A program made the translations under genes and the position numbers. The notes beneath the pieces were generated by a model that was not told the origin of the DNA, ran no database searches, and saw nothing but the letters and a program-made list of their open reading frames with translations. From an uncultured Methanobrevibacter sp. (GTDB taxonomy: Archaea > Methanobacteriota > Methanobacteria > Methanobacteriales > Methanobacteriaceae), in the NCBI RefSeq assembly GCF_902764455.1, contig NZ_CACWVY010000004.1:1-64000 (forward strand): DNA of 64,000 nt, written 5' to 3'. Each line of letters begins with the position of its first letter. The stretch's first letter is position 1. Below are positions 1 to 64,000 of this stretch, one piece after another.

Positions 1-1
1 A

Positions 2-253
2 AACGAAGAAGCAAAAGCAGAAGATCAAATACCACTAAAAACCAGAGCAAAAACAGGACATTATAGACTAAAAAGTAAAAAACAATTCAACCAGGAAATC
101 TATTCAAGAAGAAACAACGTTGAATCAATATTTAGTGTAATAAAAAGAATATTCAACGGAACAAACCGAAGCAGAAGCCTACAATTATCAAATAAAGAAA
201 CAAAACTCAAAAATACAATCTACAACATCTATCGATCAACTCAAATTCAATAA
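2..253 (+). CDS. IS transposase, C-terminal end (partial, cut by window edge)
   Basis: The first 84 codons form an open frame that enters from outside the window and stops at a TAA. It carries the spaced tyrosine, arginine, glutamate, lysine pattern (YSRRNNVESIFSVIKR) of the DDE-type IS4/IS5-like transposases, where the glutamate is the last catalytic acid. The start, the two catalytic aspartates and the left end of the element lie outside. I could not define a terminal inverted repeat or target duplication downstream of the stop, so the right end of the element is unknown. The exact IS family is inference. Confidence 0.7.
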   Translation, partial: NEEAKAEDQIPLKTRAKTGHYRLKSKKQFNQEIYSRRNNVESIFSVIKRIFNGTNRSRSLQLSNKETKLKNTIYNIYRSTQIQ

Positions 254-386
254 AAATGAGGATTTCTACAAAGCCGAAATTTTAAATAAAAATCAGATAA
301 TTTTCTTTTTTTAATTTAAAGCGAAAATTGTACAAATAAGTTAAATTGCTTTGACTATATTAAATTGTTCTCATTTAAAACTGGTT

Positions 387-418
387 ATTTTAAATATAAA
401 GATAACCTAATAGGTTAT
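387..418 (+). promoter_or_regulatory. TATA-like box plus 17-bp perfect palindrome upstream of a micro-gene
   Basis: A TATA-like stretch (TTTTAAATATAAAG, about 389-402) runs directly into the perfect palindrome ATAACCTA-A-TAGGTTAT (402-418). In archaeal promoters transcription starts about 25 bases after the TATA box, so the palindrome would lie between the TATA box and the start site, a typical place for a repressor to bind. The first gene downstream is the 32-residue peptide at 551. Confidence 0.45.
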
Positions 419-499
419 TTAGCCAATAAAATATTGAAATTTGAATTTGATAAAATCATTTTTGAATTTCAATTAAAAACAGGCAGCCGGCGGGTATTG

Positions 500-564
500 G
501 TAATTACTCGTTATTCACCTCCTTTAAAAAAAATTCAAAGGAGTGGTGATATGCTAGTAATTAC
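500..564 (+). promoter_or_regulatory. Nested hairpin that hides the SD and start codon of the 551 peptide
   Basis: Outer stem GTAATTACT (500-508) pairs with AGTAATTAC (556-564). Inner stem TCAC-CTCCTTT (515-525) pairs with AAAGGAG-tg-GTGA (537-549). The inner right arm is the ribosome binding site and the outer right arm begins just past the ATG at 551. A third, long-range repeat, TCGTTATTCA (508-517) with TGAATAACGA (640-649), would fold the 3' end of the message back on the same region. Pairing was done by eye; no energy was calculated. Confidence 0.55.
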
Positions 565-646
565 ATTAAAATTCAACATTGATATTACAATTTTTGTAAT
601 ATTCATGTTAATAATTCAAAAAAACAGTATCATTGCCGTTGAATAA
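551..646 (+). CDS. 32-residue hydrophobic micro-protein, toxin-like
   Basis: ATG preceded by AAAGGAGTGGTGAT, about as strong a Shine-Dalgarno as this genome offers; it ends with TAA at 644-646. The product starts MLVITLKFNID, continues with one hydrophobic segment (ITIFVIFMLII, about residues 12-22) and ends with a short polar tail. A longer frame starting at a TTG at 365 exists but has no ribosome site, so the ATG is preferred. One short transmembrane segment, a sequestered start site and a structured 3' end are hallmarks of bacterial type I toxins, but no homolog is recognised and the function is inference. Confidence 0.4.
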   Translation: MLVITLKFNIDITIFVIFMLIIQKNSIIAVE

Positions 647-655
647 CGAATAACA

Positions 656-729
656 TGATGAATCAATGATGGATGGGCTTTTTGAGATTTAAAATCTCCC
701 CGCCTGTTTTTCCCATCTTAGATTCATCA
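656..729 (+). other. Long imperfect hairpin downstream of the micro-gene
   Basis: TGATGAATC (656-664) pairs with GATTCATCA (721-729), GATGGG (672-677) with CCCATC (712-717), and an inner hairpin GAGATT (684-689) with AATCTC (693-698). The nested order is consistent with a single folded RNA at the 3' end of the 551 transcript or a separate small RNA. No long T-run follows at once, so it is not a plain terminator. Confidence 0.45.
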
Positions 730-890
730 CAGATTTTATAAAATAAAATATTCTATAAAATTAATTATAATTATATTTTAATTATTTATAAATGTTTCGA
801 TTAATGAAGGAAGGGATTTCGCGACATATTTGAACCAATGCCAAAATATTAGCAGTGAAAAGCAGGAATTTGAAAAAATGGAGTAAAATT

Positions 891-1634
891 ATGAAGGACA
901 TCATCACCGGAATATTGAAGAAAATTGAAATAGAGGAAAATATTGAAATACTATATGCCTGTGAAGCCGGAAGCCGTGTATGGGGATTTTCAGGTGAAAA
1001 TTCAGATTATGACATTCGATTCATATACAAAAAGGCAAATGTTAAAGACTATCTCTCCCTTAAAACGATCAGCGACGTGATTGAATATAAAAGTGATGAC
1101 ATGGATATTGTGGGGTGGGATATTAAAAAGGCATTTGCCATGCATTACAAAGACAATCCAAATCTAAGGGAATGGCTGATATCGGATATAGTGTATCTTG
1201 ATAAGGGCATTAATGATCTTTTCATCGATTTAGGTGATTTTGATAAGGACATCCTTAAAAATTATTATTCATCAATTGCCTATAATCACTGGAGGAGATA
1301 TTCGGGACTGGAATTCAGCAAAACAAAAACAAAAAAGTACCTCTATGTCATAAGAGCAATACTGTGCTGGATTATATTAACGGAAGATGCTTATCCTCCA
1401 GTTAACATTAAGGATTTAATTTGTCATGAAAAATGTCTTATTTCCGATGAAATCAAAGGTGATATTTGCAAACTGATTGAATTTCATCAGGGTTTCGCTA
1501 AAATAAGTGAGGAGTCCATTTTCAGATTAAACAATTTCATACTTAACAGGCTTAAGTCTATGGACCGGGTTAAAAAGGATTCCGAAAAAAATTTGGAAAA
1601 ATATGATGAGAAATTCAGGCAGTCACTGTTGTAG
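891..1634 (+). CDS. YcgL-type predicted nucleotidyltransferase (DNA polymerase beta superfamily)
   Basis: A 247-residue protein. Near the N-terminus it has EAGSRVWGFSGENSDYDIRF, the nucleotidyltransferase signature of the YcgL family (G-S-R-x-W-G-F followed by S-D-Y-D), where the two aspartates bind metal. The rest is a helical C-terminal region. Its substrate is unknown; relatives are treated as predicted nucleotidyltransferases, some near toxin-like minimal nucleotidyltransferases. I chose the ATG at 891 because GGAG lies seven bases before it; an in-frame GTG at 855 has no such site. It sits alone, 160 bp after the hairpin of the preceding unit. Confidence 0.8.
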   Translation: MKDIITGILKKIEIEENIEILYACEAGSRVWGFSGENSDYDIRFIYKKANVKDYLSLKTISDVIEYKSDDMDIVGWDIKKAFAMHYKDNPNLREWLISDIVYLDKGINDLFIDLGDFDKDILKNYYSSIAYNHWRRYSGLEFSKTKTKKYLYVIRAILCWIILTEDAYPPVNIKDLICHEKCLISDEIKGDICKLIEFHQGFAKISEESIFRLNNFILNRLKSMDRVKKDSEKNLEKYDEKFRQSLL

Positions 1635-1782
1635 GTGATTTGATGATTCTGTGCGAAAAATATTAATTTTAATTTTTGTTTTTGAAAACGCTTAGCAGTC
1701 GGCAGGGATAATTTTCATACAATTATATCAGCATGATATGATTTGTGCAGATATTGGCTGGAAAATTTAGATATTTAGAAAT

Positions 1783-1838
1783 AAACTGCCAATATTTAAC
1801 TGTCCCATATATATGCAGTGATTGATATTGGTGAGTTT
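1783..1838 (+). repeat. Hairpin with CATATATATGCAGT loop, copy 1
   Basis: AAACT (1783-1787) and CCAATAT (1789-1795) pair with ATATTGG (1825-1831) and AGTTT (1834-1838); inside, ACTG (1799-1802) pairs with CAGT (1816-1819). The core TTAACT-N4-CATATATATGCAGT (1796-1819) is repeated at 3384-3407, so the two copies flank the transporter gene at 1998 in the same orientation. Confidence 0.5.
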
Positions 1839-1901
1839 TTAATAAAATTTGATGTCCGTGTAGAAAAGAAAACTAAAAAAATGCAGTTAAATTAATTCAC
1901 T

Positions 1902-1935
1902 GTACAGTTTTGTACTAAAAAAATTTATATATTAT
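1902..1935 (+). promoter_or_regulatory. Predicted promoter and operator of the cytX-like gene
   Basis: The inverted repeat GTACA-gttt-TGTAC (1902-1915) lies directly before a TATA-like box (AATTTATATATTA, about 1922-1934). The gene starts at 1998, leaving an untranslated leader of roughly 40-45 bases. A regulator bound here would cover the TFB recognition side of the promoter. The regulator is unknown; a thiamine regulator is only a guess from the family of the gene. Confidence 0.4.
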
Positions 1936-1997
1936 ACAATTTAACTTATTAATATACTTAACATTGTTAAAAAAATTTAATATTTAGAGGGTAAAAT

Positions 1998-3167
1998 ATG
2001 GAGAATCGTACAGGACTTTTTACAAATATGATTATATGGTTTGGTGTTGCAATTTCAGTTTCGGAAATTGAAGCGGGAATACAGATTGCCACAGCAGCAC
2101 CCCTTAATTCCATATGGATGCCCCTGATACTAGGACATATTATTGGAGGAATACTTCTTTATTTCGTTGGCCTTATAGGTGCACGACTTAGAGTCAATGC
2201 AATGGAATCAGTCAAGCCAACTTTTGGAAATTCCGGTTCCAGGTTTTTTGCAGCATTGAATGTGATGCAGCTTATAGCATGGGTAGCAGTATTGAATGCA
2301 CAGGGCACATTGGCGCTTATGGGTTTGGATATAGGAATATCATTTGCTCTTACATCTGTAATTCTGGCTATTCTTGTAGCCATATGGGTTTTTATAGGCC
2401 TTCAGCGCACTTCAAAAATAACAAGCATAATCATGGCAATTCTGACAATCCTGCTTGTCATACTGTCTGTAAGGTTACTCGGATTAAACGGATATCATTT
2501 AATTCCAGCTAAAAATTCCGCTTCACTGACATTCTGGAACATCTTTGAAATATCAATTGCAATGCCTATTTCATGGCTGCCTGTAATTTCAGATTATACT
2601 AAGGATGCGGAAAGTCCTAAAAAAGCCACAGCCCTATCAGCAATTGCCTATACAGTTGCAAGCCTTTGGATGTATTTCATAGGTATTGAAATTGTATCCA
2701 TCGGAACCGCTGACATTTCACAGGCAATTCTTCTTTCAGGTCTTGGAGTGCAGGGAGTATTTATTCTGGTTCTTTCAACAGTCACAACAAATTTCCTTGC
2801 TACAAATTCGGCAGGAGAGTCAGCAAAAGCTATATTCAACAGGATTGATCCTAAAATTGCAGGCGTTATTGTCAGTATGTTAAGTGCAGTTTTAGCAATT
2901 TCAGGAATTATGGACCACTATATATCTTTCCTTTATCTTATCAGTTCAGTTTTTGCTCCTATGGCTGCTGTACTTGTGGTATCGTTTTATTTAGGAAAAG
3001 GAAAAAACGATGCGAAAGACTGGTACTGGAACATATTCTCATGGTTTGTCGGTTTTGTAGTTTACCAGATAACCTCAGGTCTTGATTCCATAATTTTAGG
3101 CCCTACACTTATTGCAGTTATAGTATCTGCAGCACTTGCATATGCCTGGATATTATTAAAAAAATAG
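1998..3167 (+). CDS. cytX: CytX-like nucleobase/hydroxymethylpyrimidine transporter (NCS1 family)
   Basis: A 389-residue integral membrane protein with about 12 hydrophobic segments. The opening TGLFTNMIIWFGVAISVSEI and the long-spaced glycine-rich helices match the nucleobase:cation symporter-1 family, in particular the branch called CytX, a putative carrier for the thiamine precursor hydroxymethylpyrimidine. Length is normal for CytX. The ATG at 1998 follows GAGGGT at seven bases. It is monocistronic, with its own promoter and a 900-bp spacer behind it. No TPP riboswitch is visible upstream. The substrate is inferred from family resemblance; a cytosine or other nucleobase permease is the main alternative. 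Confidence 0.75.
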   Translation: MENRTGLFTNMIIWFGVAISVSEIEAGIQIATAAPLNSIWMPLILGHIIGGILLYFVGLIGARLRVNAMESVKPTFGNSGSRFFAALNVMQLIAWVAVLNAQGTLALMGLDIGISFALTSVILAILVAIWVFIGLQRTSKITSIIMAILTILLVILSVRLLGLNGYHLIPAKNSASLTFWNIFEISIAMPISWLPVISDYTKDAESPKKATALSAIAYTVASLWMYFIGIEIVSIGTADISQAILLSGLGVQGVFILVLSTVTTNFLATNSAGESAKAIFNRIDPKIAGVIVSMLSAVLAISGIMDHYISFLYLISSVFAPMAAVLVVSFYLGKGKNDAKDWYWNIFSWFVGFVVYQITSGLDSIILGPTLIAVIVSAALAYAWILLKK

Positions 3168-3383
3168 TCAAAAAAGCAATTTTAGACAATAAAGAAAGTA
3201 TATTGATTTTCCCTAATAAAATTTATTTTTTTTCTATAATTTGGGGCAGTATTGCATAATTCATTATAATTTCTAGAATTGATGAGGGTAATTTTTTTAG
3301 ATTGATACTTTTGTCAGCCAAAATCTAGAATGATTCATGAGGATTCAAAAATTTTATATTTTTTTTTAAGAAATTCATCTACT

Positions 3384-3413
3384 TTAACTATTACATATAT
3401 ATGCAGTAGTTAA
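3384..3413 (+). repeat. Hairpin with CATATATATGCAGT loop, copy 2
   Basis: TTAACTA (3384-3390) pairs with TAGTTAA (3407-3413) around a loop carrying CATATATATGCAG. The core TTAACT-N4-CATATATATGCAGT is identical to copy 1 at 1796-1819 except for the four spacer bases. Confidence 0.5.
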
Positions 3414-3703
3414 CTTACATTGGTTTTGAATATTACTGGATGTTAATGCTGATTTTAAAAATTACTAATTTTAATAAATTTTATAAAATTTAATAAATTT
3501 CATAAATTTGTAGGATGCTGATGATTCCATTATTAATATATAAAATAACATAATCATAATATTCAAAATAGAATAATTTATGATTTTATATAAGATAAAT
3601 ACTTATTCTAATGAAGTTATGATTGAAATAAAAGCAGGAAATTGCTTATTTTTACTGCAATTTCTGTTAGTGTAATATTACAATAGTCGGAAGATTATTT
3701 CCG

Positions 3704-3913
3704 TATATTATCCTACTATATATAATAATAGATAATATAGTAAAAATAGTTATTATGGATAAATATATATTATTACTATTAATTCTATAATACCTATTAA
3801 TAGGTATTTACAGATAATAGTTATTATAGTTATAGTAGTATTTTACAGATAATATATAAATCCATATTTCTGTAAATACGATTATTATATATTTACCATA
3901 TTTCTGTAAATAC
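3704..3913. repeat. Cluster of palindromes and short direct repeats
   Basis: Contains TATATTATC/GATAATATA (3704-3712 with 3731-3739); the perfect 16-bp palindrome TACCTATTAATAGGTA (3791-3806); TTTACAGATAATA twice (3807-3819, 3842-3854); and CCATATTTCTGTAAATAC twice (3862-3879, 3896-3913). The 11-mer GTATTTACAGA (3804-3814) recurs inverted as TCTGTAAATAC in both 18-mers, so one motif occurs in alternating orientation. This resembles an array of protein-binding sites. Confidence 0.55.
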
Positions 3914-3987
3914 AGAAAGTAGTATTAATATATATTTTACCACTCATGCTCAAGTAATATTAAGAAAATAGTGTAAATCACTAGCTT

Positions 3988-4030
3988 CATATATATCAAG
4001 CTAATGAAATATGGTATTTTCTTCAAATTT
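3988..4030 (+). repeat. 43-bp intergenic repeat, copy A
   Basis: CATATATATCAAG followed at fixed distance by ATGGTATTTTCTTCAAATTT. It aligns without gaps to 6414-6456 (33 of 43 positions identical by my count). TAGCTT (3982-3987) and AAGCTA (3998-4003) make a small hairpin around CATATATATC. The two copies bracket the surface protein and recombinase genes. Confidence 0.45.
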
Positions 4031-4067
4031 GCTGTTTTTTATTAAATTTTATGAATTTTAATAAATT

Positions 4068-5072
4068 TCAGCGCCTGTATCTTATATATTTAACGAAGCG
4101 GAAAACTACAAAAAATAGTATCGCTATGAAAATTACAAAGAGTACAATATAAATTAAAACTGGAAGTTTTCCAGATGATGAACTGTCTTTAGTTAAGCTG
4201 AATGAACCGATTTCCTTATAAGCCGGAGCAATAGGAATGTCCTTTCCTTTAATTACATTATTATTTATGTAAATATCGTCAATATAGACAGTATTGTCGA
4301 TTCCTACATAAGATCCGTTTTCATTTGCAACATAAACATTGACATTATTTTCGCTGCCAGTAACGTTAAGATCGTAGGTGATTATTTCTCGTCTGTCTAA
4401 TCCGTATAAATCCTGTTGAGATAAATCAGTCATGGATTTGATGATATCTGGAGTGTCAAGAGAAAGATTGCCTGATCTTGAATAGGAATAGTCATTAGGA
4501 ATGGAAATGTATTGGCCAGGTTCAAGTTTTCCTGTTTTAAGCTTATCCACATTAGCAAAACCATAATTACCGTTAGGTGCCTTAACAAGAACATGTCCTC
4601 TTCCATATGGCTTTTTTATGTCCTGAATTTTCTTTAAACTGGCTTCAGATATAGTGTTATTGTCTGTAATCATTTCTGAAGTAATATTTTCACATTTTTC
4701 ATTATCTGAGCCATCATCTATTCCGCCTAAACCGATAACCCATCCGTCACTGGTAATGATTACATGGCAGAAATATTTATTGTCAGTCTTATACTGCTTT
4801 ATTGCGGATTTCCCATGCCAGTCTATTTGTTCAATGTGAATATCCGCATTTAAGTTTGAATCACGTCTATAGGACAAAATAGAACTGTTTCCATCCTCCT
4901 GCAATACCAGAGAACAGCATCCAAAAGGGTCTGTTTCATTATTGTTTTTCAAATTAATAGGTATATCATTGCTGTTTTGATAATCTGAAACCGCATAAAC
5001 TCCAATAACTGAAATTAAAATAATGAAAATACTTAATATAAAAATTTTTTTACTCATCTTCATAAAAATCAT
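4068..5072 (-). CDS. Membrane-anchored surface protein of unknown function
   Basis: 334 residues with an N-terminal signal or anchor helix (ILSIFIILISVIGVYA), an exposed region of about 280 residues, and a C-terminal transmembrane helix (LIYIVLFVIFIAILFFVVF) followed by a basic tail. Several Asn-x-Ser/Thr sites fit glycosylation outside the cell. The exposed part has a short GCCSLV motif around residue 51 and phrases such as WHGKSAIKQYKT and VIITSDGWVIGLGGIDDG. A cysteine at a domain start followed by a conserved beta-rich region might suggest a cysteine hydrolase, but I see no convincing catalytic set. Start is ambiguous among three nearby ATGs; none has a good ribosome site. It lies next to the recombinase, between two copies of the 43-bp repeat. 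Confidence 0.6.
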   Translation of the reverse strand: MIFMKMSKKIFILSIFIILISVIGVYAVSDYQNSNDIPINLKNNNETDPFGCCSLVLQEDGNSSILSYRRDSNLNADIHIEQIDWHGKSAIKQYKTDNKYFCHVIITSDGWVIGLGGIDDGSDNEKCENITSEMITDNNTISEASLKKIQDIKKPYGRGHVLVKAPNGNYGFANVDKLKTGKLEPGQYISIPNDYSYSRSGNLSLDTPDIIKSMTDLSQQDLYGLDRREIITYDLNVTGSENNVNVYVANENGSYVGIDNTVYIDDIYINNNVIKGKDIPIAPAYKEIGSFSLTKDSSSSGKLPVLIYIVLFVIFIAILFFVVFRFVKYIRYRR

Positions 5073-5150
5073 TATTCCGGTTGTAATAATATTATGTTTG
5101 ATGAATATAATATTTAAATTAATTTAATTTTTATATTAAGCTTTGAACAA

Positions 5151-6230
5151 TTAATTAAACTTGAAACTGTTGGCCTTTAATTTCTGTTTCATTTGCTCAC
5201 GGTCAATGTGGATATACTTGTCTGTTGTCTGTGAGTTTGAATGGCCTGCAATTGACTGAACCTCGGCAACTGTGAGGATTTCAGCATAATGGGACAGTGC
5301 GGTGTGTCTTAGAATGTGAACACTGACATTTTTTCCGTAACTTATAGGACAGTCTATATCTTCAGCAGTTATTCTCTCATCACATTCACGTGCATGTTTT
5401 TTGATGATATCTTGAACTCCACGTTTTCCAATACGCTTTCCTTTAATATTTGTAAAGAGCTCTTCTCTTGTTTTCTCTTCTTTGGCTTTATTTCTCTGAA
5501 CTACTGGTCTGTAGACATTATGAGTGTCTTTTCTAAGTTTTGTGATGCGGTCTTGCATCATATCATTTAAACTGACAAGTGTATCAAAGGTAATGAATGT
5601 TGTACGGTCTTTCAATTCACCTTTTGTGGTTTCTGCACGCAGATTAACATCAATAAACTCACTTGAATCAGTTGGAAGTTCATAAAAACCATTTTCATCA
5701 ATTGGAACCTGGATATCACTCTTGTTTAAGAGAACCAGTTCCTTAAGCCTCATGCCGGAATCAATGAAAGTTCTGCAAATCGCATAATCTCTTTTGTTTC
5801 CGCTTTGTTCGATTGTATCTAAAAAGAAATTGGATTGCTGCCATGTTAAAGATATTTTTTCTATTCTTTTTTTAGCAGTTTCAGGATCTTCGGCTTTTAC
5901 TTCAATAATATCCTTCATTTTAATGGTTTCATGGTTGATTTCTTCCTGAACATCTTCTGAGTTGATGAATTCCAGAATATTCATCATATATGTTTTAACT
6001 GTGGTTCTTTTGTTTCCACGTTTTTTTAAACAGTATCTACGATAATGTCTCAATTGTTTTTTAACGTTGTTACTGTTTAATTCTTCTATTCCTTCATTTT
6101 CAAGATATTCAATGAATTTGGATATATTAAATGTTTGTTTTTCTATGGTTTCTTCAGTTAAGTTTTTTACCTCTTGTTTTTCTTCTAAGTATTCATCTAG
6201 GTAGTCTGTTAGCTCATCAACTTCAATCAT
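5151..6230 (-). CDS. Tyrosine recombinase / integrase (XerC/D-like)
   Basis: 359 residues. The N-terminal half carries a SAM-like core-binding domain (TFNISKFIEYLENEG through KTYMMNILEFIN). The C-terminal catalytic half has arginine I in DSGMRLKEL, the HILRH box with histidine and arginine II, the histidine of AGHSN, and the nucleophile tyrosine in TTDKYIHI, so the active site looks complete. The stretch between arginine I and the HxxR box is long (about 130 residues). I start at 6230 because GGAGATGG precedes that ATG by about eight bases; the upstream ATG at 6242 overlaps the SD itself. It may serve a small element bounded by the repeats at 3988 and 6414, or be a host recombinase; no phage genes accompany it. 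Confidence 0.85.
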   Translation of the reverse strand: MIEVDELTDYLDEYLEEKQEVKNLTEETIEKQTFNISKFIEYLENEGIEELNSNNVKKQLRHYRRYCLKKRGNKRTTVKTYMMNILEFINSEDVQEEINHETIKMKDIIEVKAEDPETAKKRIEKISLTWQQSNFFLDTIEQSGNKRDYAICRTFIDSGMRLKELVLLNKSDIQVPIDENGFYELPTDSSEFIDVNLRAETTKGELKDRTTFITFDTLVSLNDMMQDRITKLRKDTHNVYRPVVQRNKAKEEKTREELFTNIKGKRIGKRGVQDIIKKHARECDERITAEDIDCPISYGKNVSVHILRHTALSHYAEILTVAEVQSIAGHSNSQTTDKYIHIDREQMKQKLKANSFKFN

Positions 6231-6413
6231 AAGCTTTTCCATCTCCTAAAATTTTATACCTAACCCTTGTTTTACTATTGAATTTTTTAATATATAAAGA
6301 CTTCGTATCTTTTCTTTTTTAACGTATATTATTACATAAAATATACGTTCTCTTTATATATAAAATTTGGATAATTTGGAGCTTTGTTGGGAAATGTTGT
6401 AAGTGAAGCAATA

Positions 6414-6456
6414 CATATACATCAAGTGGTTTCAAAATGGTGATTTCTTCAAATTT
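6414..6456 (+). repeat. 43-bp intergenic repeat, copy B
   Basis: CATATACATCAAG followed at the same distance as in copy A by ATGGTGATTTCTTCAAATTT. It lies about 180 bp upstream of the recombinase start, in direct orientation relative to copy A at 3988. Confidence 0.45.
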
Positions 6457-6612
6457 TGATTTTGTAATAAGAATTTCTCAAAATGTAATAAAAATTTTTT
6501 CTTATTTTAGAAAAATAATCGAAATATTTTTTGTAATACTATTTTATATATTAGTAATAATATATTTGTAATTTCAAATAGAAATTTTTTAAAATGAGTT
6601 AATCACTTATAG

Positions 6613-6643
6613 GATGTATTAAAATTTCAAAAAATTTTACATC
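6613..6643 (+). promoter_or_regulatory. Leader hairpin just upstream of the 23-residue micro-gene
   Basis: GATGT (6613-6617) pairs with ACATC (6639-6643) and AAAATTT (6621-6627) with AAATTTT (6632-6638), leaving a tight loop of four bases. The SD GGAGGT (6651-6656) begins seven bases after the hairpin, so it is adjacent rather than buried. Confidence 0.4.
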
Positions 6644-6662
6644 TGAAGACGGAGGTTGCATA

Positions 6663-6734
6663 ATGCTAAAGTATATTGCACTACTTTTAAGTATTCTAAC
6701 ACTTATGGTATGTATTATTGATTTAACGATGTAA
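6663..6734 (+). CDS. 23-residue hydrophobic micro-protein
   Basis: ATG six bases after GGAGGT, then MLKYIALLLSILTLMVCIID and three more residues before TAA. Almost the whole peptide is one membrane-spanning helix with a single lysine near the N-terminus and one aspartate near the C-terminus. Size and pattern recall the short holin-like toxins of bacterial type I toxin-antitoxin loci and also single-helix accessory subunits of membrane complexes. A perfect 11-bp inverted repeat follows (6761-6829). No homolog is recognised; the strong ribosome site is the main evidence that it is translated. Confidence 0.45.
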   Translation: MLKYIALLLSILTLMVCIIDLTM

Positions 6735-6760
6735 AACCTCAAAATTAGACAGATGAACTT

Positions 6761-6829
6761 TGAAAGTAAGGTTCTTGATGCTTTTATGATTCACACTCGC
6801 AAGTCAGCTATAATTCTTCCTTACTTTCA
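6761..6829. other. Perfect 11-bp inverted repeat with 47-base loop, candidate small RNA or two-way terminator
   Basis: TGAAAGTAAGG (6761-6771) and CCTTACTTTCA (6819-6829). The interior is less AT-rich than its surroundings. It begins 26 bases after the stop of the 6663 micro-gene, the position where antisense RNAs overlap toxin messages in bacterial type I loci. Confidence 0.4.
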
Positions 6830-6943
6830 TTAAATTAATAATTAAAAAAACTTTATATATATTAAAGTACATAATTTTGAATAAGAATATGTTTCATATT
6901 CTAGAAAATGAGGTTAAACTTTCGTTTTCGGCTTATAAGTGAT

Positions 6944-6998
6944 TATTGTCTAAAATGTGTGATGGTTTGGGTGTTTCTCATAAACTATTTAGACAATA
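6944..6998 (+). promoter_or_regulatory. 11-bp inverted repeat in the leader of the GT2 gene
   Basis: TATTGTCTAAA (6944-6954) and TTTAGACAATA (6988-6998) with 33 bases between them, ending 29 bases before the start at 7028. It could be a leader hairpin or a pair of half-sites. Confidence 0.4.
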
Positions 6999-7027
6999 CT
7001 ATTTTTAAGAATTATAAAGGTTAAGTT

Positions 7028-7957
7028 ATGAAAACTGTAATTTTAATACCATGTTATAATGAATCAAAAACTATTGGGAAAGTAGTATCTGATTTTAAAA
7101 AATTCATGCCTCATGCAGATATTTATGTTTATGACAATAACTCTACTGACGGTACAGATGAAATAGCTAAAGAAGCTGGTGCTATTGTTAGATATGAATA
7201 TCAGCAAGGAAAAGGAAATGTTGTCAGGTCAATGTTTCGTGAAATCAAAGCTGATTGTTATATTATGGTTGACGGTGATGATACATATCCTGCTGAAACC
7301 GCACCAGAATTTGAAAAACTAGTATTAAACGGTAAAGCGGATATGGTAATAGGTGACAGATTATCTTCCACATACTTTGAAGAAAATGACAGATTATTCC
7401 ACAACACAGGTAATAGAGTTGTCAGAAAATCCATCAACCTCTTTTTCAAAAGCGATCTCAATGACATCATGACTGGAATGAGAGGTTTCAGCTATAATTT
7501 TGTAAAATCCTTCTCCATTTCATCAAAAGAATTTGAAATAGAAACTGAAATGAGTGTTTTTGCATTAATGAACAATTTTAAAATTAAAGAAATTCCAGTA
7601 GAGTACAAAGATAGAATTGAAGGCAGTGAATCTAAATTAAATACTTATTCAGATGGTATTAAAGTTCTCAGAATGATTTTTTCATTAGTTAGAGATCAAA
7701 AACCATTATTATTTTTCACAACAATGGCAATAATTCTTTTAATAATTGCAGGAATACATTTTTTCCCAATTTTATTTAAATACTTCTCTACAGGATATGT
7801 TTTAAAAATCCCTACATTAATCATTATTTCAACAGTCGTTATCGTTGCAACATTAATATTTCTTACAGGAACCATCCTGCATGTGCTTAAAAAACAGCAT
7901 GCCGATAATCTCGAACGTCATTTAATTCTTTTAAATGAATTAAACAACGATGAATAA
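7028..7957 (+). CDS. Family 2 glycosyltransferase with C-terminal membrane helices
   Basis: 309 residues. The N-terminal 210 residues form a GT-A domain: the opening ILIPCYNESKTIGKVV, YDNNSTDGT, QGKGNVVRSMF and the DGDDTYP metal-binding motif are those of dolichyl-phosphate sugar synthase-like enzymes (DPM1/AglD-like). Two hydrophobic segments follow at about residues 235-256 and 262-288, anchoring the enzyme with its active site in the cytoplasm. Such proteins load a sugar from a nucleotide donor onto a polyprenyl lipid, or build cell-wall polymer. The sugar is not evident. The gene has its own leader with an 11-bp inverted repeat and ends at a two-way terminator shared with the convergent gene at 8077. 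Confidence 0.85.
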   Translation: MKTVILIPCYNESKTIGKVVSDFKKFMPHADIYVYDNNSTDGTDEIAKEAGAIVRYEYQQGKGNVVRSMFREIKADCYIMVDGDDTYPAETAPEFEKLVLNGKADMVIGDRLSSTYFEENDRLFHNTGNRVVRKSINLFFKSDLNDIMTGMRGFSYNFVKSFSISSKEFEIETEMSVFALMNNFKIKEIPVEYKDRIEGSESKLNTYSDGIKVLRMIFSLVRDQKPLLFFTTMAIILLIIAGIHFFPILFKYFSTGYVLKIPTLIIISTVVIVATLIFLTGTILHVLKKQHADNLERHLILLNELNNDE

Positions 7958-8037
7958 GATGTTCTATAAGGATTATTAAAAAAAGAGAATTTTTATAAAA
8001 AAAATATTCGAAAAAAAGCTTAATAAATATGGAGAAA

Positions 8038-8067
8038 TTAAAAGCAGAAGAAATTTTCTGCTTTTAA
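8038..8067. terminator. Two-way hairpin terminator
   Basis: TTAAAAGCAGAA (8038-8049) pairs perfectly with TTCTGCTTTTAA (8056-8067), loop of six, between the convergent genes ending at 7957 and 8077. Confidence 0.6.
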
Positions 8068-8076
8068 GTTATATGT

Positions 8077-8532
8077 TTAATTTTTTCTTTTTAATACTGC
8101 ATAACCGCCGATTATTGCAGTTACTCCAAGTAACATTACAATTGGATTACCTGTTGCTAACATGTTGTGAGGAGTAGGTGCTGTTGCGTTTGAAGTTGTG
8201 TTTTGTGCAACAGATCCTGTTGTGTTACTGGTTGCGTTGTTTGGTGCTCCTGCACTTGGGACATGTGTACCATTTTCCATTGTTTCATTGTATTGGCTTC
8301 CAGCCCAACCGCCTTCATCCTGGTATTGGCTTCCAGCCCATCCACCTTTATCTTGGTATTGACTTCCTGCCCAACCACCGTTGTCTTGGTATTGACTTTC
8401 GGAAACACCGTTAATGTCACTGGTTGCATTATATCCGTTGCCTGTATTTACATCTGCGGCACATACTGCAGTTGCAGATGCAATTACGCAGCATATTACA
8501 AGTAATGTTAATATTTTTTTTGAAAGATCCAT
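8077..8532 (-). CDS. Small repeat-bearing surface protein with C-terminal anchor
   Basis: 151 residues. A signal peptide (KILTLLVICCVIASATAVCAA) is followed by three tandem 11-residue units of the form SQYQDxGGWAG and a partial fourth, then a Thr/Asn/Ser-rich stalk with several N-glycosylation sequons, then a membrane helix (PIVMLLGVTAIIGGYAVL) and KRKN. This is a cell-surface design: short, exposed aromatic repeats on a glycosylated stalk held by a C-terminal anchor. The start at 8532 follows GGTGAT by four bases, the spacing used by other genes here; the longer upstream frame lacks a site. A 20-bp palindrome next to the TATA box suggests tight control. Function unknown. Confidence 0.7.
   Translation of the reverse strand: MDLSKKILTLLVICCVIASATAVCAADVNTGNGYNATSDINGVSESQYQDNGGWAGSQYQDKGGWAGSQYQDEGGWAGSQYNETMENGTHVPSAGAPNNATSNTTGSVAQNTTSNATAPTPHNMLATGNPIVMLLGVTAIIGGYAVLKRKN
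8291..8389 (-). repeat. Three tandem 33-bp coding repeats
   Basis: Units at 8291-8323, 8324-8356 and 8357-8389, with a partial fourth from 8390, each encoding SQYQDxGGWAG. The units differ at only a few positions, so the copy number could change by slippage or recombination without breaking the frame. Confidence 0.8.
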
Positions 8533-8593
8533 AATAATCACCTTTGATATTTTTTTTAATCGATGCAAGTTTGCCATATTTTTTTGGAAAATA

Positions 8594-8666
8594 ACTTGCT
8601 TCACACAAGTAATTATATAATCAAGCCCATATATAAAGTTTTTCGAATGTAAGTGCCTACTTACAT
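8594..8666 (-). promoter_or_regulatory. Promoter of the 8077 gene with a 20-bp palindromic operator
   Basis: Reading the minus strand: the palindrome ATGTAAGTGCCTACTTACAT (8666-8647, arms of eight, spacer of four), then a TATA-like box CTTTATATATG (8639-8629), then near the expected start site a smaller inverted repeat ACTTG-N7-CAAGT (8610-8594). The large palindrome sits where an archaeal activator or a TFB-blocking repressor would bind. Confidence 0.5.
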
Positions 8667-8919
8667 CTTAAAACAATTAAAAAAGAGATAATTAACTATT
8701 ATTATAAAAAATAACTTCAATAACATTTTTATATGCTCATAGGAACTTTTAAAGAAATTTACTAAAAAATTGAATCATCCTATTCCATAAAATAGCTCAC
8801 AATTAACAAATACATAATGCCAATGTAAATTTATTGTAACATCCATTAAAAAAACAGATATTTGAATTAATTTACAAAAAATATTTAAAATAATATTATT
8901 AAAAATTTAATTATATTAC

Positions 8920-8988
8920 TCAATATTCAATAATTCTTCGTTTAGTTTTACCTTTGATTTAGACTTTAAACGATATATTGAATATTGA
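8920..8988 (+). promoter_or_regulatory. 12-bp perfect inverted repeat upstream of the 9015 gene
   Basis: TCAATATTCAAT (8920-8931) and ATTGAATATTGA (8977-8988), 45 bases apart, ending 26 bases before the ATG. It may be a leader stem-loop or a pair of operator sites across the promoter. Confidence 0.4.
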
Positions 8989-9014
8989 TTTAATATATAT
9001 TAGGAGGTTTAAAT

Positions 9015-9488
9015 ATGAATAAGAAGATATTATTTGCACTAACTGTTGCTCTTGTAGCTATTGCTGCTGTTGGAACTGCATCTGCATTTGATTTTTCAGA
9101 CTTAGGGTCCCTATTTGGAGCCCCAAAAGATCAGAATGTAACTATTGACGGAGAAACTTTCAAAATACCTGCAAAATTTAAAGAAATTAACAATTTAAGT
9201 GAAAATGGAACTGTTGATGATTATGGAGTTTTAAAAACTACTAAATATGTCAAATCATTCTCTAATGATACTAATTTCATTAACATTCATGTTTACGAAG
9301 TCAACGGTACCAATTTGACTAATGATTTAATTAATTTCAATAACGGTACATCTAAAGACATTTCCGGAGTAAAAGGTTATCTGTATAAAGATGATAATAA
9401 TACCTATACTTACACATATAGTAAAGGCAATAAAATTATTGGAATACAATCAGATAAAGAAGCTCTTATTGGTCCTGTAATAGCTTAA
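9015..9488 (+). CDS. Secreted FKIP-domain protein, family member 1
   Basis: 157 residues with a clear signal peptide (ILFALTVALVAIAAVGTASA) and no C-terminal anchor. The mature part opens with VTIDGETFKIPAKFKE and later has ISGVKGYLYKDDNNTYTYTYSKGNKIIGI. The same order (a short FKIP-like phrase, then a glycine-aromatic turn and beta strands) appears in the proteins at 34440 and 56487, so these three form a paralogous family with different anchors. Six or more Asn-x-Ser/Thr sequons fit glycosylation. AGGAGG lies six bases upstream of the ATG. No function is known to me for this family. Confidence 0.7.
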   Translation: MNKKILFALTVALVAIAAVGTASAFDFSDLGSLFGAPKDQNVTIDGETFKIPAKFKEINNLSENGTVDDYGVLKTTKYVKSFSNDTNFINIHVYEVNGTNLTNDLINFNNGTSKDISGVKGYLYKDDNNTYTYTYSKGNKIIGIQSDKEALIGPVIA

Positions 9489-9515
9489 TCTTTAAGCTAT
9501 TTTTTTATTTTTTTT
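9479..9515 (+). terminator. Intrinsic-type terminator overlapping the stop codon
   Basis: AATAGCTTAA (9479-9488) pairs perfectly with TTAAGCTATT (9492-9501), loop of three, followed by a long T-rich run. The left arm contains the stop codon of the preceding gene. Confidence 0.75.
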
Positions 9516-9612
9516 GTAACACGCATTTTTGAATTATATTTAAAAACTATTTTTTTAAAATTTAATGTAAAAATAATAACTATTATTAGCATTCAATCCC
9601 AAAAATATCTAT

Positions 9613-11094
9613 ATGGAAATCACTAGCAAAAGAGATATTTTCGGAATGATTTTTTTCACATTGAGCGTAATAATGCTGGGGTATATGTTTTTAACACCCC
9701 TTAATCATTATATTCTGCATGTTGATGAGTACTTTACAATAAGTGTCCTCACTCTTCCCTTAGGAGACATTGTGAACATAACCAGCTGGGATGTGCACCC
9801 TCCACTGTACTATATTCTAGGTAAAATTGCAGTTAAAATCGCTGAAGCAATAGGAATTGACAGCATGCAAGGTTTGAGAATCCTTTCAACCATACCATAC
9901 ATTCTTATTCTGGCAATATCAGCAACCAAAATCAGAAAGGATTATGGTCTTTTGAGCGCAGGACTGTTTACATTTTCACTTGCAGTCATGAGCGAATTTT
10001 TCGCACACTTTCTGATTGCAAGGATGTACAGCTGGGCAATTCTTTTTATAATTATCGCATTTATTTCATTTACAGAAATTATAAAAAACAATGATAAAAA
10101 AGCCTGGATTATTCTGACCGTATTTTCAGTGCTTTGTGCATACACACATTATTTTGCGGCAATAAGCGTTGTATGTCTTTATATTATACTTCTCGTTTAC
10201 ATAATGAAATTTGAAAAAGACAAACTCAAAATGTGGATAATGTCAATTGCAGGAGCTGCAATACTTTATATTCCTTGGATACCTCCGCTTATAAGGCAAA
10301 TGACACAGGTTCGAGCAGCTTACTGGATTCGCCAGGTAAATCCTGACCTTTTCATCAAGTCACTGGGATACATCGCATATGCAAATGATGCAGTAATCGG
10401 CCTGATTGCAATTGCAGTTATAATAGGAATTTTATACATTTACAAAAAAGAATCCGCAAATGAAGATGAGAAGGAACGTTTCCTGATTTTAAGCGGAGTG
10501 CGAGTGTATATTGGAACAATCCTTCTGGCAGTTATACTTTCAGTTGTTTTCAGACCTATACTGATGCCTAGATACCTGCTTCCTGCAACTGCTGTAATGT
10601 GGCTTGCAATTTCAATTATTCTCGGAAAAATTAAAAATAGAAATATGTTCATGATTTCGGCTGCAATGATAGCATTGCTTCTTGTTATCGGAATTACAAC
10701 AACAATTTCAACAAACGATTATCTCTATAACAGCGGAGTCCACCAAAAAGAGGTTCTGGACAATATCACAAACGATCCGAATTCCACACTTATTATCAAT
10801 AACCAGAACATGATAATGTACTTTTTGAGTTATGCAAATCAGTCAGATACATATGTTCTGAATGTCAATCATGTATTCGGTGAAAACATGGACAGGCTCC
10901 ATAAGTTCTATGACTTCAATACCTTCAACGGCAGGGATATTGACAAGCTGATTGCAAATAAAACTGGCAAGAACATATATATCATAAGCTGGAGTGACCC
11001 GGTTCTTAACACAACTACCGAAAAGATTGACGCCTGGGCAGGTGTGACAATTTCAAGGGTAAACACAACCAATGCTACTTCTGTTTCAAGGTGA
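9613..11094 (+). CDS. GT39-like polytopic glycosyltransferase (PMT_2/ArnT-like)
   Basis: 493 residues with around ten to twelve hydrophobic helices. The first external loop has HVDEYFTISVL and SWDVHPPLYYILG, matching the Asp-Glu and D-x-H-P-P motifs of the dolichyl-phosphate-mannose-protein mannosyltransferase / ArnT superfamily, which transfers sugars from polyprenyl phosphate on the outer face of the membrane. A soluble C-terminal domain of about 120 residues follows the last helix. With the GT2 enzyme at 7028 it may belong to surface glycosylation, but the two are not in one operon. No ribosome site precedes the ATG, so the message may be leaderless or the start could be internal. Acceptor and sugar are unknown. 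Confidence 0.75.
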   Translation: MEITSKRDIFGMIFFTLSVIMLGYMFLTPLNHYILHVDEYFTISVLTLPLGDIVNITSWDVHPPLYYILGKIAVKIAEAIGIDSMQGLRILSTIPYILILAISATKIRKDYGLLSAGLFTFSLAVMSEFFAHFLIARMYSWAILFIIIAFISFTEIIKNNDKKAWIILTVFSVLCAYTHYFAAISVVCLYIILLVYIMKFEKDKLKMWIMSIAGAAILYIPWIPPLIRQMTQVRAAYWIRQVNPDLFIKSLGYIAYANDAVIGLIAIAVIIGILYIYKKESANEDEKERFLILSGVRVYIGTILLAVILSVVFRPILMPRYLLPATAVMWLAISIILGKIKNRNMFMISAAMIALLLVIGITTTISTNDYLYNSGVHQKEVLDNITNDPNSTLIINNQNMIMYFLSYANQSDTYVLNVNHVFGENMDRLHKFYDFNTFNGRDIDKLIANKTGKNIYIISWSDPVLNTTTEKIDAWAGVTISRVNTTNATSVSR

Positions 11095-11547
11095 AAACAT
11101 TAACAATGGGGTTTAAAATCCCTATTTCTTATTTTTTTTAACTGCAGCATGTATATGTGTAGTTTAATTATAACTTGATTTTTAAAAACCTTCTCGTTAA
11201 TGTAATATATGCATCATTAAATTACAGGTATTTTCAATACAATCAATTTGATTAACACAGGTTTTAATTATTTAATATTGTTAATTCTTAATGATTGAGT
11301 ATTCTCTACTAATTATCTTGCAAAACCAAAAAATTAGAAATAATATTGTTATTAACAAAAATTTAATTATTAAATTTTATTTTCTGATTATCTGTCATTC
11401 TTTGTTTAAAACTTATTTAAATTGGTTGAGAATCCTTTTAGTCGGAAATGAATGTTTAACTGAAATATTTAAACTAAAAATTGTTATATAACTACAAAAA
11501 TATATATTAATTTATTAATATAATTCATATTAAAGGAGGGATAATTT
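11095..11547. other. Intergenic region, 453 bp
   Basis: AT-rich spacer. A TATA-like stretch (AAAAATATATATTAATTT, about 11497-11514) precedes the adhesin gene, whose SD AAAGGAGGG is at 11532-11540. A 66-codon frame at 11291 has no ribosome site and is not accepted. Confidence 0.5.
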
Positions 11548-13668
11548 TTGAAAATTAATATGATTTTGATAGTTACTTTTTTAATTTTTGCATTGACGCT
11601 TACATCAGTAAGCGCAGCTGATTTAAATGCTACATCGGATGAAATTACTGCTATTGATAATGTATCAGATACAATAGACAGTGGAAATTTTATCGATTGC
11701 AAAAATTCAGAGGAAGTTTTAGCAATATCAGATGAAGACATATTGTCTGCATTTGAAATTAAAATTGGTGATGACGGCATTGCTTATATTGATGACATTG
11801 CAGATATAAGCATTGAATTTCCAAAAAATGTTAAGATAAACAGCAAATATTATTTCTACATAGACAACAAGTTATACAAAAAAGAAACAATTGATTATGA
11901 GGGATATTATGATATTTTTCCTCTGAAAAATGTTGCCTGTGGTGAGCATACATATAAATTAGTCTATAAAAATAATAAAAATACTGAAATTACAAAGACA
12001 GGTCGCTTTAAAGTCGACTGGAGTAATTTTGAGCTTGAACATTACTATGGCAAGGATAATTCTGAAAACATTAAAACCCTCTACTACGGAGACATATATA
12101 GAAATTCCATCACTTTACCAGAAGATGCGAGAGGAAATGTTAAAGTAATAGTAAACAATAAAACTGAATACAGTTTTGGAGTATCTGATTTTAACAATAT
12201 GGTCATTTCTGATTTACCGATTGGAAGAAATGAAATAGTTTTTGAATATAGTGACCGTTTATACAGTTCTAAAAAAGCTAAAGACATAGTTAATGTAATT
12301 GCAGCTGTAAAAGGGCCAAAAACACTTTCATGTGTAGAATCTGCAGTATTTACATTAAAACTTCCTAAAGATGCAAATGGAACACTTGTAGCCCATTATC
12401 CAAATCATAGGACTAAAGTCAATCTGGTAAACGGATATGCAAAAATCAAATTACCCCTACAATCTGCAGGAAAACATAAGATATATATCTGGTATAATGG
12501 AACAGATTATGACGTTAAACCATTTGGAACTTTAAAATATGTTGACGGCATTCCACTCTTTGGAGATTTAATTTTTGGAGCAGAAGTAAGTATACCTGAT
12601 GAAATGACTGTTGGAGAGAATAAATATTTAAGATTTGAACTTCCAAAAGATGCAAATGGCATATTGGAGATAAATTATGATGAAATCCCACTTATCAATG
12701 GATCTGCAAGCATTCCCCTTTCTAATTTAGAAGCTGGAGAATATACATTTGATGTCTCATATACTGAAGACAGCAAATATGCTAACTTGGAAAAAGAATT
12801 CACACTTATTGTCAACAACAAGATTCCATCATTTAATATTACAATGCCTTCTGAAATCATTGCTAATACAGATACTAAATTCACTTTCAATGGTCCTGAT
12901 GATTGTAATGGTTGGCTTAATATATATTGTGAAGATGAAATCGTTTCCGGAGAAATTAATAAGGGAAAATTAACCATAAAAGGTAAAGTTCCTAAGAAAT
13001 ATGGAAACCAGAGCCTATATTTTGTATTCGAATCCTCTGGTATTTATTCAGATTCCAGAGGCTTTATTAACTTCATTTCAATTCCAACCCCTATAATCCA
13101 GACAAAAGATGATTATTTAATTACTTATAATGGTAAAACATATAACCATAAGATAAGAATTTTAGACGGATATGGAAAACCTGTAGGTGCAGGGGAAAAA
13201 GTTAAAATTTATACTTATCCTCATAAGCTAGTTAAAACTGTCAAAACTGATTCAAAAGGATATATTACTTTAAAATTTAATAAACCAGTTTTTAAAGACT
13301 ATTCATTTGAATATAAAGGTGTTGAAAAATCTTCAATAATCGACTTTAGTTCGGCCACATGGTTATATATCAATGGACACCACTATGATCAAACGGTGAA
13401 AAAATCAGCAAAAGCGATAAAAGTTGAAGTGCACTTAAGAGAACCGTTTAACTATAAAAAGACCAAATTTTCAAATAAAAAAGTTACTGTCAAATTTAAT
13501 GGTAAAACATATAAACTAACTACTAAATTATGGGGTATTGCAAAATTAACCATTAAACAAAAAGACATTAAGAAACTTAAAGTTGGCAAAAAATATAAAA
13601 TGACTGCAAGCTATGCTAAAGATACAAATAGTGTTTATGGTTCCCTATATATTAAAATTATAAAATAA
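11548..13668 (+). CDS. Adhesin-like secreted protein with Ig-like domains
   Basis: 706 residues. The TTG at 11548 is taken as start because AAAGGAGGG lies eight bases upstream; the first ATG is twelve bases further and badly spaced. A signal peptide (MILIVTFLIFALTLTSVSAA) leads into several beta-rich units of roughly 90-100 residues that share the phrase LPKDANGTL or ELPKDANGIL, each with a repeated tyrosine near its end, as in bacterial Ig-like repeats. The last 170 residues are lysine-rich (KVTVKFNGKTYKLTTK, KLKVGKKYKMTASY), like the tails of the other adhesins in this window. This tail may bind the negatively charged pseudomurein wall. No sortase signal or C-terminal anchor helix is present. 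Confidence 0.75.
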   Translation: MKINMILIVTFLIFALTLTSVSAADLNATSDEITAIDNVSDTIDSGNFIDCKNSEEVLAISDEDILSAFEIKIGDDGIAYIDDIADISIEFPKNVKINSKYYFYIDNKLYKKETIDYEGYYDIFPLKNVACGEHTYKLVYKNNKNTEITKTGRFKVDWSNFELEHYYGKDNSENIKTLYYGDIYRNSITLPEDARGNVKVIVNNKTEYSFGVSDFNNMVISDLPIGRNEIVFEYSDRLYSSKKAKDIVNVIAAVKGPKTLSCVESAVFTLKLPKDANGTLVAHYPNHRTKVNLVNGYAKIKLPLQSAGKHKIYIWYNGTDYDVKPFGTLKYVDGIPLFGDLIFGAEVSIPDEMTVGENKYLRFELPKDANGILEINYDEIPLINGSASIPLSNLEAGEYTFDVSYTEDSKYANLEKEFTLIVNNKIPSFNITMPSEIIANTDTKFTFNGPDDCNGWLNIYCEDEIVSGEINKGKLTIKGKVPKKYGNQSLYFVFESSGIYSDSRGFINFISIPTPIIQTKDDYLITYNGKTYNHKIRILDGYGKPVGAGEKVKIYTYPHKLVKTVKTDSKGYITLKFNKPVFKDYSFEYKGVEKSSIIDFSSATWLYINGHHYDQTVKKSAKAIKVEVHLREPFNYKKTKFSNKKVTVKFNGKTYKLTTKLWGIAKLTIKQKDIKKLKVGKKYKMTASYAKDTNSVYGSLYIKIIK

Positions 13669-13669
13669 T

Positions 13670-13700
13670 GTGAATGATTTTTTCATTCACTATTTTTTTT
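13670..13700 (+). terminator. Intrinsic-type terminator after the adhesin gene
   Basis: GTGAATGA (13670-13677) pairs with TCATTCAC (13683-13690), then TA and nine T residues. Confidence 0.7.
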
Positions 13701-13907
13701 TGAAATTCATGAAAACCTAATATACAGACAGGATATAAGATTTTTATCTTAATGAACTTAACATAAGTATACACTTTATATATTATCTAACGGAATTTGA
13801 AATTACAATTAGAAAAAAATATTCAACTTTAACTCATTTCCAAGGGTTAAAAAACTGATTGGCACATACGATGATTTAAATATTCGTTGATTCAAATATG
13901 TTAAATA

Positions 13908-14618
13908 ATGCTAAAATCTAAACAAATAATATACCTAATATTAATTTTTGCAACATTTTCGGATATTCTGCTACTGTTTTATGCAGCATTACATCCCGTT
14001 TCTTCAACGTTCAGATTTGGGGTTTACTCTTTTGATATAATTTTATGTGTAGTATTATGGATAGAATTTATCTACAGCTATTTGAAATCAGACAACAAAA
14101 AGCAATACCTGATTGAAAATTCGTTAAGTATTCTGGGAATGCTACCTATTAATTTTGTATTTCTTAGAGCATTAAGATTATTGAAACTTATCCAATTGAT
14201 TAAGCTCTTTGTTCTTGCAAGGGATAGTGAAAAAAACCTTTCCAACTTTTTGAAACATACATACTTGGATAAAATAATATTGGTAGCAATCATTTTCATT
14301 TTCATTTTGACAGTGTCAGTTAGAATTTTAGAGCCTAATATCACGGATATAAATACTGCTTTTTGGTATATCATTGTTTCTATAACTAATACAGGATATG
14401 GAGATATCGTTCCATCCTCACTTTCAGGACGAATTGTTGGAATTATTGCAATGATCGGAGGGATTTTGGTTTTCGCTTCATTCACTGCTGTAATTTCATC
14501 ATTGTACATTTCAAAAATAGGCCAGGATAATCATGACGATTTAAATACAAAAATCGAAAATCTGACATCTGAAATCGAAAGACTTAACGAAAAAATCGAT
14601 GAGCTAAAAAAGGAATAA
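13908..14618 (+). CDS. Voltage-sensor-like potassium channel
   Basis: 236 residues. Helices S1-S4 occupy about residues 1-105, with an S4-like segment LRALRLLKLIQLIKL whose basic residues are spaced every third or fourth position. Then S5, a pore helix (AFWYIIVSITNTGYGDIVP, filter TGYGD at about 162-166) and S6. The C-terminus is a charged coiled coil (IENLTSEIERLNEKIDELKK) suited to tetramer assembly. This is the layout of Kv-like archaeal K+ channels of the Ion_trans_2 type. The residue before the filter (asparagine in TNTGYGD) differs from the commoner TVGYGD context. No ribosome site is obvious. It stands alone between surface-protein genes. Confidence 0.85.
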   Translation: MLKSKQIIYLILIFATFSDILLLFYAALHPVSSTFRFGVYSFDIILCVVLWIEFIYSYLKSDNKKQYLIENSLSILGMLPINFVFLRALRLLKLIQLIKLFVLARDSEKNLSNFLKHTYLDKIILVAIIFIFILTVSVRILEPNITDINTAFWYIIVSITNTGYGDIVPSSLSGRIVGIIAMIGGILVFASFTAVISSLYISKIGQDNHDDLNTKIENLTSEIERLNEKIDELKKE

Positions 14619-14697
14619 ATTAGGCCTGAGGATATCAGTTCCACAAGCCATATTCCATCTATTTTTTTTAATGCATGTTTTAAGAGTATATTTGAGT

Positions 14698-15135
14698 TCA
14701 GTTATTCATAGGATTGAATCCAAATACCTTTCCTGCCAGTTTGAATGCCAGAGGATTTACAATCTGGCTTACAATTAAATAAGCGACAACCCATCTGACC
14801 GGCCATAGATATAACAGCACATCTACAGGTAATTGTCCGATAGGAACTCCAAATATCAAAGGCATTATAAAGCTCATAATCAAACTTATGAAAAATGCTA
14901 AAGGGTTCCACAAACCTGTTTTCATACCTAATTTAAAGCCAAACACTTTGCCTGCCAATTTAAGAGATAATGGATGAACAATAAGATTGACTATAAAATA
15001 AGCGACAACCCAACGAATTGGCCACATTAAAAAGCATATTTCAATAGGCATTCCCATTGGTGTTGCAAAAATCAACGGCATTACTATACTCATTATAAGA
15101 CTTATGAAAAAAGCTATTGGATTCCACAATTTCAT
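14698..15135 (-). CDS. Internally duplicated small membrane protein, DUF2798-like
   Basis: 145 residues made of two copies of a 72-residue unit. Each unit begins LWNPxAFFISLIMSxxMPLIF, passes through a short polar loop, then WPxRWVVAYxIVxxIVxPLxxKLAGKVFGF. Each copy has two membrane helices, giving four in total. The pattern of a polar serine in the first helix and WxxxW-like second helix recalls DUF2798. The start at 15135 has GGAG seven bases upstream; the longer frame from 15213 lacks a site. The two halves are close enough in sequence to suggest a fairly recent duplication. Function unknown. Confidence 0.65.
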   Translation of the reverse strand: MKLWNPIAFFISLIMSIVMPLIFATPMGMPIEICFLMWPIRWVVAYFIVNLIVHPLSLKLAGKVFGFKLGMKTGLWNPLAFFISLIMSFIMPLIFGVPIGQLPVDVLLYLWPVRWVVAYLIVSQIVNPLAFKLAGKVFGFNPMNN

Positions 15136-15382
15136 CTTTAAACTCCATTTTAATATATTAAATTTTTTACATTCATATTTTTGATATAACAAATAATTAA
15201 TTTTAGAACTCAATTTAAAAGTAAGAAAATTCCTAAGGTTAAAATTAAATCATGAATCTAACACTATTGCGGATGATAACTAATGGCACTGTTGAGAAAT
15301 AGTTTTTTTTTAAGTTGTATTAATGTAACTGAGTCCTTAAATCCGAAGCAATCATGAAAAAAATAAGTTTAGGAAATAGGAT

Positions 15383-15529
15383 TTAATATCCTAATAATCC
15401 TAATAATAAACATATAACAAATATAATTACTGCAATTTTTAACAATGATTTTAATCCTTTAAATATTGCATAAATTATTATAATTATTATTAGTATCCTA
15501 ATAACATGCATTATCATATTCAATATCAT
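15383..15529 (-). CDS. 48-residue hydrophobic membrane micro-protein
   Basis: Reading the minus strand, GCAGGAGGTT is followed after about five bases by an ATG and 48 codons. The peptide starts MILNMIMHVIRILIIIIIIY, has a short basic turn (FKGLKSLLK), and a second hydrophobic helix (IAVIIFVICLLLGLLGY). It would form a two-helix hairpin in the membrane. The ribosome site is one of the best in the window, which argues against chance. It has no neighbour within 240 bp on either side. No family is recognised. Confidence 0.6.
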   Translation of the reverse strand: MILNMIMHVIRILIIIIIIYAIFKGLKSLLKIAVIIFVICLLLGLLGY

Positions 15530-15925
15530 TTTTTAACCTCCTGCAAATTTATTTCCTCTTTGAAAATCACTAATTTTTTTAAATTCAACCTCATATTCTG
15601 TCTGAATTGAACAACTCAACTTATAGAATTTGAGGATTTCCCTGTTTTTTATTATATATCATTGGTTATCTGATATACAATTTTACATAATTAATGTTTT
15701 ACTTTTTTTAACTTGGTTATCGCTGAAAAAAGTTTTTATTAATTTTGTAATTACCATTTATTATTTTAGTCATTATGCTATTTAAATTTCATCATTGAGC
15801 TTTTGGCAGTAATGTCTTTTTGTTCAGTCCATCTTAGAGTTAAAAAAAAGTAGGGCGTTCATGCACACCTATAAATTAAATGAAAATTATGGTTTTAAAA
15901 AGAAAAAAAGAAAAAATGAAATGGT
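15530..15925. other. Intergenic region, 396 bp
   Basis: It carries the SD of the 48-residue gene at its left edge. The rest is AT-rich with no frame, hairpin or ribosome site that I can support. Confidence 0.5.
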
Positions 15926-16591
15926 CTATAATTGACCATGTTCATCTGCATATTGTTTAGCATCGAATAAGTCTGAGATGTGTGTACCGTCAGATTGTCC
16001 GCCTCTAACAATACCATAATCATCATACCATACATTCAATTCTTCATCATAGTATAAATTAGGTCCAGGTCCTTCAGAAAGGTTTTGAGAACCGGATTGT
16101 GAATTGGATGTAGATGTTGAATTAGATGTTACACCATTATATTTTGCAGTACTTGCTGTGGAATTTCCAGAGACTGCTTTTGAATCTGTGGTTTTTCCGT
16201 CTTCAATAGTTATTGTTTGTTTTGCACTGCATCCGTTGTACTTATTATTACCTCCATAGGTTACAGTAACTTCGTGATCACCAGTTTTTTCATTGTTCAA
16301 TGCAAGACCGGCTTTACCGCTATTGTCTGTAAGAACGGAATAGTTTTGTTTTTGACCTTCATCCATAAAAGTAATATTTACACTTTGATTTGCAATTGGA
16401 TTTCCTTTTGCATCTTTAAGTTCAAACTGCACTATGTCCCCATTTTTAAATTTGGAGCCGTCTATAAATTTTATTTCAGTATTGAGTTTACCATCTGCTG
16501 TTGTAGTTTGTTGCGGGTGAGCAAACATAATAGTTGCTACAGCAGCTATAATGATAACAACTAAAATTGCAATAATTATATTTTTATTCAT
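15926..16591 (-). CDS. Membrane-anchored protein with one Ig-like domain
   Basis: 221 residues. An N-terminal uncleaved helix (IIIAILVVIIIAAVATIMFA) anchors one Ig-like domain of about 85 residues (from IKFIDGSKFKNGD to AKQTITIE), followed by a Ser/Thr/Asn-rich linker and a C-terminal aromatic segment (NLYYDEELNVWYDDYGIV). The gene at 35206 has the same order: anchor, one Ig domain with SPGDKITINL, acidic linker, YGGMVYTGEI tail. The ATG at 16591 is chosen because GGTGAT lies four bases before it; the GTG further upstream is part of that SD. Probably surface-exposed; binding partner unknown. Confidence 0.7.
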   Translation of the reverse strand: MNKNIIIAILVVIIIAAVATIMFAHPQQTTTADGKLNTEIKFIDGSKFKNGDIVQFELKDAKGNPIANQSVNITFMDEGQKQNYSVLTDNSGKAGLALNNEKTGDHEVTVTYGGNNKYNGCSAKQTITIEDGKTTDSKAVSGNSTASTAKYNGVTSNSTSTSNSQSGSQNLSEGPGPNLYYDEELNVWYDDYGIVRGGQSDGTHISDLFDAKQYADEHGQL

Positions 16592-16859
16592 TATAATCAC
16601 CTATAAATAAATTTTTATTTTAAAATATTATTTATAATTTTCTTTTTTGGTTAAATTTTAACACTTATTGTTTTTTTTGTCCTTAATTTGTTTAAAAATA
16701 GAGTTATCAGTTGAAATATTTTAAACTGCATTTGTACATGTATCACGGTTCAACACATTCAGAATTAAGAAAAAATCGCAAATATAAAGATTGTGAAAAT
16801 AGAGCTAATTAAATGGTAATGAACATCAATCTGACTATATAATATTAATAGATTATTGA

Positions 16860-18293
16860 TTACTTGCCCTTATTGACATTTGTTTTATTGTAATCAGTAT
16901 TTCCGTTAGTTTGCTTTTTAAGTATTGTTTTTGAAACACTTAAAACAGTTTTTAAAAGGCCTAATCCGTCCATTGAAACCTGGCGGAAAAGATAATTCGG
17001 GCGTAAATAAAACTTAAGGAAAGCTTTCTTTTGAATGCTTCTAAGTTCTTTGCTTGTGCAGTCAACTGTTTTCAAAACTGGATTTAAAAGAGTGTACTTG
17101 GACCAGTCTGTAATGTTAATTAAATTCTTTTTGAATGTTTCATTATAGAATCGGGTTCCAGGATATGGAGTAGCTAGACTATACAATGCATAGTTAGGGT
17201 CTAATTTTTTAACATAGTCAATTGTTTTTTGAATGCTGGAGCGAGTATCTTCAGGCATACCGATAACACATGATGCTATAGTTCTAATTCCAACTTTTCG
17301 GGCAAGTTTAAATGCATTCTCGGTTTTGGCAACTGTGATGTTTTTGTTCATCTTATCAAGTGTTTGCTGGTCTGCACTTTCAACACCTATAAAAAGGGTA
17401 ATGCAACCTGCATCTTTCATGGTTTGCAGCAGATCCTCATCCAGGGTATCTACCCTTGAAGTACAACCCCACTTAAAATTAAGATTGCGCCTTTCAATTT
17501 CACGGCAAAAGTCATAGACGAATTTTTTGTTTAATGTGAATGTATCGTCCATAAATGCAATGGTGTCAATGTTTTCTTCCAGGAGTCTCATCTCTATTTC
17601 ATCAACAACATTGGAATATGATCTTCTCCTTAATTTGTTACCGTGAAGTGCAGCAGATGAGCAGAATGAACACTGCATAGGACATCCTCTTGTTGTGATA
17701 ATGGTTGCAATATATGTGGTATGATTCAGAATTCTGTATTTATCCATTGGAAATAAGTGGAATGCAGGAAATGGCAGTTCATCCAGGTTCTGTATAATCG
17801 GGCGGTCTGGAGTCAATACTAATGAATTATCATTTTCATCATGAAATGCCAATCCTTTAACTGTTTTTAAATCACCGAAATTTTCAATGGTTTTAACAAG
17901 CTCCAATAATGTATATTCTCCTTCCCCTCTGACAACAACATCAACGCTTTCTTCTTCAAGAACACTTTTATATTCAAAGGTAGGATGATATCCTCCTAAA
18001 ACCACAATAGTATCAGGTTTAACCTGTTTTATTTTATCGGCTGAATCAAGTGCAACTCCTATTGTCGGTGTCAGAGCAGATATGGATACAATATCAGGAT
18101 TTCTTTTTAAAATTTCCTCGCCTATTTCATCATAGGTCAATTCAAGAGCAGTAGCATCAATAACATCAACATCATATCCGTTTGTCTCAAGGACTGCAGC
18201 CATATATCCAATTCCAAGAGACGGAGCCACTACACCTAAAAATTTGTATTTTGAATTAGTTTGAGGAGGATTTAAAAAAGTTATTTTCATCAT
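16860..18293 (-). CDS. B12-binding-domain radical SAM protein
   Basis: 477 residues. The first 140 residues match a cobalamin-binding Rossmann domain (ITFLNPPQTNSKYKFLG, IDATALELTYDEIGEEIL, VLGGYHPTFEYKSVLEEE). The radical SAM barrel follows, with the cluster motif C-x3-C-x2-C in RGCPMQCSFCSS near residue 200 and the conserved GVESADQQTLDKMNK and VIGMPEDT elements. Length is normal for the BchE/P-methylase-like class. These enzymes do difficult methylations or rearrangements; the substrate is not apparent, and no operon partner gives a hint. The C-terminal 80 residues are basic and helical. Start may be either of two adjacent ATGs. Confidence 0.85.
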   Translation of the reverse strand: MMKITFLNPPQTNSKYKFLGVVAPSLGIGYMAAVLETNGYDVDVIDATALELTYDEIGEEILKRNPDIVSISALTPTIGVALDSADKIKQVKPDTIVVLGGYHPTFEYKSVLEEESVDVVVRGEGEYTLLELVKTIENFGDLKTVKGLAFHDENDNSLVLTPDRPIIQNLDELPFPAFHLFPMDKYRILNHTTYIATIITTRGCPMQCSFCSSAALHGNKLRRRSYSNVVDEIEMRLLEENIDTIAFMDDTFTLNKKFVYDFCREIERRNLNFKWGCTSRVDTLDEDLLQTMKDAGCITLFIGVESADQQTLDKMNKNITVAKTENAFKLARKVGIRTIASCVIGMPEDTRSSIQKTIDYVKKLDPNYALYSLATPYPGTRFYNETFKKNLINITDWSKYTLLNPVLKTVDCTSKELRSIQKKAFLKFYLRPNYLFRQVSMDGLGLLKTVLSVSKTILKKQTNGNTDYNKTNVNKGK

Positions 18294-18456
18294 ATCACTA
18301 TTTCTTTTAAAGTTTTCAAGATATTTATAATTTTTGTATTGAACATTTATTAAATATCTCTAAATTTCACATAAAATATTTGTCATTTTATTAAAATATT
18401 TTTTTTATTTATTTCTTTTTTTAATCTGGAATATGTTAATGATGTCTGATACTTAA

Positions 18457-19899
18457 TCAAACATCCTTTTTTATATCATCAATTATGTCTGATACATATT
18501 CATCATCACCATATTCATTTAAAAAGTTTAAGCAGATTTCAATTCCATCCAAATGTGAATTTGCCCAAAAATAATCTTCAAAATCACTATAGTTAACGAT
18601 TCCCATATCATATTTTTCCCAGTAATAGAGAGGATGATTTTCCAAAAATAAACGACCTTCATCTGTAAGATTTCCATCAATAAGATAGCTGTTTTTTCTT
18701 AAAAAAGAGTCCAGTTCATCCCAGATTATACTATAATTGTTTTCGATTGTAAATATTGCATAATCAAGAGGGATTTTCTCATCAATCAATTTTAAAAACT
18801 TATATGAAACAAAACGTATATCCTCTTTAAAATCACTATCTGATGTGTTTAAGGATTCCATCAAATTATTTTGGGTTTCATCCAAATCATAGCCAAGGTT
18901 AATGCCGCAGAAATGGCAGAATCTGTCATGGTCATCTATCGGCATGCTGCAATATGGACAAACGTCATCATGAGATTTGATTGTGGGATTAACATTTTCA
19001 TCAAAAAGATAGGCAAGTCTTATAAGCAAAGATTCATTTAAAATCATTCCAGCTTCATATTCCTCTTTAATCTGTTTTTTAATGGCTATTGCTTTTTGAT
19101 AGGTTACATGTCCATCGTCAATTAATGATTGAATATATTGTGAAAAGCTGTCTTCAGGACCAATTACCTCTTCAAGAGTGTAGTTTTTAATTGGAAGGCT
19201 TTCCTCCAAATCAACCAGTATATTCATCAGTTCAACATCATTGTTTTGAAAGAAATCCCTGATTTCCAGAAAATAATTTTCATCAATGCTTTTGCGCTTT
19301 TCAATGCAGTCATAGTGAATTATATCATAATTTAGAGGAGCGCTATATGCTATATGAGCATTGTTAAAATCAAGGACATGTATGCTTGCGCAAATATTCA
19401 AATCATAGAAGTGTGTTGACAACTCCTCATTTTCATAGCTTCTGTTTGTTACGACATTTTCGCCAGGAATTATGAATTCAATTGCGCTTGCAACAATATT
19501 ATCCTGAATTTTTCTTGCAAAACCATATCTGATGAGCAATTCAACAATCAGTCGTGTAGGCTCCATTATGCTGGGTTTGTTATGTTCCTCAAGGGTTTTT
19601 AAAATTTCATTTTTAAAAATGCCTTTACCTCTGAATTCTGGAAGAACATAGATATTGTTTAATGCTGCTGTGATGAACTGCCTTGAAAAGTCATATGTGC
19701 AAAATCCCACTACTTTGCTGTCAAATATTAACTCCTTAAAGAGATTGCACTGATTATATTTTAAAATAAAGTTTTCATTTTGAATTGATTCGTATATATA
19801 GTCATAATTGGTTTTTAAAATCTCTTCAACATCCAGCAGACCCTCAGATAAAAATACCCTTTGTGTATCGTCCTGCCTTACTATAATATTCCCGACCAT
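18457..19899 (-). CDS. GNAT-like acetyltransferase fused to a zinc ribbon
   Basis: 480 residues. The N-terminal 170 residues look like a GNAT domain: VVGFCTYDFSRQFITAALNNIYVLPEFRGKGIFKNEIL has the R-G-K-G acetyl-CoA loop variant and the preceding strand. Around residue 310 is a zinc ribbon, CPYCSMPIDDHDRFCHFCG, with four cysteines. The remaining 150 residues are acidic and helical and unknown. The ATG at 19899 follows GGTGAT by three bases. The combination suggests a regulatory or protein-modifying enzyme rather than a small-molecule one, but this is inference. It is a single gene with about 280 bp of empty DNA upstream. Confidence 0.65.
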   Translation of the reverse strand: MVGNIIVRQDDTQRVFLSEGLLDVEEILKTNYDYIYESIQNENFILKYNQCNLFKELIFDSKVVGFCTYDFSRQFITAALNNIYVLPEFRGKGIFKNEILKTLEEHNKPSIMEPTRLIVELLIRYGFARKIQDNIVASAIEFIIPGENVVTNRSYENEELSTHFYDLNICASIHVLDFNNAHIAYSAPLNYDIIHYDCIEKRKSIDENYFLEIRDFFQNNDVELMNILVDLEESLPIKNYTLEEVIGPEDSFSQYIQSLIDDGHVTYQKAIAIKKQIKEEYEAGMILNESLLIRLAYLFDENVNPTIKSHDDVCPYCSMPIDDHDRFCHFCGINLGYDLDETQNNLMESLNTSDSDFKEDIRFVSYKFLKLIDEKIPLDYAIFTIENNYSIIWDELDSFLRKNSYLIDGNLTDEGRLFLENHPLYYWEKYDMGIVNYSDFEDYFWANSHLDGIEICLNFLNEYGDDEYVSDIIDDIKKDV

Positions 19900-20179
19900 T
19901 GAATCACCAAAGATTAACCATAATTAATAAATTATTAATTAAATTTTAATCTTTTCTATTTAAATATCTTACCTATTAAGAAACTAATCAAAAAAAAGAT
20001 GAGTTAAATATATTAGTTTGTCCTTGTTTTTTAGTTAAGAAATCATATACAGAAAAATTGGATATAATTATGTAGATTTTGGTAAATTTAAAATATTATA
20101 ATGTCATAATTGGATGAAAAATGAATTTTAGAGTAGCTATAATGGTAAATCCGTTAAAGCAAAGAAATAGTTATCTATT

Positions 20180-21583
20180 TCAGATTTCAACTATTCTTAA
20201 ATAACTGGTTTTTTTGGCTTTGCCTAGTGGAAGACCTCCTGTAACTACTATTAAATCACCTTTGTTTAGATTAAATTCCTTTTGAGCTATTTTTTTTGCA
20301 TTATTAACCATTTCATCAGTGCTTTCATATATATCTGTGACTATAGGTTTGACTCCAAAGTTCAATATAACCTTCTCAGCTATATGATTAGACGGACAGC
20401 ATGCCATGATTATGGAGTTTGGCCGGAAATTGCTAATTCGGCGAGCGGTAAAACCTGTCATTGTGGTTGTAACAATTAATTTAATATCCGAAAATTCCAC
20501 AGCATCAACAACCAGTTTTGCAATAGTATCGCTAATGCCTATTGTTCCCTTGTAAGCGACATGTTTTGTATAATCAATTGTTGATTCCACATATCTGCAT
20601 ATTTTGCTCATTATTTCAACAGATTCAATAGGATGCTCTCCAACAGTTGTTTCTCCTGACAGCATTACACAATCGGTTCCATCCAATATTGCATTGGCTA
20701 CATCTGAAACCTCTGCTCTTGTTGGTCTTGGATTATCATGCATGGAAGCAAGCATTTCAGTAGCGACAATAGCGAATTTGCCTTTTTGACGACATTTTCT
20801 GATAATGTTCTTTTGAAGAATAGGCAACTCTTCCAGAGGAACTTCAACTCCCAAATCACCTCGAGCTACCATAATTCCATCAGATTCCTCAATAATTTCA
20901 TCTATATTATCGATGCCCTTTTTGCTTTCAATTTTTGAGATGATGAGTGCGTCACCTCCGGCTTCTTCTATAATTTCACGAGCAGCAATTACGTCTTCCC
21001 TTGCATTTACAAAGGATAAAGCCAAATAATCACAGGCATGCTGTGCTGCAAAAGCAATGTCTTTTCTGTCAGATTCACTCATGAATTCCAATTGTAAATC
21101 AACACCCGGGACATTGATGGATTTGTGATCTTCAATTTTACCCTCGCTTAAAGCTTTCAAAACCACATAGTTTTCACCTTTGTCGATGACTTCCAATTCA
21201 AACAATGCATTGTCTATAAGAACTGAGTCTCCTATATTTATCATGTTGACTGCGTTTTCATGATTTACTCCGAATTCCTTTTCATTTCCAACTAGGCATA
21301 CTGCACTCATTCGGATTGTATCATCCTTTTTAAGAGACACTCCTCCGTTCTTAAATGTTAAAGTTCTAAATTCCGGTCCTTTAGTATCATACATAACAGC
21401 TACAGGCCGACCATATTCTTTGCGGACCTGTCTTATGACATCAATTGTTTTAGGTATGCTTTCATATGTAGCATGACTAAGATTAATACGTGCACAGTCC
21501 ATGCCTCTGTTAACCATTTCTCCCATCACTTCTACACAATCACTAGCCGGACCTATGCTGCAGATGACTTTTGTTTTCTTCAT
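20180..21583 (-). CDS. pyk: Pyruvate kinase
   Basis: 467 residues, the normal length of the short archaeal and bacterial form. Signatures: KTKVICSIGPAS at the start, CARINLSHATYE, the family motif around IISKIESKKGIDNIDEI with the catalytic lysine, MVARGDLGVEVP, and AILDGTDCVMLSGETTVGEHP. The last 110 residues form the C-terminal effector domain (GFTARRISNFRPNSII, LIVVTGG). It converts phosphoenolpyruvate and ADP to pyruvate and ATP in the cytoplasm. GGGG lies eight bases before the ATG. It is monocistronic. Confidence 0.95.
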   Translation of the reverse strand: MKKTKVICSIGPASDCVEVMGEMVNRGMDCARINLSHATYESIPKTIDVIRQVRKEYGRPVAVMYDTKGPEFRTLTFKNGGVSLKKDDTIRMSAVCLVGNEKEFGVNHENAVNMINIGDSVLIDNALFELEVIDKGENYVVLKALSEGKIEDHKSINVPGVDLQLEFMSESDRKDIAFAAQHACDYLALSFVNAREDVIAAREIIEEAGGDALIISKIESKKGIDNIDEIIEESDGIMVARGDLGVEVPLEELPILQKNIIRKCRQKGKFAIVATEMLASMHDNPRPTRAEVSDVANAILDGTDCVMLSGETTVGEHPIESVEIMSKICRYVESTIDYTKHVAYKGTIGISDTIAKLVVDAVEFSDIKLIVTTTMTGFTARRISNFRPNSIIMACCPSNHIAEKVILNFGVKPIVTDIYESTDEMVNNAKKIAQKEFNLNKGDLIVVTGGLPLGKAKKTSYLRIVEI

Positions 21584-21722
21584 TAATTATTCCCCATCTA
21601 AGTTTTTTGAAATTACGAGTAATGAATAAAGATATCTAATTAATAATATTTAATACTATATATAAAGTCATGAACAAATTTAAGTTTTAAAAAAAGAGGA
21701 GCGTGGTGTTAAATAATTCTTA

Positions 21723-22433
21723 TTAAGTATAATAATCAATGAATTTTAATATTGCCTCAGCACTTTGATTCTGTTGGCTTTCAGGGGTGATGTTTGCCTG
21801 TCCGTCTCCTGATTGGTTTCCGTAATATCCGAATTGGGCATGGTTTCCACCATTGATTATTATTTCTGTGAAATTGTTTTTCATCAGAGATTTGGCTTGA
21901 TTATAACTTGTCAAATTGATGACACCATCATTTGTACCGCGAATTGATAAAACAGGAACGTGAATTTCATCCGGAGAGTGGGATGATAGATATATCAAAC
22001 CTGTTATGTTGTTTGTTGTTTTGTTTACATAAGAACTGGCCATAGCTCCTCCTAATGAATGACCTGCCATGAAATAATGTTCATAACTTGAATTTTTAAT
22101 AATGTCGTCAGCACTGTTTACTGCAAAGAATGCAAGGTTAAATGGCATTTCAACAAGATAACAGTCAATGCCTTCACTGGCCAAATCCATAAACAGTGGC
22201 AGATATGAGGTATATTCAACTTTGGCTCCTGGATAGAATATGATGGTAGTGTTATTACCGGAACCATCTAAAAATAGTCCATTTGAGACTTTAGTCACAT
22301 TTACTTCTTCTGTTCCATTCAGATAATCTGTTGCAGTTTTTTCAGCATGATAATAAAATTGGGCATATACAAAAAAACCCCCGACAAATATTATAAGGAA
22401 CAGAATAATGCCTATAATAATTTTTTTATTCAT
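21723..22433 (-). CDS. Membrane-anchored alpha/beta hydrolase, paralog 1
   Basis: 236 residues. One N-terminal helix (IIIGIILFLIIFVGGFFVYA) anchors a hydrolase domain on the outside. The domain has IIFYPGAKVEYTSYLPLF, the nucleophile elbow GHSLGG, the acid in RGTNDGVI, and the catalytic histidine in GGNHAQFGYYG; all three residues are present. This matches the Abhydrolase_5 (PF12695) type. The near-identical design is repeated at 60695. GGAGAG lies six bases before the ATG at 22433; an upstream in-frame ATG is less well placed. Substrate unknown. Confidence 0.8.
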   Translation of the reverse strand: MNKKIIIGIILFLIIFVGGFFVYAQFYYHAEKTATDYLNGTEEVNVTKVSNGLFLDGSGNNTTIIFYPGAKVEYTSYLPLFMDLASEGIDCYLVEMPFNLAFFAVNSADDIIKNSSYEHYFMAGHSLGGAMASSYVNKTTNNITGLIYLSSHSPDEIHVPVLSIRGTNDGVINLTSYNQAKSLMKNNFTEIIINGGNHAQFGYYGNQSGDGQANITPESQQNQSAEAILKFIDYYT

Positions 22434-22550
22434 AAAAATCTCTCCGATATAATTATACAAACAACTAACAAATGTTGTAATTACAAAATATATATGTAAG
22501 TTTTATTATTTAAACTATTGTTTAAATTATTTTAAAAAAAATCGTTTAAT

Positions 22551-23411
22551 CTAAATTAATTTTAACTGAACAGAATTGCAAGGAAATTCATGAATATAAT
22601 TAAATATATCATCTTGTTTATATAATATCTTATATTTTTGACATTTATTTTTTATAATTCCTTTTAATTTTCGATAATTCCTGCCATATATAAATTCCTG
22701 GTCTTTAAACTCCTCAACATATTTTTCCTTAAGACCCGGAAAATTTTCATCCAGCTTTTTATAGAAGTATTCCCGATTTCCCTGCCTCATTGACAAACCC
22801 ATATCCAGATTCAAAACGCCTTTGACATTTGTATCAATACACCAGTCCAAAATGGAGTTAATGTTTTGCTCAGTATCATTAATATAAGGCAATATTGGAG
22901 ACAGCCAGACAACTGCAGGAATATTATTTTCATTTAATCTTTCAAGAACTTCCACACGTTTTGATGTCTGTGAGACATTCGGCTCAATTTTTTTGCACAA
23001 TTCATCATTGGCGACGGTTAAAGTAATCTGAACAACAACTTTCGTTTTTTCATTAATCTTTTTAAGCAAATCCAAGTCCCTTAAAATCAGATCTGATTTT
23101 GTAAGGCATGAAAATCCATATCCGTACCTGTAGATTAATTCCAGGCATTTGCGTACATGCTGCAATCTTTTTTCAATTGGAATATATGGGTCAGTCATTG
23201 CTCCTGTTACAACCATGAAAGGTTTACGCCTGATTAATTCCTTTTTAAGCAATTCCACTGCATTTTCCTTCACTTCAATATCTTCAAACTTATGTTTAAG
23301 CTGATAAATTTCACTTCTGGAGTCACAATAGATACACCCATGAGTGCAACCCCTATACAGGTTTATACCATAATCAGATGTGAAGATACCCTTGGCTTTT
23401 ACATAATGCAT
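22551..23411 (-). CDS. SPL-family radical SAM protein
   Basis: 286 residues. The cluster motif is in YRGCTHGCIYCDSR at residues 20-31, and TGAMTDPYIPIEKRLQHVRKCLEL matches the spore photoproduct lyase-like (SplB/Rv2578c) group of radical SAM proteins. Despite the name most members outside spore formers are of unknown function; some may repair DNA. No ribosome site precedes the ATG, which may be leaderless. It neighbours a hydrolase on the same strand but about 120 bp separate them, so cotranscription is uncertain. Confidence 0.8.
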   Translation of the reverse strand: MHYVKAKGIFTSDYGINLYRGCTHGCIYCDSRSEIYQLKHKFEDIEVKENAVELLKKELIRRKPFMVVTGAMTDPYIPIEKRLQHVRKCLELIYRYGYGFSCLTKSDLILRDLDLLKKINEKTKVVVQITLTVANDELCKKIEPNVSQTSKRVEVLERLNENNIPAVVWLSPILPYINDTEQNINSILDWCIDTNVKGVLNLDMGLSMRQGNREYFYKKLDENFPGLKEKYVEEFKDQEFIYGRNYRKLKGIIKNKCQKYKILYKQDDIFNYIHEFPCNSVQLKLI

Positions 23412-23595
23412 GATATGAGGTTTAGCGTTAATGTTATAATAAAGTTCTCATAATCATATGGAAAAATGAAATAAATATAATAATTGACATTCTAGTTAAA
23501 CAGATGTTTTGTCTTGTTATATTTATTTAATTAAAAAGATAGTGCTAATATAAATTAGAATATTATTTTAAACCTAAAAAAAATAAGAAAAATAA

Positions 23596-23618
23596 ATATT
23601 TTCCAAAAAGGAAAATAT
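23596..23618 (-). terminator. Hairpin terminator of the FmdE-domain surface gene
   Basis: ATATTTTCC (23596-23604) pairs with GGAAAATAT (23610-23618); on the minus strand a T-rich run follows. Confidence 0.6.
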
Positions 23619-23622
23619 CTAT

Positions 23623-26400
23623 TTATTTACGTTTTATATAAACAAGTCCAACAATAGCTCCAATTACTAAAATGAATGCTAATCCATAGATTAAGTTGTT
23701 GGAATCTGTTTTAGGAACAGATTTTTGAACTTCATATGCTTTAGATTCACTAGGTGAACTTTTTGCATTTTTATTAGGAGAAGCTGTATTTTGTGGATTG
23801 TCACTTACAGGAGTTGCTTCAGATGCAGCGGAAACAGTTAAAGGATCGGAAGATTGGCCAACTGATGATGAGTATCCTGTTGAACTTCTGGATACAACAT
23901 TTGAAGATGCACCATTATTTGAAGACCCTCTATTATTTGAGTTAGATGTTTTTGAGCTGCTGCCACTGTTTTTAGCTGAAGAACCTGATTTTTTAGAACC
24001 ACCGTTGTCTACTTTAGTATTTCCACCATCATTATTGTCAGTATTGCCATTTGCTGGAGCTTCAGGGAGTTTTTCATCTAAACCGAAGAAATATTGAACG
24101 GCATCTCCTGCTTCAGTATCATATGCACCTGCAATAATAGTGTTTAACATGTCTTCATTTATTTCTTTAGTTACGCTAAGTTCTATAAGAGGAGGTCTTA
24201 CCAAACCTGGAGAGGAATAATCTCCTTTAAATAGTTTGTTCCATTCCTCATAGTTTGCAGAACCGCCAGTTGCAAATTTAGGAAAAGCAATTGTAACTAA
24301 AGTTGCATCACCGGTTTTGGTTTCAGAATTCCAACGAACAATAATGTTAGAATAACTGGCCTTATTTCCTGCATCAGCTGTAATTTCAGAAACTCTTAAG
24401 TTATAGTAGTTTTGCATACCTGGAGATACGCCAAGTAATCTGGACAATGTATCTTCTTTACAGTATGCTAATGTAGTTACAAGCATATAGCTTTCATTTT
24501 CACCCAATGGCAATTCATCAAATACTTTATCTGCAAGCAATATACCAGGAGATCCTCCAGGACATACATGGTTATGGAATAGCCATGCAAGTAAAGTATC
24601 GTATGCAGGATTATATTTAATTGAATTATCTTGGATATTGTAATTTTGTGGACATACTTCAAATTTACCGGTTGTTTGGTTGTATAATAAACTGAAAGAG
24701 GCAGTATTTGTATTATTTGTTGGATCTAACCAGAAGAAATCAAATACAAGTTCTTTCCATAATCCTGTATGAACTGGAAGTAATGTTGCTCTGCTTAATC
24801 TTGAGCCTAAAACTTCAGCAATGCCGTCATAGACCATGGAAGTGTCAGTATTATTGATACGTACAAAACCAGCACTTGTTAAAACGTAGAAATTTTGCAT
24901 ATCTTTTTCAATAGTAATATTCAATTCTTTAAAATGATCAATTGCAATGTTCGCTGCTTCAATACCAATGCTTTTTAAAGCTTGATTGGAAATTGTATCT
25001 TTTGATAAATCTTTAGTGGAATCAGGACCAATGGTAGGCAAGTTTAAACTGTTAATATAATCCAAGTCTAATCCTCTGGCATCTATATCAATACTTGCAT
25101 CACTAGTTCCGATTAACTGTACTAACTGGTCATTAGTTAAATTTCCATATTGTGCGACAATAGTAACTAAAGATTCAGGGTCACTGCTTAATTTATCAAT
25201 CAACCATTTTTGATATTTCAAATCATTGGCTGCACTTGCATCCGGATTAAGTTTAGTCAGTTTTTTAAATTCATTTTTAAGTCCGTCTTCATTATAGGTC
25301 ATTAAAATTAAAATACCGGTGTTTGCACTTTCATCCCATCTGATAAAACCTGTCATAGTTTTATTAACCATTGTGTCGATACCAATGTAAGCTCTTTTAC
25401 CAGGAGTAATATCCATAGACCATGTGAATGCATCATCATCAGATCCTCCAGGAACTGCAACAACATAATATGCTGTATTTTCAAGTGGAGCTACACCAGT
25501 TTCACCTCTTGGTGGGAAATATTTGATTAATGTGTGAATCATTGCCTGACCGCTAACAAGACCAGTACAAACATGTCCGTGATAAGCTGCCTGTGTCAGA
25601 ATATCTGAAGGCAATCCTGCAGCCCATGCATTAGCTAAGCTGACATAGGAATATGCATCTTCTTTTCCTAAAAGATTTTGCAGTTCTTTCCATTTTTTAT
25701 CATTCATATTTGCGCTGTTAATAGTTCCAACATAAACAGGATTTATATTGCAGTTTTTATAGAAAGCCATTGTTAGACTATCTCCTTTTCTGGCTACAAA
25801 TCCAAAATTAGTCGGATCACTTCTTATTGCAGATAATGTTAAAATATTTCCTTGACCATATGTTACATAGCCATCTGCTGCATTGATTATTCCATCTAAA
25901 ACATTTTCTGTGGTTGTATCGTTAATTCTAGTTAAACCTGCAGTAGTAATTACTAAAACATCATCAGCGCTTGCAAAGTTAAGTCTTTTGTTTGCATCAC
26001 TGGTGATTTCATAACCAATTTTATAATTGTCTGTAGGTTTAAGGTTGAATACTAAATTATTTAATTGATTTGAACCAACAGAGATATTTTGTGATACAGT
26101 TTCATAACCTGGAGAATATACTGATAAGGTATACTGACCATCTGTTGCATTATTTAGATTAATACTGTATGAATTTGTAGATTTTGAAGTTTTTTGATAA
26201 TCAATAGTATTGTCTCCCTGTGTTATAACAAAGTGAGGATTAATATTTTCATTATATTCATAATTTACTTCAACATCAATCGGATTTTTGACTTGATCAT
26301 TTGAATCAGCCAAAACATCAGCATCATGAGCTGAAACAGCACCAACTAAAAATAATGAACAAACAATCGCCATGATTATGAATAAATACTGTTTATTCAT
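23623..26400 (-). CDS. Large surface protein with two FmdE-like domains
   Basis: 925 residues. A signal peptide (FIIMAIVCSLFLVGAVSAH) is followed by a PEGA/Ig-like strand region (to about residue 110). Two related blocks come next: the first has YHGHVCTGLVSGQAM near residue 275, the second FHNHVCPGGSPGILLADKV near residue 608. HGH-x-C-x-G is the metal-binding opening of the FmdE family, named after a subunit gene of formylmethanofuran dehydrogenase operons. Then a Ser/Asn/Gly stalk and a C-terminal membrane helix (IYGLAFILVIGAIVGLVYI) with KRK. The FmdE fold is therefore on the cell exterior, not in a cytoplasmic enzyme. GGGGGAG lies eight bases before the ATG. It could capture metal, but this is inference. 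Confidence 0.75.
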   Translation of the reverse strand: MNKQYLFIIMAIVCSLFLVGAVSAHDADVLADSNDQVKNPIDVEVNYEYNENINPHFVITQGDNTIDYQKTSKSTNSYSINLNNATDGQYTLSVYSPGYETVSQNISVGSNQLNNLVFNLKPTDNYKIGYEITSDANKRLNFASADDVLVITTAGLTRINDTTTENVLDGIINAADGYVTYGQGNILTLSAIRSDPTNFGFVARKGDSLTMAFYKNCNINPVYVGTINSANMNDKKWKELQNLLGKEDAYSYVSLANAWAAGLPSDILTQAAYHGHVCTGLVSGQAMIHTLIKYFPPRGETGVAPLENTAYYVVAVPGGSDDDAFTWSMDITPGKRAYIGIDTMVNKTMTGFIRWDESANTGILILMTYNEDGLKNEFKKLTKLNPDASAANDLKYQKWLIDKLSSDPESLVTIVAQYGNLTNDQLVQLIGTSDASIDIDARGLDLDYINSLNLPTIGPDSTKDLSKDTISNQALKSIGIEAANIAIDHFKELNITIEKDMQNFYVLTSAGFVRINNTDTSMVYDGIAEVLGSRLSRATLLPVHTGLWKELVFDFFWLDPTNNTNTASFSLLYNQTTGKFEVCPQNYNIQDNSIKYNPAYDTLLAWLFHNHVCPGGSPGILLADKVFDELPLGENESYMLVTTLAYCKEDTLSRLLGVSPGMQNYYNLRVSEITADAGNKASYSNIIVRWNSETKTGDATLVTIAFPKFATGGSANYEEWNKLFKGDYSSPGLVRPPLIELSVTKEINEDMLNTIIAGAYDTEAGDAVQYFFGLDEKLPEAPANGNTDNNDGGNTKVDNGGSKKSGSSAKNSGSSSKTSNSNNRGSSNNGASSNVVSRSSTGYSSSVGQSSDPLTVSAASEATPVSDNPQNTASPNKNAKSSPSESKAYEVQKSVPKTDSNNLIYGLAFILVIGAIVGLVYIKRK

Positions 26401-26598
26401 TTATTTTTCTCCCCCATTTTTCTTAAACGTAGTGAACATAACTTCTTAACGATGTTATATCCCTACATAAAAATTGTTGTATTAATAATTATTTAAATAT
26501 ATTTATTACTAATATATTAAAAATAATAAAAATAGTATTACACTATTTAAATTTTCTACAATATTGCAAAAATAAGACAGAAAATAAATAATTTTTAA

Positions 26599-26892
26599 AT
26601 CGGGTTTAAAATACCAATCTTTGCAATAATCATTTCAGCAATTATTTTGGATTTGCTCATTTTTATAATATATTTGACCCTAATTGATGTATTAGTAAGT
26701 GGAATTTTCTTTGGAATATCTTGCCTGGTACTGTAATGTTTAGAAGTTTCAACTGCTTTACATACGATAAATAACATTACAGTATTTACCGTTGCAGGAA
26801 TATCAACAATAACTCTTTCTACACAGTCATTCTACATAAACGGTATAGAAGGAGTTATTGTTAGACTCTTATCAGTTGCTGTAACATTTTAA
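26599..26892 (+). pseudogene. Remnant of an unidentified membrane protein
   Basis: One frame reads as hydrophobic protein over 97 codons (IPIFAIIISAIILDLLIFII ... LVSGIFFGISCLVL, stop at 26734-26736, then EVSTALHTINNITVFTVAG ... ISTITLSTQSFYINGIEGV to a TAA at 26890). There is no start codon with a ribosome site and one in-frame stop. The composition is that of transmembrane helices, not random AT-rich DNA, so I read it as the C-terminal relic of a transporter-like gene. The family is not recognised. Confidence 0.35.
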
Positions 26893-27065
26893 TTGAAAAA
26901 AATTCAACATTATAGGATTAAAAAGATAACTTAAAATAATTTTTCTTATAAAATCAGTGTTTAAGATTATTAATTTATATCAGTCTGTTAAACAAAGCTA
27001 AAAAACACCGTTTTTTATAATTTAAATTTTTCATTATCTAGAAACTAATTGCCATTTTTTACTAA

Positions 27066-27818
27066 ATGTTAAGTATTAGACAAATGTTATATATTGAATT
27101 TAATAAAATTAGTTTTATGGAAGATTTTTTTAATTTTGAAGAAAAGGAATATGACATTCCATTTTATAATAATATACCAAAGCTATCAAAATTTGAATGG
27201 GGCCTTTTGGCGCTGGGTTTAATACTCTTTTATGTTGTCTTGATAGTTCCGATAATAGCGTCAGATGAAGTAAACTCACTGCTTTTCTGTCTGGTTTTGC
27301 TTGTTCCCACATTGTATGTTTTGAAGGGAAACTGGAGTTTGATGTTTAGAAAAATCAGGCGCAATGATATAACACCTATTTTAATAGTTGTTTTTCTACA
27401 GGCAGCATATTCATTTGGAATGCTTTATATTTTAAGTCTTTTAGGATTGGCGAGTAAAGCTCCCGTTGATGCTGAAGCACAAACAACAACAATAATATCA
27501 TTTCTATCCATGGCAATTCAGCTGATGGGTGAGGAACTGTTTAAAGTAATTTTGCTTATCATTGTGATGCATATAGTATATCGCTTCTTAAACAGAAAAC
27601 AGTCTATAATATTTTCTTTAATCATTACACTTGCTGCATTCGGCCTTCTTCATGCAGGATTTTATGGAGGTGTAGTTAATGTGCTTCTCATTCAGGGTCT
27701 GGGGTCAATTTTTGAAATGTATCTGTATTTAAAAACCAAAAATATTATGGTTACATATGCAAGCCATCTGCTCTATGACTGTATACCGATATTCTTTGAA
27801 TTGCTCACATTAATTTAA
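27066..27818 (+). CDS. CPBP-family intramembrane metalloprotease
   Basis: 250 residues with six to eight hydrophobic helices. It has the three CPBP/CAAX-protease motifs: MGEELFK (paired glutamates), FGLLHAGFYGG (first histidine) and HLLYD (second histidine with aspartate). The usual arginine after the glutamate pair (EExxxR) is replaced by lysine two residues on, so activity needs checking. Archaeal members may process prenylated proteins or bacteriocin-like peptides. Start is uncertain: neither the ATG at 27066 nor the one at 27117 has a ribosome site; the product from 27117 would begin MEDFFNFEEKEYD. Confidence 0.75.
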   Translation: MLSIRQMLYIEFNKISFMEDFFNFEEKEYDIPFYNNIPKLSKFEWGLLALGLILFYVVLIVPIIASDEVNSLLFCLVLLVPTLYVLKGNWSLMFRKIRRNDITPILIVVFLQAAYSFGMLYILSLLGLASKAPVDAEAQTTTIISFLSMAIQLMGEELFKVILLIIVMHIVYRFLNRKQSIIFSLIITLAAFGLLHAGFYGGVVNVLLIQGLGSIFEMYLYLKTKNIMVTYASHLLYDCIPIFFELLTLI

Positions 27819-27882
27819 TATCATTAAAAAAACTGATTTTTTAGGTGTTGATTTCACTGAAGTCAGCACAATATTTTTTTAA

Positions 27883-28701
27883 TTAATACCAATCCTTCAA
27901 ATCTTTTGAAGTCATATTGACATTTAGAGGAGTTAAACTAGGCCTTTTTTCAACAAGAAGAGCATATCCGTCAGTTCCTTTATCATATTCAGATACCAGA
28001 TCAGATGCAATCATTATCAAATTGTCACTGTTCTGATTTTCATCGAGAGGATGGTTAAATATTTCCGCTTTTTCCTCATCTGTATTGTCTATTACGTGTT
28101 TATCAAGCATTTTATGTGCTAGACTGGTTATTTTAACTTCAGGTGATTCATAATTTGATGGTACATTAAGATTAAATAGGTCAACCCCTTCTGGAAATCC
28201 TTCATTTATTATTTTTAATACAATGTCATGCAAAACTTTCTTTGTTAATGTAAAATCATAGTCCACATACCATTCGCCGTTTTCATCCTGTTTGAATGCA
28301 GTTTTAGGATCTATAAAAAGTGAAACTGCAATGGCTGGAATACCTAGACTTATAGCCTCAAAAGCTGCACATACAGTACCTGAAGATGTAATATCACAGC
28401 TTATATTAACTCCCTGGTTTATTCCAGTAATGACTAAATCAGGTTTTTCATCCATTACATAATTGGCGCCTACAATGACGGCGTCTGCCGGACTTCCTGA
28501 AACTGAATAAGCCAAACTTCCGTCTTCAAGTTCACACTTTTCCAATTTCAAATGTTTAAAAAGGGATATTCTGCGGCCTACACTGCTGTTGTTTTTGTCA
28601 GGCGCTACTACAGTAACATTAGCCAGATCTTCTACAGCCTGTTTTGCAGCCAATATTCCTGGTGCAAAAACACCATCATCATTAGATATTAAAATATTCA
28701 T
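27883..28701 (-). CDS. surE: 5'/3'-nucleotidase SurE
   Basis: 272 residues. The N-terminus MNILISNDDGVFAPGI holds the paired aspartates that bind metal, and VVAPDKNNSSVGRRIS and SGTVCAAFEAISLGIPAIAVS complete the SurE signature. It removes phosphate from nucleoside monophosphates in the cytoplasm. I use the ATG at 28701, nine bases inside the longest frame, because it matches the family's usual start. It lies 12 bases after the SAP-domain gene, so the two are probably cotranscribed. Confidence 0.95.
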   Translation of the reverse strand: MNILISNDDGVFAPGILAAKQAVEDLANVTVVAPDKNNSSVGRRISLFKHLKLEKCELEDGSLAYSVSGSPADAVIVGANYVMDEKPDLVITGINQGVNISCDITSSGTVCAAFEAISLGIPAIAVSLFIDPKTAFKQDENGEWYVDYDFTLTKKVLHDIVLKIINEGFPEGVDLFNLNVPSNYESPEVKITSLAHKMLDKHVIDNTDEEKAEIFNHPLDENQNSDNLIMIASDLVSEYDKGTDGYALLVEKRPSLTPLNVNMTSKDLKDWY

Positions 28702-28713
28702 TATAATCAAATC

Positions 28714-29700
28714 CTAAAAGTCAAATAATGTCTTTTGAGTTATTTTCTTGATATGCAAATCTTCATTATTATAAAAGCGGTCTTGCAAATTATGGATAAT
28801 TTTTTGATAGCTCTTTAGATTCAGTATGTCCTTGAGATATCTGTATCCCTCATATTTCGAAACGATTATATTTTCAAATTCAAAGGAATTCCAAATGTAA
28901 TAATAAGTGGAAATAACAATATTTCTGCCAAACCTGCCATTAAGATATATTAACTGATTATAGGTTTCATAAGAAAAACCTCCGTGGTCTTTCAGCTCGT
29001 CAATTTTCCATATAGTATTCAGGTTCATGCAGTAAATTTTAAGGACATGTTCAAGCATTTTCTTATGCTTTTCAGTATTGAAATAATGCTCTGCCATTAT
29101 TTGATTGTTAAAAATAAAATTACTGTGATTTTTTTCATCAATTGCCTTTTCTATATGTCTGTTAATGAATTCAACAGGTATTTTATCCTTTTTCTTTCTA
29201 TAGTTGTCCATATAAAAGTCATTAAATTCAGTGAAATAATAATTATCTGAAAGATACTCTTCAAAAATCCTAATCCTTCTTTTCTTGTTTTTATAGAATA
29301 CCTTGGATTTTGAAGATATCCGATAACCTCCTCCAAGCAGATTATTTTCAAATATCCTTTTTACAAGCGTATTTCTTTTTCCGGATTTTTTCAGGCCATG
29401 CTTTTTGAGAAGTTTCTTTAGACTTTTTGTATTGTAGTCTTTGATTTGCTTTGAAAAATCGTTGAAATCACGCTTATCAAGAATATATTTATTTTCAATA
29501 AAATAATCCATCAGATAATCCTTTGATAATCCATATTCATTTGAAACACTTTCAACAGCAGCAGCAATGCTTGCTTCACGCTTCAAAACAAGATAAATGA
29601 AATCAAATGTGAATTGAATTTCTGAAATATCATAGCCTTTTGGCACATTATCAGCATATTTAAGCGAAAATTTTTGAGAAATACTATTAGTTTCAAACAT
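28714..29700 (-). CDS. SAP-domain protein of unknown function
   Basis: 328 residues. Around residues 90-122 the segment YNTKSLKKLLKKHGLKKSGK with RNTLVKRIFENN is a SAP-like helix-turn-helix motif, often used for nucleic acid binding. The rest is rich in tyrosine, asparagine and lysine and looks helical (ending KKITQKTLFDF). It is the first gene of a probable two-gene unit with surE. No catalytic motif is visible. The ATG at 29700 lacks a good ribosome site. Confidence 0.6.
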   Translation of the reverse strand: MFETNSISQKFSLKYADNVPKGYDISEIQFTFDFIYLVLKREASIAAAVESVSNEYGLSKDYLMDYFIENKYILDKRDFNDFSKQIKDYNTKSLKKLLKKHGLKKSGKRNTLVKRIFENNLLGGGYRISSKSKVFYKNKKRRIRIFEEYLSDNYYFTEFNDFYMDNYRKKKDKIPVEFINRHIEKAIDEKNHSNFIFNNQIMAEHYFNTEKHKKMLEHVLKIYCMNLNTIWKIDELKDHGGFSYETYNQLIYLNGRFGRNIVISTYYYIWNSFEFENIIVSKYEGYRYLKDILNLKSYQKIIHNLQDRFYNNEDLHIKKITQKTLFDF

Positions 29701-30106
29701 AATTAAAGATAATTTTGTAGATAATAATTTTTATATTTAGTGGAAATGCCATGACATTAATTGGAGTATAACATGTTTACTGTTAAATAGAAATTAACTA
29801 TTTAAAGAATATTATGGATTGATTTAAATTTTTGACATATTTGGTCTAATAGGCATCCATATTATTTAGACCAGGAATATCTATACATTAATTGTCTTTT
29901 AATAGAAATCATTGCCCCTATTCCTATATTGCACCTGTTTTCGGGAAAACTATAAAACTGAACTCTTTTAATCTTCATCGTAAATCCTGAATTTTCAAAT
30001 CTTTTTTCAAGATTCAAAATTTTCAAAAAAATATAGCATTCAATAAAAAAGTATTTTTTATGCAAAAAACATATCTAAATTATATTATTTAATTGGATGG
30101 AAAGTT
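29701..30106. other. Intergenic region, 406 bp
   Basis: Between divergent genes. On the minus strand 29862-29978 a 38-codon frame starts after AGGA and reads MKIKRVQFYSFPENRCNIGI and onward, ending YSWSK. Its composition is protein-like, but it is short and weakly supported; it may be a relic. Otherwise nothing seen. Confidence 0.4.
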
Positions 30107-31066
30107 ATGAATATTGGAAAGTTAGTTGGTAATACGCCAATGATAAAAATTGATTATGAATATGAAGGAAAAAAAGGCAGCATTTACACCAAACTAGAAT
30201 ACTACAATTACTCCGGAAGTATAAAAGACAGAATTGCATTATATATTATTGAAAAAGAAAGAGAAAATGGAAATTTGGCTGATGGTCAAGCTATTGTTGA
30301 GGTTACAAGCGGAAATACTGGCATATCATTCAGTGCAATAGGTGCACTTTACGGCCATGACGTACATATATTCATGCCGGATTGGGTATCACTGGAGAGA
30401 AGAAAACTGATTGAAATGTACGGAGCTCATGTTCATCTTGTATCCAAAGAAGAGGGAGGATTTAAAAAGGCACTTGAACTTGCAGAAGAATTTGCTGATG
30501 AAAACAATGCATTCAGACCTCTTCAATTTGACAATGAATTAAACCCTGAAGCACAATATAAAACAACAGGCCAGGAAATCATTGATGCAGTTCCTGATGT
30601 AAATGCATTTGTTTCAGGCATCGGAACCGGAGGAACCCTTATTGGAATAGGTCAAAGATTAAAAGACAATAATCCTGATTCAAAAATATTTGCCCTTGAA
30701 CCATCCACTTTATCCATCCTTAAAATGGGAATGGAAGAAGGAAGTCATTTGATTGAAGGAATCGGTGACGACTTTATTCCGGGAATTGTAAATCAAGATT
30801 TAATTGATGACATTGTTTTAATTCATGATTGTGACGCTATCAACATGTCAAAAAAGATAGCTAAGGAATTCGGCTTGGGAATCGGTATTTCCAGTGGTGC
30901 AAACTTCCTTGCCAGTGTTTTGATGGATAGCGACGAATACAAAATAGCTACTGTTTTTCCAGATGACAATAAAAAATACATAACTACAAAATTATCAGAA
31001 CCTCTTGATGATAATTCAGAACTGATATCCAATAAAATCAGACTTATAGGATTTGAAGTGATTTAA
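30107..31066 (+). CDS. cysK: Cysteine synthase family PLP enzyme
   Basis: 319 residues. The start MNIGKLVGNTPMIKI, the PLP-lysine in SGSIKDR, the TSGNTGISF substrate loop and the GIGTGGTLIGIG phosphate-binding loop match O-acetylserine sulfhydrylase / cysteine synthase. It joins an activated serine and sulfide to form cysteine; archaeal relatives may prefer O-phosphoserine. Length is normal. The 3' end overlaps the end of the convergent DUF116 gene by four bases (shared TTAA), so the two transcripts are antisense at their ends. Confidence 0.9.
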   Translation: MNIGKLVGNTPMIKIDYEYEGKKGSIYTKLEYYNYSGSIKDRIALYIIEKERENGNLADGQAIVEVTSGNTGISFSAIGALYGHDVHIFMPDWVSLERRKLIEMYGAHVHLVSKEEGGFKKALELAEEFADENNAFRPLQFDNELNPEAQYKTTGQEIIDAVPDVNAFVSGIGTGGTLIGIGQRLKDNNPDSKIFALEPSTLSILKMGMEEGSHLIEGIGDDFIPGIVNQDLIDDIVLIHDCDAINMSKKIAKEFGLGIGISSGANFLASVLMDSDEYKIATVFPDDNKKYITTKLSEPLDDNSELISNKIRLIGFEVI

Positions 31067-32088
31067 ACTTTCAAATCCAGCTGATCTTCATTGATTTCAC
31101 CGTAAATGTCTTCATCAAGCCAATGGCTTTTACATGCAACATGTTCCAATAGGACGCATTGCGGTGGAATTGAAAGATTTGATGATTTCCATCCGCCAGA
31201 AATCAGATTCAATACGCAAGTTATGCCAATAATTCCCAATTCATCCATATCCTCTTTTTTTGCACCTTTAAATGCTGTTGATTCATGAGAAACTATATAA
31301 ACTTCATTATCAGGATATCTCTTAGCTATTTTATACACATTGCATTTTGGATTGCAGAATGTGCAGACATCACCCAATCTGTCTTCTTTTGCTTTGCATT
31401 TTTTATTGTTTGCATTCATGCATCCCGGCAGTATTATTGCCTTTCTTTTCCTTTTATCAAAATCCTTCCTGAATATCCTATTCATTATCTCGGCCCCAAG
31501 CATGTTTAAATGATATTCAAGTTCATGACCATGGTAAAATATCACATCTTCCTCCATGAGATGATTGGATGTGTTGTTTTCAAGATAATTTTCAAGATTA
31601 CATGTATATTGTTCCAGGAATTTGGAGCTGTTTTTGGAAAACCATTCCGTTAATGTAAGACAGTCATCAAGACTGTGGGTGAAATTTCTATAATGTGAAA
31701 GATGGTCCATATAATCTCCTGTGGCTTCAAGAAAATTAATTAACAATTCAAGGTTTTCCTTTGTCAGTTTTTCATGATTTTCCTTAAATGGTTTAAAGAG
31801 GAATTTTGTCAATAGTTTGCCTCTCAGCTCATCAATGAAAGGCTTGTCTTCAGGAAATGCTCTTCTGTATTCAGCAAGATTTGCCAAGGTCTGGTGAATG
31901 TTGCTGTTTAAATCAAGTGCTGTTGTGCCATATAGATACCAGTAGACACCTATGCACAATGCTTCAAGAGATTCTTCATCATCTTTAAAATTGAACTGAC
32001 GGGCAAACTCAATGAATTCATCGCAGAATTGCTTTACATTATTGTAATAGTCATTATCCAACCTATAAGGAAAGATATCCCCAACCAT
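31063..32088 (-). CDS. DUF116 cysteine-rich protein
   Basis: 341 residues. The C-terminal half matches DUF116: ILPGCMNANNKKCKAKEDRL, VCTFCNPKCNVYKIA, ITCVLNLISGGWKSSNL and QCVLLEHVACKSHW supply at least eight cysteines, enough for metal or cluster binding. The N-terminal 180 residues are helical and acidic with no motif. The start follows the radical SAM gene with a TAATG overlap and GAGGTG as SD, so it is the third gene of the tetR operon. DUF116 has no established function; here it is tied by operon to a radical SAM enzyme. Confidence 0.85.
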   Translation of the reverse strand: MVGDIFPYRLDNDYYNNVKQFCDEFIEFARQFNFKDDEESLEALCIGVYWYLYGTTALDLNSNIHQTLANLAEYRRAFPEDKPFIDELRGKLLTKFLFKPFKENHEKLTKENLELLINFLEATGDYMDHLSHYRNFTHSLDDCLTLTEWFSKNSSKFLEQYTCNLENYLENNTSNHLMEEDVIFYHGHELEYHLNMLGAEIMNRIFRKDFDKRKRKAIILPGCMNANNKKCKAKEDRLGDVCTFCNPKCNVYKIAKRYPDNEVYIVSHESTAFKGAKKEDMDELGIIGITCVLNLISGGWKSSNLSIPPQCVLLEHVACKSHWLDEDIYGEINEDQLDLKV

Positions 32089-33188
32089 TATTTCACCTCT
32101 TCCAATATCCTTTCAACATCGTCTTTATGTTCAAATAAAACGCATCCTCCTTCATGGTCATCCATGAGAATTCCACCATCTCTTAGAGATTTGAATAATT
32201 TTGAATCCAGTGCCTCAAGAAGGGAAGTGTCGCATACATTTATATCGGAATATGGTGAAGCGGGACAGGGTTCGGCACCGCCATGTGAGTTAATATGGAA
32301 AAATCCTCTTCCTGCAGCAAGACATCCTCCAGATTCCTTTTCATCTCCTGGAAATGATAAAAACAGCATGTCTGAGTATTGGCTGCGTAAACGGGCAAGT
32401 TCACTTAACAGTAACTCCCTTTCATCATCACTTGGTGCAAGATTAACAGTCTGATTGTTGACTGGAACATATTCTATGAAAAACACTACTTTGCATCCGA
32501 AATTATGTAGTTTTTCTATGAAATCATTTGAAAGCAAATTAGGGATATTTCCTTTTGTAAATGTCAGTGATGCTCCGAAAATGATATTGTTTTTTCTCAT
32601 TGATTCCATTGAATCTACCAGCTGTTTATAAACACCATCTCCACGTCTTGAATCAGTGATTTTCTCATCACCTTCAATGGAAAGAACAGGGACGAGATTT
32701 CTGTTTTTATCAAACAGCTTTAAATAATTTTTATCGAGAAGGGTTCCATTTGTAAATATCGGAAATAGAATTTCAGGATATTCGCTGGCTTTTGTTATTA
32801 TATCCTGCCTAAGCAATGGTTCACCACCTGCAAGAACAATAAAGCTTATTCCGACATCTCTTGCCTGATTGAATATCTCATTCCATTGTTCTGCTGTAAG
32901 CTGATTAAGGGGTTGTGAATCATTGCATGCATCATTGGCTCTTGAGTAGCATCCGGTACAATGCAAATTGCATCTGCTTGTTATGCTTGCTATCAAAAAT
33001 ACAGGAATATCTTTACCATTTTCATGGTATTTCTCTCGTATTTTAGTAGCTTTTTTAGCGTGTTTTGAGAATTTAAGTAGATACAGACTTTCCTTGGGAT
33101 TTTTCAGTGTAGCCTTTAATGCATCTTTAAGGATATTTTCAACACCAATATTCAGATAATCCTGAACATCAAAATTGTTCTCTGCCAT
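32088..33188 (-). CDS. Radical SAM protein in the tetR operon
   Basis: 366 residues. The cluster motif is in SRCNLHCTGCYSRAND around residues 70-80, followed by VLAGGEPLLRQDI and other SAM-binding elements. Near the C-terminus a few more cysteines (SGGCLAAGRG, GGAEPCPASPY) resemble a reduced SPASM-like region, the kind that holds auxiliary clusters in peptide-modifying enzymes. The start overlaps the tetR stop as TAATG with GAGGGTG before it. The substrate is unknown; no small precursor-peptide gene is visible beside it. Confidence 0.85.
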   Translation of the reverse strand: MAENNFDVQDYLNIGVENILKDALKATLKNPKESLYLLKFSKHAKKATKIREKYHENGKDIPVFLIASITSRCNLHCTGCYSRANDACNDSQPLNQLTAEQWNEIFNQARDVGISFIVLAGGEPLLRQDIITKASEYPEILFPIFTNGTLLDKNYLKLFDKNRNLVPVLSIEGDEKITDSRRGDGVYKQLVDSMESMRKNNIIFGASLTFTKGNIPNLLSNDFIEKLHNFGCKVVFFIEYVPVNNQTVNLAPSDDERELLLSELARLRSQYSDMLFLSFPGDEKESGGCLAAGRGFFHINSHGGAEPCPASPYSDINVCDTSLLEALDSKLFKSLRDGGILMDDHEGGCVLFEHKDDVERILEEVK

Positions 33189-33814
33189 TATTTCACCCTC
33201 ACTGAATCTATGAGGAACCGGACATGAGCTTCCGCTTCATCAAAGAAATTGTCTATTAATTCAGGAGGTATGTCTTCATATTTTGCAGACATCTCCAGTA
33301 ACAGATAAATTGGAAAACTGTAATATTCCTTGGCAAGAAGCTTTGGATTTGAATCGGCTTTGATAATTCCCTTTTCCTTTAGTATTGTAAAGAAACCGTT
33401 CCAGAAAACCAGCGGCTTTACAAGTATCTCATTTTGGAAGAATGTCCTTATGTTTTCATTATGATGCATCTGGATAAAAATAAGTTTCCAGATTTTAAGG
33501 TTTCTCTCCTGTGAGAGCATCCCTTTCAGGGCTTCTGATCCCATATGATAGAACATCTCCGGATTTTCCAGGAGTATTTCATTTTCGCCATCCAGAGTAA
33601 ATTCCTTGCTGTTAAGGGTTTCATCATATGCGAAAAAGTCAGTGAAGTACTCGAATATATCCATGAGTATTGCTTCCTTTGATGGATAGTGACTGTAAAT
33701 TGAGCTTTTTTTAATTCCCACTTCTTCAGCTATTTCTCTTAGTGAAACTGAATCATATCCTTTTTTTGAAAATAAATCCAGTGCTGCATCAAAAATTTTT
33801 TCTTTAGTACTCAT
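33188..33814 (-). CDS. TetR-family transcriptional regulator
   Basis: 208 residues. The N-terminal helix-turn-helix is textbook TetR: KEKIFDAALDLFSKKGYDSV, SLREIAEEVGIKKSSIYSHY and PSKEAILMDIF. The C-terminal ligand domain is all-helical and unlike any I can name. It is the first gene of a three-gene operon with the radical SAM and DUF116 genes, all joined by TAATG overlaps. A 20-bp operator lies eight bases before its ATG, so the operon is almost certainly autoregulated. The ligand is unknown. Confidence 0.9.
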   Translation of the reverse strand: MSTKEKIFDAALDLFSKKGYDSVSLREIAEEVGIKKSSIYSHYPSKEAILMDIFEYFTDFFAYDETLNSKEFTLDGENEILLENPEMFYHMGSEALKGMLSQERNLKIWKLIFIQMHHNENIRTFFQNEILVKPLVFWNGFFTILKEKGIIKADSNPKLLAKEYYSFPIYLLLEMSAKYEDIPPELIDNFFDEAEAHVRFLIDSVRVK

Positions 33815-33821
33815 ATTATCC

Positions 33822-33863
33822 TACCTACCGTTCGTTAGGTATACTATTTAATACATCTTATAT
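33822..33863 (-). promoter_or_regulatory. TetR-type operator and TATA box of the tetR operon
   Basis: TACCTACCGTTCGTTAGGTA (33822-33841) is a palindrome with eight of ten base pairs matching, in the size and CG-centred style of TetR-family operators. On the minus strand a TATA-like box (ATTTATATAAG, about 33864-33854) lies about 15-20 bases upstream, so the operator covers the transcription start. The short distance to the ATG implies a nearly leaderless message. Confidence 0.75.
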
Positions 33864-33929
33864 AAATGTTACTAAACAAGTATTAATCATTGACAACAAA
33901 ATTGAATGTGTGTAACTAAAAAAAGATAG

Positions 33930-34430
33930 GTGATTGACATTTACGTCAGAAAGGCAGAACCTGATGATATTGAAGTGATAATGAATATATACCAAATTGC
34001 AAGGAAGTTTATGATTGAATCCGGAAATCCTAATCAGTGGGGACATACACACCCAAAAGAAGAGCTCATTAAAAGTGATATTGAAAATGAAATCTGCCAT
34101 GTAGTATGTGGTGATGATGGTCCGCACGGCGTTTTTGCACTTGTCAGAGGAGATGAGCCGACCTATCAATACATTGAAAACGGCAAATGGCTCAATGATG
34201 AAGAATATGTAACTATACATAGAATTGCAGGTGACGGCAAAGTGAAAGGAATATTCAAATGTATCATTAATTACTGCAAAAGCGTTTCAGACAATATAAG
34301 AATCGATACCCACTACGACAACAAAATCATGCAAAAGCTTATAGAAAGAAATGACTTCAAGAGATGCGGAAGAATATATGTCGCTGACGGGACTCCAAGG
34401 ATAGCTTACCAGTGGTTAAAATTTAATTGA
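33930..34430 (+). CDS. GNAT-family N-acetyltransferase
   Basis: 166 residues. It opens IYVRKAEPDDIEVIMNIYQ, the usual first strand and helix of GNAT enzymes, and has VTIHRIAGDGKVKGIFKCII, where the acetyl-CoA loop is an unusual GDGKVKG. DTHYDNKIMQKLIERNDFKRCG is the matching C-terminal element. The start is taken as the GTG at 33930; the nearby AGGTGATT overlaps it, so the exact start is open. It is divergent from the tetR operon, and the next gene begins 9 bases after its stop, so they form a pair. Acceptor unknown. Confidence 0.75.
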   Translation: MIDIYVRKAEPDDIEVIMNIYQIARKFMIESGNPNQWGHTHPKEELIKSDIENEICHVVCGDDGPHGVFALVRGDEPTYQYIENGKWLNDEEYVTIHRIAGDGKVKGIFKCIINYCKSVSDNIRIDTHYDNKIMQKLIERNDFKRCGRIYVADGTPRIAYQWLKFN

Positions 34431-34439
34431 GAGATTTAA

Positions 34440-34979
34440 ATGGAAAAGTATTGCAGAAACTGTGGAGAAAAACTAAAGCAAAAGGATACATTCTGTCCCA
34501 ACTGCGGCGTTAAGGCCATAACGCCTCAATACGGTTTTTTAACAAGATACAAAAAATCATTGATAATTTTGATAATAATAGGTATTATTGCAGGTGCAGT
34601 ATTTCTTCTGATGCCCCATACACAAATCGTTGAAGTGGACAACGTCAAATTTGAAATACCTGCAGATTATGTTTCACAACCCTCAAGAACAGACATCAGC
34701 TATGACGGAAATGTAAAGTCCAGTGCAATGGGCTGGAGCAATGGCAAAAATTATATTGAAATTGGAGTTACAAGAACACCAGGTAACGGAATCAACAGCC
34801 AGAAAGTAGCAGCAAAGGTTGGCGGATCACCAACAACACTGCTTGGACATTCAGGATATTATCAGAAATATGATGATGAAAGCTATTCATTTGTTTTTGG
34901 CATGAAAGATAAGGTATGTATGGTATATGTTTCAAATCATGATGCATTCAATGATGTCAAGGTCATTGAAGAGAATTGA
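34440..34979 (+). CDS. Zinc-ribbon membrane protein with FKIP domain, family member 2
   Basis: 179 residues. An N-terminal zinc ribbon (YCRNCGEKLKQKDTFCPNCG, four cysteines) is cytoplasmic, one helix spans the membrane (SLIILIIIGIIAGAVFLLM), and the outer part opens with VEVDNVKFEIPADYVSQP and later LLGHSGYYQKYDDESYSFVF. That outer domain is related to those at 9015 and 56487. The zinc-ribbon plus single-helix layout is shared with the protein at 63004. It follows the GNAT gene within 10 bases with GAGA as weak SD. Function unknown; the layout would suit sensing across the membrane. Confidence 0.7.
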   Translation: MEKYCRNCGEKLKQKDTFCPNCGVKAITPQYGFLTRYKKSLIILIIIGIIAGAVFLLMPHTQIVEVDNVKFEIPADYVSQPSRTDISYDGNVKSSAMGWSNGKNYIEIGVTRTPGNGINSQKVAAKVGGSPTTLLGHSGYYQKYDDESYSFVFGMKDKVCMVYVSNHDAFNDVKVIEEN

Positions 34980-35205
34980 TTTTCAAAAATCAGCAACTTT
35001 TTAAAATAATCTTTAATAGATGTAGATTACTCCATAGTTAATGTTAATATTTCAATACTAACTTCATTATATTGACAATCACTATCACCAATTATTAAAG
35101 TTACATTAAAACTATTAAAATTATTGAAGCTATATTTAATATAATTAATCAAAAAAAAGTTAGGGGAAAGTCAGTAATTTTCAGCTGACTTTCAGTCGTA
35201 CATTT

Positions 35206-35748
35206 CTATACCTGCACCCACTCGTTGTATCCCAAATGCTTATAGTAATTGCCGTCAGGACCTGCATGGATTTCTCCAGTATAGACCATTCCACCATATT
35301 GTTCACTGTAGATTGCACCATCATCCTGGTAGGAGTCAGAATCATCACTGTAATCATCATTTGTCTCCTCAACTTTTACAGTCAGATTTTTAGTTGCATT
35401 GGAAGCTTCATTGTCATTATCACCAGCATATGTACAGTTAATGACATAATTTCCTGCATCCTTGTCGAACTTGAAAGTTGCAATACCCTTCTTGTTGGTA
35501 GTGGTGGAATTTGTTTCATTCAAACCATTATCATTTGTTATTGTAATATTTATTGTAGCATTTGCAATTCCCTTTCCGTCCTTTGTCAGATTGATGGTAA
35601 TCTTATCTCCAGGACTAATTGTGTCGTCATTGGTTATATTCAATTGTGTTGCCTGTTTTCCAAAGAGTGAAAAAGCAGAAGATGCACCAATGAAGAGAGC
35701 AAGAATCATAACAATCAGCATGGCCAATATAATTTTATCCCTTTTCAA
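35206..35748 (-). CDS. Membrane-anchored protein with one Ig-like domain
   Basis: 180 residues. N-terminal anchor or signal (IILAMLIVMILALFIGASSA), one Ig-like domain with DTISPGDKITINLTKDGKGI and ATFKFDKDAGNYVINCTYAG, a very acidic linker (DDYSDDSDSYQDD) and the tail YGGMVYTGEIHAGPDGNYYK. The overall plan equals the protein at 15926. I start at the TTG at 35748 because GGTGAT is exactly four bases before it, the spacing seen at 8532 and 16591; the ATG at 35784 has none. Probably surface-exposed. Confidence 0.7.
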   Translation of the reverse strand: MKRDKIILAMLIVMILALFIGASSAFSLFGKQATQLNITNDDTISPGDKITINLTKDGKGIANATINITITNDNGLNETNSTTTNKKGIATFKFDKDAGNYVINCTYAGDNDNEASNATKNLTVKVEETNDDYSDDSDSYQDDGAIYSEQYGGMVYTGEIHAGPDGNYYKHLGYNEWVQV

Positions 35749-35920
35749 AAAATCACCTCTATTAAATACTTTCAAATATCTCATATAAAAAACATGATGA
35801 TTGGTTCCGCATCATAAAGACTAAATTAAATATTAATTACAAAATTATTCATTAATTATTGAATAAATTTAAATATCCTACAAAATAAACTCATTATTGT
35901 ATAAATTATAGGAGTTTAAT

Positions 35921-38900
35921 ATGAAATTTAAAAGATATATATTACATTTTTTCATATTGATTGTGTTATTGTTTTCAGTTTCTGCAATTGCAGCTTCTGA
36001 TTTAAATGATTCAGTCAATGTGGATGTTTTAAAGGATGTTTCTGTAAATAAAGGAACATACAGTGACTTTTATTATGATAGCTTCAATGAAAGTGAAAAT
36101 TTTAATCTTGAAAAAGATTACATATTTAACAATCAAAGTGATTCGGCTTTTGTTGGCGGGATTGGAATTAGCAAGAAAAATTTTGTAATTAACGGAAATG
36201 GCCATACAATTGACTGTAACAACCAGGCCAGAGCACTCAAATTTAATGAAACAGGTACAATTAATAATTTAATTATCAAAAATGGTGTTCATGAAAAAGG
36301 TTCAGCAATTTTATCGTATTCCACTTTAACATTAAATAATGTAACTTTTATTAACTGTTCATGGAATGAAAAAAATTCAGGTGCCGTTTATGTAGATGAA
36401 ACAACATTAAATATCAATAACTGTAAATTCATTGATAATGCAGGAGGAGAAGGAGCTTCAATAACTGCTCTTGACTCTTCTGTAAACATTGACAAATCTA
36501 CATTTGAAAGCAACTCCGATAAAATTATTAAGGGCCAAATTTATCTATACAATACAAATACAACCATAACAGAGTCTGACTTTTCAAACACAGTATCCAA
36601 ATATGCAACTGCAATATTTGCTGAAGGTGAAGGAAATTTAAATATTTCAAAATCCAAATTCAAAAACCTCCATGCAAATAAAACTGCCGGTGCAATAGCT
36701 GCAAAATTACTGGACAGTTTAATAATATCCCAATGTGAATTTGACAATATATCCAGTGAAAAAAATGGCGGTGCAATTTATGCAGACATCAACGGAAATT
36801 CAAAAGACGGCATAGGATTTGTTAAGATTACTTTCTGCAGTTTCAATAAATGTTATTCTGAATTTGGAGGAGCAGTTCTCCAATTGGCCGGAAACCTGAC
36901 CATTTCTAATTCAAATTTCACATCCAATAAGGCGGAATATGACGGAGGTGCAATTTATACCAGTTTTGCAGATGTGGAAATTATAAATTCAAAATTCATA
37001 TCCAACACATTGGTTGATGATGTATCCTATGGTGGAGCAGGTTATTTTGATAAGGGCAACATTACAATTAGGGAAAATATATTTAAAGACAATTTCGGAT
37101 TAAACGTTTCAACAATTTACGGATATGATTCAAATTTAAACCTCCAAAACAACTACTTCAACAACCCATCCAATGTCACAAGCATATACACAGTATTTGG
37201 AAAAGTAATCTGTGATGATAAAAATAATTTTACAAATGACCGGTTATCCTTTAACAACACCAATTACAACTATAACTTTGAAAATACTGCAAAGGAATTA
37301 ATATTACTTAACAACAGTCTTTCATTTGATGAACTGCCTGAAAAATTTGATTTAAGACAGTACGGTTGGGTTACCCCTGTTAAAGACCAGGGATTTATAG
37401 GATCCTGCTGGGCATTTGCCAGTCTTGCGGCATTGGAATCAGCATTGCTTAGATATGCCAATGTTACTTATTCATTATCTGCAAATAACATGCAAAATTC
37501 AATGCTTCAGTATTCAAAATATGGAATTTTAAGAACTGTTGAAGGGTCAACTACCTTTGCTGCCCAGACATATCTTGTTGACTGGTTGGGAATTTTCCCT
37601 GAAGAATATGACGGATATGATGAACTTGGAAAAATATCTCCTTTGTATATAACACCTGAAGACATTCACGTTCAAAATACCGTTGTAATTCCTGCAAGAA
37701 AAGGTCCAGAAGACAATGATTTAATTAAAAATGCATTAATCAAGTATGGTGCTGTAGCAACCAGCCACAATTCAGAATTTGACAAAAACAAATATTTCAA
37801 CACATCAAGTTCTGCACAATATTATTACGGAAAACAAGGAGCAATCCATGCAGTTTGTATTGTAGGATGGGATGATAACTATTCAAAATATAATTTCTTA
37901 AATACTCCTCCTAAAGATGGTGCATGGATTGTTAAAAACAGCTGGGGAAGCAATTGGGGAGATGGCGGATATTTCTATGCATCTTACTATGACACTTCCA
38001 TTGCATATTCCTATAATGCAGCTTTCATAATAAATAATGACACATACGACAGGATTTATCAATATGACCTTGGGGGAACTTATTCAACATTGGATTATGC
38101 CGACACTTACGCCAACATATATACAGCGGAAAAAGATGAACTGATTGCGGCTGTGGGAACCTTCTTTGAAAAAAATGCTACAAAATATCAGTTTACAATA
38201 TCCGTAAATGACATTGATGTCCATACTCAAAAAGGCATAAGTAATGTTGAAGGATATGAAACCATCAAACTAACTAAACTTGTCCAAATTAAAAAGGGTG
38301 ATGTTTTCAGAGTAACATTTGAAAGTTATAAAACTCCTACTGTATTAAATCTTAGAATTCATCCTCAATTCGGCAAATCTTTAGTAAGTGAAGACAATGA
38401 AATCTGGAATGATCTGGCAAATATAAATAGTGTAGCTATATTAAAAGCCTATACTGTTTCTGAGATGAATATCACAGACAATCTTGTTAAATTTTACGCC
38501 AATGATACACCATTCATTGCCAGAGCCGGTGCAGGCGAAGATGTTATATTTGAAATCAACAACAAAACATACACTGTTAAAGCAGATGAGAAAGGTGTGG
38601 CCAAACTTGAAATAGACTTCAGTCCCGGAAGATATGTTATCACAACAAATTACCGCAACACCTCCCTTGTAAATTATATCATAATTAAAAACAGCACAAT
38701 CATTTCGTCAAATGCTCAAAAAATGTATAATGACAATTATGATTATAAACTGCAGGTATTGGATAATGCTGGAAAGCCTTTGAACAATACCAAAGTTGAA
38801 ATAAGCATCAATGGCAAACCTGCTAATTACACAAGTGCCAGTTCAGGAAATATAACCATCAATTTCAAAAAATTGACAACCTCACAGATAATTACAGTGA

Positions 38901-39484
38901 AAAATCCAGTATCTGGTGAAATAAAAACAACCAATATTAAAGTGCTTTCAAGGTTTAGCGGTGCCAGCAATGTTGTAATGTATTACTTTGACGGATCCAA
39001 GTTCAAATCAAGAATTGTTGGAGATGATGGTAAGTTCGTAGGTAAAAACCAGGCTGTAACCATCAAACTTAATAAAAAAACATATTCAATAAAAACTGAT
39101 GCCAATGGATATGTCACATTAAAAATACCTAACACAGTTAAACCAGGTTCTTACAAATTAACTGCTACCTACAAAGGTCAAACTATTTCCAAAACAGTTA
39201 AAGTAAAACAAAACCTCAAAACCAATAAATATACAGTTAAGAAAACTTCTAAAAAACTAACTGTTAAAGCAACACTCAAAAACGGTAAAAATGCTCTTAA
39301 AGGCAAAAAAGTAACATTGAAAGTTAATGGAAAAACATTTAAAGCAACAACCAATAAAAAAGGAATTGCTCAATTTACCATTAATAAAAATGTTATTAAA
39401 AAACTGAAAGTTGGTAAAACATACACCATGAAGGTTACATACATTAAAAACACTGTAAAAACAACTTTAAAAGTTAAACGCTAG
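35921..39484 (+). CDS. Adhesin-like protein with papain-type (C1) peptidase domain
   Basis: 1187 residues. Signal peptide (FFILIVLLFSVSAIAAS); a right-handed beta-helix region to about residue 450 with repeated NGGAIY/GGAVLQ and NNxF turns; a papain-fold peptidase at about 473-690; then Ig-like units and a lysine-rich tail. The peptidase has the oxyanion glutamine in VKDQG, the nucleophile in GSCWAFAS (about 495), histidine in GAIHAVCIVGW (about 643) and asparagine in IVKNSWGSNWG (about 672), so it should be active. GGAG lies seven bases before the ATG. Likely wall-bound; may cut host or microbial surface protein, or process other adhesins. Confidence 0.85.
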   Translation: MKFKRYILHFFILIVLLFSVSAIAASDLNDSVNVDVLKDVSVNKGTYSDFYYDSFNESENFNLEKDYIFNNQSDSAFVGGIGISKKNFVINGNGHTIDCNNQARALKFNETGTINNLIIKNGVHEKGSAILSYSTLTLNNVTFINCSWNEKNSGAVYVDETTLNINNCKFIDNAGGEGASITALDSSVNIDKSTFESNSDKIIKGQIYLYNTNTTITESDFSNTVSKYATAIFAEGEGNLNISKSKFKNLHANKTAGAIAAKLLDSLIISQCEFDNISSEKNGGAIYADINGNSKDGIGFVKITFCSFNKCYSEFGGAVLQLAGNLTISNSNFTSNKAEYDGGAIYTSFADVEIINSKFISNTLVDDVSYGGAGYFDKGNITIRENIFKDNFGLNVSTIYGYDSNLNLQNNYFNNPSNVTSIYTVFGKVICDDKNNFTNDRLSFNNTNYNYNFENTAKELILLNNSLSFDELPEKFDLRQYGWVTPVKDQGFIGSCWAFASLAALESALLRYANVTYSLSANNMQNSMLQYSKYGILRTVEGSTTFAAQTYLVDWLGIFPEEYDGYDELGKISPLYITPEDIHVQNTVVIPARKGPEDNDLIKNALIKYGAVATSHNSEFDKNKYFNTSSSAQYYYGKQGAIHAVCIVGWDDNYSKYNFLNTPPKDGAWIVKNSWGSNWGDGGYFYASYYDTSIAYSYNAAFIINNDTYDRIYQYDLGGTYSTLDYADTYANIYTAEKDELIAAVGTFFEKNATKYQFTISVNDIDVHTQKGISNVEGYETIKLTKLVQIKKGDVFRVTFESYKTPTVLNLRIHPQFGKSLVSEDNEIWNDLANINSVAILKAYTVSEMNITDNLVKFYANDTPFIARAGAGEDVIFEINNKTYTVKADEKGVAKLEIDFSPGRYVITTNYRNTSLVNYIIIKNSTIISSNAQKMYNDNYDYKLQVLDNAGKPLNNTKVEISINGKPANYTSASSGNITINFKKLTTSQIITVKNPVSGEIKTTNIKVLSRFSGASNVVMYYFDGSKFKSRIVGDDGKFVGKNQAVTIKLNKKTYSIKTDANGYVTLKIPNTVKPGSYKLTATYKGQTISKTVKVKQNLKTNKYTVKKTSKKLTVKATLKNGKNALKGKKVTLKVNGKTFKATTNKKGIAQFTINKNVIKKLKVGKTYTMKVTYIKNTVKTTLKVKR

Positions 39485-39514
39485 AGGATATTTTCCTCTA
39501 CTTCTTCTTTTTTT
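39482..39514 (+). terminator. Intrinsic-type terminator after the papain-domain adhesin
   Basis: TAGAGGA (39482-39488) pairs with TCCTCTA (39494-39500); a T-rich run follows. The left arm overlaps the stop codon. Confidence 0.7.
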
Positions 39515-39558
39515 AAAATAATTTTTTGGAAAGATAATATTTGAACTATCTTTCACAA

Positions 39559-40302
39559 TCATAATTTCAAATTATCGACCGCTTTAACAAGTTCCAACAT
39601 GTGTGAATCTTTTATGCCCTGAGAAAAATAGCTGTTTTCCTCATAGTAGAATGCAGGAACACCATGCTGATTTAAAGGTATTGTCAAATATGGTCCGCTT
39701 GTTGTCTGGTAAGGATTATAATATGAAACGTTCTGTGTATGATTTGAAACATTACGGCCGTAAGTTTCACCTACAGATCCATCTACCGGACTGAATACAA
39801 ATGTATCATATGCATATACACCGCCGTGTGCATGAACATCAACTGCAAGTTTATAGCTGCCGTTTACGATTTGCGGATAAACATATTTCAATGCCAAATC
39901 CTGTCCTGTTGCCCTACCCGGCTCATCATCCGGAGATAACTGTCCGTATTTGCTGAAATCTTCAGTTACATTGATGATATAAACATCATAGCAGTAATTT
40001 TTGTTGTCAAACTGTGAAAATATTTTAAGAAATGTCCGGTGAGTATCATTTTCAAGAGGATGAACACCGACAACATAAGCTATCTTTTCGCCGTTCGGAT
40101 TACCCATGTTTCTTATGACTTCAACAGTTCCTCCATCCTGAGCACTGTTATTGGCTATAATTTCATGAGTTACAGATTTAGAATCATTTGTCGCATTTTG
40201 GTTTCCCTCATGCATGGATACAAACTGATTGAAAACGAAACTGCTTGAGAGAAAAACAACAAGAATAAAAATTAAGATTATAATATATTTTCTTTTAAAC
40301 AT
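39559..40302 (-). CDS. Secreted M14/aspartoacylase-like zinc hydrolase, copy 1
   Basis: 247 residues with an N-terminal anchor or signal (IIILIFILVVFLSSSFVF). The core has IAYVVGVHPLEND, where H-x-x-E matches the first two zinc ligands of the M14 carboxypeptidase / succinylglutamate desuccinylase group, and LAVDVHAHGG, a candidate third ligand. VPAFYYEENSYF near the end could supply the catalytic glutamate. It is the downstream member of a tandem pair with the gene at 40342, 39 bp apart. Function is inferred from these short motifs only; wall peptide or amino-acid amide cleavage would fit. Confidence 0.55.
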   Translation of the reverse strand: MFKRKYIIILIFILVVFLSSSFVFNQFVSMHEGNQNATNDSKSVTHEIIANNSAQDGGTVEVIRNMGNPNGEKIAYVVGVHPLENDTHRTFLKIFSQFDNKNYCYDVYIINVTEDFSKYGQLSPDDEPGRATGQDLALKYVYPQIVNGSYKLAVDVHAHGGVYAYDTFVFSPVDGSVGETYGRNVSNHTQNVSYYNPYQTTSGPYLTIPLNQHGVPAFYYEENSYFSQGIKDSHMLELVKAVDNLKL

Positions 40303-40341
40303 TACACAAATATTACTATTTTTTAATTTATAAATTTTAGG

Positions 40342-41073
40342 TTAATTAAAAGACAGATTATCCACACCATTAATAAGCTCTAGCATATGCAGGTCTTTTA
40401 TTTCCTGTGGTGCAAAACTGTATTCCTCATAGTAAAATGCAGGAACACCATTTTTATTTAGAGGAATGGTCAGGTAAGGTCCGCTGGTTGTTGAATCAGG
40501 TGAATAATAAGTAATGTTTTGTGAGCTGTCAGCAACTTCTTCGGCATAATCTTCGCTTAAAGCCCCTTTTACAGGACTGAATACGAATGTCTTATATGGA
40601 TATGCCCCAATATTTGAATGGACATCAACTGCCAGTTCATAGGTGTCGTTTGCGATTTGAGGATATACATATTTCAATGCAAGATTTTGTCCGTTTTGTC
40701 TTCCGGGACTGTTATCTGAGCTTCCGTCACCATATTGGCCGACATCCTGAGTAACATTAATTATATAGATATCATAGCAGTATTTTAAGTTATTCTGCTG
40801 AGGTAAAAGCTTAAGCAGTGTCTTATGGGTGAGGTTTTCAAGAGGATGAACTCCTACAACATAAGCTATCTTTTTTGCATTGGGATTTCCAATATTTCTG
40901 ATTACTTCAACAGATCCTACACTGTCATCTGCAATGACTTCACGATTGTGTGATGAAGCAACATTAAGAGAGTTATTGCCGTGATTTAATCCGTTCAAGT
41001 TTAAAATAGCTATGCTTAAAGCAAGAATAACAATTATCAAAATTGAAATTAAGACATATTCCTTTTTAATCAT
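40342..41073 (-). CDS. Secreted M14/aspartoacylase-like zinc hydrolase, copy 2
   Basis: 243 residues, clearly a tandem duplicate of the protein at 39559: same anchor, IAYVVGVHPLENLTHKTLLK, LALKYVYPQIAND, TTSGPYLTIPLNKNGVPAFY. The candidate zinc motif H-x-x-E is intact, but LAVDVHSNIG differs from copy 1 (LAVDVHAHGG), losing the second histidine of that phrase, so the two may differ in specificity or activity. It is transcribed just ahead of copy 1. Confidence 0.55.
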   Translation of the reverse strand: MIKKEYVLISILIIVILALSIAILNLNGLNHGNNSLNVASSHNREVIADDSVGSVEVIRNIGNPNAKKIAYVVGVHPLENLTHKTLLKLLPQQNNLKYCYDIYIINVTQDVGQYGDGSSDNSPGRQNGQNLALKYVYPQIANDTYELAVDVHSNIGAYPYKTFVFSPVKGALSEDYAEEVADSSQNITYYSPDSTTSGPYLTIPLNKNGVPAFYYEEYSFAPQEIKDLHMLELINGVDNLSFN

Positions 41074-41145
41074 TATTTAAACTATTGATTTTTTGATTTA
41101 TATTTGTTGGTAAAAAATAGAGGTATAGGATTAATAATCCCATAT

Positions 41146-42594
41146 CTAAAATGAATAATGTATATTATGTAATTTGTACAGGCAAACTGAACTGCTTGAC
41201 GGGAATGCATAAATCATGTAGTCAAGCTCGTCAAGTGTTATTTTTTTATTTATAATGAATGTAAACATGTTTGCCACGTTTTCAGCATCTGCAGCATATA
41301 TCTCAGCACCTACAATCTGGAGGCCCTTATCAACGATAACCTTTGCTTCAGCTGTGGTGTCGTTTTTAAGCTCAAGAGAATATGAATTACCATATCTTAT
41401 TGTGTGGACATCATATTCATCACTTTTTTCAGCTATATATGCAGGAACTCCAACTGTTGCAATTCTAGGAATTGTATATGCAACTGCAGGAACAACAGGA
41501 TATGTTATCTCATCAGCTTCACCAAGAAGTTCCTTTGCGAGATATTTTGAGTGATGAATAGCGACTGTTACAAGCTTTGCAATGCCTGTGTCGGCAACAT
41601 CGCCTGCTGCATATATATTTGGAACAGCAGTCTGCAGGTGTCCGTTGACCTTGATACCCCTGCTTGTGTATGTCAAACCTACATTCTCAAGACCTATATC
41701 CTCCACATTTGCTGTTCTGCCCATTGCAGCTATCACATAGTCTCCTGTAAGAGTGAGTCCGCTTTCACAGTTTACCTTAAATCCGTTTTCATAACTTCTG
41801 TTGTCAATTTTAGCTTCCGGATCTCTTAAAAGTTCATCTGAGTTTTGTGCTGAAGTCACATTTAGAACCTTGTCTTCCGGGTTTTCAATTTCAACATTGC
41901 TTATGACTTCTTTAACTGTCTGGTTAAAATGGAAACGAATGTTTTTCTTTTTTAGGATTTCAATAACATTTTGAACGTAAGGCTGGTGGAAGTACTTTAA
42001 GGCCATGTTTCCCCGAATTATTACATCTGCACTTAATCCTGCTTCTGCAAGTATTGAAGCAAATTCCATTCCAACAAAACCGGCACCAATGATTATTGCA
42101 TGTTCTGGAAGTTCGTCAATGTCTAAAAAGTCAGTGCTGTCATGAAGGTATTGCTTTCCTTCAATATCAGGAATGACCGGCTTTAGACCTGTGGCTATAA
42201 CGATTTTATCTGTGGTGAATTGCTTTTTGCCAACCTGAACTGTATGCTCATCAATGATAATTCCTTTGCCGTGAGCAACATCCAGGTCATATTCATCGAA
42301 CTTTCCGTCTAAAAACGGAGCCATATTTGCAATTCTTTTTCTTTTCCATTTCATAAGACTAGGCCAGTCCACCTCAAAATTACCTGCCTTTCCAACGCCT
42401 TCAAAATTATCTGCCAATGCCTTGATTTCATATGGGGCATCTAAAAGGGCCTTGGAGTTGCATCCTCTGTTTGCACAGGTTCCTCCATATAGACTTTCTT
42501 CAACAATCAATATTTTAAGACCGGCTTTTCTTAAAAATCTGCCACCTTGCCATGCGGCATTTCCGCTTCCGATATAAATAACATCATAATCCAT
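41146..42594 (-). CDS. FAD-dependent pyridine nucleotide-disulfide oxidoreductase
   Basis: 482 residues. FAD-binding start (YDVIYIGSGNAAWQGG), redox-active disulfide in GGTCANRGCNSK (C-x4-C, as in mercuric reductase and lipoamide dehydrogenase), second Rossmann fold (AIIIGAGFVGMEFASILAE), and the late FAD motif NIYAAGDVADTG. The usual C-terminal His-Pro-Thr-x-x-Glu is replaced by YAFPSSSS, so the typical acid-base histidine is absent. It probably moves electrons between NAD(P)H and an unknown disulfide. The gene is alone, divergent from the CARF-HEPN gene with about 80 bp between. Confidence 0.85.
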   Translation of the reverse strand: MDYDVIYIGSGNAAWQGGRFLRKAGLKILIVEESLYGGTCANRGCNSKALLDAPYEIKALADNFEGVGKAGNFEVDWPSLMKWKRKRIANMAPFLDGKFDEYDLDVAHGKGIIIDEHTVQVGKKQFTTDKIVIATGLKPVIPDIEGKQYLHDSTDFLDIDELPEHAIIIGAGFVGMEFASILAEAGLSADVIIRGNMALKYFHQPYVQNVIEILKKKNIRFHFNQTVKEVISNVEIENPEDKVLNVTSAQNSDELLRDPEAKIDNRSYENGFKVNCESGLTLTGDYVIAAMGRTANVEDIGLENVGLTYTSRGIKVNGHLQTAVPNIYAAGDVADTGIAKLVTVAIHHSKYLAKELLGEADEITYPVVPAVAYTIPRIATVGVPAYIAEKSDEYDVHTIRYGNSYSLELKNDTTAEAKVIVDKGLQIVGAEIYAADAENVANMFTFIINKKITLDELDYMIYAFPSSSSVCLYKLHNIHYSF

Positions 42595-42676
42595 TTTTTA
42601 GCCTCATTATCTATATTTATCTCAAATAGTATAAAAAATTATTAGTGATGAAAAAACATACTATTATTTGATTACT

Positions 42677-43969
42677 ATGAAACGAAAAGAAATTGTATTA
42701 TTCATGATTGTTGGTACAGGAGTTAATTCAGATACAAAGGAAAAAGGTTACAGATTACTTGCAAATAAATTATATTCAACCATTAACAAAATACATCCAA
42801 ACTATGTGGTATTTTTCGCATCTGAACAGTCCCGTGAAACAATAAAATACATTGAGGAAATATTTGAAAGAGACAATGATGAATTTAAAATTAATGAAGA
42901 TTATGAGATTGCTGCCATTGAAGCCATAGATGATTTCAACATGTGCTTCGAGACTTTTGAGAGAAAAATATGGAAATTTGATTTTGGAAAAAATAACAGC
43001 AAATATCACATCATTATGGACTATACCTCCGGAACAAAAACAATGTCAGCCGCCATGGCATGCTGCGGTATGTTTTACTCAAAAGACCTGATTTCAGTAA
43101 GCGGTGACAGATCCACAGGTGAAGTTTCAGCGGGAACAGAAATTTTAAATTACCAGAACCTCTACAAAATATATGACAAGTTCTCCTTAATGAGAACAAG
43201 ATATAACTTTAATGCTAATCGTTTCATGGCATGCATTGATATTTTGAACTATATTGTTGATTTGAATATACATAAAAAATCCTTTTTAAACCTGTGTAAG
43301 GCATATTATTCCTGGGACAATATGGAATTTGAGGAAGCATATGAATATTTAAGAAATGTTGACTCCACACAGATAGAGTTTGTTGAAATCACCGATGACA
43401 TCAAGTTCAACTTGAAGGCATTGGGCGCTATTGTAAATTCAAGATCAGAAAATCTCAAGAACTGCTATATCCTTGCAAGTATTATCAACAATGCAGTTAG
43501 AAAAGCTGAAGAGTACAAATATGATGATGCAATTGCCCGATTATACAGATCTTTTGAGTTGATTGCACAAATTGAACTGACCAAATATGACCTTGAAAGC
43601 TCAAACATTGACATTTCCATACTTAAACAAAACAATGTCTCCGAAGAGTTCATTCACGACTTGGAAAATAACCTGGAAGACGGAAAAATAAGAATTGGGT
43701 TAGTTAAGGATTTTCTGCTTTTAAATGAATTGGGAAATGATTTAGGCAAGTATTATGTGGAAAATGAGTCTAAAATTAAGGACTTAACACGTAAAAGAAA
43801 CTATTCCATTTTAGCCCATGGTCTTGAATCACAGTCAAAAGAGGACTTTGACAAATTCCTCGAAGTCGTTCTTGACTTATCATATAAACTTGACAAGGAC
43901 ATGAAGAAATTCTTAAAGCAAACCAAATTCGCCAAATTTGATTTAAGACTTGAAATCAATATTTCCTAA
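42677..43969 (+). CDS. Stand-alone CARF-HEPN protein (TIGR02710 family, CRISPR-associated type)
   Basis: 430 residues. The N-terminal 150 residues are a CARF-like domain: FMIVGTGVNSDTKEKGYRLL, YVVFFASEQSRETIKYIEE and HIIMDYTSGTKTMSAAMA (about residue 114 onward) are the ligand-loop motifs of the TIGR02710 group. The C-terminal domain has RKRNYSILAHG near residue 375, which fits the HEPN ribonuclease pattern R-x4-6-H. CARF-HEPN proteins are RNases switched on by cyclic oligoadenylate from type III CRISPR systems. No cas gene or CRISPR array is in this window. The ATG at 42677 follows TTGAT by four bases, matching the local SD spacing. Confidence 0.8.
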   Translation: MKRKEIVLFMIVGTGVNSDTKEKGYRLLANKLYSTINKIHPNYVVFFASEQSRETIKYIEEIFERDNDEFKINEDYEIAAIEAIDDFNMCFETFERKIWKFDFGKNNSKYHIIMDYTSGTKTMSAAMACCGMFYSKDLISVSGDRSTGEVSAGTEILNYQNLYKIYDKFSLMRTRYNFNANRFMACIDILNYIVDLNIHKKSFLNLCKAYYSWDNMEFEEAYEYLRNVDSTQIEFVEITDDIKFNLKALGAIVNSRSENLKNCYILASIINNAVRKAEEYKYDDAIARLYRSFELIAQIELTKYDLESSNIDISILKQNNVSEEFIHDLENNLEDGKIRIGLVKDFLLLNELGNDLGKYYVENESKIKDLTRKRNYSILAHGLESQSKEDFDKFLEVVLDLSYKLDKDMKKFLKQTKFAKFDLRLEINIS

Positions 43970-43987
43970 AAAAAATAAATAAAGATA

Positions 43988-44170
43988 TTATTTGTCTGCA
44001 AGAGTCCAATAACATCTTTTAGGTGAAACAATTGTTTCATCTTTTTTTAATTCTTTCATTATTTTATCTACTTCTTTTTTCTCAACACCAGACAATTCAC
44101 TGACTTTTTTTGCATTTAAAGGGTCTTCTGAATTTCTGAATGCTTCAATTACTTTTTCCTTATCATCCAC
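43988..44170 (-). CDS. Small winged-helix DNA-binding protein
   Basis: 60 residues from a GTG start at 44170, chosen because GGTGAT is three bases before it; the longer frame's ATG at 44197 lacks a site. It reads DDKEKVIEAFRNSEDPLNAK, then KVSELSGVEKKEVDKIMKEL and ends IVSPKRCYWTLADK. This is a helix-turn-helix with a following wing, much like the minimal MarR/ArsR-type domains common in methanogens. It is convergent with the CARF-HEPN gene and ends 18 bases from it; functional connection is not shown. Confidence 0.75.
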   Translation of the reverse strand: MDDKEKVIEAFRNSEDPLNAKKVSELSGVEKKEVDKIMKELKKDETIVSPKRCYWTLADK

Positions 44171-44497
44171 ATTATCACCTTTGAATTTGTTAATCATATT
44201 ATGTGGAACTTCATATTTATTATTTACATATCTTAGTTCAAATCACCCTTAATTAAAAAATCCTGAATCATTTAAATCCAAAGATTCTATAATATACTCC
44301 TCATTAATGATTGGACAGTTAAATCAATTGAAGATTGAAATTTGAATAGAAAAAGACATGAAATATTGCAATAACAATAATTCCTTCACAAATGCTGAAA
44401 AATCATGAATACGAAAAAATAGATGCGAATTGAACAATGAAATAATATCTGCGACACTCTTTCATTAAAAAAAATTAGAAAGATGAAGATACAATCT

Positions 44498-46114
44498 TCA
44501 TCGACTGTATAGATAGTTTATAATACCTATAATTGCTAAAATTAATGTTATCAGATAACCAATAACTGCAATTAACGGCATGTCAAACAGCATTGGCCCT
44601 CTGTCGATTGTCATAACTATTGATGAACTCATTAAAAGTGCAGCAATTATTACAACTAATGAAAATTTGCTTACAATACGGTCCAAACGGTCAATTTCAA
44701 ACCTGAACTTCAGTTCATCATTATTCAACTTATGAATAGTATTTGTGAGAATCGGAGGCAATGATTTGAGCATGTTTTTATAGTAAAGCAAACTGCCTTT
44801 TTTACTTTCCAAATAGTTTTTAATATTTGTTCGCTCTCCGATAACCTCTTTGGCTATCGGTTCAACTGAAGCCATAACATCCACATTCGGATCAAGCATA
44901 GTAGCATCAGCTTCAATCATGGATATTCCTCTAGCCATTGAAACGAATTCATTTGGAAGAATAACTTCATAATCCTGCATTAAGTCCAGTAATTTCACCA
45001 GCACCTCATTCAGCCCACCTGCATCACTTGCAAAGAATCTAAAGAATAAATCACGAAGGTCACGCTTTAAATTGGTTGTATCCATGCTATAATTCAGTAT
45101 ACCCATATATATGAACTGATTGACCAAACCATTTACATCCTGATCTGCAATCAACATCAACATGTCGCAAAGATCTTTTCTAAAACCGTCATCAAGAATT
45201 CCAATTGAGCCTAAATCAATATAACACACAACATTATCATCTAAAATCATTATGTTACCTGCATGAGGGTCGGCATGGAAAAATCCATCAAGCAATACCT
45301 GCTTCATAAAAGAATCAATGACACGTTTAGCTAGAAGAGATTTGTCAAATTCTTCACTATCACTTGCAGCCACATCAGATAATTTAGTTCCATCAATAAA
45401 TTCCATTGTAAGAACTTTTGATGTACAGTAATCCGGATAAGCAATTGGAATATGTATGGTCTCATCTTCAGAGAAGTTAGCATCAAGCTGTTTCATGTTA
45501 ATTAGCTCATTGGTGAAATCAATTTCAATATGTATATCATAGTCAAATTCATCAATCATCCCAGGCAAATTGTATTTTCTAAATTCATCATTATGATTAT
45601 GAATTTGAGCCACAATGTACTTCATGATAGCTATATCATATTCAAGGGTATCTGCAATACCTTCTTTTTGAACTTTAACAGCTACTCTCTCACCTGAAAT
45701 TAATCTAGCTTCATGAACCTGAGCAATAGATGCTGTTGCAAGACTTTCCTTTGAAAATTCAGCAAATAAATCATCAATATTTCCATTGAGTTCCCTTTCA
45801 ATTATTGTTTTAACTTCTTCATAAGTGATAGTGGGGTTGTCGTCCTGTAACTTTTCAAATTCAGTAGCAATTTTCTCACCGACCATGTCCGGCCTAGTGC
45901 TCAAAAGCTGACCCAATTTAATGAAACTAGTTCCCAATTCCTGAAACATCAATCTTAATTTTACTGGAACTTCAGGGTCTAAAAAAAGATTATATTCCTC
46001 TCCCCTTGAAGGAAAAATTTTTTCCTTAACAGTCTTATTTAGAACTTTACTGAAACCATATTTTCGCATTGCTGCAGTTATTTGACGTAAACGGACTTTC
46101 ATTTCTTTTTCCAT
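44498..46114 (-). CDS. AarF/ABC1/UbiB family kinase-like protein
   Basis: 538 residues. The KxGQ-type motif FIKLGQLLSTRPD, the alanine-rich nucleotide loop ATASIAQVHEA, VAVKVQKEG with the kinase lysine, HADPHAGNIM and YIDLGSIGI with the metal-binding aspartate define the UbiB atypical kinase family. Two C-terminal membrane helices (SLVVIIAALLMSSSIVMTI and a following one) anchor it. Bacterial and mitochondrial members support quinone synthesis; methanogens have no ubiquinone, so its role here, perhaps in lipid metabolism, is unknown. GAGG is ten bases before the ATG. Confidence 0.9.
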   Translation of the reverse strand: MEKEMKVRLRQITAAMRKYGFSKVLNKTVKEKIFPSRGEEYNLFLDPEVPVKLRLMFQELGTSFIKLGQLLSTRPDMVGEKIATEFEKLQDDNPTITYEEVKTIIERELNGNIDDLFAEFSKESLATASIAQVHEARLISGERVAVKVQKEGIADTLEYDIAIMKYIVAQIHNHNDEFRKYNLPGMIDEFDYDIHIEIDFTNELINMKQLDANFSEDETIHIPIAYPDYCTSKVLTMEFIDGTKLSDVAASDSEEFDKSLLAKRVIDSFMKQVLLDGFFHADPHAGNIMILDDNVVCYIDLGSIGILDDGFRKDLCDMLMLIADQDVNGLVNQFIYMGILNYSMDTTNLKRDLRDLFFRFFASDAGGLNEVLVKLLDLMQDYEVILPNEFVSMARGISMIEADATMLDPNVDVMASVEPIAKEVIGERTNIKNYLESKKGSLLYYKNMLKSLPPILTNTIHKLNNDELKFRFEIDRLDRIVSKFSLVVIIAALLMSSSIVMTIDRGPMLFDMPLIAVIGYLITLILAIIGIINYLYSR

Positions 46115-46449
46115 TTTAACAAACCTCTGTTTTAAAATAACAATTCATTGAAAATTGCTAAAGAAAGTTTAATATATTGAATTAATAATTTAAGAAATAA
46201 TAGATTTTGTGAGATTGATATTTACTGATGATTATAATCCATCACCCTAATCATTGAATGTTTTATCTGCCAACAGATACACCAGACAAATTGAATTAAA
46301 TCTATTATTCACTATATTAATAACTATGATTTTCATACATTTAAATTATTGCACAAAAAAAGAATTTTCATGAATATTATTAAAAAAATTGGTAAAATTG
46401 ATTAAAAAATATAAAGTTTTTGAGTTAAAAACTCAAAAACATAACACAA
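46115..46449. other. Intergenic region, 335 bp
   Basis: It holds a TATA-like region for the UbiB gene and, at 46416-46440, the terminator of the adhesin operon. Nothing else is supported. Confidence 0.5.
46416..46440 (-). terminator. Terminator of the three-gene adhesin operon
   Basis: GTTTTTGAGT (46416-46425) pairs with ACTCAAAAAC (46431-46440), loop of five, followed on the minus strand by a T-rich run. Confidence 0.65.
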
Positions 46450-46725
46450 CTATTTTAAAACTAAATTAGCTGATTTGCTAATAGCTTTGTAGGTGCTGTC
46501 TCCTGCGAATTTGACAGTGACTTTGTGAGTTCCTTTAGTTGTAAGTTTTATATTTACAGTAGCTACTCCTTTGCTATTGGTTTTTGCAGTGTAGGTTTTT
46601 CCTTTAACTTTGAAAGTTATTTTTTTGTTTTTGATTGCTTTACCTTTAGCAGATTTGAATGTAGCTGTGAATTTTTTGGTTTTAGCTTTTGCTTTATATG
46701 TTTTTTTAGCAGTGGTAAGTTTAGC
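46450..46725 (-). repeat. C-terminal domain repeat shared by three adjacent adhesin genes
   Basis: The last ~270 bases of the coding region recur at about 47974-48245 and 49865-50140. Protein phrases such as KAKAKTKK, GKAIKNKKITF, GKTYTAKTN and KGVAT are nearly identical in all three, while the N-terminal halves have diverged. Such direct repeats could support recombination or gene conversion between neighbours. Confidence 0.65.
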
Positions 46726-47907
46726 AGTCTGTTTTTCAACAGTGATTTTAGCTACTTTATATTGACTTACAACAGAATTATCACCTATAAATACAATTGT
46801 AGCAGAATATTTACCTGCATCTGGAATATTTACCTGGACTTTAACAGTACCATTAGCATCAGTGTTTAAATTGGATTCTTCATTGTTTAAAACAATTGTA
46901 ACTGCTTTATTAGCTAATGCATGGTTAAATTGATCTTTTAAAGTTACAGTTAAATATTTGCCTATTTTACCGTCAACAGCAGTGTTTACAGTTGTGAATT
47001 TTAAACCATTAACATCAATAGTGACGTTTATTTGTTTGGATTGAATTTTATAATCAAAAACAAATGCGGTTCCATTTGATTTAACTATTAAATCATATTT
47101 AATGTTTCCGACTTCACCATCAATTTTGAAATCAAAAGTTTTGTTGGAATTATCACTGAAAGATGCATTTCCAAACTGAGAAGCCATATCAGCGAAGTTG
47201 AACTGACTCATCATGTCTTTAATGTTTAGATTATCAAAACTGGTCATATTGAACTTTTTCATCAATTCTTCCATATTTAATGCATTTGCATTGAAAGTTA
47301 AGTTAGCTAAAAATTTCCCGTCAGCAAAAATACTGAAATCATTACTGGTCATATTGTTGAAAGCAGCATCCATCATAGGGGATTTTACAAAGTAGTCGAA
47401 AACAAATTTATCTGGTTTTGAAACTATTCCCAAATTATATTGAACATCACTTACGTCACCTGCAATTTTAAAATCAAATGTTTTGTTTTCACCGGTGAAA
47501 TTGAAATTATTAAATAAATCTGCGAAGTTTCCGAAGTTGGACATGTTAAGGTCACTTTGATTAAGCATTTTTATAATTTCTGAAACATCATATGTTCCAT
47601 CTGCGTTAGTGAAATTGAATGCAGAAACCTGTTGGCCTCCAGAGTAAATGGTAATTTCAGTTACACCACTACTGGAATTGTCAGATAAAGGAGCATCATC
47701 AGCAACGCTTACAACATCTTCTTCCACATCATTTTCAGCTAAAATTTCAGACGTATCCTGATTTACATCAGTTTCAATAGCTACAACATCATTATCGCCA
47801 GCCACTTCAATAACATCAGACGCATTATCTGATGCGCTTACAGAACTAACTGCAAGTAATGAAATGAAAACTATTGAAAAAATTAATAATATTTTATTAA
47901 ATTTCAA
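46450..47907 (-). CDS. Adhesin-like Ig-domain protein, third gene of operon
   Basis: 485 residues from a TTG at 47907, chosen because TGGAGG lies eight bases upstream and because the paralog at 49839 begins the same way; the longer ATG frame runs through that SD. After the signal (ILLIFSIVFISLLAVSSVSAS) comes an acidic spacer, a Phe/Asn/Met-rich region with two related blocks (TFDFKIAGDVSDVQYNL and TFDFKIDGEVGNIKYDL), an Ig-like unit, and the lysine-rich C-terminal domain (KLTTAKKTYKAKAKTKKFTA through the end) shared by all three operon members. No C-terminal anchor helix. Probably held to pseudomurein by the basic domain. Confidence 0.75.
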   Translation of the reverse strand: MKFNKILLIFSIVFISLLAVSSVSASDNASDVIEVAGDNDVVAIETDVNQDTSEILAENDVEEDVVSVADDAPLSDNSSSGVTEITIYSGGQQVSAFNFTNADGTYDVSEIIKMLNQSDLNMSNFGNFADLFNNFNFTGENKTFDFKIAGDVSDVQYNLGIVSKPDKFVFDYFVKSPMMDAAFNNMTSNDFSIFADGKFLANLTFNANALNMEELMKKFNMTSFDNLNIKDMMSQFNFADMASQFGNASFSDNSNKTFDFKIDGEVGNIKYDLIVKSNGTAFVFDYKIQSKQINVTIDVNGLKFTTVNTAVDGKIGKYLTVTLKDQFNHALANKAVTIVLNNEESNLNTDANGTVKVQVNIPDAGKYSATIVFIGDNSVVSQYKVAKITVEKQTAKLTTAKKTYKAKAKTKKFTATFKSAKGKAIKNKKITFKVKGKTYTAKTNSKGVATVNIKLTTKGTHKVTVKFAGDSTYKAISKSANLVLK

Positions 47908-47973
47908 ATTTATTCCTCCATAAAAAAAATTAAAGATGAAATTAAATTTTAATTTCATCATAAAGTTCGAATT

Positions 47974-49839
47974 TTATTTAAAAATTAATTTACCTGCTTT
48001 GCTAACTGCTTTGTAGATGTTGTCTCCTGCGAATTTAGCAGTGACTTTGAAAGTTCCTTTTTTGTTGAGTTTTACTTTAATAGTAGCAACACCTTTAGCA
48101 TTAGTTTTTGCAGTGTAGGTTTTTCCGTTAACCTTGAAGGTTACTTTTTTACCTTTAATTGCTTTACCATTAGAAGTTTTTAATGTAGCTGTGTATTTTT
48201 TGGTTTTTGCTTTTGCTTTATATATTTTTTTAGCTACAGTGAGTTTGGTAGCTTGCTTATTGACAGTAACTTTAGCTATGTCGAATGCACCGTTATAACT
48301 ATCATCCTGCAATAAAGCCACAGTACAGGTATAGGTTCCTGCTTTTGCAATGTTTACTGGTAATTTTGCAACTCCGTCTTTATCAGTTGTTACATTGTAT
48401 TTTTGACCATCGATAGAGATTTGCACAGTTTTATTGTTTAAAACATTACCTAACTCATCTTTTATAGTAGCAGTGAAATCTTTGCTTATTTTAGCAGTAG
48501 CTGTGATATCTTTTGCATCAATTGCAACATTTACTTTATTAAGAGATACAACAAAATCAAAGCTTTTATTGGTTGAAGTACCATTTACAGTGCTTTTAAG
48601 CAATAAATTATGATTTCCATTTACTAAATTAGCAAATGAAACTTTTCCAGTACCATTTTCATTAAGAGCTACATCATTGCTTTGTTTACCGTCTACACTA
48701 GCAGTAACCATAATATTTGGTATTGGATTGCCGTATTTATCCACTACGGTTATAGTTACAACAGTATCATTTCCGAGGTTTTTAGGAAGAGCAATGTCTG
48801 CGAAGTAAACAACATCTTCAAGATAAGCAATTAAAAGATTGGATGTGACATTTGTAGTGTTGTAGTTTCTATTGGATAGGAAAGTTGTGGTTACATTATA
48901 ATTTCCAGGGTTGAAAATGTAATCGAAAGATACAGTCATCATGCTTTCCATTGGATTGCCTGATCCGTTACCGCCGAACATTTCTTCCCAGTTCATGCCT
49001 CCGCTTCCATTGAACATTCCTGTCCAATTCATATTCATCATTTCAGTCCAGTTAAATGTTCCGTTACCGCCGAACATTTCTCCCCAGTTCATGCCGCCGG
49101 AGTCTCCTCCCATCATAGCACTCATCATTTCTTCCATACCCATGGAACTAAAGATACCTATAATGCCAGTAAAATCAAATTCAGCACTGCCGATACCGTA
49201 AACAACTTTTACTCTTTTACTTAAGCTATCGGATGCCCATGTTATGGTCACAACAGCTTCACCAGATAATTTATTGCCGTTTTTATCAGTTACATTAATA
49301 GGAACTGTAACATTCTGATATAAATCAACAACAATATCATCAACATTTATAATAGGAGTTGCTTTTGTAACATAGAAAACTGCATCTTTAGTTAAAATTT
49401 TATCTGTTCCATTTATTAAAGTAGCTTTAACATAATGTCTTCCTACTTCATAATCTCCTAAAGGTAATTTAATTTCTGACTGACCAGAAGTAGGATTTAT
49501 AGGTGCTTCTTCTACTATATAATTACCATCAACATATATTTCAACACCACTTTCGTTATAGTTAATAGTACCAGTGTTGTCAACGACAGTAACATTGATA
49601 GATACTTGTTCATCATACGGTACATCTTCAACAATTATATTCATATCTACATCAGATGCATTATCTGATAATACTTCATTTTGATTTTCATCAACACCAA
49701 TAAGTTCTATTTCACTATCATCAGCAGATACCTTCATGATATCTGTTACATCATTACTATCAGAAGCACTTACAGCACTAACAGCAAATACTGAAATAAG
49801 AACCATGAAAATAATTAGAAAAGTTTTATTAAATTTCAA
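47974..49839 (-). CDS. Adhesin-like Ig-domain protein with Met/Gly/Trp-rich insert, second gene
   Basis: 621 residues starting at a TTG after AAGGAGG (spacing seven). Signal peptide (FLIIFMVLISVFAVSAVSAS), acidic spacer, several Ig-like units, and the lysine-rich C-terminal domain. One Ig unit is interrupted by about 60 residues of low complexity around residues 230-300, with repeats of GNGxxNWxEMFGGNG and MMSAMMGGD. This insert is unusually rich in methionine, tryptophan and glycine, unlike the rest. It is 24 bp downstream of the gene at 49865 and 66 bp ahead of the one at 47907, so cotranscription is likely. Confidence 0.75.
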   Translation of the reverse strand: MKFNKTFLIIFMVLISVFAVSAVSASDSNDVTDIMKVSADDSEIELIGVDENQNEVLSDNASDVDMNIIVEDVPYDEQVSINVTVVDNTGTINYNESGVEIYVDGNYIVEEAPINPTSGQSEIKLPLGDYEVGRHYVKATLINGTDKILTKDAVFYVTKATPIINVDDIVVDLYQNVTVPINVTDKNGNKLSGEAVVTITWASDSLSKRVKVVYGIGSAEFDFTGIIGIFSSMGMEEMMSAMMGGDSGGMNWGEMFGGNGTFNWTEMMNMNWTGMFNGSGGMNWEEMFGGNGSGNPMESMMTVSFDYIFNPGNYNVTTTFLSNRNYNTTNVTSNLLIAYLEDVVYFADIALPKNLGNDTVVTITVVDKYGNPIPNIMVTASVDGKQSNDVALNENGTGKVSFANLVNGNHNLLLKSTVNGTSTNKSFDFVVSLNKVNVAIDAKDITATAKISKDFTATIKDELGNVLNNKTVQISIDGQKYNVTTDKDGVAKLPVNIAKAGTYTCTVALLQDDSYNGAFDIAKVTVNKQATKLTVAKKIYKAKAKTKKYTATLKTSNGKAIKGKKVTFKVNGKTYTAKTNAKGVATIKVKLNKKGTFKVTAKFAGDNIYKAVSKAGKLIFK

Positions 49840-49864
49840 TTTAAATCCTCCTTAAACAAAATAA

Positions 49865-51721
49865 TTATTTTATAGTCAATTTACCTTTTTTACTAAGCGC
49901 TTTGTAAGTATCGTCTCCTGCAAATTTAGCTGTGAAAGTGAATTTACCTTTTGTAGTGAGTTTCACTTTAACAGTAGCTACACCTTTAGCATTGGTTTTA
50001 GCAGTGTAGGTCTTACCTTTAACACTAAATGTTATTTTCTTGTTTTTGATTGCTTTTCCTTTAGCAGACTTGAAAGTTGCTGTTAGCTTTTTGGTTTTGG
50101 CTTTTGCTTTGTATGATGCACTTTTGGTTGTGAGTTTAGCAGTTTGTTTAGTTACAGTGACTTTAGCTATATCAAATACACCATTATATGCATCATCACC
50201 TAAATAAGCAATAGCACAGGTATAAACATTAGCTTTTGCAATATTGAGTTGTATTTCAGCAGCTCCATTTTCATTTGTAGTTGCATCGTATTTTTCACCA
50301 TTTATTGAGATTTGTACAGTTTTATTGTTTAAAATATTACCGAACTCATCTTTTAAAGTAGCAGTGAAATATTTGCCGACTTTACCATCGACTGCAGTAT
50401 TTACAGCAACAACAGACATGTCATTAGCTTCAAATGCAAGGTTTACTTTTGGAATAACTATGCTAAAGTCAAAGGTCTGATTAGTTATGTTGCCTGTGGC
50501 ATTAGTACTAACTAATAATTTATGATCACCAGTGACTAAATTGTCAAAAGTAACTGTTGCCATTGCATTATCATCTAGGGTTGCGTTTACTTCCTGATTG
50601 TCGTCAACAATTGCTGTTACATCTATTTTTGGCATAGGATTTCCGTATTTGTCCAATGCTATGATGGTTACAATTGTTTTGTCTCCTTTGTTTTTAGGAG
50701 AGGTAATGTCTGTTACAAAGAAAACATCACTGTTGTAAACAACAGTAAGATTAGTGTTATTTTCAGCTTCATTATAATTTCTGTTTGACAGGAAAGTTGC
50801 AGTTATATTGTATGTTCCAACCGGTAAAAAGTAAGTGAATTTAACAGCACTGCTTCCGGATGCGAAAGGACCATAACCTCCGCCTCCGTAAGGGCTGGAT
50901 CCGTTACCGGTTCCATTAATCATATTTTTGATATCTGATATGTTGAATTTCATGGTAGAGTTTTGGCTGGAGTTACCTCCTCCGAATGTTGAATTCCAGT
51001 CGGTATCACCGCCCATCATGCCCATCATGTTACCCATCATATCCGCCATATCAAAGGTTGCTTCAGCACTTCCGTTGATAATTTTTGCATATTTGCTTAT
51101 GCTGTTTCCAGGGAAGATTATTGTTACAATAGCGTCCCCAGAGACTTTTTTACCATTGCGATCAGTAACATTTACCGGTACTTTAACACCTGCTCCGATT
51201 ATTGCAGTAACGTTTTCAAGAACTACAATAGGGTTGGCTTTTTTAATACTGAATACAGTACCAGCAGTTGCGATTTTATCGGTTCCACTGATTAATGTTG
51301 CTTTAACATAATGAGTGCCGACTTCAAAAGCTCCTATTTCAAAAGCATATTCGTATTTGCCTTCAGAAGATACTGTAACATCAGCTACATGTTTTCCATC
51401 AACATCTATACCGACAGTACTATTGTCAAAGTCAATTGAACTGGTATTGTCGACAACAGTACCATTTACAGTTATCTGTTCATCATATGTTTTATTCTCA
51501 ACATTGACATCAATTTCTATATCTTTGGCATTACCCTCATCAGCGGATAACACTTCATTTGTATTTTGATTTTCATCAATTTCAAGGGTTTGTATTTCAT
51601 CATCAACAGCAGATAATTCCATAGTATCTGCTATATTATCGCTATCGGAAGCACTAGCAGCACCGATAACGAAAAGTGAAATAAAAACCATCAGCAAAAT
51701 TAAACTCTTTCTGATTTTCAA
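49865..51721 (-). CDS. Adhesin-like Ig-domain protein with Met/Gly-rich insert, first gene of operon
   Basis: 618 residues from the TTG at 51721, which follows GGAGTGAT by four bases; the longer frame begins inside that SD. Signal peptide (SLILLMVFISLFVIGAASAS), acidic spacer, Ig-like units, lysine-rich C-terminal domain. Like its neighbour, one Ig unit has a low-complexity insert at about residues 226-295 (DMMGNMMGMMGGDTDWNST, then glycine-rich YGGGGYGPFASG). The promoter must lie in the AT-rich 585-bp spacer upstream. Likely a wall-associated adhesin. Confidence 0.75.
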   Translation of the reverse strand: MKIRKSLILLMVFISLFVIGAASASDSDNIADTMELSAVDDEIQTLEIDENQNTNEVLSADEGNAKDIEIDVNVENKTYDEQITVNGTVVDNTSSIDFDNSTVGIDVDGKHVADVTVSSEGKYEYAFEIGAFEVGTHYVKATLISGTDKIATAGTVFSIKKANPIVVLENVTAIIGAGVKVPVNVTDRNGKKVSGDAIVTIIFPGNSISKYAKIINGSAEATFDMADMMGNMMGMMGGDTDWNSTFGGGNSSQNSTMKFNISDIKNMINGTGNGSSPYGGGGYGPFASGSSAVKFTYFLPVGTYNITATFLSNRNYNEAENNTNLTVVYNSDVFFVTDITSPKNKGDKTIVTIIALDKYGNPMPKIDVTAIVDDNQEVNATLDDNAMATVTFDNLVTGDHKLLVSTNATGNITNQTFDFSIVIPKVNLAFEANDMSVVAVNTAVDGKVGKYFTATLKDEFGNILNNKTVQISINGEKYDATTNENGAAEIQLNIAKANVYTCAIAYLGDDAYNGVFDIAKVTVTKQTAKLTTKSASYKAKAKTKKLTATFKSAKGKAIKNKKITFSVKGKTYTAKTNAKGVATVKVKLTTKGKFTFTAKFAGDDTYKALSKKGKLTIK

Positions 51722-52306
51722 TATTATCACTCCTTAAATAATATACTTGGTGTTTTTTAAAAAAATCTTCTTTGATGAAAAGATCAATGAATATTCATTC
51801 ATTAATTTTTTCGAAAATTTCCCTTTAAAACGACAAAGTATATTACACAGTTATTAATCTTTTAAGCATTCACATATTTATTTTAAAAATATATAGTATA
51901 TAAAAATATTGATTTTTTTAAAATATATTTAATTATAATGGCTCCAAATAATCAAATGAATAAAAAAATAACAAATTTATATGAAAATTATTAATTTTTT
52001 ACAAAATTCAAAATTAAAAAATTTTTATAAAAATATTTAATTATTAAAAATTATCGATAAATTTACAATTAAAATCAATTTAATTCAATAATGTAACTTT
52101 CACATAGAAAAAAACAGCATAAAAAAAGAATTTATAAAAGAACTTTTGTAAAAATATGACTTTGAAAAATTTAAACAATTTTAAATGTTATAAATTTAAA
52201 AAAATAAAAAATTATTAAACAATTTAACAAAAAAATTTTCACGGAAAAAAAATTTGACACAATTATTATATATTCCGTTTAATATAATCCTTAATGAGGA
52301 AAAAAA
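51722..52306. other. Intergenic region, 585 bp, extremely AT-rich
   Basis: Between the divergent adhesin operon and the MetX-like gene. Long A and T tracts, a TATA-like stretch near 51885-51910, no frame or hairpin that I can support. The A-tracts suggest bent DNA and room for chromatin proteins such as histones. Confidence 0.5.
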
Positions 52307-53290
52307 ATGATCGAACAGGATAAGTTAGGTTACAGAAAGCATGTTTTTGATGAATTTGAATTTGAAAATGGAGACATTCTACCCAATGTTGAAGTGGAAT
52401 ATACCACCAGAGGAACTCCAAAATATGATGAAGAGGGTAATGTTAACAATGCAATTATTTATTGCCATAGATTCAATGGAAACTGCTTATCCATCGAAGA
52501 TTTACATCAATTGATTGGTCCTGAAAGCATTTTATCCGAATATAACTTTTTTTATATATCAATTACTTCTTTAGGTTATCCAGAATCATGTTCTCCATCC
52601 ACAACCAAACTGAAATTTGATTTCCCAAAATATTCCATAAAAGATTGTGTGAATTTCAAAAGAAAATTTTTATCTGAAGTATTCAATATAAGCAAAGTAC
52701 TTGGTATTCTCGGTGTTGGAACCGGAGGTTATGAAGCATATACCTGGGCATGCGAATATCCTGATGAAATGGAATTTTTAATGATTGGAAACAGTTCTTT
52801 TAAAACAAATGGCTATCGATACATAACTAGCAAAGCCCTGAACACTATTATTGAATCAACTGACGCATATATGGACGATGTATATAGTGAACAGTTATCT
52901 AAGATTATGTTTTCAATCAATTCATTAATATATTCCCAATATTTTCCAAAAAAGGCATTTCAAAATTTTACCCGTAATGAACTTGATTTATTTATGGATA
53001 CTTTTGTTGAAGAAAATTCCTCTGAAGACATCTATGATTTCAAATTTAGAAATGACGCCATATTAAATTATGATGTGGAAGATAAATTATCCAATATCAA
53101 AGCAAAAACATCTGTAACTTGTGCTTCTGAAGATACCTATTACTCTTCTGAATTTGACGTATATCCCCTTAAAGACAAAATTGAAAATCTGGAAATCTTA
53201 AGTTTTAATGCTGAGGAATTTGTTTACAATTATGATTATTCACATTTTGAAAATCTGTTTAAAGAATTTTTAAAAGAATTTAAAAAATAG
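52307..53290 (+). CDS. MetX-like alpha/beta hydrolase lacking the catalytic serine
   Basis: 327 residues with the shape of homoserine O-acetyltransferase: LPNVEVEYTTRGTPKYDEEG, IIYCHRFNGNC, ISITSLGYPESCSPSTT and KVLGILGVGTGGYEAYTWA. In MetX the elbow reads G-G-S-x-G-G; here it is G-V-G-T-G-G, so the nucleophile serine is glycine. The late histidine is kept (DYSHFENL). It is therefore probably a non-catalytic relative or a protein with a different use of the pocket. GAGGA lies eight bases before the ATG. It is not near methionine or cysteine genes. Confidence 0.75.
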   Translation: MIEQDKLGYRKHVFDEFEFENGDILPNVEVEYTTRGTPKYDEEGNVNNAIIYCHRFNGNCLSIEDLHQLIGPESILSEYNFFYISITSLGYPESCSPSTTKLKFDFPKYSIKDCVNFKRKFLSEVFNISKVLGILGVGTGGYEAYTWACEYPDEMEFLMIGNSSFKTNGYRYITSKALNTIIESTDAYMDDVYSEQLSKIMFSINSLIYSQYFPKKAFQNFTRNELDLFMDTFVEENSSEDIYDFKFRNDAILNYDVEDKLSNIKAKTSVTCASEDTYYSSEFDVYPLKDKIENLEILSFNAEEFVYNYDYSHFENLFKEFLKEFKK

Positions 53291-53370
53291 CTAAGTTAAA
53301 ACTTCAATCAGCTCAAATGAACATTTTCATTAAAAAAATGTTTTAGTTATAGTAAAAACATCCCATCCAT

Positions 53371-53841
53371 CTACTTTTCTTTCACTATTTTCCCAGTCAT
53401 ATGTTCTATGGTGATTTCAAATACTTCTGTTCTATCCAATAATCTTGAAATTTCATCAACAGTTTCTTCATGGGTTGGAAAAAACTTATCTCCTAAAAAA
53501 GTAAGTGCCCTTATCTTTTCGTCACTGTCAGTTAATGTTTTAATCTGACCAAAGACAATTACGCTTCTGAAAGTATACCACCAGCTGTCAGAAGTTTTCA
53601 CACCTTCATCCATTACACAATAAGAACATTTTGAGTGTTTTTGAACTGCATCGTTTTTATGGCCGGTTTGTGCGCCATGGAAATATATCTTTCCGTCAGC
53701 ATAGACATGACTCATTGGAAGAGAATAAGGATAATCATTATCACCTAAAAGTGCCAGAACGCCTCGAGGTTCATTTTTCAAAATGTCAATACATTCATCT
53801 TCAGGAAGTTCCTGCTTTTGCCGCCTCATTTTTCTAAACAT
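53371..53841 (-). CDS. Pyridoxamine 5'-phosphate oxidase-like flavoprotein (NimA-like)
   Basis: 156 residues. RGVLALLGDNDYPYSLPMSHVYADGKIYFHGAQTGHKND is the FMN-binding split-barrel signature of the PNPOx-like group, of the kind seen in NimA-like nitroreductases. Length is normal. It is the last of a run of minus-strand genes that includes a flavodoxin-fold protein 23 bp upstream, so the two flavin proteins may work together. Substrate unknown. Confidence 0.85.
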   Translation of the reverse strand: MFRKMRRQKQELPEDECIDILKNEPRGVLALLGDNDYPYSLPMSHVYADGKIYFHGAQTGHKNDAVQKHSKCSYCVMDEGVKTSDSWWYTFRSVIVFGQIKTLTDSDEKIRALTFLGDKFFPTHEETVDEISRLLDRTEVFEITIEHMTGKIVKEK

Positions 53842-53864
53842 ACAATGATATTTATCTAAGGAAA

Positions 53865-54593
53865 TTATAATACTTTTTTCATGATTCTAAACATGATTTT
53901 TGAAAACAGTACTTTGAATATGCCTAATTTTACATCAGGTGAAAAGTCATAATTAACCAATCCGGTTTCAAACCAGAATTCCTTATCTGCCTCTATAGGA
54001 TTGTCTTTAAATGCCATTGCCTTCCACACATCAAAAAATATGACATCATTAAGTTTTGGAGAATGCATTTTTTTTGATTCAACATCTTTACTGAATTTTA
54101 CTGCTATTTTATCAATGGCTTTTTTATCTAAAAAGTCCTTTCCTCCACAGGCAACTGCATACTTATATACCTTGTTTACCCCCCAATGTCTCAATGTTTC
54201 ATCAATATATTTGGCACATTTCTTATGACCGGCACCTGCGGTTGTCACTATCACCATTGCCTTTTTGGTAAAACAAACTGGCCTGTGAAAAAGGTATGCA
54301 GTATGGTCTAGGAAGTTTTTAAGAAGAGCAGTTACGTTCATTGCATAGACTGGTGAAGTCATTATGATTGCATCTGCTTTTTTAATTCTCTCCACAATAG
54401 GACTGACTTTATCAAAGTGAGGACAGTATTTCTCTCCCTTTAATATGCAGTTATAACACCCCACACACATAGGAATGTTCTCTTTAGCAAGATGAATCTC
54501 ATCGAATTCACCATTCAGATTCGTTTTCACCTGTTCTACAACTGCCCATGTATTTTTCTTTCTTGGAGACCCATTAATAATTACATACCTCAT
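53865..54593 (-). CDS. Flavodoxin-fold NAD(P)H-dependent oxidoreductase
   Basis: 242 residues. IINGSPRKKNTWAVVEQVK is the FMN phosphate loop; IPMCVGCYNCILKGEKYC carries cysteines seen in iron-sulfur flavoprotein-like enzymes; AIIMTSPVYAMNVTALLKNFLDHTAY is the flavin ring loop. The C-terminal 70 residues are extra and basic. It starts right after the GNAT stop codon (54594), with GGTGTT inside the end of that gene as SD, so the two are cotranscribed. Role: flavin-dependent electron transfer of unknown target. Confidence 0.85.
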   Translation of the reverse strand: MRYVIINGSPRKKNTWAVVEQVKTNLNGEFDEIHLAKENIPMCVGCYNCILKGEKYCPHFDKVSPIVERIKKADAIIMTSPVYAMNVTALLKNFLDHTAYLFHRPVCFTKKAMVIVTTAGAGHKKCAKYIDETLRHWGVNKVYKYAVACGGKDFLDKKAIDKIAVKFSKDVESKKMHSPKLNDVIFFDVWKAMAFKDNPIEADKEFWFETGLVNYDFSPDVKLGIFKVLFSKIMFRIMKKVL

Positions 54594-55196
54594 TTAAACA
54601 CCTAATTGTCCTTCTTTAATAAGTTTTTCTTTATGTTCGAATTGGCTGTCAAATTCATCCACATCTTTTTCATCAACATTGAAAACATCAGGATTGTGAA
54701 ATATTTCCAAATCAGTACTTATTTTACTCTCATCGAATACCTTTATCATGAAAAAGGGATTTTCATCATCCATTGGCGTTCCGTCCAGGAAAATATTGTA
54801 TTTTGATGCACTGACAAATCCGAATCTGGAATAATAGTTCTCATCACCAATTACAAAAACATAAGGAATATCCATTTTTTCGGCAAGATTCAAGGTATAT
54901 TCTATTAATATGGAGCCAAGTCCCTGATTTTGATAATTTTCATCAACAGCTACAGGACCCAATACAACAGCATTCTCTAAATCATTAATCTTTCCTTTGG
55001 AATAATTGATATGGGCAATGATTTTAGAGTCATTTTCTATTACAAAAGCAAGATCTGCAATAAAACTTTTATCATTTCTTAAATTATGCACAATATAATG
55101 TTCATAGGCACCCGGCCTGTATACATTCCAGAATGAATTTCTAACAAGCTTTTCAACTTCAAGATAGTCTGTTTCTTTTTCCAGTCTTATTTCCAT
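54594..55196 (-). CDS. GNAT-family N-acetyltransferase
   Basis: 200 residues. EIRLEKETDYLEVEKLVRNSFW, AVVLGPVAVDENYQNQGLGSIL (acetyl-CoA loop Q-N-Q-G-L-G) and FVIGDENYYSRFGFVSAS are typical of the YhbS-like GNAT branch. The start is open: two or three ATGs lie within 15 bases; I use the last one, from which the product reads MEIRLEKET. It leads a probable operon with the flavoprotein at 53865 and perhaps 53371. Acceptor unknown. Confidence 0.8.
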   Translation of the reverse strand: MEIRLEKETDYLEVEKLVRNSFWNVYRPGAYEHYIVHNLRNDKSFIADLAFVIENDSKIIAHINYSKGKINDLENAVVLGPVAVDENYQNQGLGSILIEYTLNLAEKMDIPYVFVIGDENYYSRFGFVSASKYNIFLDGTPMDDENPFFMIKVFDESKISTDLEIFHNPDVFNVDEKDVDEFDSQFEHKEKLIKEGQLGV

Positions 55197-55292
55197 ATTC
55201 ATCATCAATATAAATTAACTGCGACAAAAATACAATATTGTAATTAATTCAATACATTAACTTTATATTTTATATGATAAATATATTTTAGA

Positions 55293-55820
55293 CTAATTTG
55301 AGCCGGCGAACCTTTCTTCATAAATCAGCTTGAAAAATGAAACAGTCCCGACAAGGGCAGTAAATGACTCGATGAGCGTGGATGAAAAATCCAGAATAGC
55401 TATAAAATAAATAATATAAAATATTCCATTGACTATGAAACTGAGCTTTATCCATTTGATATTCTTTAGAGTATAGTTGCAGATTGTTATCTGTACAATT
55501 GCCATAATCGGAAGCAATCCAATAATCCCCATCGTATTGACCATCAAACCGACAGCAACAGAGAGAACAATGAAAAATATTGTCCAGTTAAGGGTCAGCC
55601 TGTCATTATATACCATTGCATTTCTTGCGGCAGCTATTCCCATTGTGGTTACGCCGGTCCATGAAAAAAAGAAAACTGATGAAATCATCAATATGAATGC
55701 ATTTAGAAACTGATGCTTATATGCCTGCTTTTCATCATTAACCCACATGCTTAAAAGAAGGAAAATGCCTGCAACAAATGATATTGCATTACCTATAATA
55801 ATATTGAGGGCCAATGTCAT
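55293..55820 (-). CDS. YgjV-like inner membrane protein
   Basis: 175 residues, five or six hydrophobic helices. NAISFVAGIFLLLSMWVNDEKQAYKHQFLNAF and the following MGIAAARNAMVYN match the YgjV (Imp-YgjV) family of small membrane proteins, whose function is not known. Length is normal. It is divergent from the YkgJ-like gene at 55896, and an AT-rich 84 bp separates it from the GNAT gene. Confidence 0.7.
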   Translation of the reverse strand: MTLALNIIIGNAISFVAGIFLLLSMWVNDEKQAYKHQFLNAFILMISSVFFFSWTGVTTMGIAAARNAMVYNDRLTLNWTIFFIVLSVAVGLMVNTMGIIGLLPIMAIVQITICNYTLKNIKWIKLSFIVNGIFYIIYFIAILDFSSTLIESFTALVGTVSFFKLIYEERFAGSN

Positions 55821-55895
55821 TGTTTAATTATTTAATTTTAAAGCAATATAATATTTTGCAAAATCTTTAATAGGATTGAGTTTAAAAGTTAAATT

Positions 55896-56462
55896 ATGGA
55901 AATAACTGCTGATGAAATGAAAAAATCAATTGAAAGGATTTATAAAAGACTTGACAGTGTCACTCCTGTTGATTTTGACTGCGGTAAACTTTGCGGTGAA
56001 GTTTGCTGCGTTTATGATGCTGAAGATTATAGAAATGAGGAGCTTGCACTATATCTGCTTCCTGGCGAGGAGCTGATGTATGAAGATTCCCCTGATTTTG
56101 AACTATACTATATGGATTCTGATGAAATAAAGTATCCTCATTCATGGAAAGGTCAGATTTATCTTGTAAAATGTATAAATCCTCCAAAATGTGACAGGTC
56201 TATCAGGCCGATTCAGTGCAGGACATTTCCTCTCATACCTCACCTGAACAAAAAGGGAGAGTTTCATCTGATATTTGACGAGTCCGAGTTTCCCTATGAA
56301 TGCCCTATTGTCCATGACCACATTAAGCTTAACGATGATTTTGTTAAAACCACCTATGAAATATGGATGATGCTGATTGCAAATCCTTTAGTTTATGATC
56401 TGGTGGATATGGACTCAAGGATGAGAGACAACAGAAAAGTGGACTATGAGATAGTTATTTAA
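55896..56462 (+). CDS. YkgJ-like cysteine-cluster protein
   Basis: 188 residues. DFDCGKLCGEVCCVYDAED near the N-terminus and PPKCDRSIRPIQCRTFPLIP in the middle give the C-x(n)-C-x(n)-CC and R-P-x-x-C-R-x-F-P pattern of the YkgJ family (Fe-S or zinc binding). Its role is unknown. The product is cytoplasmic. It is 24 bp ahead of the secreted FKIP-domain gene on the same strand, so they may share a message. Confidence 0.85.
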   Translation: MEITADEMKKSIERIYKRLDSVTPVDFDCGKLCGEVCCVYDAEDYRNEELALYLLPGEELMYEDSPDFELYYMDSDEIKYPHSWKGQIYLVKCINPPKCDRSIRPIQCRTFPLIPHLNKKGEFHLIFDESEFPYECPIVHDHIKLNDDFVKTTYEIWMMLIANPLVYDLVDMDSRMRDNRKVDYEIVI

Positions 56463-56486
56463 ATAGCTTTAACACATACTAATAAC

Positions 56487-57086
56487 ATGACTAAAAAGAT
56501 TATTATTTTTCTTTTTGCCCTGATTGTTTTGATTAATGCGGCAAATGCAATTGATTCGTCAAACTGGACTACGGCAAATGTAGGCTATGAAAACTTCAAG
56601 ATACCTCCTCAGTATGCAAATCCATACAAAAGCGACTTTAACATGTATGAAGCAGATGAGGATATTGATGTGTTTACCATAAGATATGTCAATCCCAACA
56701 TTATGAGCCTATACGGATATTATCTTGAAAAATACCCTGAAAAAAAGGTTAGTGTTTCCGGCCATGATGCCGTCCATTTCACATATTATGACAGGCATGA
56801 CGGAACAAACAATTCCATTCTTTGGTTTTCATCCGGTGAAGAGTTCTACTACATCACATGGATTGGACACAACATTTCAAAAGAAGTAAAAGAAATAGTA
56901 AAAAGCTCATCACCTTCAAAATATTCACATGATGAATTCTATGATATTTTAGATGATGAATTCAAAAATTATAAGATTGTCAATGCCATCGAATCACAAA
57001 GATATGATTCTCCAAGCAATGACAATAGACATCATTCATTTTTTTCTGTTGGAACAAATGGTGTTAGTGTCGGTGTGATTAGTTAG
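56487..57086 (+). CDS. Secreted FKIP-domain protein, family member 3
   Basis: 199 residues with a signal peptide (IIIFLFALIVLINAANA). The mature part begins TTANVGYENFKIPPQYANPY and has VSGHDAVHFTYYDRHD and SSGEEFYYITWIG, the same two landmarks as the proteins at 9015 and 34440. A low-complexity Ser/His-rich stretch near residue 175 and a hydrophobic end follow, with no clear anchor. No ribosome site is obvious. It ends five bases from the convergent DUF2207 gene. Function unknown. Confidence 0.65.
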   Translation: MTKKIIIFLFALIVLINAANAIDSSNWTTANVGYENFKIPPQYANPYKSDFNMYEADEDIDVFTIRYVNPNIMSLYGYYLEKYPEKKVSVSGHDAVHFTYYDRHDGTNNSILWFSSGEEFYYITWIGHNISKEVKEIVKSSSPSKYSHDEFYDILDDEFKNYKIVNAIESQRYDSPSNDNRHHSFFSVGTNGVSVGVIS

Positions 57087-57091
57087 AGAAG

Positions 57092-58849
57092 CTAGAATGC
57101 TCCTCCACCTCCACCACCGGAACCTCCTCCAAAACTTCCGAAGCTGTCACTGCCACTACTGCTGCTTGAAGTGTTGCTGCTTGCAGTGCCGTAGCAGTGA
57201 TAAAATGTATTGGAACCGTAGTGGTGATACATAAATACTCCACCGTCATATCTGTCGACACTTGGCACATGAATGTCCATAGCTTTTTCAACATTTTTAG
57301 CTACGCCAAGAGCAGTTCCATAAATCAAGTACTCCTTCCAAATAACTATTGATTCAGGAGGGTGTTCGTTAATTAAACTGTTATCATTTAAAAACTTCTT
57401 GAAGTTTTTCCATTTGAGGTATATGACACGACCTTCTTTTGTCCATCTTCCGAATAAATCATCACGAAGATACAATATTCCAAATGACGCTGCACCTACA
57501 ATAAGACCTACAATAAAAAGCTCGAATCCTCTTGAAAACTCAAAGAAGAAAAATATTGCTGCAAATATTGCGGCAACAGCTAAACCGGCAAGAGCTGCAA
57601 ATCCTGCAATTGTATTTCCCCTGTCGTCAAAGTACCTGTCTTTAATATCATCGTTTAAATATTCCATTTCAACAGCTTCTTTCCACATGTCAAACTGATT
57701 GACGAACCTTAATGAATTAACTCTAGAATCCATCTTGTCATCAAGTTCTGAGAGATTCAATACACCGTCACTTGCAAAGCCTGATAAACAGTTATAGACA
57801 ATTTTTTCTCCATAATCCAGATTATCTGCACCTTCATTAAATGTCATTAACAGATCTTCATTATCCTTTTTGATGTTGAATACCTTTCTGTCTATCAGAT
57901 CCATTATTGTTGCTTCGAATCCCCTAATATTCGGCTCTCCAAAATTCTTATTGTCAATCATTGCATTGACAACACTAGGAGGGTCATCTGTAGGAGGTTC
58001 CCTTTCATAAATCCTGTCGTAATCCACCTTAGGCTCCCTTCCATATAAAATATATGTTACTATTAATGTAAGAGGTAAAAAAGCCAAAGAAATTATTTCA
58101 AGTATTGAAGTAATTCCATTCCAGAAATTTTCTGAATTGACACTGTCATTCATATTTTTCAAAATCATTTCCCGTCCGTCTTCATCAACGTGTTTAGCGT
58201 TTGGATATGTTGCAAAATCATTTACGGGCATCAGTACAAGCAGTTCATAAATCTTACCTTTGGAAATGGAATTTGAGGTAAATTCAATTTTATCCCCATT
58301 CATTGAACTTGACTGGGTTAAAGCCTTCGGATTCAGGTAAAATTCATTTCCTGTGCCGTTAGGAAGTTTCACATGGCCTGTTACTTTTCCAATATCCACA
58401 TCCCATTCACTGCCCAATACCTTATACTGAAGGGCGGAAACATCATTAAATACTGTTACAACATTTTTCAAATCATATTCAATATATACAGTTACGCTGC
58501 AGTCACTGATTTTTTTGGTGTGGCCCTCATCGGCATACAGATAAATCTGCAGATGTTTTTTACCATCTTCATCAGTCTGTTTCAAAACAGGATACGCACC
58601 GTCAGCATGAACTTTTATATTACTAATGTTTTCCCCTTCCTTTAAAGGCACATCCCTGTAAACTCCGTTGAACGTGCCTTGAAAATTATATACAAATGCC
58701 TCTTTAACATGAAGCATACCATTGTTTGAAACAATCAAATCAATATTTGCCTGGCTGATTGAATAAGAGTCATCAGCACTAACCATACTAATCGTTAAGC
58801 TTGCAATTAATACTACAGCTACGATTAAAACAATCTTTTTTAAATCCAT
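57092..58849 (-). CDS. DUF2207 membrane protein
   Basis: 585 residues. Signal peptide (IVLIVAVVLIASLTISMVSA), an outer beta domain of about 220 residues (VSNNGMLHVKEAFVYNF, FNGVYRDVPLKEG), a membrane helix, a cytoplasmic region, two further helices (about 425-470) and the Ser/Gly-rich C-terminus (SFGSFGGGSGGGGGGAF) typical of DUF2207. Function unknown; the family is widespread in bacteria and methanogens. Its ATG overlaps the stop of the uracil-DNA glycosylase gene (TAATG), so the two are translationally coupled. Confidence 0.9.
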   Translation of the reverse strand: MDLKKIVLIVAVVLIASLTISMVSADDSYSISQANIDLIVSNNGMLHVKEAFVYNFQGTFNGVYRDVPLKEGENISNIKVHADGAYPVLKQTDEDGKKHLQIYLYADEGHTKKISDCSVTVYIEYDLKNVVTVFNDVSALQYKVLGSEWDVDIGKVTGHVKLPNGTGNEFYLNPKALTQSSSMNGDKIEFTSNSISKGKIYELLVLMPVNDFATYPNAKHVDEDGREMILKNMNDSVNSENFWNGITSILEIISLAFLPLTLIVTYILYGREPKVDYDRIYEREPPTDDPPSVVNAMIDNKNFGEPNIRGFEATIMDLIDRKVFNIKKDNEDLLMTFNEGADNLDYGEKIVYNCLSGFASDGVLNLSELDDKMDSRVNSLRFVNQFDMWKEAVEMEYLNDDIKDRYFDDRGNTIAGFAALAGLAVAAIFAAIFFFFEFSRGFELFIVGLIVGAASFGILYLRDDLFGRWTKEGRVIYLKWKNFKKFLNDNSLINEHPPESIVIWKEYLIYGTALGVAKNVEKAMDIHVPSVDRYDGGVFMYHHYGSNTFYHCYGTASSNTSSSSSGSDSFGSFGGGSGGGGGGAF

Positions 58850-59511
58850 TATTCCAATCCCCAGTCGATTTCTAAAATATTATTCTCCTTTAAAAATTCA
58901 TTAGCTAATTTGAAGTGATTAGAGCCTAAAAATCCTCTCCTTGCAGAAAAAGGAGACGGATGAGAAGTTATCAAAACCAAATGATTGGGATTAGTAATTA
59001 AGTCTTTTTTCTTTTCGGCCTGTTTTCCCCATAACATAAATACAATAGGCTGAGTCTGTTCATTTAAAATTCCGATTACATTATCCGTAAATATCTGCCA
59101 GCCACATTTGCTGTGGGAATTTGCATTACCTGCCTCAACAGTTAAAACTGTATTCAATAAAAAGACACCCTGCTCTGCCCACTTTTCAAGACATCCTGAT
59201 TCTGGAATAGGATAACCATATTCCTGATTGATTTCCTTAAATATATTTTTTAAGGACCTTGGGATGGGTCTTCCCTCAGGGGTTGAAAATGCAAGGCCAT
59301 GTGCCTGACCCTCTTCATGATAGGGGTCCTGGCCCAGGATAACAACTTTTACGTTACTTAATGGTGTGAATTTGAAGGCATTGAACATGTCCTCATAGGG
59401 AGGATAAACGGTTTTTGTTGCATATTCTTCTTGAACGAAATCCAATATATTCAAAAAATATTGCTTTTTAAATTCATCAGCTAATGCTAAATCCCAGTCA
59501 TTTCCAATCAT
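58849..59511 (-). CDS. ung: Uracil-DNA glycosylase, family 1
   Basis: 220 residues, full length. The water-activating motif VVILGQDPYHEEGQAHGLAFS (GQDPYH at residues 60-65), VFLLNTVLTVEAGNANSHS and the DNA-insertion motif HPSPFSARRGF are all present; only the usual leucine in HPSPLS is phenylalanine. It removes uracil from DNA. Family 1 enzymes are typical of bacteria and eukaryotes and uncommon in archaea, which more often use families 4 and 5, so acquisition from bacteria is plausible. First gene of a two-gene unit with DUF2207. Confidence 0.95.
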   Translation of the reverse strand: MIGNDWDLALADEFKKQYFLNILDFVQEEYATKTVYPPYEDMFNAFKFTPLSNVKVVILGQDPYHEEGQAHGLAFSTPEGRPIPRSLKNIFKEINQEYGYPIPESGCLEKWAEQGVFLLNTVLTVEAGNANSHSKCGWQIFTDNVIGILNEQTQPIVFMLWGKQAEKKKDLITNPNHLVLITSHPSPFSARRGFLGSNHFKLANEFLKENNILEIDWGLE

Positions 59512-59567
59512 AAAATTAGTATATATTTTAACTATAATAGGTTTTTCTAAAAATTTTTAATCAATAA

Positions 59568-60683
59568 ATGATAAAAACTATAATGGTAATTATGGAAAAA
59601 TCTAAAAGAATCTTTTATTTTGACTTTTTAAGAGCGATGGCAATCATTGGAATCATATTCTGCCATTCCTCAGTATCTTATATCGTCAATGATATGGGAA
59701 CATTTAATTTTTACACAACTGCTTTTTATGATTGTTTTAGAGATTTCTGTGTTCCGATATTTGTAATGTTAAGTGGTGCATTGCTTATTGGTAAAAAAGA
59801 TAGCCTGTTAATATTTTTTAAAAAAAGATTATCCAGAATATTGATTCCATTCATATTCTGGGCATTAATATCAATTGCATATTCATTCATATACATCCAA
59901 CAGTCCATTGATATAGACAATGCAATAGACATATTTTTAGGTCATGGAGGAACACTTGGAGTGACCTTCTGGTTTGTCTGGATGATTATCATTGTCTATA
60001 TTGGAATATTTATAATAAATAAAGCAGTTGAATTTGGAAACAAGAAATATGACTGCTTTGAAAAGAAATTTATCAGTATTTTAACAGTAATTTCAGTAAT
60101 ATACATAATTCTCTTTCAATTCCAATTTTTCAGCCCTGAATACAACCGTTCACTCTTAAGCTATTACTTATCCTTTCTGGCATATGCAGTAATCGGACAT
60201 TTCATTGTAAACAGTGATTTTTTAGAATCACACATCCAGACAAAATGGCTTGTTATAATATTCTCAATTCTATCAGCATTATCATATACATCATACGTCT
60301 GTTATTATGTGGTTCCAACCTCACTTGCCAGCAATTCATTCAGATATCTGAGTTACTTTACATATGAAATACTAATAATTTCAGTTGCTATTTTCCTAAC
60401 GGTCAAATTCATCTCAAATACTCATTCCTTTAAAAAACTTGAAGCCGGAAAAATCGGTGGGATTATTAATGCAATTAGCAAATACAGTTTTGGAATTTAT
60501 CTCTGCCATTATCTTGTGCTGTATATATTAAAAATGAATATGATACAGTATATTGATTTTCCGCATCAGAACTCAATAATTTGGATTCCTATATTTGTAG
60601 TGATTACATTAATGATTTCCTTTGCAATATTGTGGCTTTTAAATAATGTACCTTATCTAAAAAAAGTAAGTGGTGTCTCCTGA
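59568..60683 (+). CDS. Acyltransferase family 3 membrane protein
   Basis: 371 residues with about ten membrane helices. FYFDFLRAMAIIGIIFCHSSVSYI holds the catalytic histidine of the Acyl_transf_3 (OatA/WecH-like) family, and FCVPIFVMLSGALLIGKKDS with RILIPFIFWALISI are the next family landmarks. These enzymes O-acetylate surface sugars. Two starts are possible; the product from the ATG at 59592 begins MEKSKRIFYFDFL and fits relatives better, but neither has a good SD. It is convergent with the hydrolase at 60695, 11 bases away. Confidence 0.8.
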   Translation: MIKTIMVIMEKSKRIFYFDFLRAMAIIGIIFCHSSVSYIVNDMGTFNFYTTAFYDCFRDFCVPIFVMLSGALLIGKKDSLLIFFKKRLSRILIPFIFWALISIAYSFIYIQQSIDIDNAIDIFLGHGGTLGVTFWFVWMIIIVYIGIFIINKAVEFGNKKYDCFEKKFISILTVISVIYIILFQFQFFSPEYNRSLLSYYLSFLAYAVIGHFIVNSDFLESHIQTKWLVIIFSILSALSYTSYVCYYVVPTSLASNSFRYLSYFTYEILIISVAIFLTVKFISNTHSFKKLEAGKIGGIINAISKYSFGIYLCHYLVLYILKMNMIQYIDFPHQNSIIWIPIFVVITLMISFAILWLLNNVPYLKKVSGVS

Positions 60684-60694
60684 ATAAATTATAT

Positions 60695-61399
60695 TCAAGA
60701 GACAATATTGTTTATGAAATTAATTATTTCTTTTGCTGTTTGGTTTTGTTGTGATTCAGCGGAAATAGTGGCTTCCTTATCTCCTGTCTGGTGTCCGTAA
60801 TATGCAAATTGACCATGATTTCCACCGTTAATGATAACTTCAGTAAAATTATTTTTTATTAAATCCTTTGATTTATTGAATTTTTCCATATTAAGTATAC
60901 CGTCATTTGATCCATGAATAGACAAGCATGGCTTATATATCTCATCCATAGGATAAGCTGCTAAAAATATTAATCCGTCAGTTTTATTTGTAGAATTCTC
61001 ATAAGATGAAGCCATTGCACCCCCAAGAGAATGACCAGATATAAAATAATTTGAATAATTCGTATTGCTTATAATTGTCTCAGCACTATCTGGAGCTAAA
61101 AATGCAAAATTTAACGGCATTTGAACTAAAAAACAATCATATCCTTCATTGGCTAATTTACTAAATAAAGGCAAATAAGCAAGATGATCTATCTTAGCTC
61201 CAGGATAAAAAATAATGGCAGTATCATTTCCCTTGCCGTCAAGCAACACTCCATTGGTAGTGTTTTTTACACTAACATTTTCACTGCCCTCTAGATATTT
61301 GGTTGCTTCGCTTTGAGCCGGATGATAATGCAGTAAATATATAATCGATACTGCAAGGAATACAATAATTATTATTGTTATTAATCTTTTTTTATTCAT
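60695..61399 (-). CDS. Membrane-anchored alpha/beta hydrolase, paralog 2
   Basis: 234 residues. Same plan as the protein at 21723: N-terminal anchor (LITIIIIVFLAVSIIYLL), IIFYPGAKIDHLAYLPLF, nucleophile GHSLGGAMASSY, acid in IHGSNDGIL and histidine in GGNHGQFAYYG. Catalytic residues are intact. The start at 61399 is chosen because GTGAT is three bases upstream; the longer frame would overlap the preceding gene. It closes a probable five-gene operon with the TelA gene. Substrate unknown. Confidence 0.8.
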   Translation of the reverse strand: MNKKRLITIIIIVFLAVSIIYLLHYHPAQSEATKYLEGSENVSVKNTTNGVLLDGKGNDTAIIFYPGAKIDHLAYLPLFSKLANEGYDCFLVQMPLNFAFLAPDSAETIISNTNYSNYFISGHSLGGAMASSYENSTNKTDGLIFLAAYPMDEIYKPCLSIHGSNDGILNMEKFNKSKDLIKNNFTEVIINGGNHGQFAYYGHQTGDKEATISAESQQNQTAKEIINFINNIVS

Positions 61400-61406
61400 A
61401 AAATCA

Positions 61407-61847
61407 CTACAACGCAATAATTACAAAAATTATGAATATTATCAATATGCATAAACAGCATGCAATTCCGCTGTTTGAATCCTTAGTATTTTTAACATCT
61501 TTTGTACTGTTAAGGGATGTTGCCTGAATTGTATATTTTTCTTCATTATCATATATATCATATAACTTAACTGCAACCCAAACAGACCTTATTACACTTA
61601 CAAATAACAGTATAAGTGCAAATAAGATTATCAGAGATGAAGGATGGGATATGCCCGGTTGAGGACCTCCGAATATTGAGAAATATATTAAATAAATAAA
61701 CCATGGCAGTTCATACATAACGCCTTCCATAATCCAATTTCGGTTACTGTACTTAACGCCTATGTAAATGAATCCGAATCCATTTAAAAACATTATAAAT
61801 GAAAGGATTACCCACCATGATTTTTTAATCTTATCAAATGCATTCAT
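61407..61847 (-). CDS. Small membrane protein of the TelA operon
   Basis: 146 residues with four hydrophobic segments: WVILSFIMFLNGFGFIYIGV, ELPWFIYLIYFSIFGG, LIILFALILLFVSVI and a C-terminal CLCILIIFIIFVIIAL. A polar stretch of about 30 residues precedes the last helix and is followed by a CC-x-C. It is two bases after the TelA gene's stop and seven bases before the hydrolase. No family is recognised; the arrangement suggests a membrane partner of the TelA system. Confidence 0.65.
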   Translation of the reverse strand: MNAFDKIKKSWWVILSFIMFLNGFGFIYIGVKYSNRNWIMEGVMYELPWFIYLIYFSIFGGPQPGISHPSSLIILFALILLFVSVIRSVWVAVKLYDIYDNEEKYTIQATSLNSTKDVKNTKDSNSGIACCLCILIIFIIFVIIAL

Positions 61848-61849
61848 TT

Positions 61850-62992
61850 TTATTCAATCATACTTCTATTGTTGGTTTCTAATTTATCAACAACTTTCTG
61901 ACCGTCATCTGCCATATCACTGAACAAGTCAATTGTCTCTTTCATTTTAGGAAGTGCCTGTTCCTTATATGTGCTTACATCCTCAATAGCTTGAAGCGCT
62001 TCTGAAAATGATGCCTTAAGGACTTCCGGAGATATCATTGTCTCTGCACTGTGCTTTTGGATTTCGCTTCCCTGTTCCTTAAGCATATGTGAAGTGGTTT
62101 CGATGATGTTTTCAGTGGTTGCATTTAAAATATTAATCTTATCCAGTACAATCTTTTGGTCATATAATGCGCTTGCAACCATTACCGCTGTTCTTAATGC
62201 TGATACAGTCACGTTCTTAGCACGATATACTCCACGAATTAGTTCTTTGTTGTTTCTTCTGATAACATTAAGTGAAATAATTCCTTGCTGGTTTACAACA
62301 ATCATCTGCTGCATGTCCATGATTCTCTGTCTTAAAGGGAACAGTATCTCTTCACGAACAAAAGCGATTTTATCATCTGAAACACCGTTTATTTCAGCTT
62401 GCTGAATTTGTGCTTCAATTGATGCGTCCATCTGTTTACCTAGTTCTATGTCTGCCATCAATTTATTGGTTACTTCCCTCAAGTAGGTTTCCTCATTTAA
62501 AAGTGTGGTATTGTCATTCTGCAATACTTTACTGCTGTGATCCAGTGATTCGATGATGTTTGAAATGGCAACTTCAGCCTTTTCATATTTCTCAAAGTAC
62601 TTCTTGACAGGATTCAATAAGCTCCCAAGCATTCCCTTTTTGGCGAAATCCACTTTGCTTGGATCCAAATCTTTCATTTGTTTATCCAATTCAGATAGCT
62701 TTTCACCAATATTTTCCGCATCTTTACCTCCTTTTGATAAATCAACAAATCTTGTTGCAAGCATTTCATTTCTGCTTGCGGATTTGGACATGTCTGTTAA
62801 TCCGAAGGAGTCTAAAGGTTTTAAAATATTATCTCTTTCCTGAGGATTGTTAAAATCAGTGTCAAATATTGCAACAGCATTACTGTCTGCCTGATTTTTT
62901 AAATTGGAGTTTTCCAATTTTTTTTCTTCCTCTTTAAGGGTGGTTTCAACATCATTTTTAATTTCATCTATATCCAATGAAAATTCAGCCAT
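61850..62992 (-). CDS. telA: TelA/KlaA family (toxic anion resistance-type) protein
   Basis: 380 residues, mostly coiled coil. LTDMSKSASRNEMLATRFVD, LLNPVKKYFEKYEKAEVAI, NEETYLREVTNKLMADIELG and RVYRAKN-like ELIRGVYRAKNVTVSALRTA match the TelA family (PF05816). Bacterial members are linked to tellurite and phage or colicin resistance, often beside XpaC-like proteins. GGTGAT is four bases before the ATG at 62992. It lies between a zinc-ribbon protein and a small membrane protein in a tight operon. Molecular role is unclear. Confidence 0.9.
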   Translation of the reverse strand: MAEFSLDIDEIKNDVETTLKEEEKKLENSNLKNQADSNAVAIFDTDFNNPQERDNILKPLDSFGLTDMSKSASRNEMLATRFVDLSKGGKDAENIGEKLSELDKQMKDLDPSKVDFAKKGMLGSLLNPVKKYFEKYEKAEVAISNIIESLDHSSKVLQNDNTTLLNEETYLREVTNKLMADIELGKQMDASIEAQIQQAEINGVSDDKIAFVREEILFPLRQRIMDMQQMIVVNQQGIISLNVIRRNNKELIRGVYRAKNVTVSALRTAVMVASALYDQKIVLDKINILNATTENIIETTSHMLKEQGSEIQKHSAETMISPEVLKASFSEALQAIEDVSTYKEQALPKMKETIDLFSDMADDGQKVVDKLETNNRSMIE

Positions 62993-63003
62993 TTCTATCA
63001 CCT

Positions 63004-63594
63004 TTAATTTAAATAATCTATACCGTTTTTATCAATTTTTGAAGTAAAATTATCAATAACTTTTCCATCTTTTATTATTTCAACATTTACATGATCAGGA
63101 TTTGGTTTTTTATATGTTGTGTAATGTGCAAAACTCAAAGCATAATCAGAATCATAATAAACATTAGACAGGGTTTCCGTTTCATGACCTATCTCTGTGC
63201 CATTTTCATCCATATAAGTTGTTTTAATATTATATCCCTTTAAATCTGAAGGAACTTTGTTAAATATCGCCTCAGTATATAATGTATAGCTTTTTTTGCC
63301 TGAATTACTATCCCATCCGTTGACATCAGTTATTGTCAGGTCAACTTCATGTTTGGGTGCATTGTCAGTTGCCGTGTCATTATGACTTCCAAGACCCATG
63401 GAAATAAATACTCCGGCTCCAACTATTATAACAATAGCAATTAATACTAAAAATATTTTTCCATCTGAGAAAAATCCCCCACCACTTTTTATACTTCTTG
63501 AAGGCTGACTGTCAAAAAAATCATAGCCGCAATTCGCACAAAAATGCGCTTCCTCAGGAACAAATTCTCCGCATTCAGGACATTTTTTTGTCAT
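63004..63594 (-). CDS. Zinc-ribbon membrane protein of the TelA operon
   Basis: 196 residues. Cytoplasmic zinc ribbon (KKCPECGEFVPEEAHFCANCG), a Gly-rich linker, one membrane helix (IFLVLIAIVIIVGAGVFISM) and an outer domain of about 130 residues with beta strands (VDLTITDVNGWDSNSGKKSY, YNIKTTYMDENGTEIGHETE). The topology parallels the protein at 34440, though the outer domains differ. GTGAT is four bases before the ATG. It is 11 bases ahead of the TelA gene and 5 bases after the partial gene at 63600, so cotranscribed with both. Confidence 0.75.
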   Translation of the reverse strand: MTKKCPECGEFVPEEAHFCANCGYDFFDSQPSRSIKSGGGFFSDGKIFLVLIAIVIIVGAGVFISMGLGSHNDTATDNAPKHEVDLTITDVNGWDSNSGKKSYTLYTEAIFNKVPSDLKGYNIKTTYMDENGTEIGHETETLSNVYYDSDYALSFAHYTTYKKPNPDHVNVEIIKDGKVIDNFTSKIDKNGIDYLN

Positions 63595-63599
63595 TTAAA

Positions 63600-63998
63600 T
63601 CACTCTTTATAATCTTTAACAGAACCTATCAAGTTCTCCATATCATCAAGTAAAACATGTACTTCGTCTTGTGAGTCTGAATCCGAACTGATATTAATTA
63701 CCAGTTCATTTGTCAAATCTTCAATCTGATCTATAATCCTTTTCATCGCATCTATCTTGTTTTCAATTTCTAATCTAATTCTTGGAGTGTCTTCAGCAGC
63801 AAGATTAATTATATCAGATGCTTTATCTGCCTGAGCGTAAAACAGCTTGTTGCATTTATCAATCATGTTCATGAATTTGTCGTATGTGATTTGAGGAGGT
63901 GCAAACCTCTTTTCTATCAACTGTCTTACAACATCCTCTTTGACTTCAAAAATCACTTTAAGATTGTTTATCTCATTTTGATATTCCTTAAGGGATTC
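63600..63998 (-). CDS. Coiled-coil protein upstream of TelA (partial; 5' part outside window)
   Basis: The frame is open to the window edge: residues ESLKEYQNEINNLK precede the GTG at 63956, so that GTG is probably internal and the true start lies outside. The visible 132 residues are helical and charged (IFEVKEDVVRQLIEKRFAPP, ADKASDIINLAAEDTPRIRL). Position immediately ahead of the zinc-ribbon and TelA genes and the helical character would fit an XpaC-like protein (5-bromo-4-chloroindolyl phosphate hydrolysis family), which often precedes telA in bacteria. That identification rests on context and is weak. Confidence 0.5.
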   Translation of the reverse strand, partial: ESLKEYQNEINNLKVIFEVKEDVVRQLIEKRFAPPQITYDKFMNMIDKCNKLFYAQADKASDIINLAAEDTPRIRLEIENKIDAMKRIIDQIEDLTNELVINISSDSDSQDEVHVLLDDMENLIGSVKDYKE

Positions 63999-64000
63999 GA

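Follow-up and report, generated by a model that had tools for sequence, protein, structure and literature searches.

CARF-HEPN effectors are taken to need cyclic oligoadenylates made by Cas10. TtCsm6 of Thermus thermophilus (PDB 5FSH, 8JBB, 8JH1) is a cA4-activated RNase and ring nuclease and forms part of a type III system. Basal, ligand-independent activity has been reported for TtCsm6, and HEPN RNases can act without ligand (PMC10897365). CARF homologs outside CRISPR loci are abundant (PMC12669027), and operons combining mCpol with a CARF-HEPN gene have been described as abortive-infection modules (PMC8730458). CBASS effectors are a further class of CRISPR-free defence effectors activated by cyclic nucleotides.

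The gene analysed here lies in a 64,000-nucleotide stretch of Methanobrevibacter DNA (the window). Its product resembles TtCsm6 in having a CARF-linker-HEPN fold (TM 0.72 to 8JH1) and in retaining equivalents of the motif I Thr, the motif II T/G/K and residues E179, E332, R415, N416 and H422, but the two proteins are only 16-18% identical, the mobile loop of the solo protein is shorter, and its genome contains no Cas10. Like the mCpol modules, it represents a CARF-HEPN effector without CRISPR; unlike them, it has no adjacent minimal Cas10 or other partner gene, and mCpol is absent genus-wide. The likeness to CBASS effectors would lie in activation by a cyclic nucleotide, but no CD-NTase adjoins the solo gene, none was found when the genus's other solo-clade genomes were scanned, and the CBASS-like pair of its own genome is on another contig. 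The nearest relatives outside the solo clade are csm-adjacent TIGR02710/CARF1--CARF_HEPN proteins from other Methanobrevibacter and other archaea, which are 37-43% identical, full-length, and carry the same motifs. Within the literature that we searched, a conserved single-gene clade in genomes without a detectable synthase is new.

Domain layout, fold and conserved residues

The solo protein of 430 amino acids is encoded by an uninterrupted forward-strand open reading frame (42677-43966, with the stop codon extending to 43969; Table 1), for which an in-frame TTG at 42668 is a possible alternative start. It scored 180.4 bits against TIGR02710 (cut-off 83.9, E 5e-53), covering positions 6-381 of the 384 in the profile, and residues 5-422 matched the PADLOC model CARF1--CARF_HEPN (E 2e-138). 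The Pfam models for Csm6 HEPN (E 1.9e-28) and Csm6 6H (E 9.6e-8) were matched above cut-off, and the CARF Pfam match fell under its cut-off (E 0.0016). The TIGR02710 score, an R-x4-6-H pair, and a CARF fold with motifs I and II together place the protein in the TIGR02710/Csm6-type CARF-HEPN family.

Table 1. Positions in the window of the solo gene, its domains and a candidate promoter element
Feature	Position	Strand	Basis
Solo CARF-6H-HEPN ribonuclease gene (Csm6/TIGR02710-like)	42677..43969, stop included	+	ORF, profiles, AF2 model
CARF domain, residues 1-162	42677..43162	+	AF2 secondary structure and conservation; residue roles via PMC10897365
6H helical linker, residues ~163-260	43163..43456	+	Csm6_6H match 166-235; AF2 model
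HEPN RNase domain, residues ~261-430, containing E294, R374, N375, H381	43457..43966	+	Pfam, alignments
TATA-like stretch tataaaaaat, possible archaeal promoter	42630..42639, ~38 bp 5' of the ATG	+	By eye only

An AlphaFold2 (AF2) model built with 50 homologs had a pLDDT of 90.7. Its best PDB matches were all Thermus Csm6 structures, the first being the cA4-bound one, 8JH1. The HEPN fold is thus predicted with high confidence. CARF motif I is VGTG (residues 12-15), motif II is DYTSGTK (residues 115-121, within the longer stretch DYTSGTKTM), and the mobile loop runs from GDR to GTE (residues 143-155). The HEPN catalytic pair is R374-x6-H381, in the motif RNYSILAH, and both residues were invariant in all 19 aligned orthologs from the genus and in all 50 homologs of a wider alignment. 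The two findings that would have spoken against the initial annotation, a predicted structure lacking the HEPN fold and close orthologs lacking the R-x-H pair, were thus not obtained. The initial annotation had described a CARF-HEPN protein with intact motifs, and the evidence from TIGR02710, Pfam, PADLOC, the AF2 fold, R374/H381 and motif II all agrees with that description.

Residue equivalences were assigned by profile alignment to TtCsm6, using the residue roles and mutational data available for that enzyme (PMC10897365). The CARF residues T59, T133, G135, K137 and E179 of TtCsm6 correspond to T14, T117, G119, K121 and E155, and the HEPN residues E332, R415, N416 and H422 to E294, R374, N375 and H381. 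T14 falls outside the HMM alignment, and its assignment is therefore by motif position only. These residues were invariant in the 19 solo orthologs except for a single K121R, K121 being kept in 18 of 19. The position of TtCsm6 S60 is occupied by Gly in both solo and linked proteins.

Unlike the csm-adjacent relatives, the solo clade has fixed changes in its CARF domain: H30, which is His in 18 of 21 linked relatives, is lost, G48 is replaced by Ala, and D144 stands where the linked proteins mostly have Lys or Arg. Positions that distinguish the solo clade were not significantly concentrated in the CARF domain (16 of 162 positions, against 17 of 268 in the rest of the protein; p = 0.19). We therefore rejected the idea of a re-tuned pocket and do not claim a change of ligand.

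Distribution and descent of the solo gene

The genome that contains the window is archaeal, 2.75 Mb in size and 98% complete. No match to cas10 was obtained in it with either the Csm1 model or the palm2 model, none to RAMP Cas7 in a profile scan, none to cas1 even at E ≤ 1, and none to mCpol. The solo gene is a real orphan at the level of these genes, so that the orphan status reported initially for the window extends to the whole genome. A type III system elsewhere in the same genome, which had been suggested as one maker of the cyclic oligoadenylate, can be excluded within the limits of a 98%-complete assembly. By gene content the gene also does not qualify as a type III accessory effector (Csm6 sensu stricto), which is expected beside cas10 and csm/cmr genes or at least in the same genome as these.

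Intact orthologs were found in 20 of 67 genomes of the window's genus, including its own, with 67-78% identity, and broken copies in three more, that is, at 3 of 23 loci. The copy in G010 was counted as intact because the stop reported in it is its own terminal codon. Orthologs of 62-66% identity occur in a second Methanobrevibacter group of seven genomes, among them M. olleyae SIG14 and sp. 87.7, the latter with a broken copy. As these seven genomes were absent from the genus search, the second group appears to lie outside the window's genus. Where relatives of the solo gene come from named organisms, these are Methanobrevibacter, chiefly of the rumen and gut of ruminants.

cas10 was missing from 18 of the 20 genus genomes with an intact copy and from all seven of the second group, hence from 25 of 27 altogether, and the RAMP scan agreed. 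A real cas10 accompanies an intact solo copy only in G004 and G052. Across the genus, where a Cas10 palm was detected in 10 of 67 genomes (nine strong matches and a weak relic in G059), the solo gene and cas10 were distributed independently (Fisher p = 1). The cas10-linked relatives show the reverse pattern: every one that could be checked is in a cas10-positive genome, and most are beside cas10. All eight genus genomes with linked CARF-HEPN copies were cas10-positive, as were all eight genomes tested that carry more distant homologs. At ten more distant homolog loci cas10 lay within the fetched flank; some distant loci are on short contigs and were left out of this judgement.

In a maximum-likelihood tree the solo proteins formed a single monophyletic group (support 100/100) on a long stem of 0.62, nested among the cas10-linked relatives from Methanobrevibacter (support 100/97). 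Most simply, the gene left a type III locus once, before the divergence of the two groups, and has been under constraint since. Strong purifying selection on the solo gene was indicated by dN/dS values of 0.08-0.17 (median 0.11) in eight unsaturated pairs; dS was saturated in most pairs, in keeping with deep divergence. In all, 26 solo copies are open, either full-length or truncated by contig ends. The gene is nevertheless dispensable, since it is present in about one third of the genus and broken at 3 of 23 loci.

A comparison of gene neighbourhoods showed flanks that vary among loci with no constant partner gene. A conserved neighbour as partner was rejected on this ground. A small neighbour of 114 amino acids, present at four loci, was rejected too, because its homologs occur in 48 of 67 genomes irrespective of the solo gene. 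Among 75 neighbours examined with PADLOC no recurrent defence partner was found, only scattered single matches. At three loci in each group an MFS transporter gene, with roughly 50% identity, is located upstream at a distance of a few genes, a moderate hint that both groups share an ancestral position; the remaining loci have differing flanks. Searches of viral contigs and phage records gave no relatives of the solo gene, and searches of plasmids gave no close one. An origin from a virus, phage or plasmid was rejected, the only matches being distant plasmid homologs in bacteria.

Candidate sources of the activating signal

Known producers of cyclic nucleotides were sought as sources of a signal for the solo protein. 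mCpol (PF18182) was found in 0 of 67 genus genomes and was rejected. The c-di-AMP synthase domain (DAC) was found in 0 of 27 clade genomes and was likewise rejected; the absence of DisA/DAC from these 27 Methanobrevibacter genomes is itself of note, as the domain was detected in the other methanogens used as controls. SMODS matches across the genus consisted of one universal protein of about 457 amino acids per genome, which is most probably the CCA-adding tRNA nucleotidyltransferase. A further CD-NTase exceeded the SMODS cut-off only in the window's own genome and in none of the other 66, and a CD-NTase common to the clade was therefore rejected as the source. The stand-alone Cas10 of G059 was rejected as a synthase acting in trans, as it occurs in a single genome, its palm motif is degraded and its N-terminal half is missing. 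As the known synthases tested are either absent or unshared, no known synthase explains the clade.

The CD-NTase of the window's genome (PADLOC Cyclase, E 2.6e-123) forms a CBASS-like pair with an overlapping S_4TM effector gene (G000:C35, L157:8244-10192, - strand). The pair lies near genes for a tyrosine-type integrase and an HNH protein, and was found in no other genus genome searched.

Two unusual Cas10-like proteins were seen in the course of the search. The one in G059 (G059:C87, L052:5855-6958, + strand) is a C-terminal remnant of 367 amino acids in which GGDD has become SGDT; it sits in a serS/ArsC-like/HAD locus, where G010, a genome of another species, has its solo CARF-HEPN gene. 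G039 encodes a stand-alone Cas10-like protein of 612 amino acids (G039:C15, L066:6389-8227, + strand) with SGEDD in place of the palm GGDD, and no RAMP gene was detected in that genome.

Proposed function and rival explanations

We give an even chance to the reading that the solo gene began as a type III accessory and today encodes a free-standing RNase, activated by a cyclic nucleotide that does not come from a Cas10 of its own. Its product would be a Csm6-like CARF-HEPN ribonuclease of the homodimeric type, no longer tied to type III CRISPR. The CARF pocket would bind cyclic oligoadenylate, or a cyclic nucleotide closely related to it, and binding would switch on the HEPN site (R374/N375/H381), leading to RNA cleavage and growth arrest, probably as an anti-virus response. 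Because the motif I Thr and the motif II Thr and Lys of TtCsm6 are kept, the CARF domain may also cleave its own ligand and so reset the enzyme. The ligand would come not from a resident Cas10, which is absent, but from an unrecognised host nucleotide cyclase or from an invader. An earlier proposal that the protein may answer a different nucleotide signal, in a separate defence or stress response, is compatible with these data; as the pocket residues are those of Csm6 enzymes that bind cA4, a cyclic oligoadenylate may nonetheless be the ligand, with only its source differing.

These rumen methanogens keep a predicted alarm-triggered RNase intact although nearly all of them, the window's genome among them, are without a known alarm synthase, which suggests an unrecognised signal source. 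Purifying selection without a detectable known synthase implies either a new signal-making enzyme or effectors kept on borrowed signals. Either possibility is open to direct test, and the hosts are common rumen methanogens of relevance to methane emission. More tentatively, and as less likely than not, two lineages of Methanobrevibacter may possess a Cas10-independent cyclic-oligonucleotide pathway of defence or stress response, in which a host or invader signal activates a captured single-gene RNase of Csm6 type. Against an autonomous RNase stand the failure to find the ligand-making enzyme among the producers searched, which leaves the signal hypothetical, the type III systems of two intact-copy genomes, which could feed the solo protein, the patchy, sometimes broken state of the gene in the genus, and the basal activity reported for TtCsm6.

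The main rival is that the protein has remained an effector of type III systems, employed only when such a system, of the cell's own, of a plasmid or of a virus, is acquired or temporarily carried, and kept by intermittent selection. We hold this possible but improbable. A Cas10-like gene is present in 9 of 67 genus genomes, two of which have an intact solo copy, the CARF ligand residues are unchanged, and the nearest relatives are cas10-linked; yet 8 of the 9 cas10 genomes already have linked CARF-HEPN paralogs of their own, and the solo gene is neither associated with cas10 across the genus nor accompanied by it in most of its hosts. The lack of relatives of the solo gene on viral contigs and in phage records, and of close ones on plasmids, also speaks against occasional feeding, as does the fact that one genus Cas10 queried against viral contigs found no close relative. 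Feeding by the CBASS-like CD-NTase is very improbable: that enzyme, near an integrase gene, could make a cyclic oligonucleotide read by the CARF domain, but its gene is overlapped by that of a dedicated effector and is confined to one genus genome, and thus cannot explain conservation of the clade.

Ligand-independent action, as a HEPN toxin held by an antitoxin or at the RNA level with the CARF domain as a structural part, is less likely, and we consider it doubtful. The missing ligand source and the CARF changes of the solo clade, such as the loss of H30 and D144 in place of Lys or Arg, would suit such a toxin, but no conserved neighbour is fit to be an antitoxin, the CARF residues for catalysis and binding show no drift but invariance, and the distinguishing positions are not significantly enriched there. 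That the gene is a functionless relic, now decaying, of a type III system lost earlier is highly unlikely. Cas10 remnants such as the one in G059 do occur and three solo loci are broken; the 26 open copies over deep divergence, with dN/dS of about 0.11 and invariant catalytic residues, largely refute this reading.

Other loci were observed in passing. In a phage-like region of G016 (G016:C72, L158:3685-8245, - strand), two genes for PAPS reductases (CysH-like) adjoin type IV-like genes for Csf2 and Csf3; the arrangement resembles type IV-B. The window itself encodes several large secreted, repeat-containing (adhesin-like) proteins (46450-51730, - strand; 35921-39484, + strand), one of which appears by eye to contain a papain-like peptidase domain.
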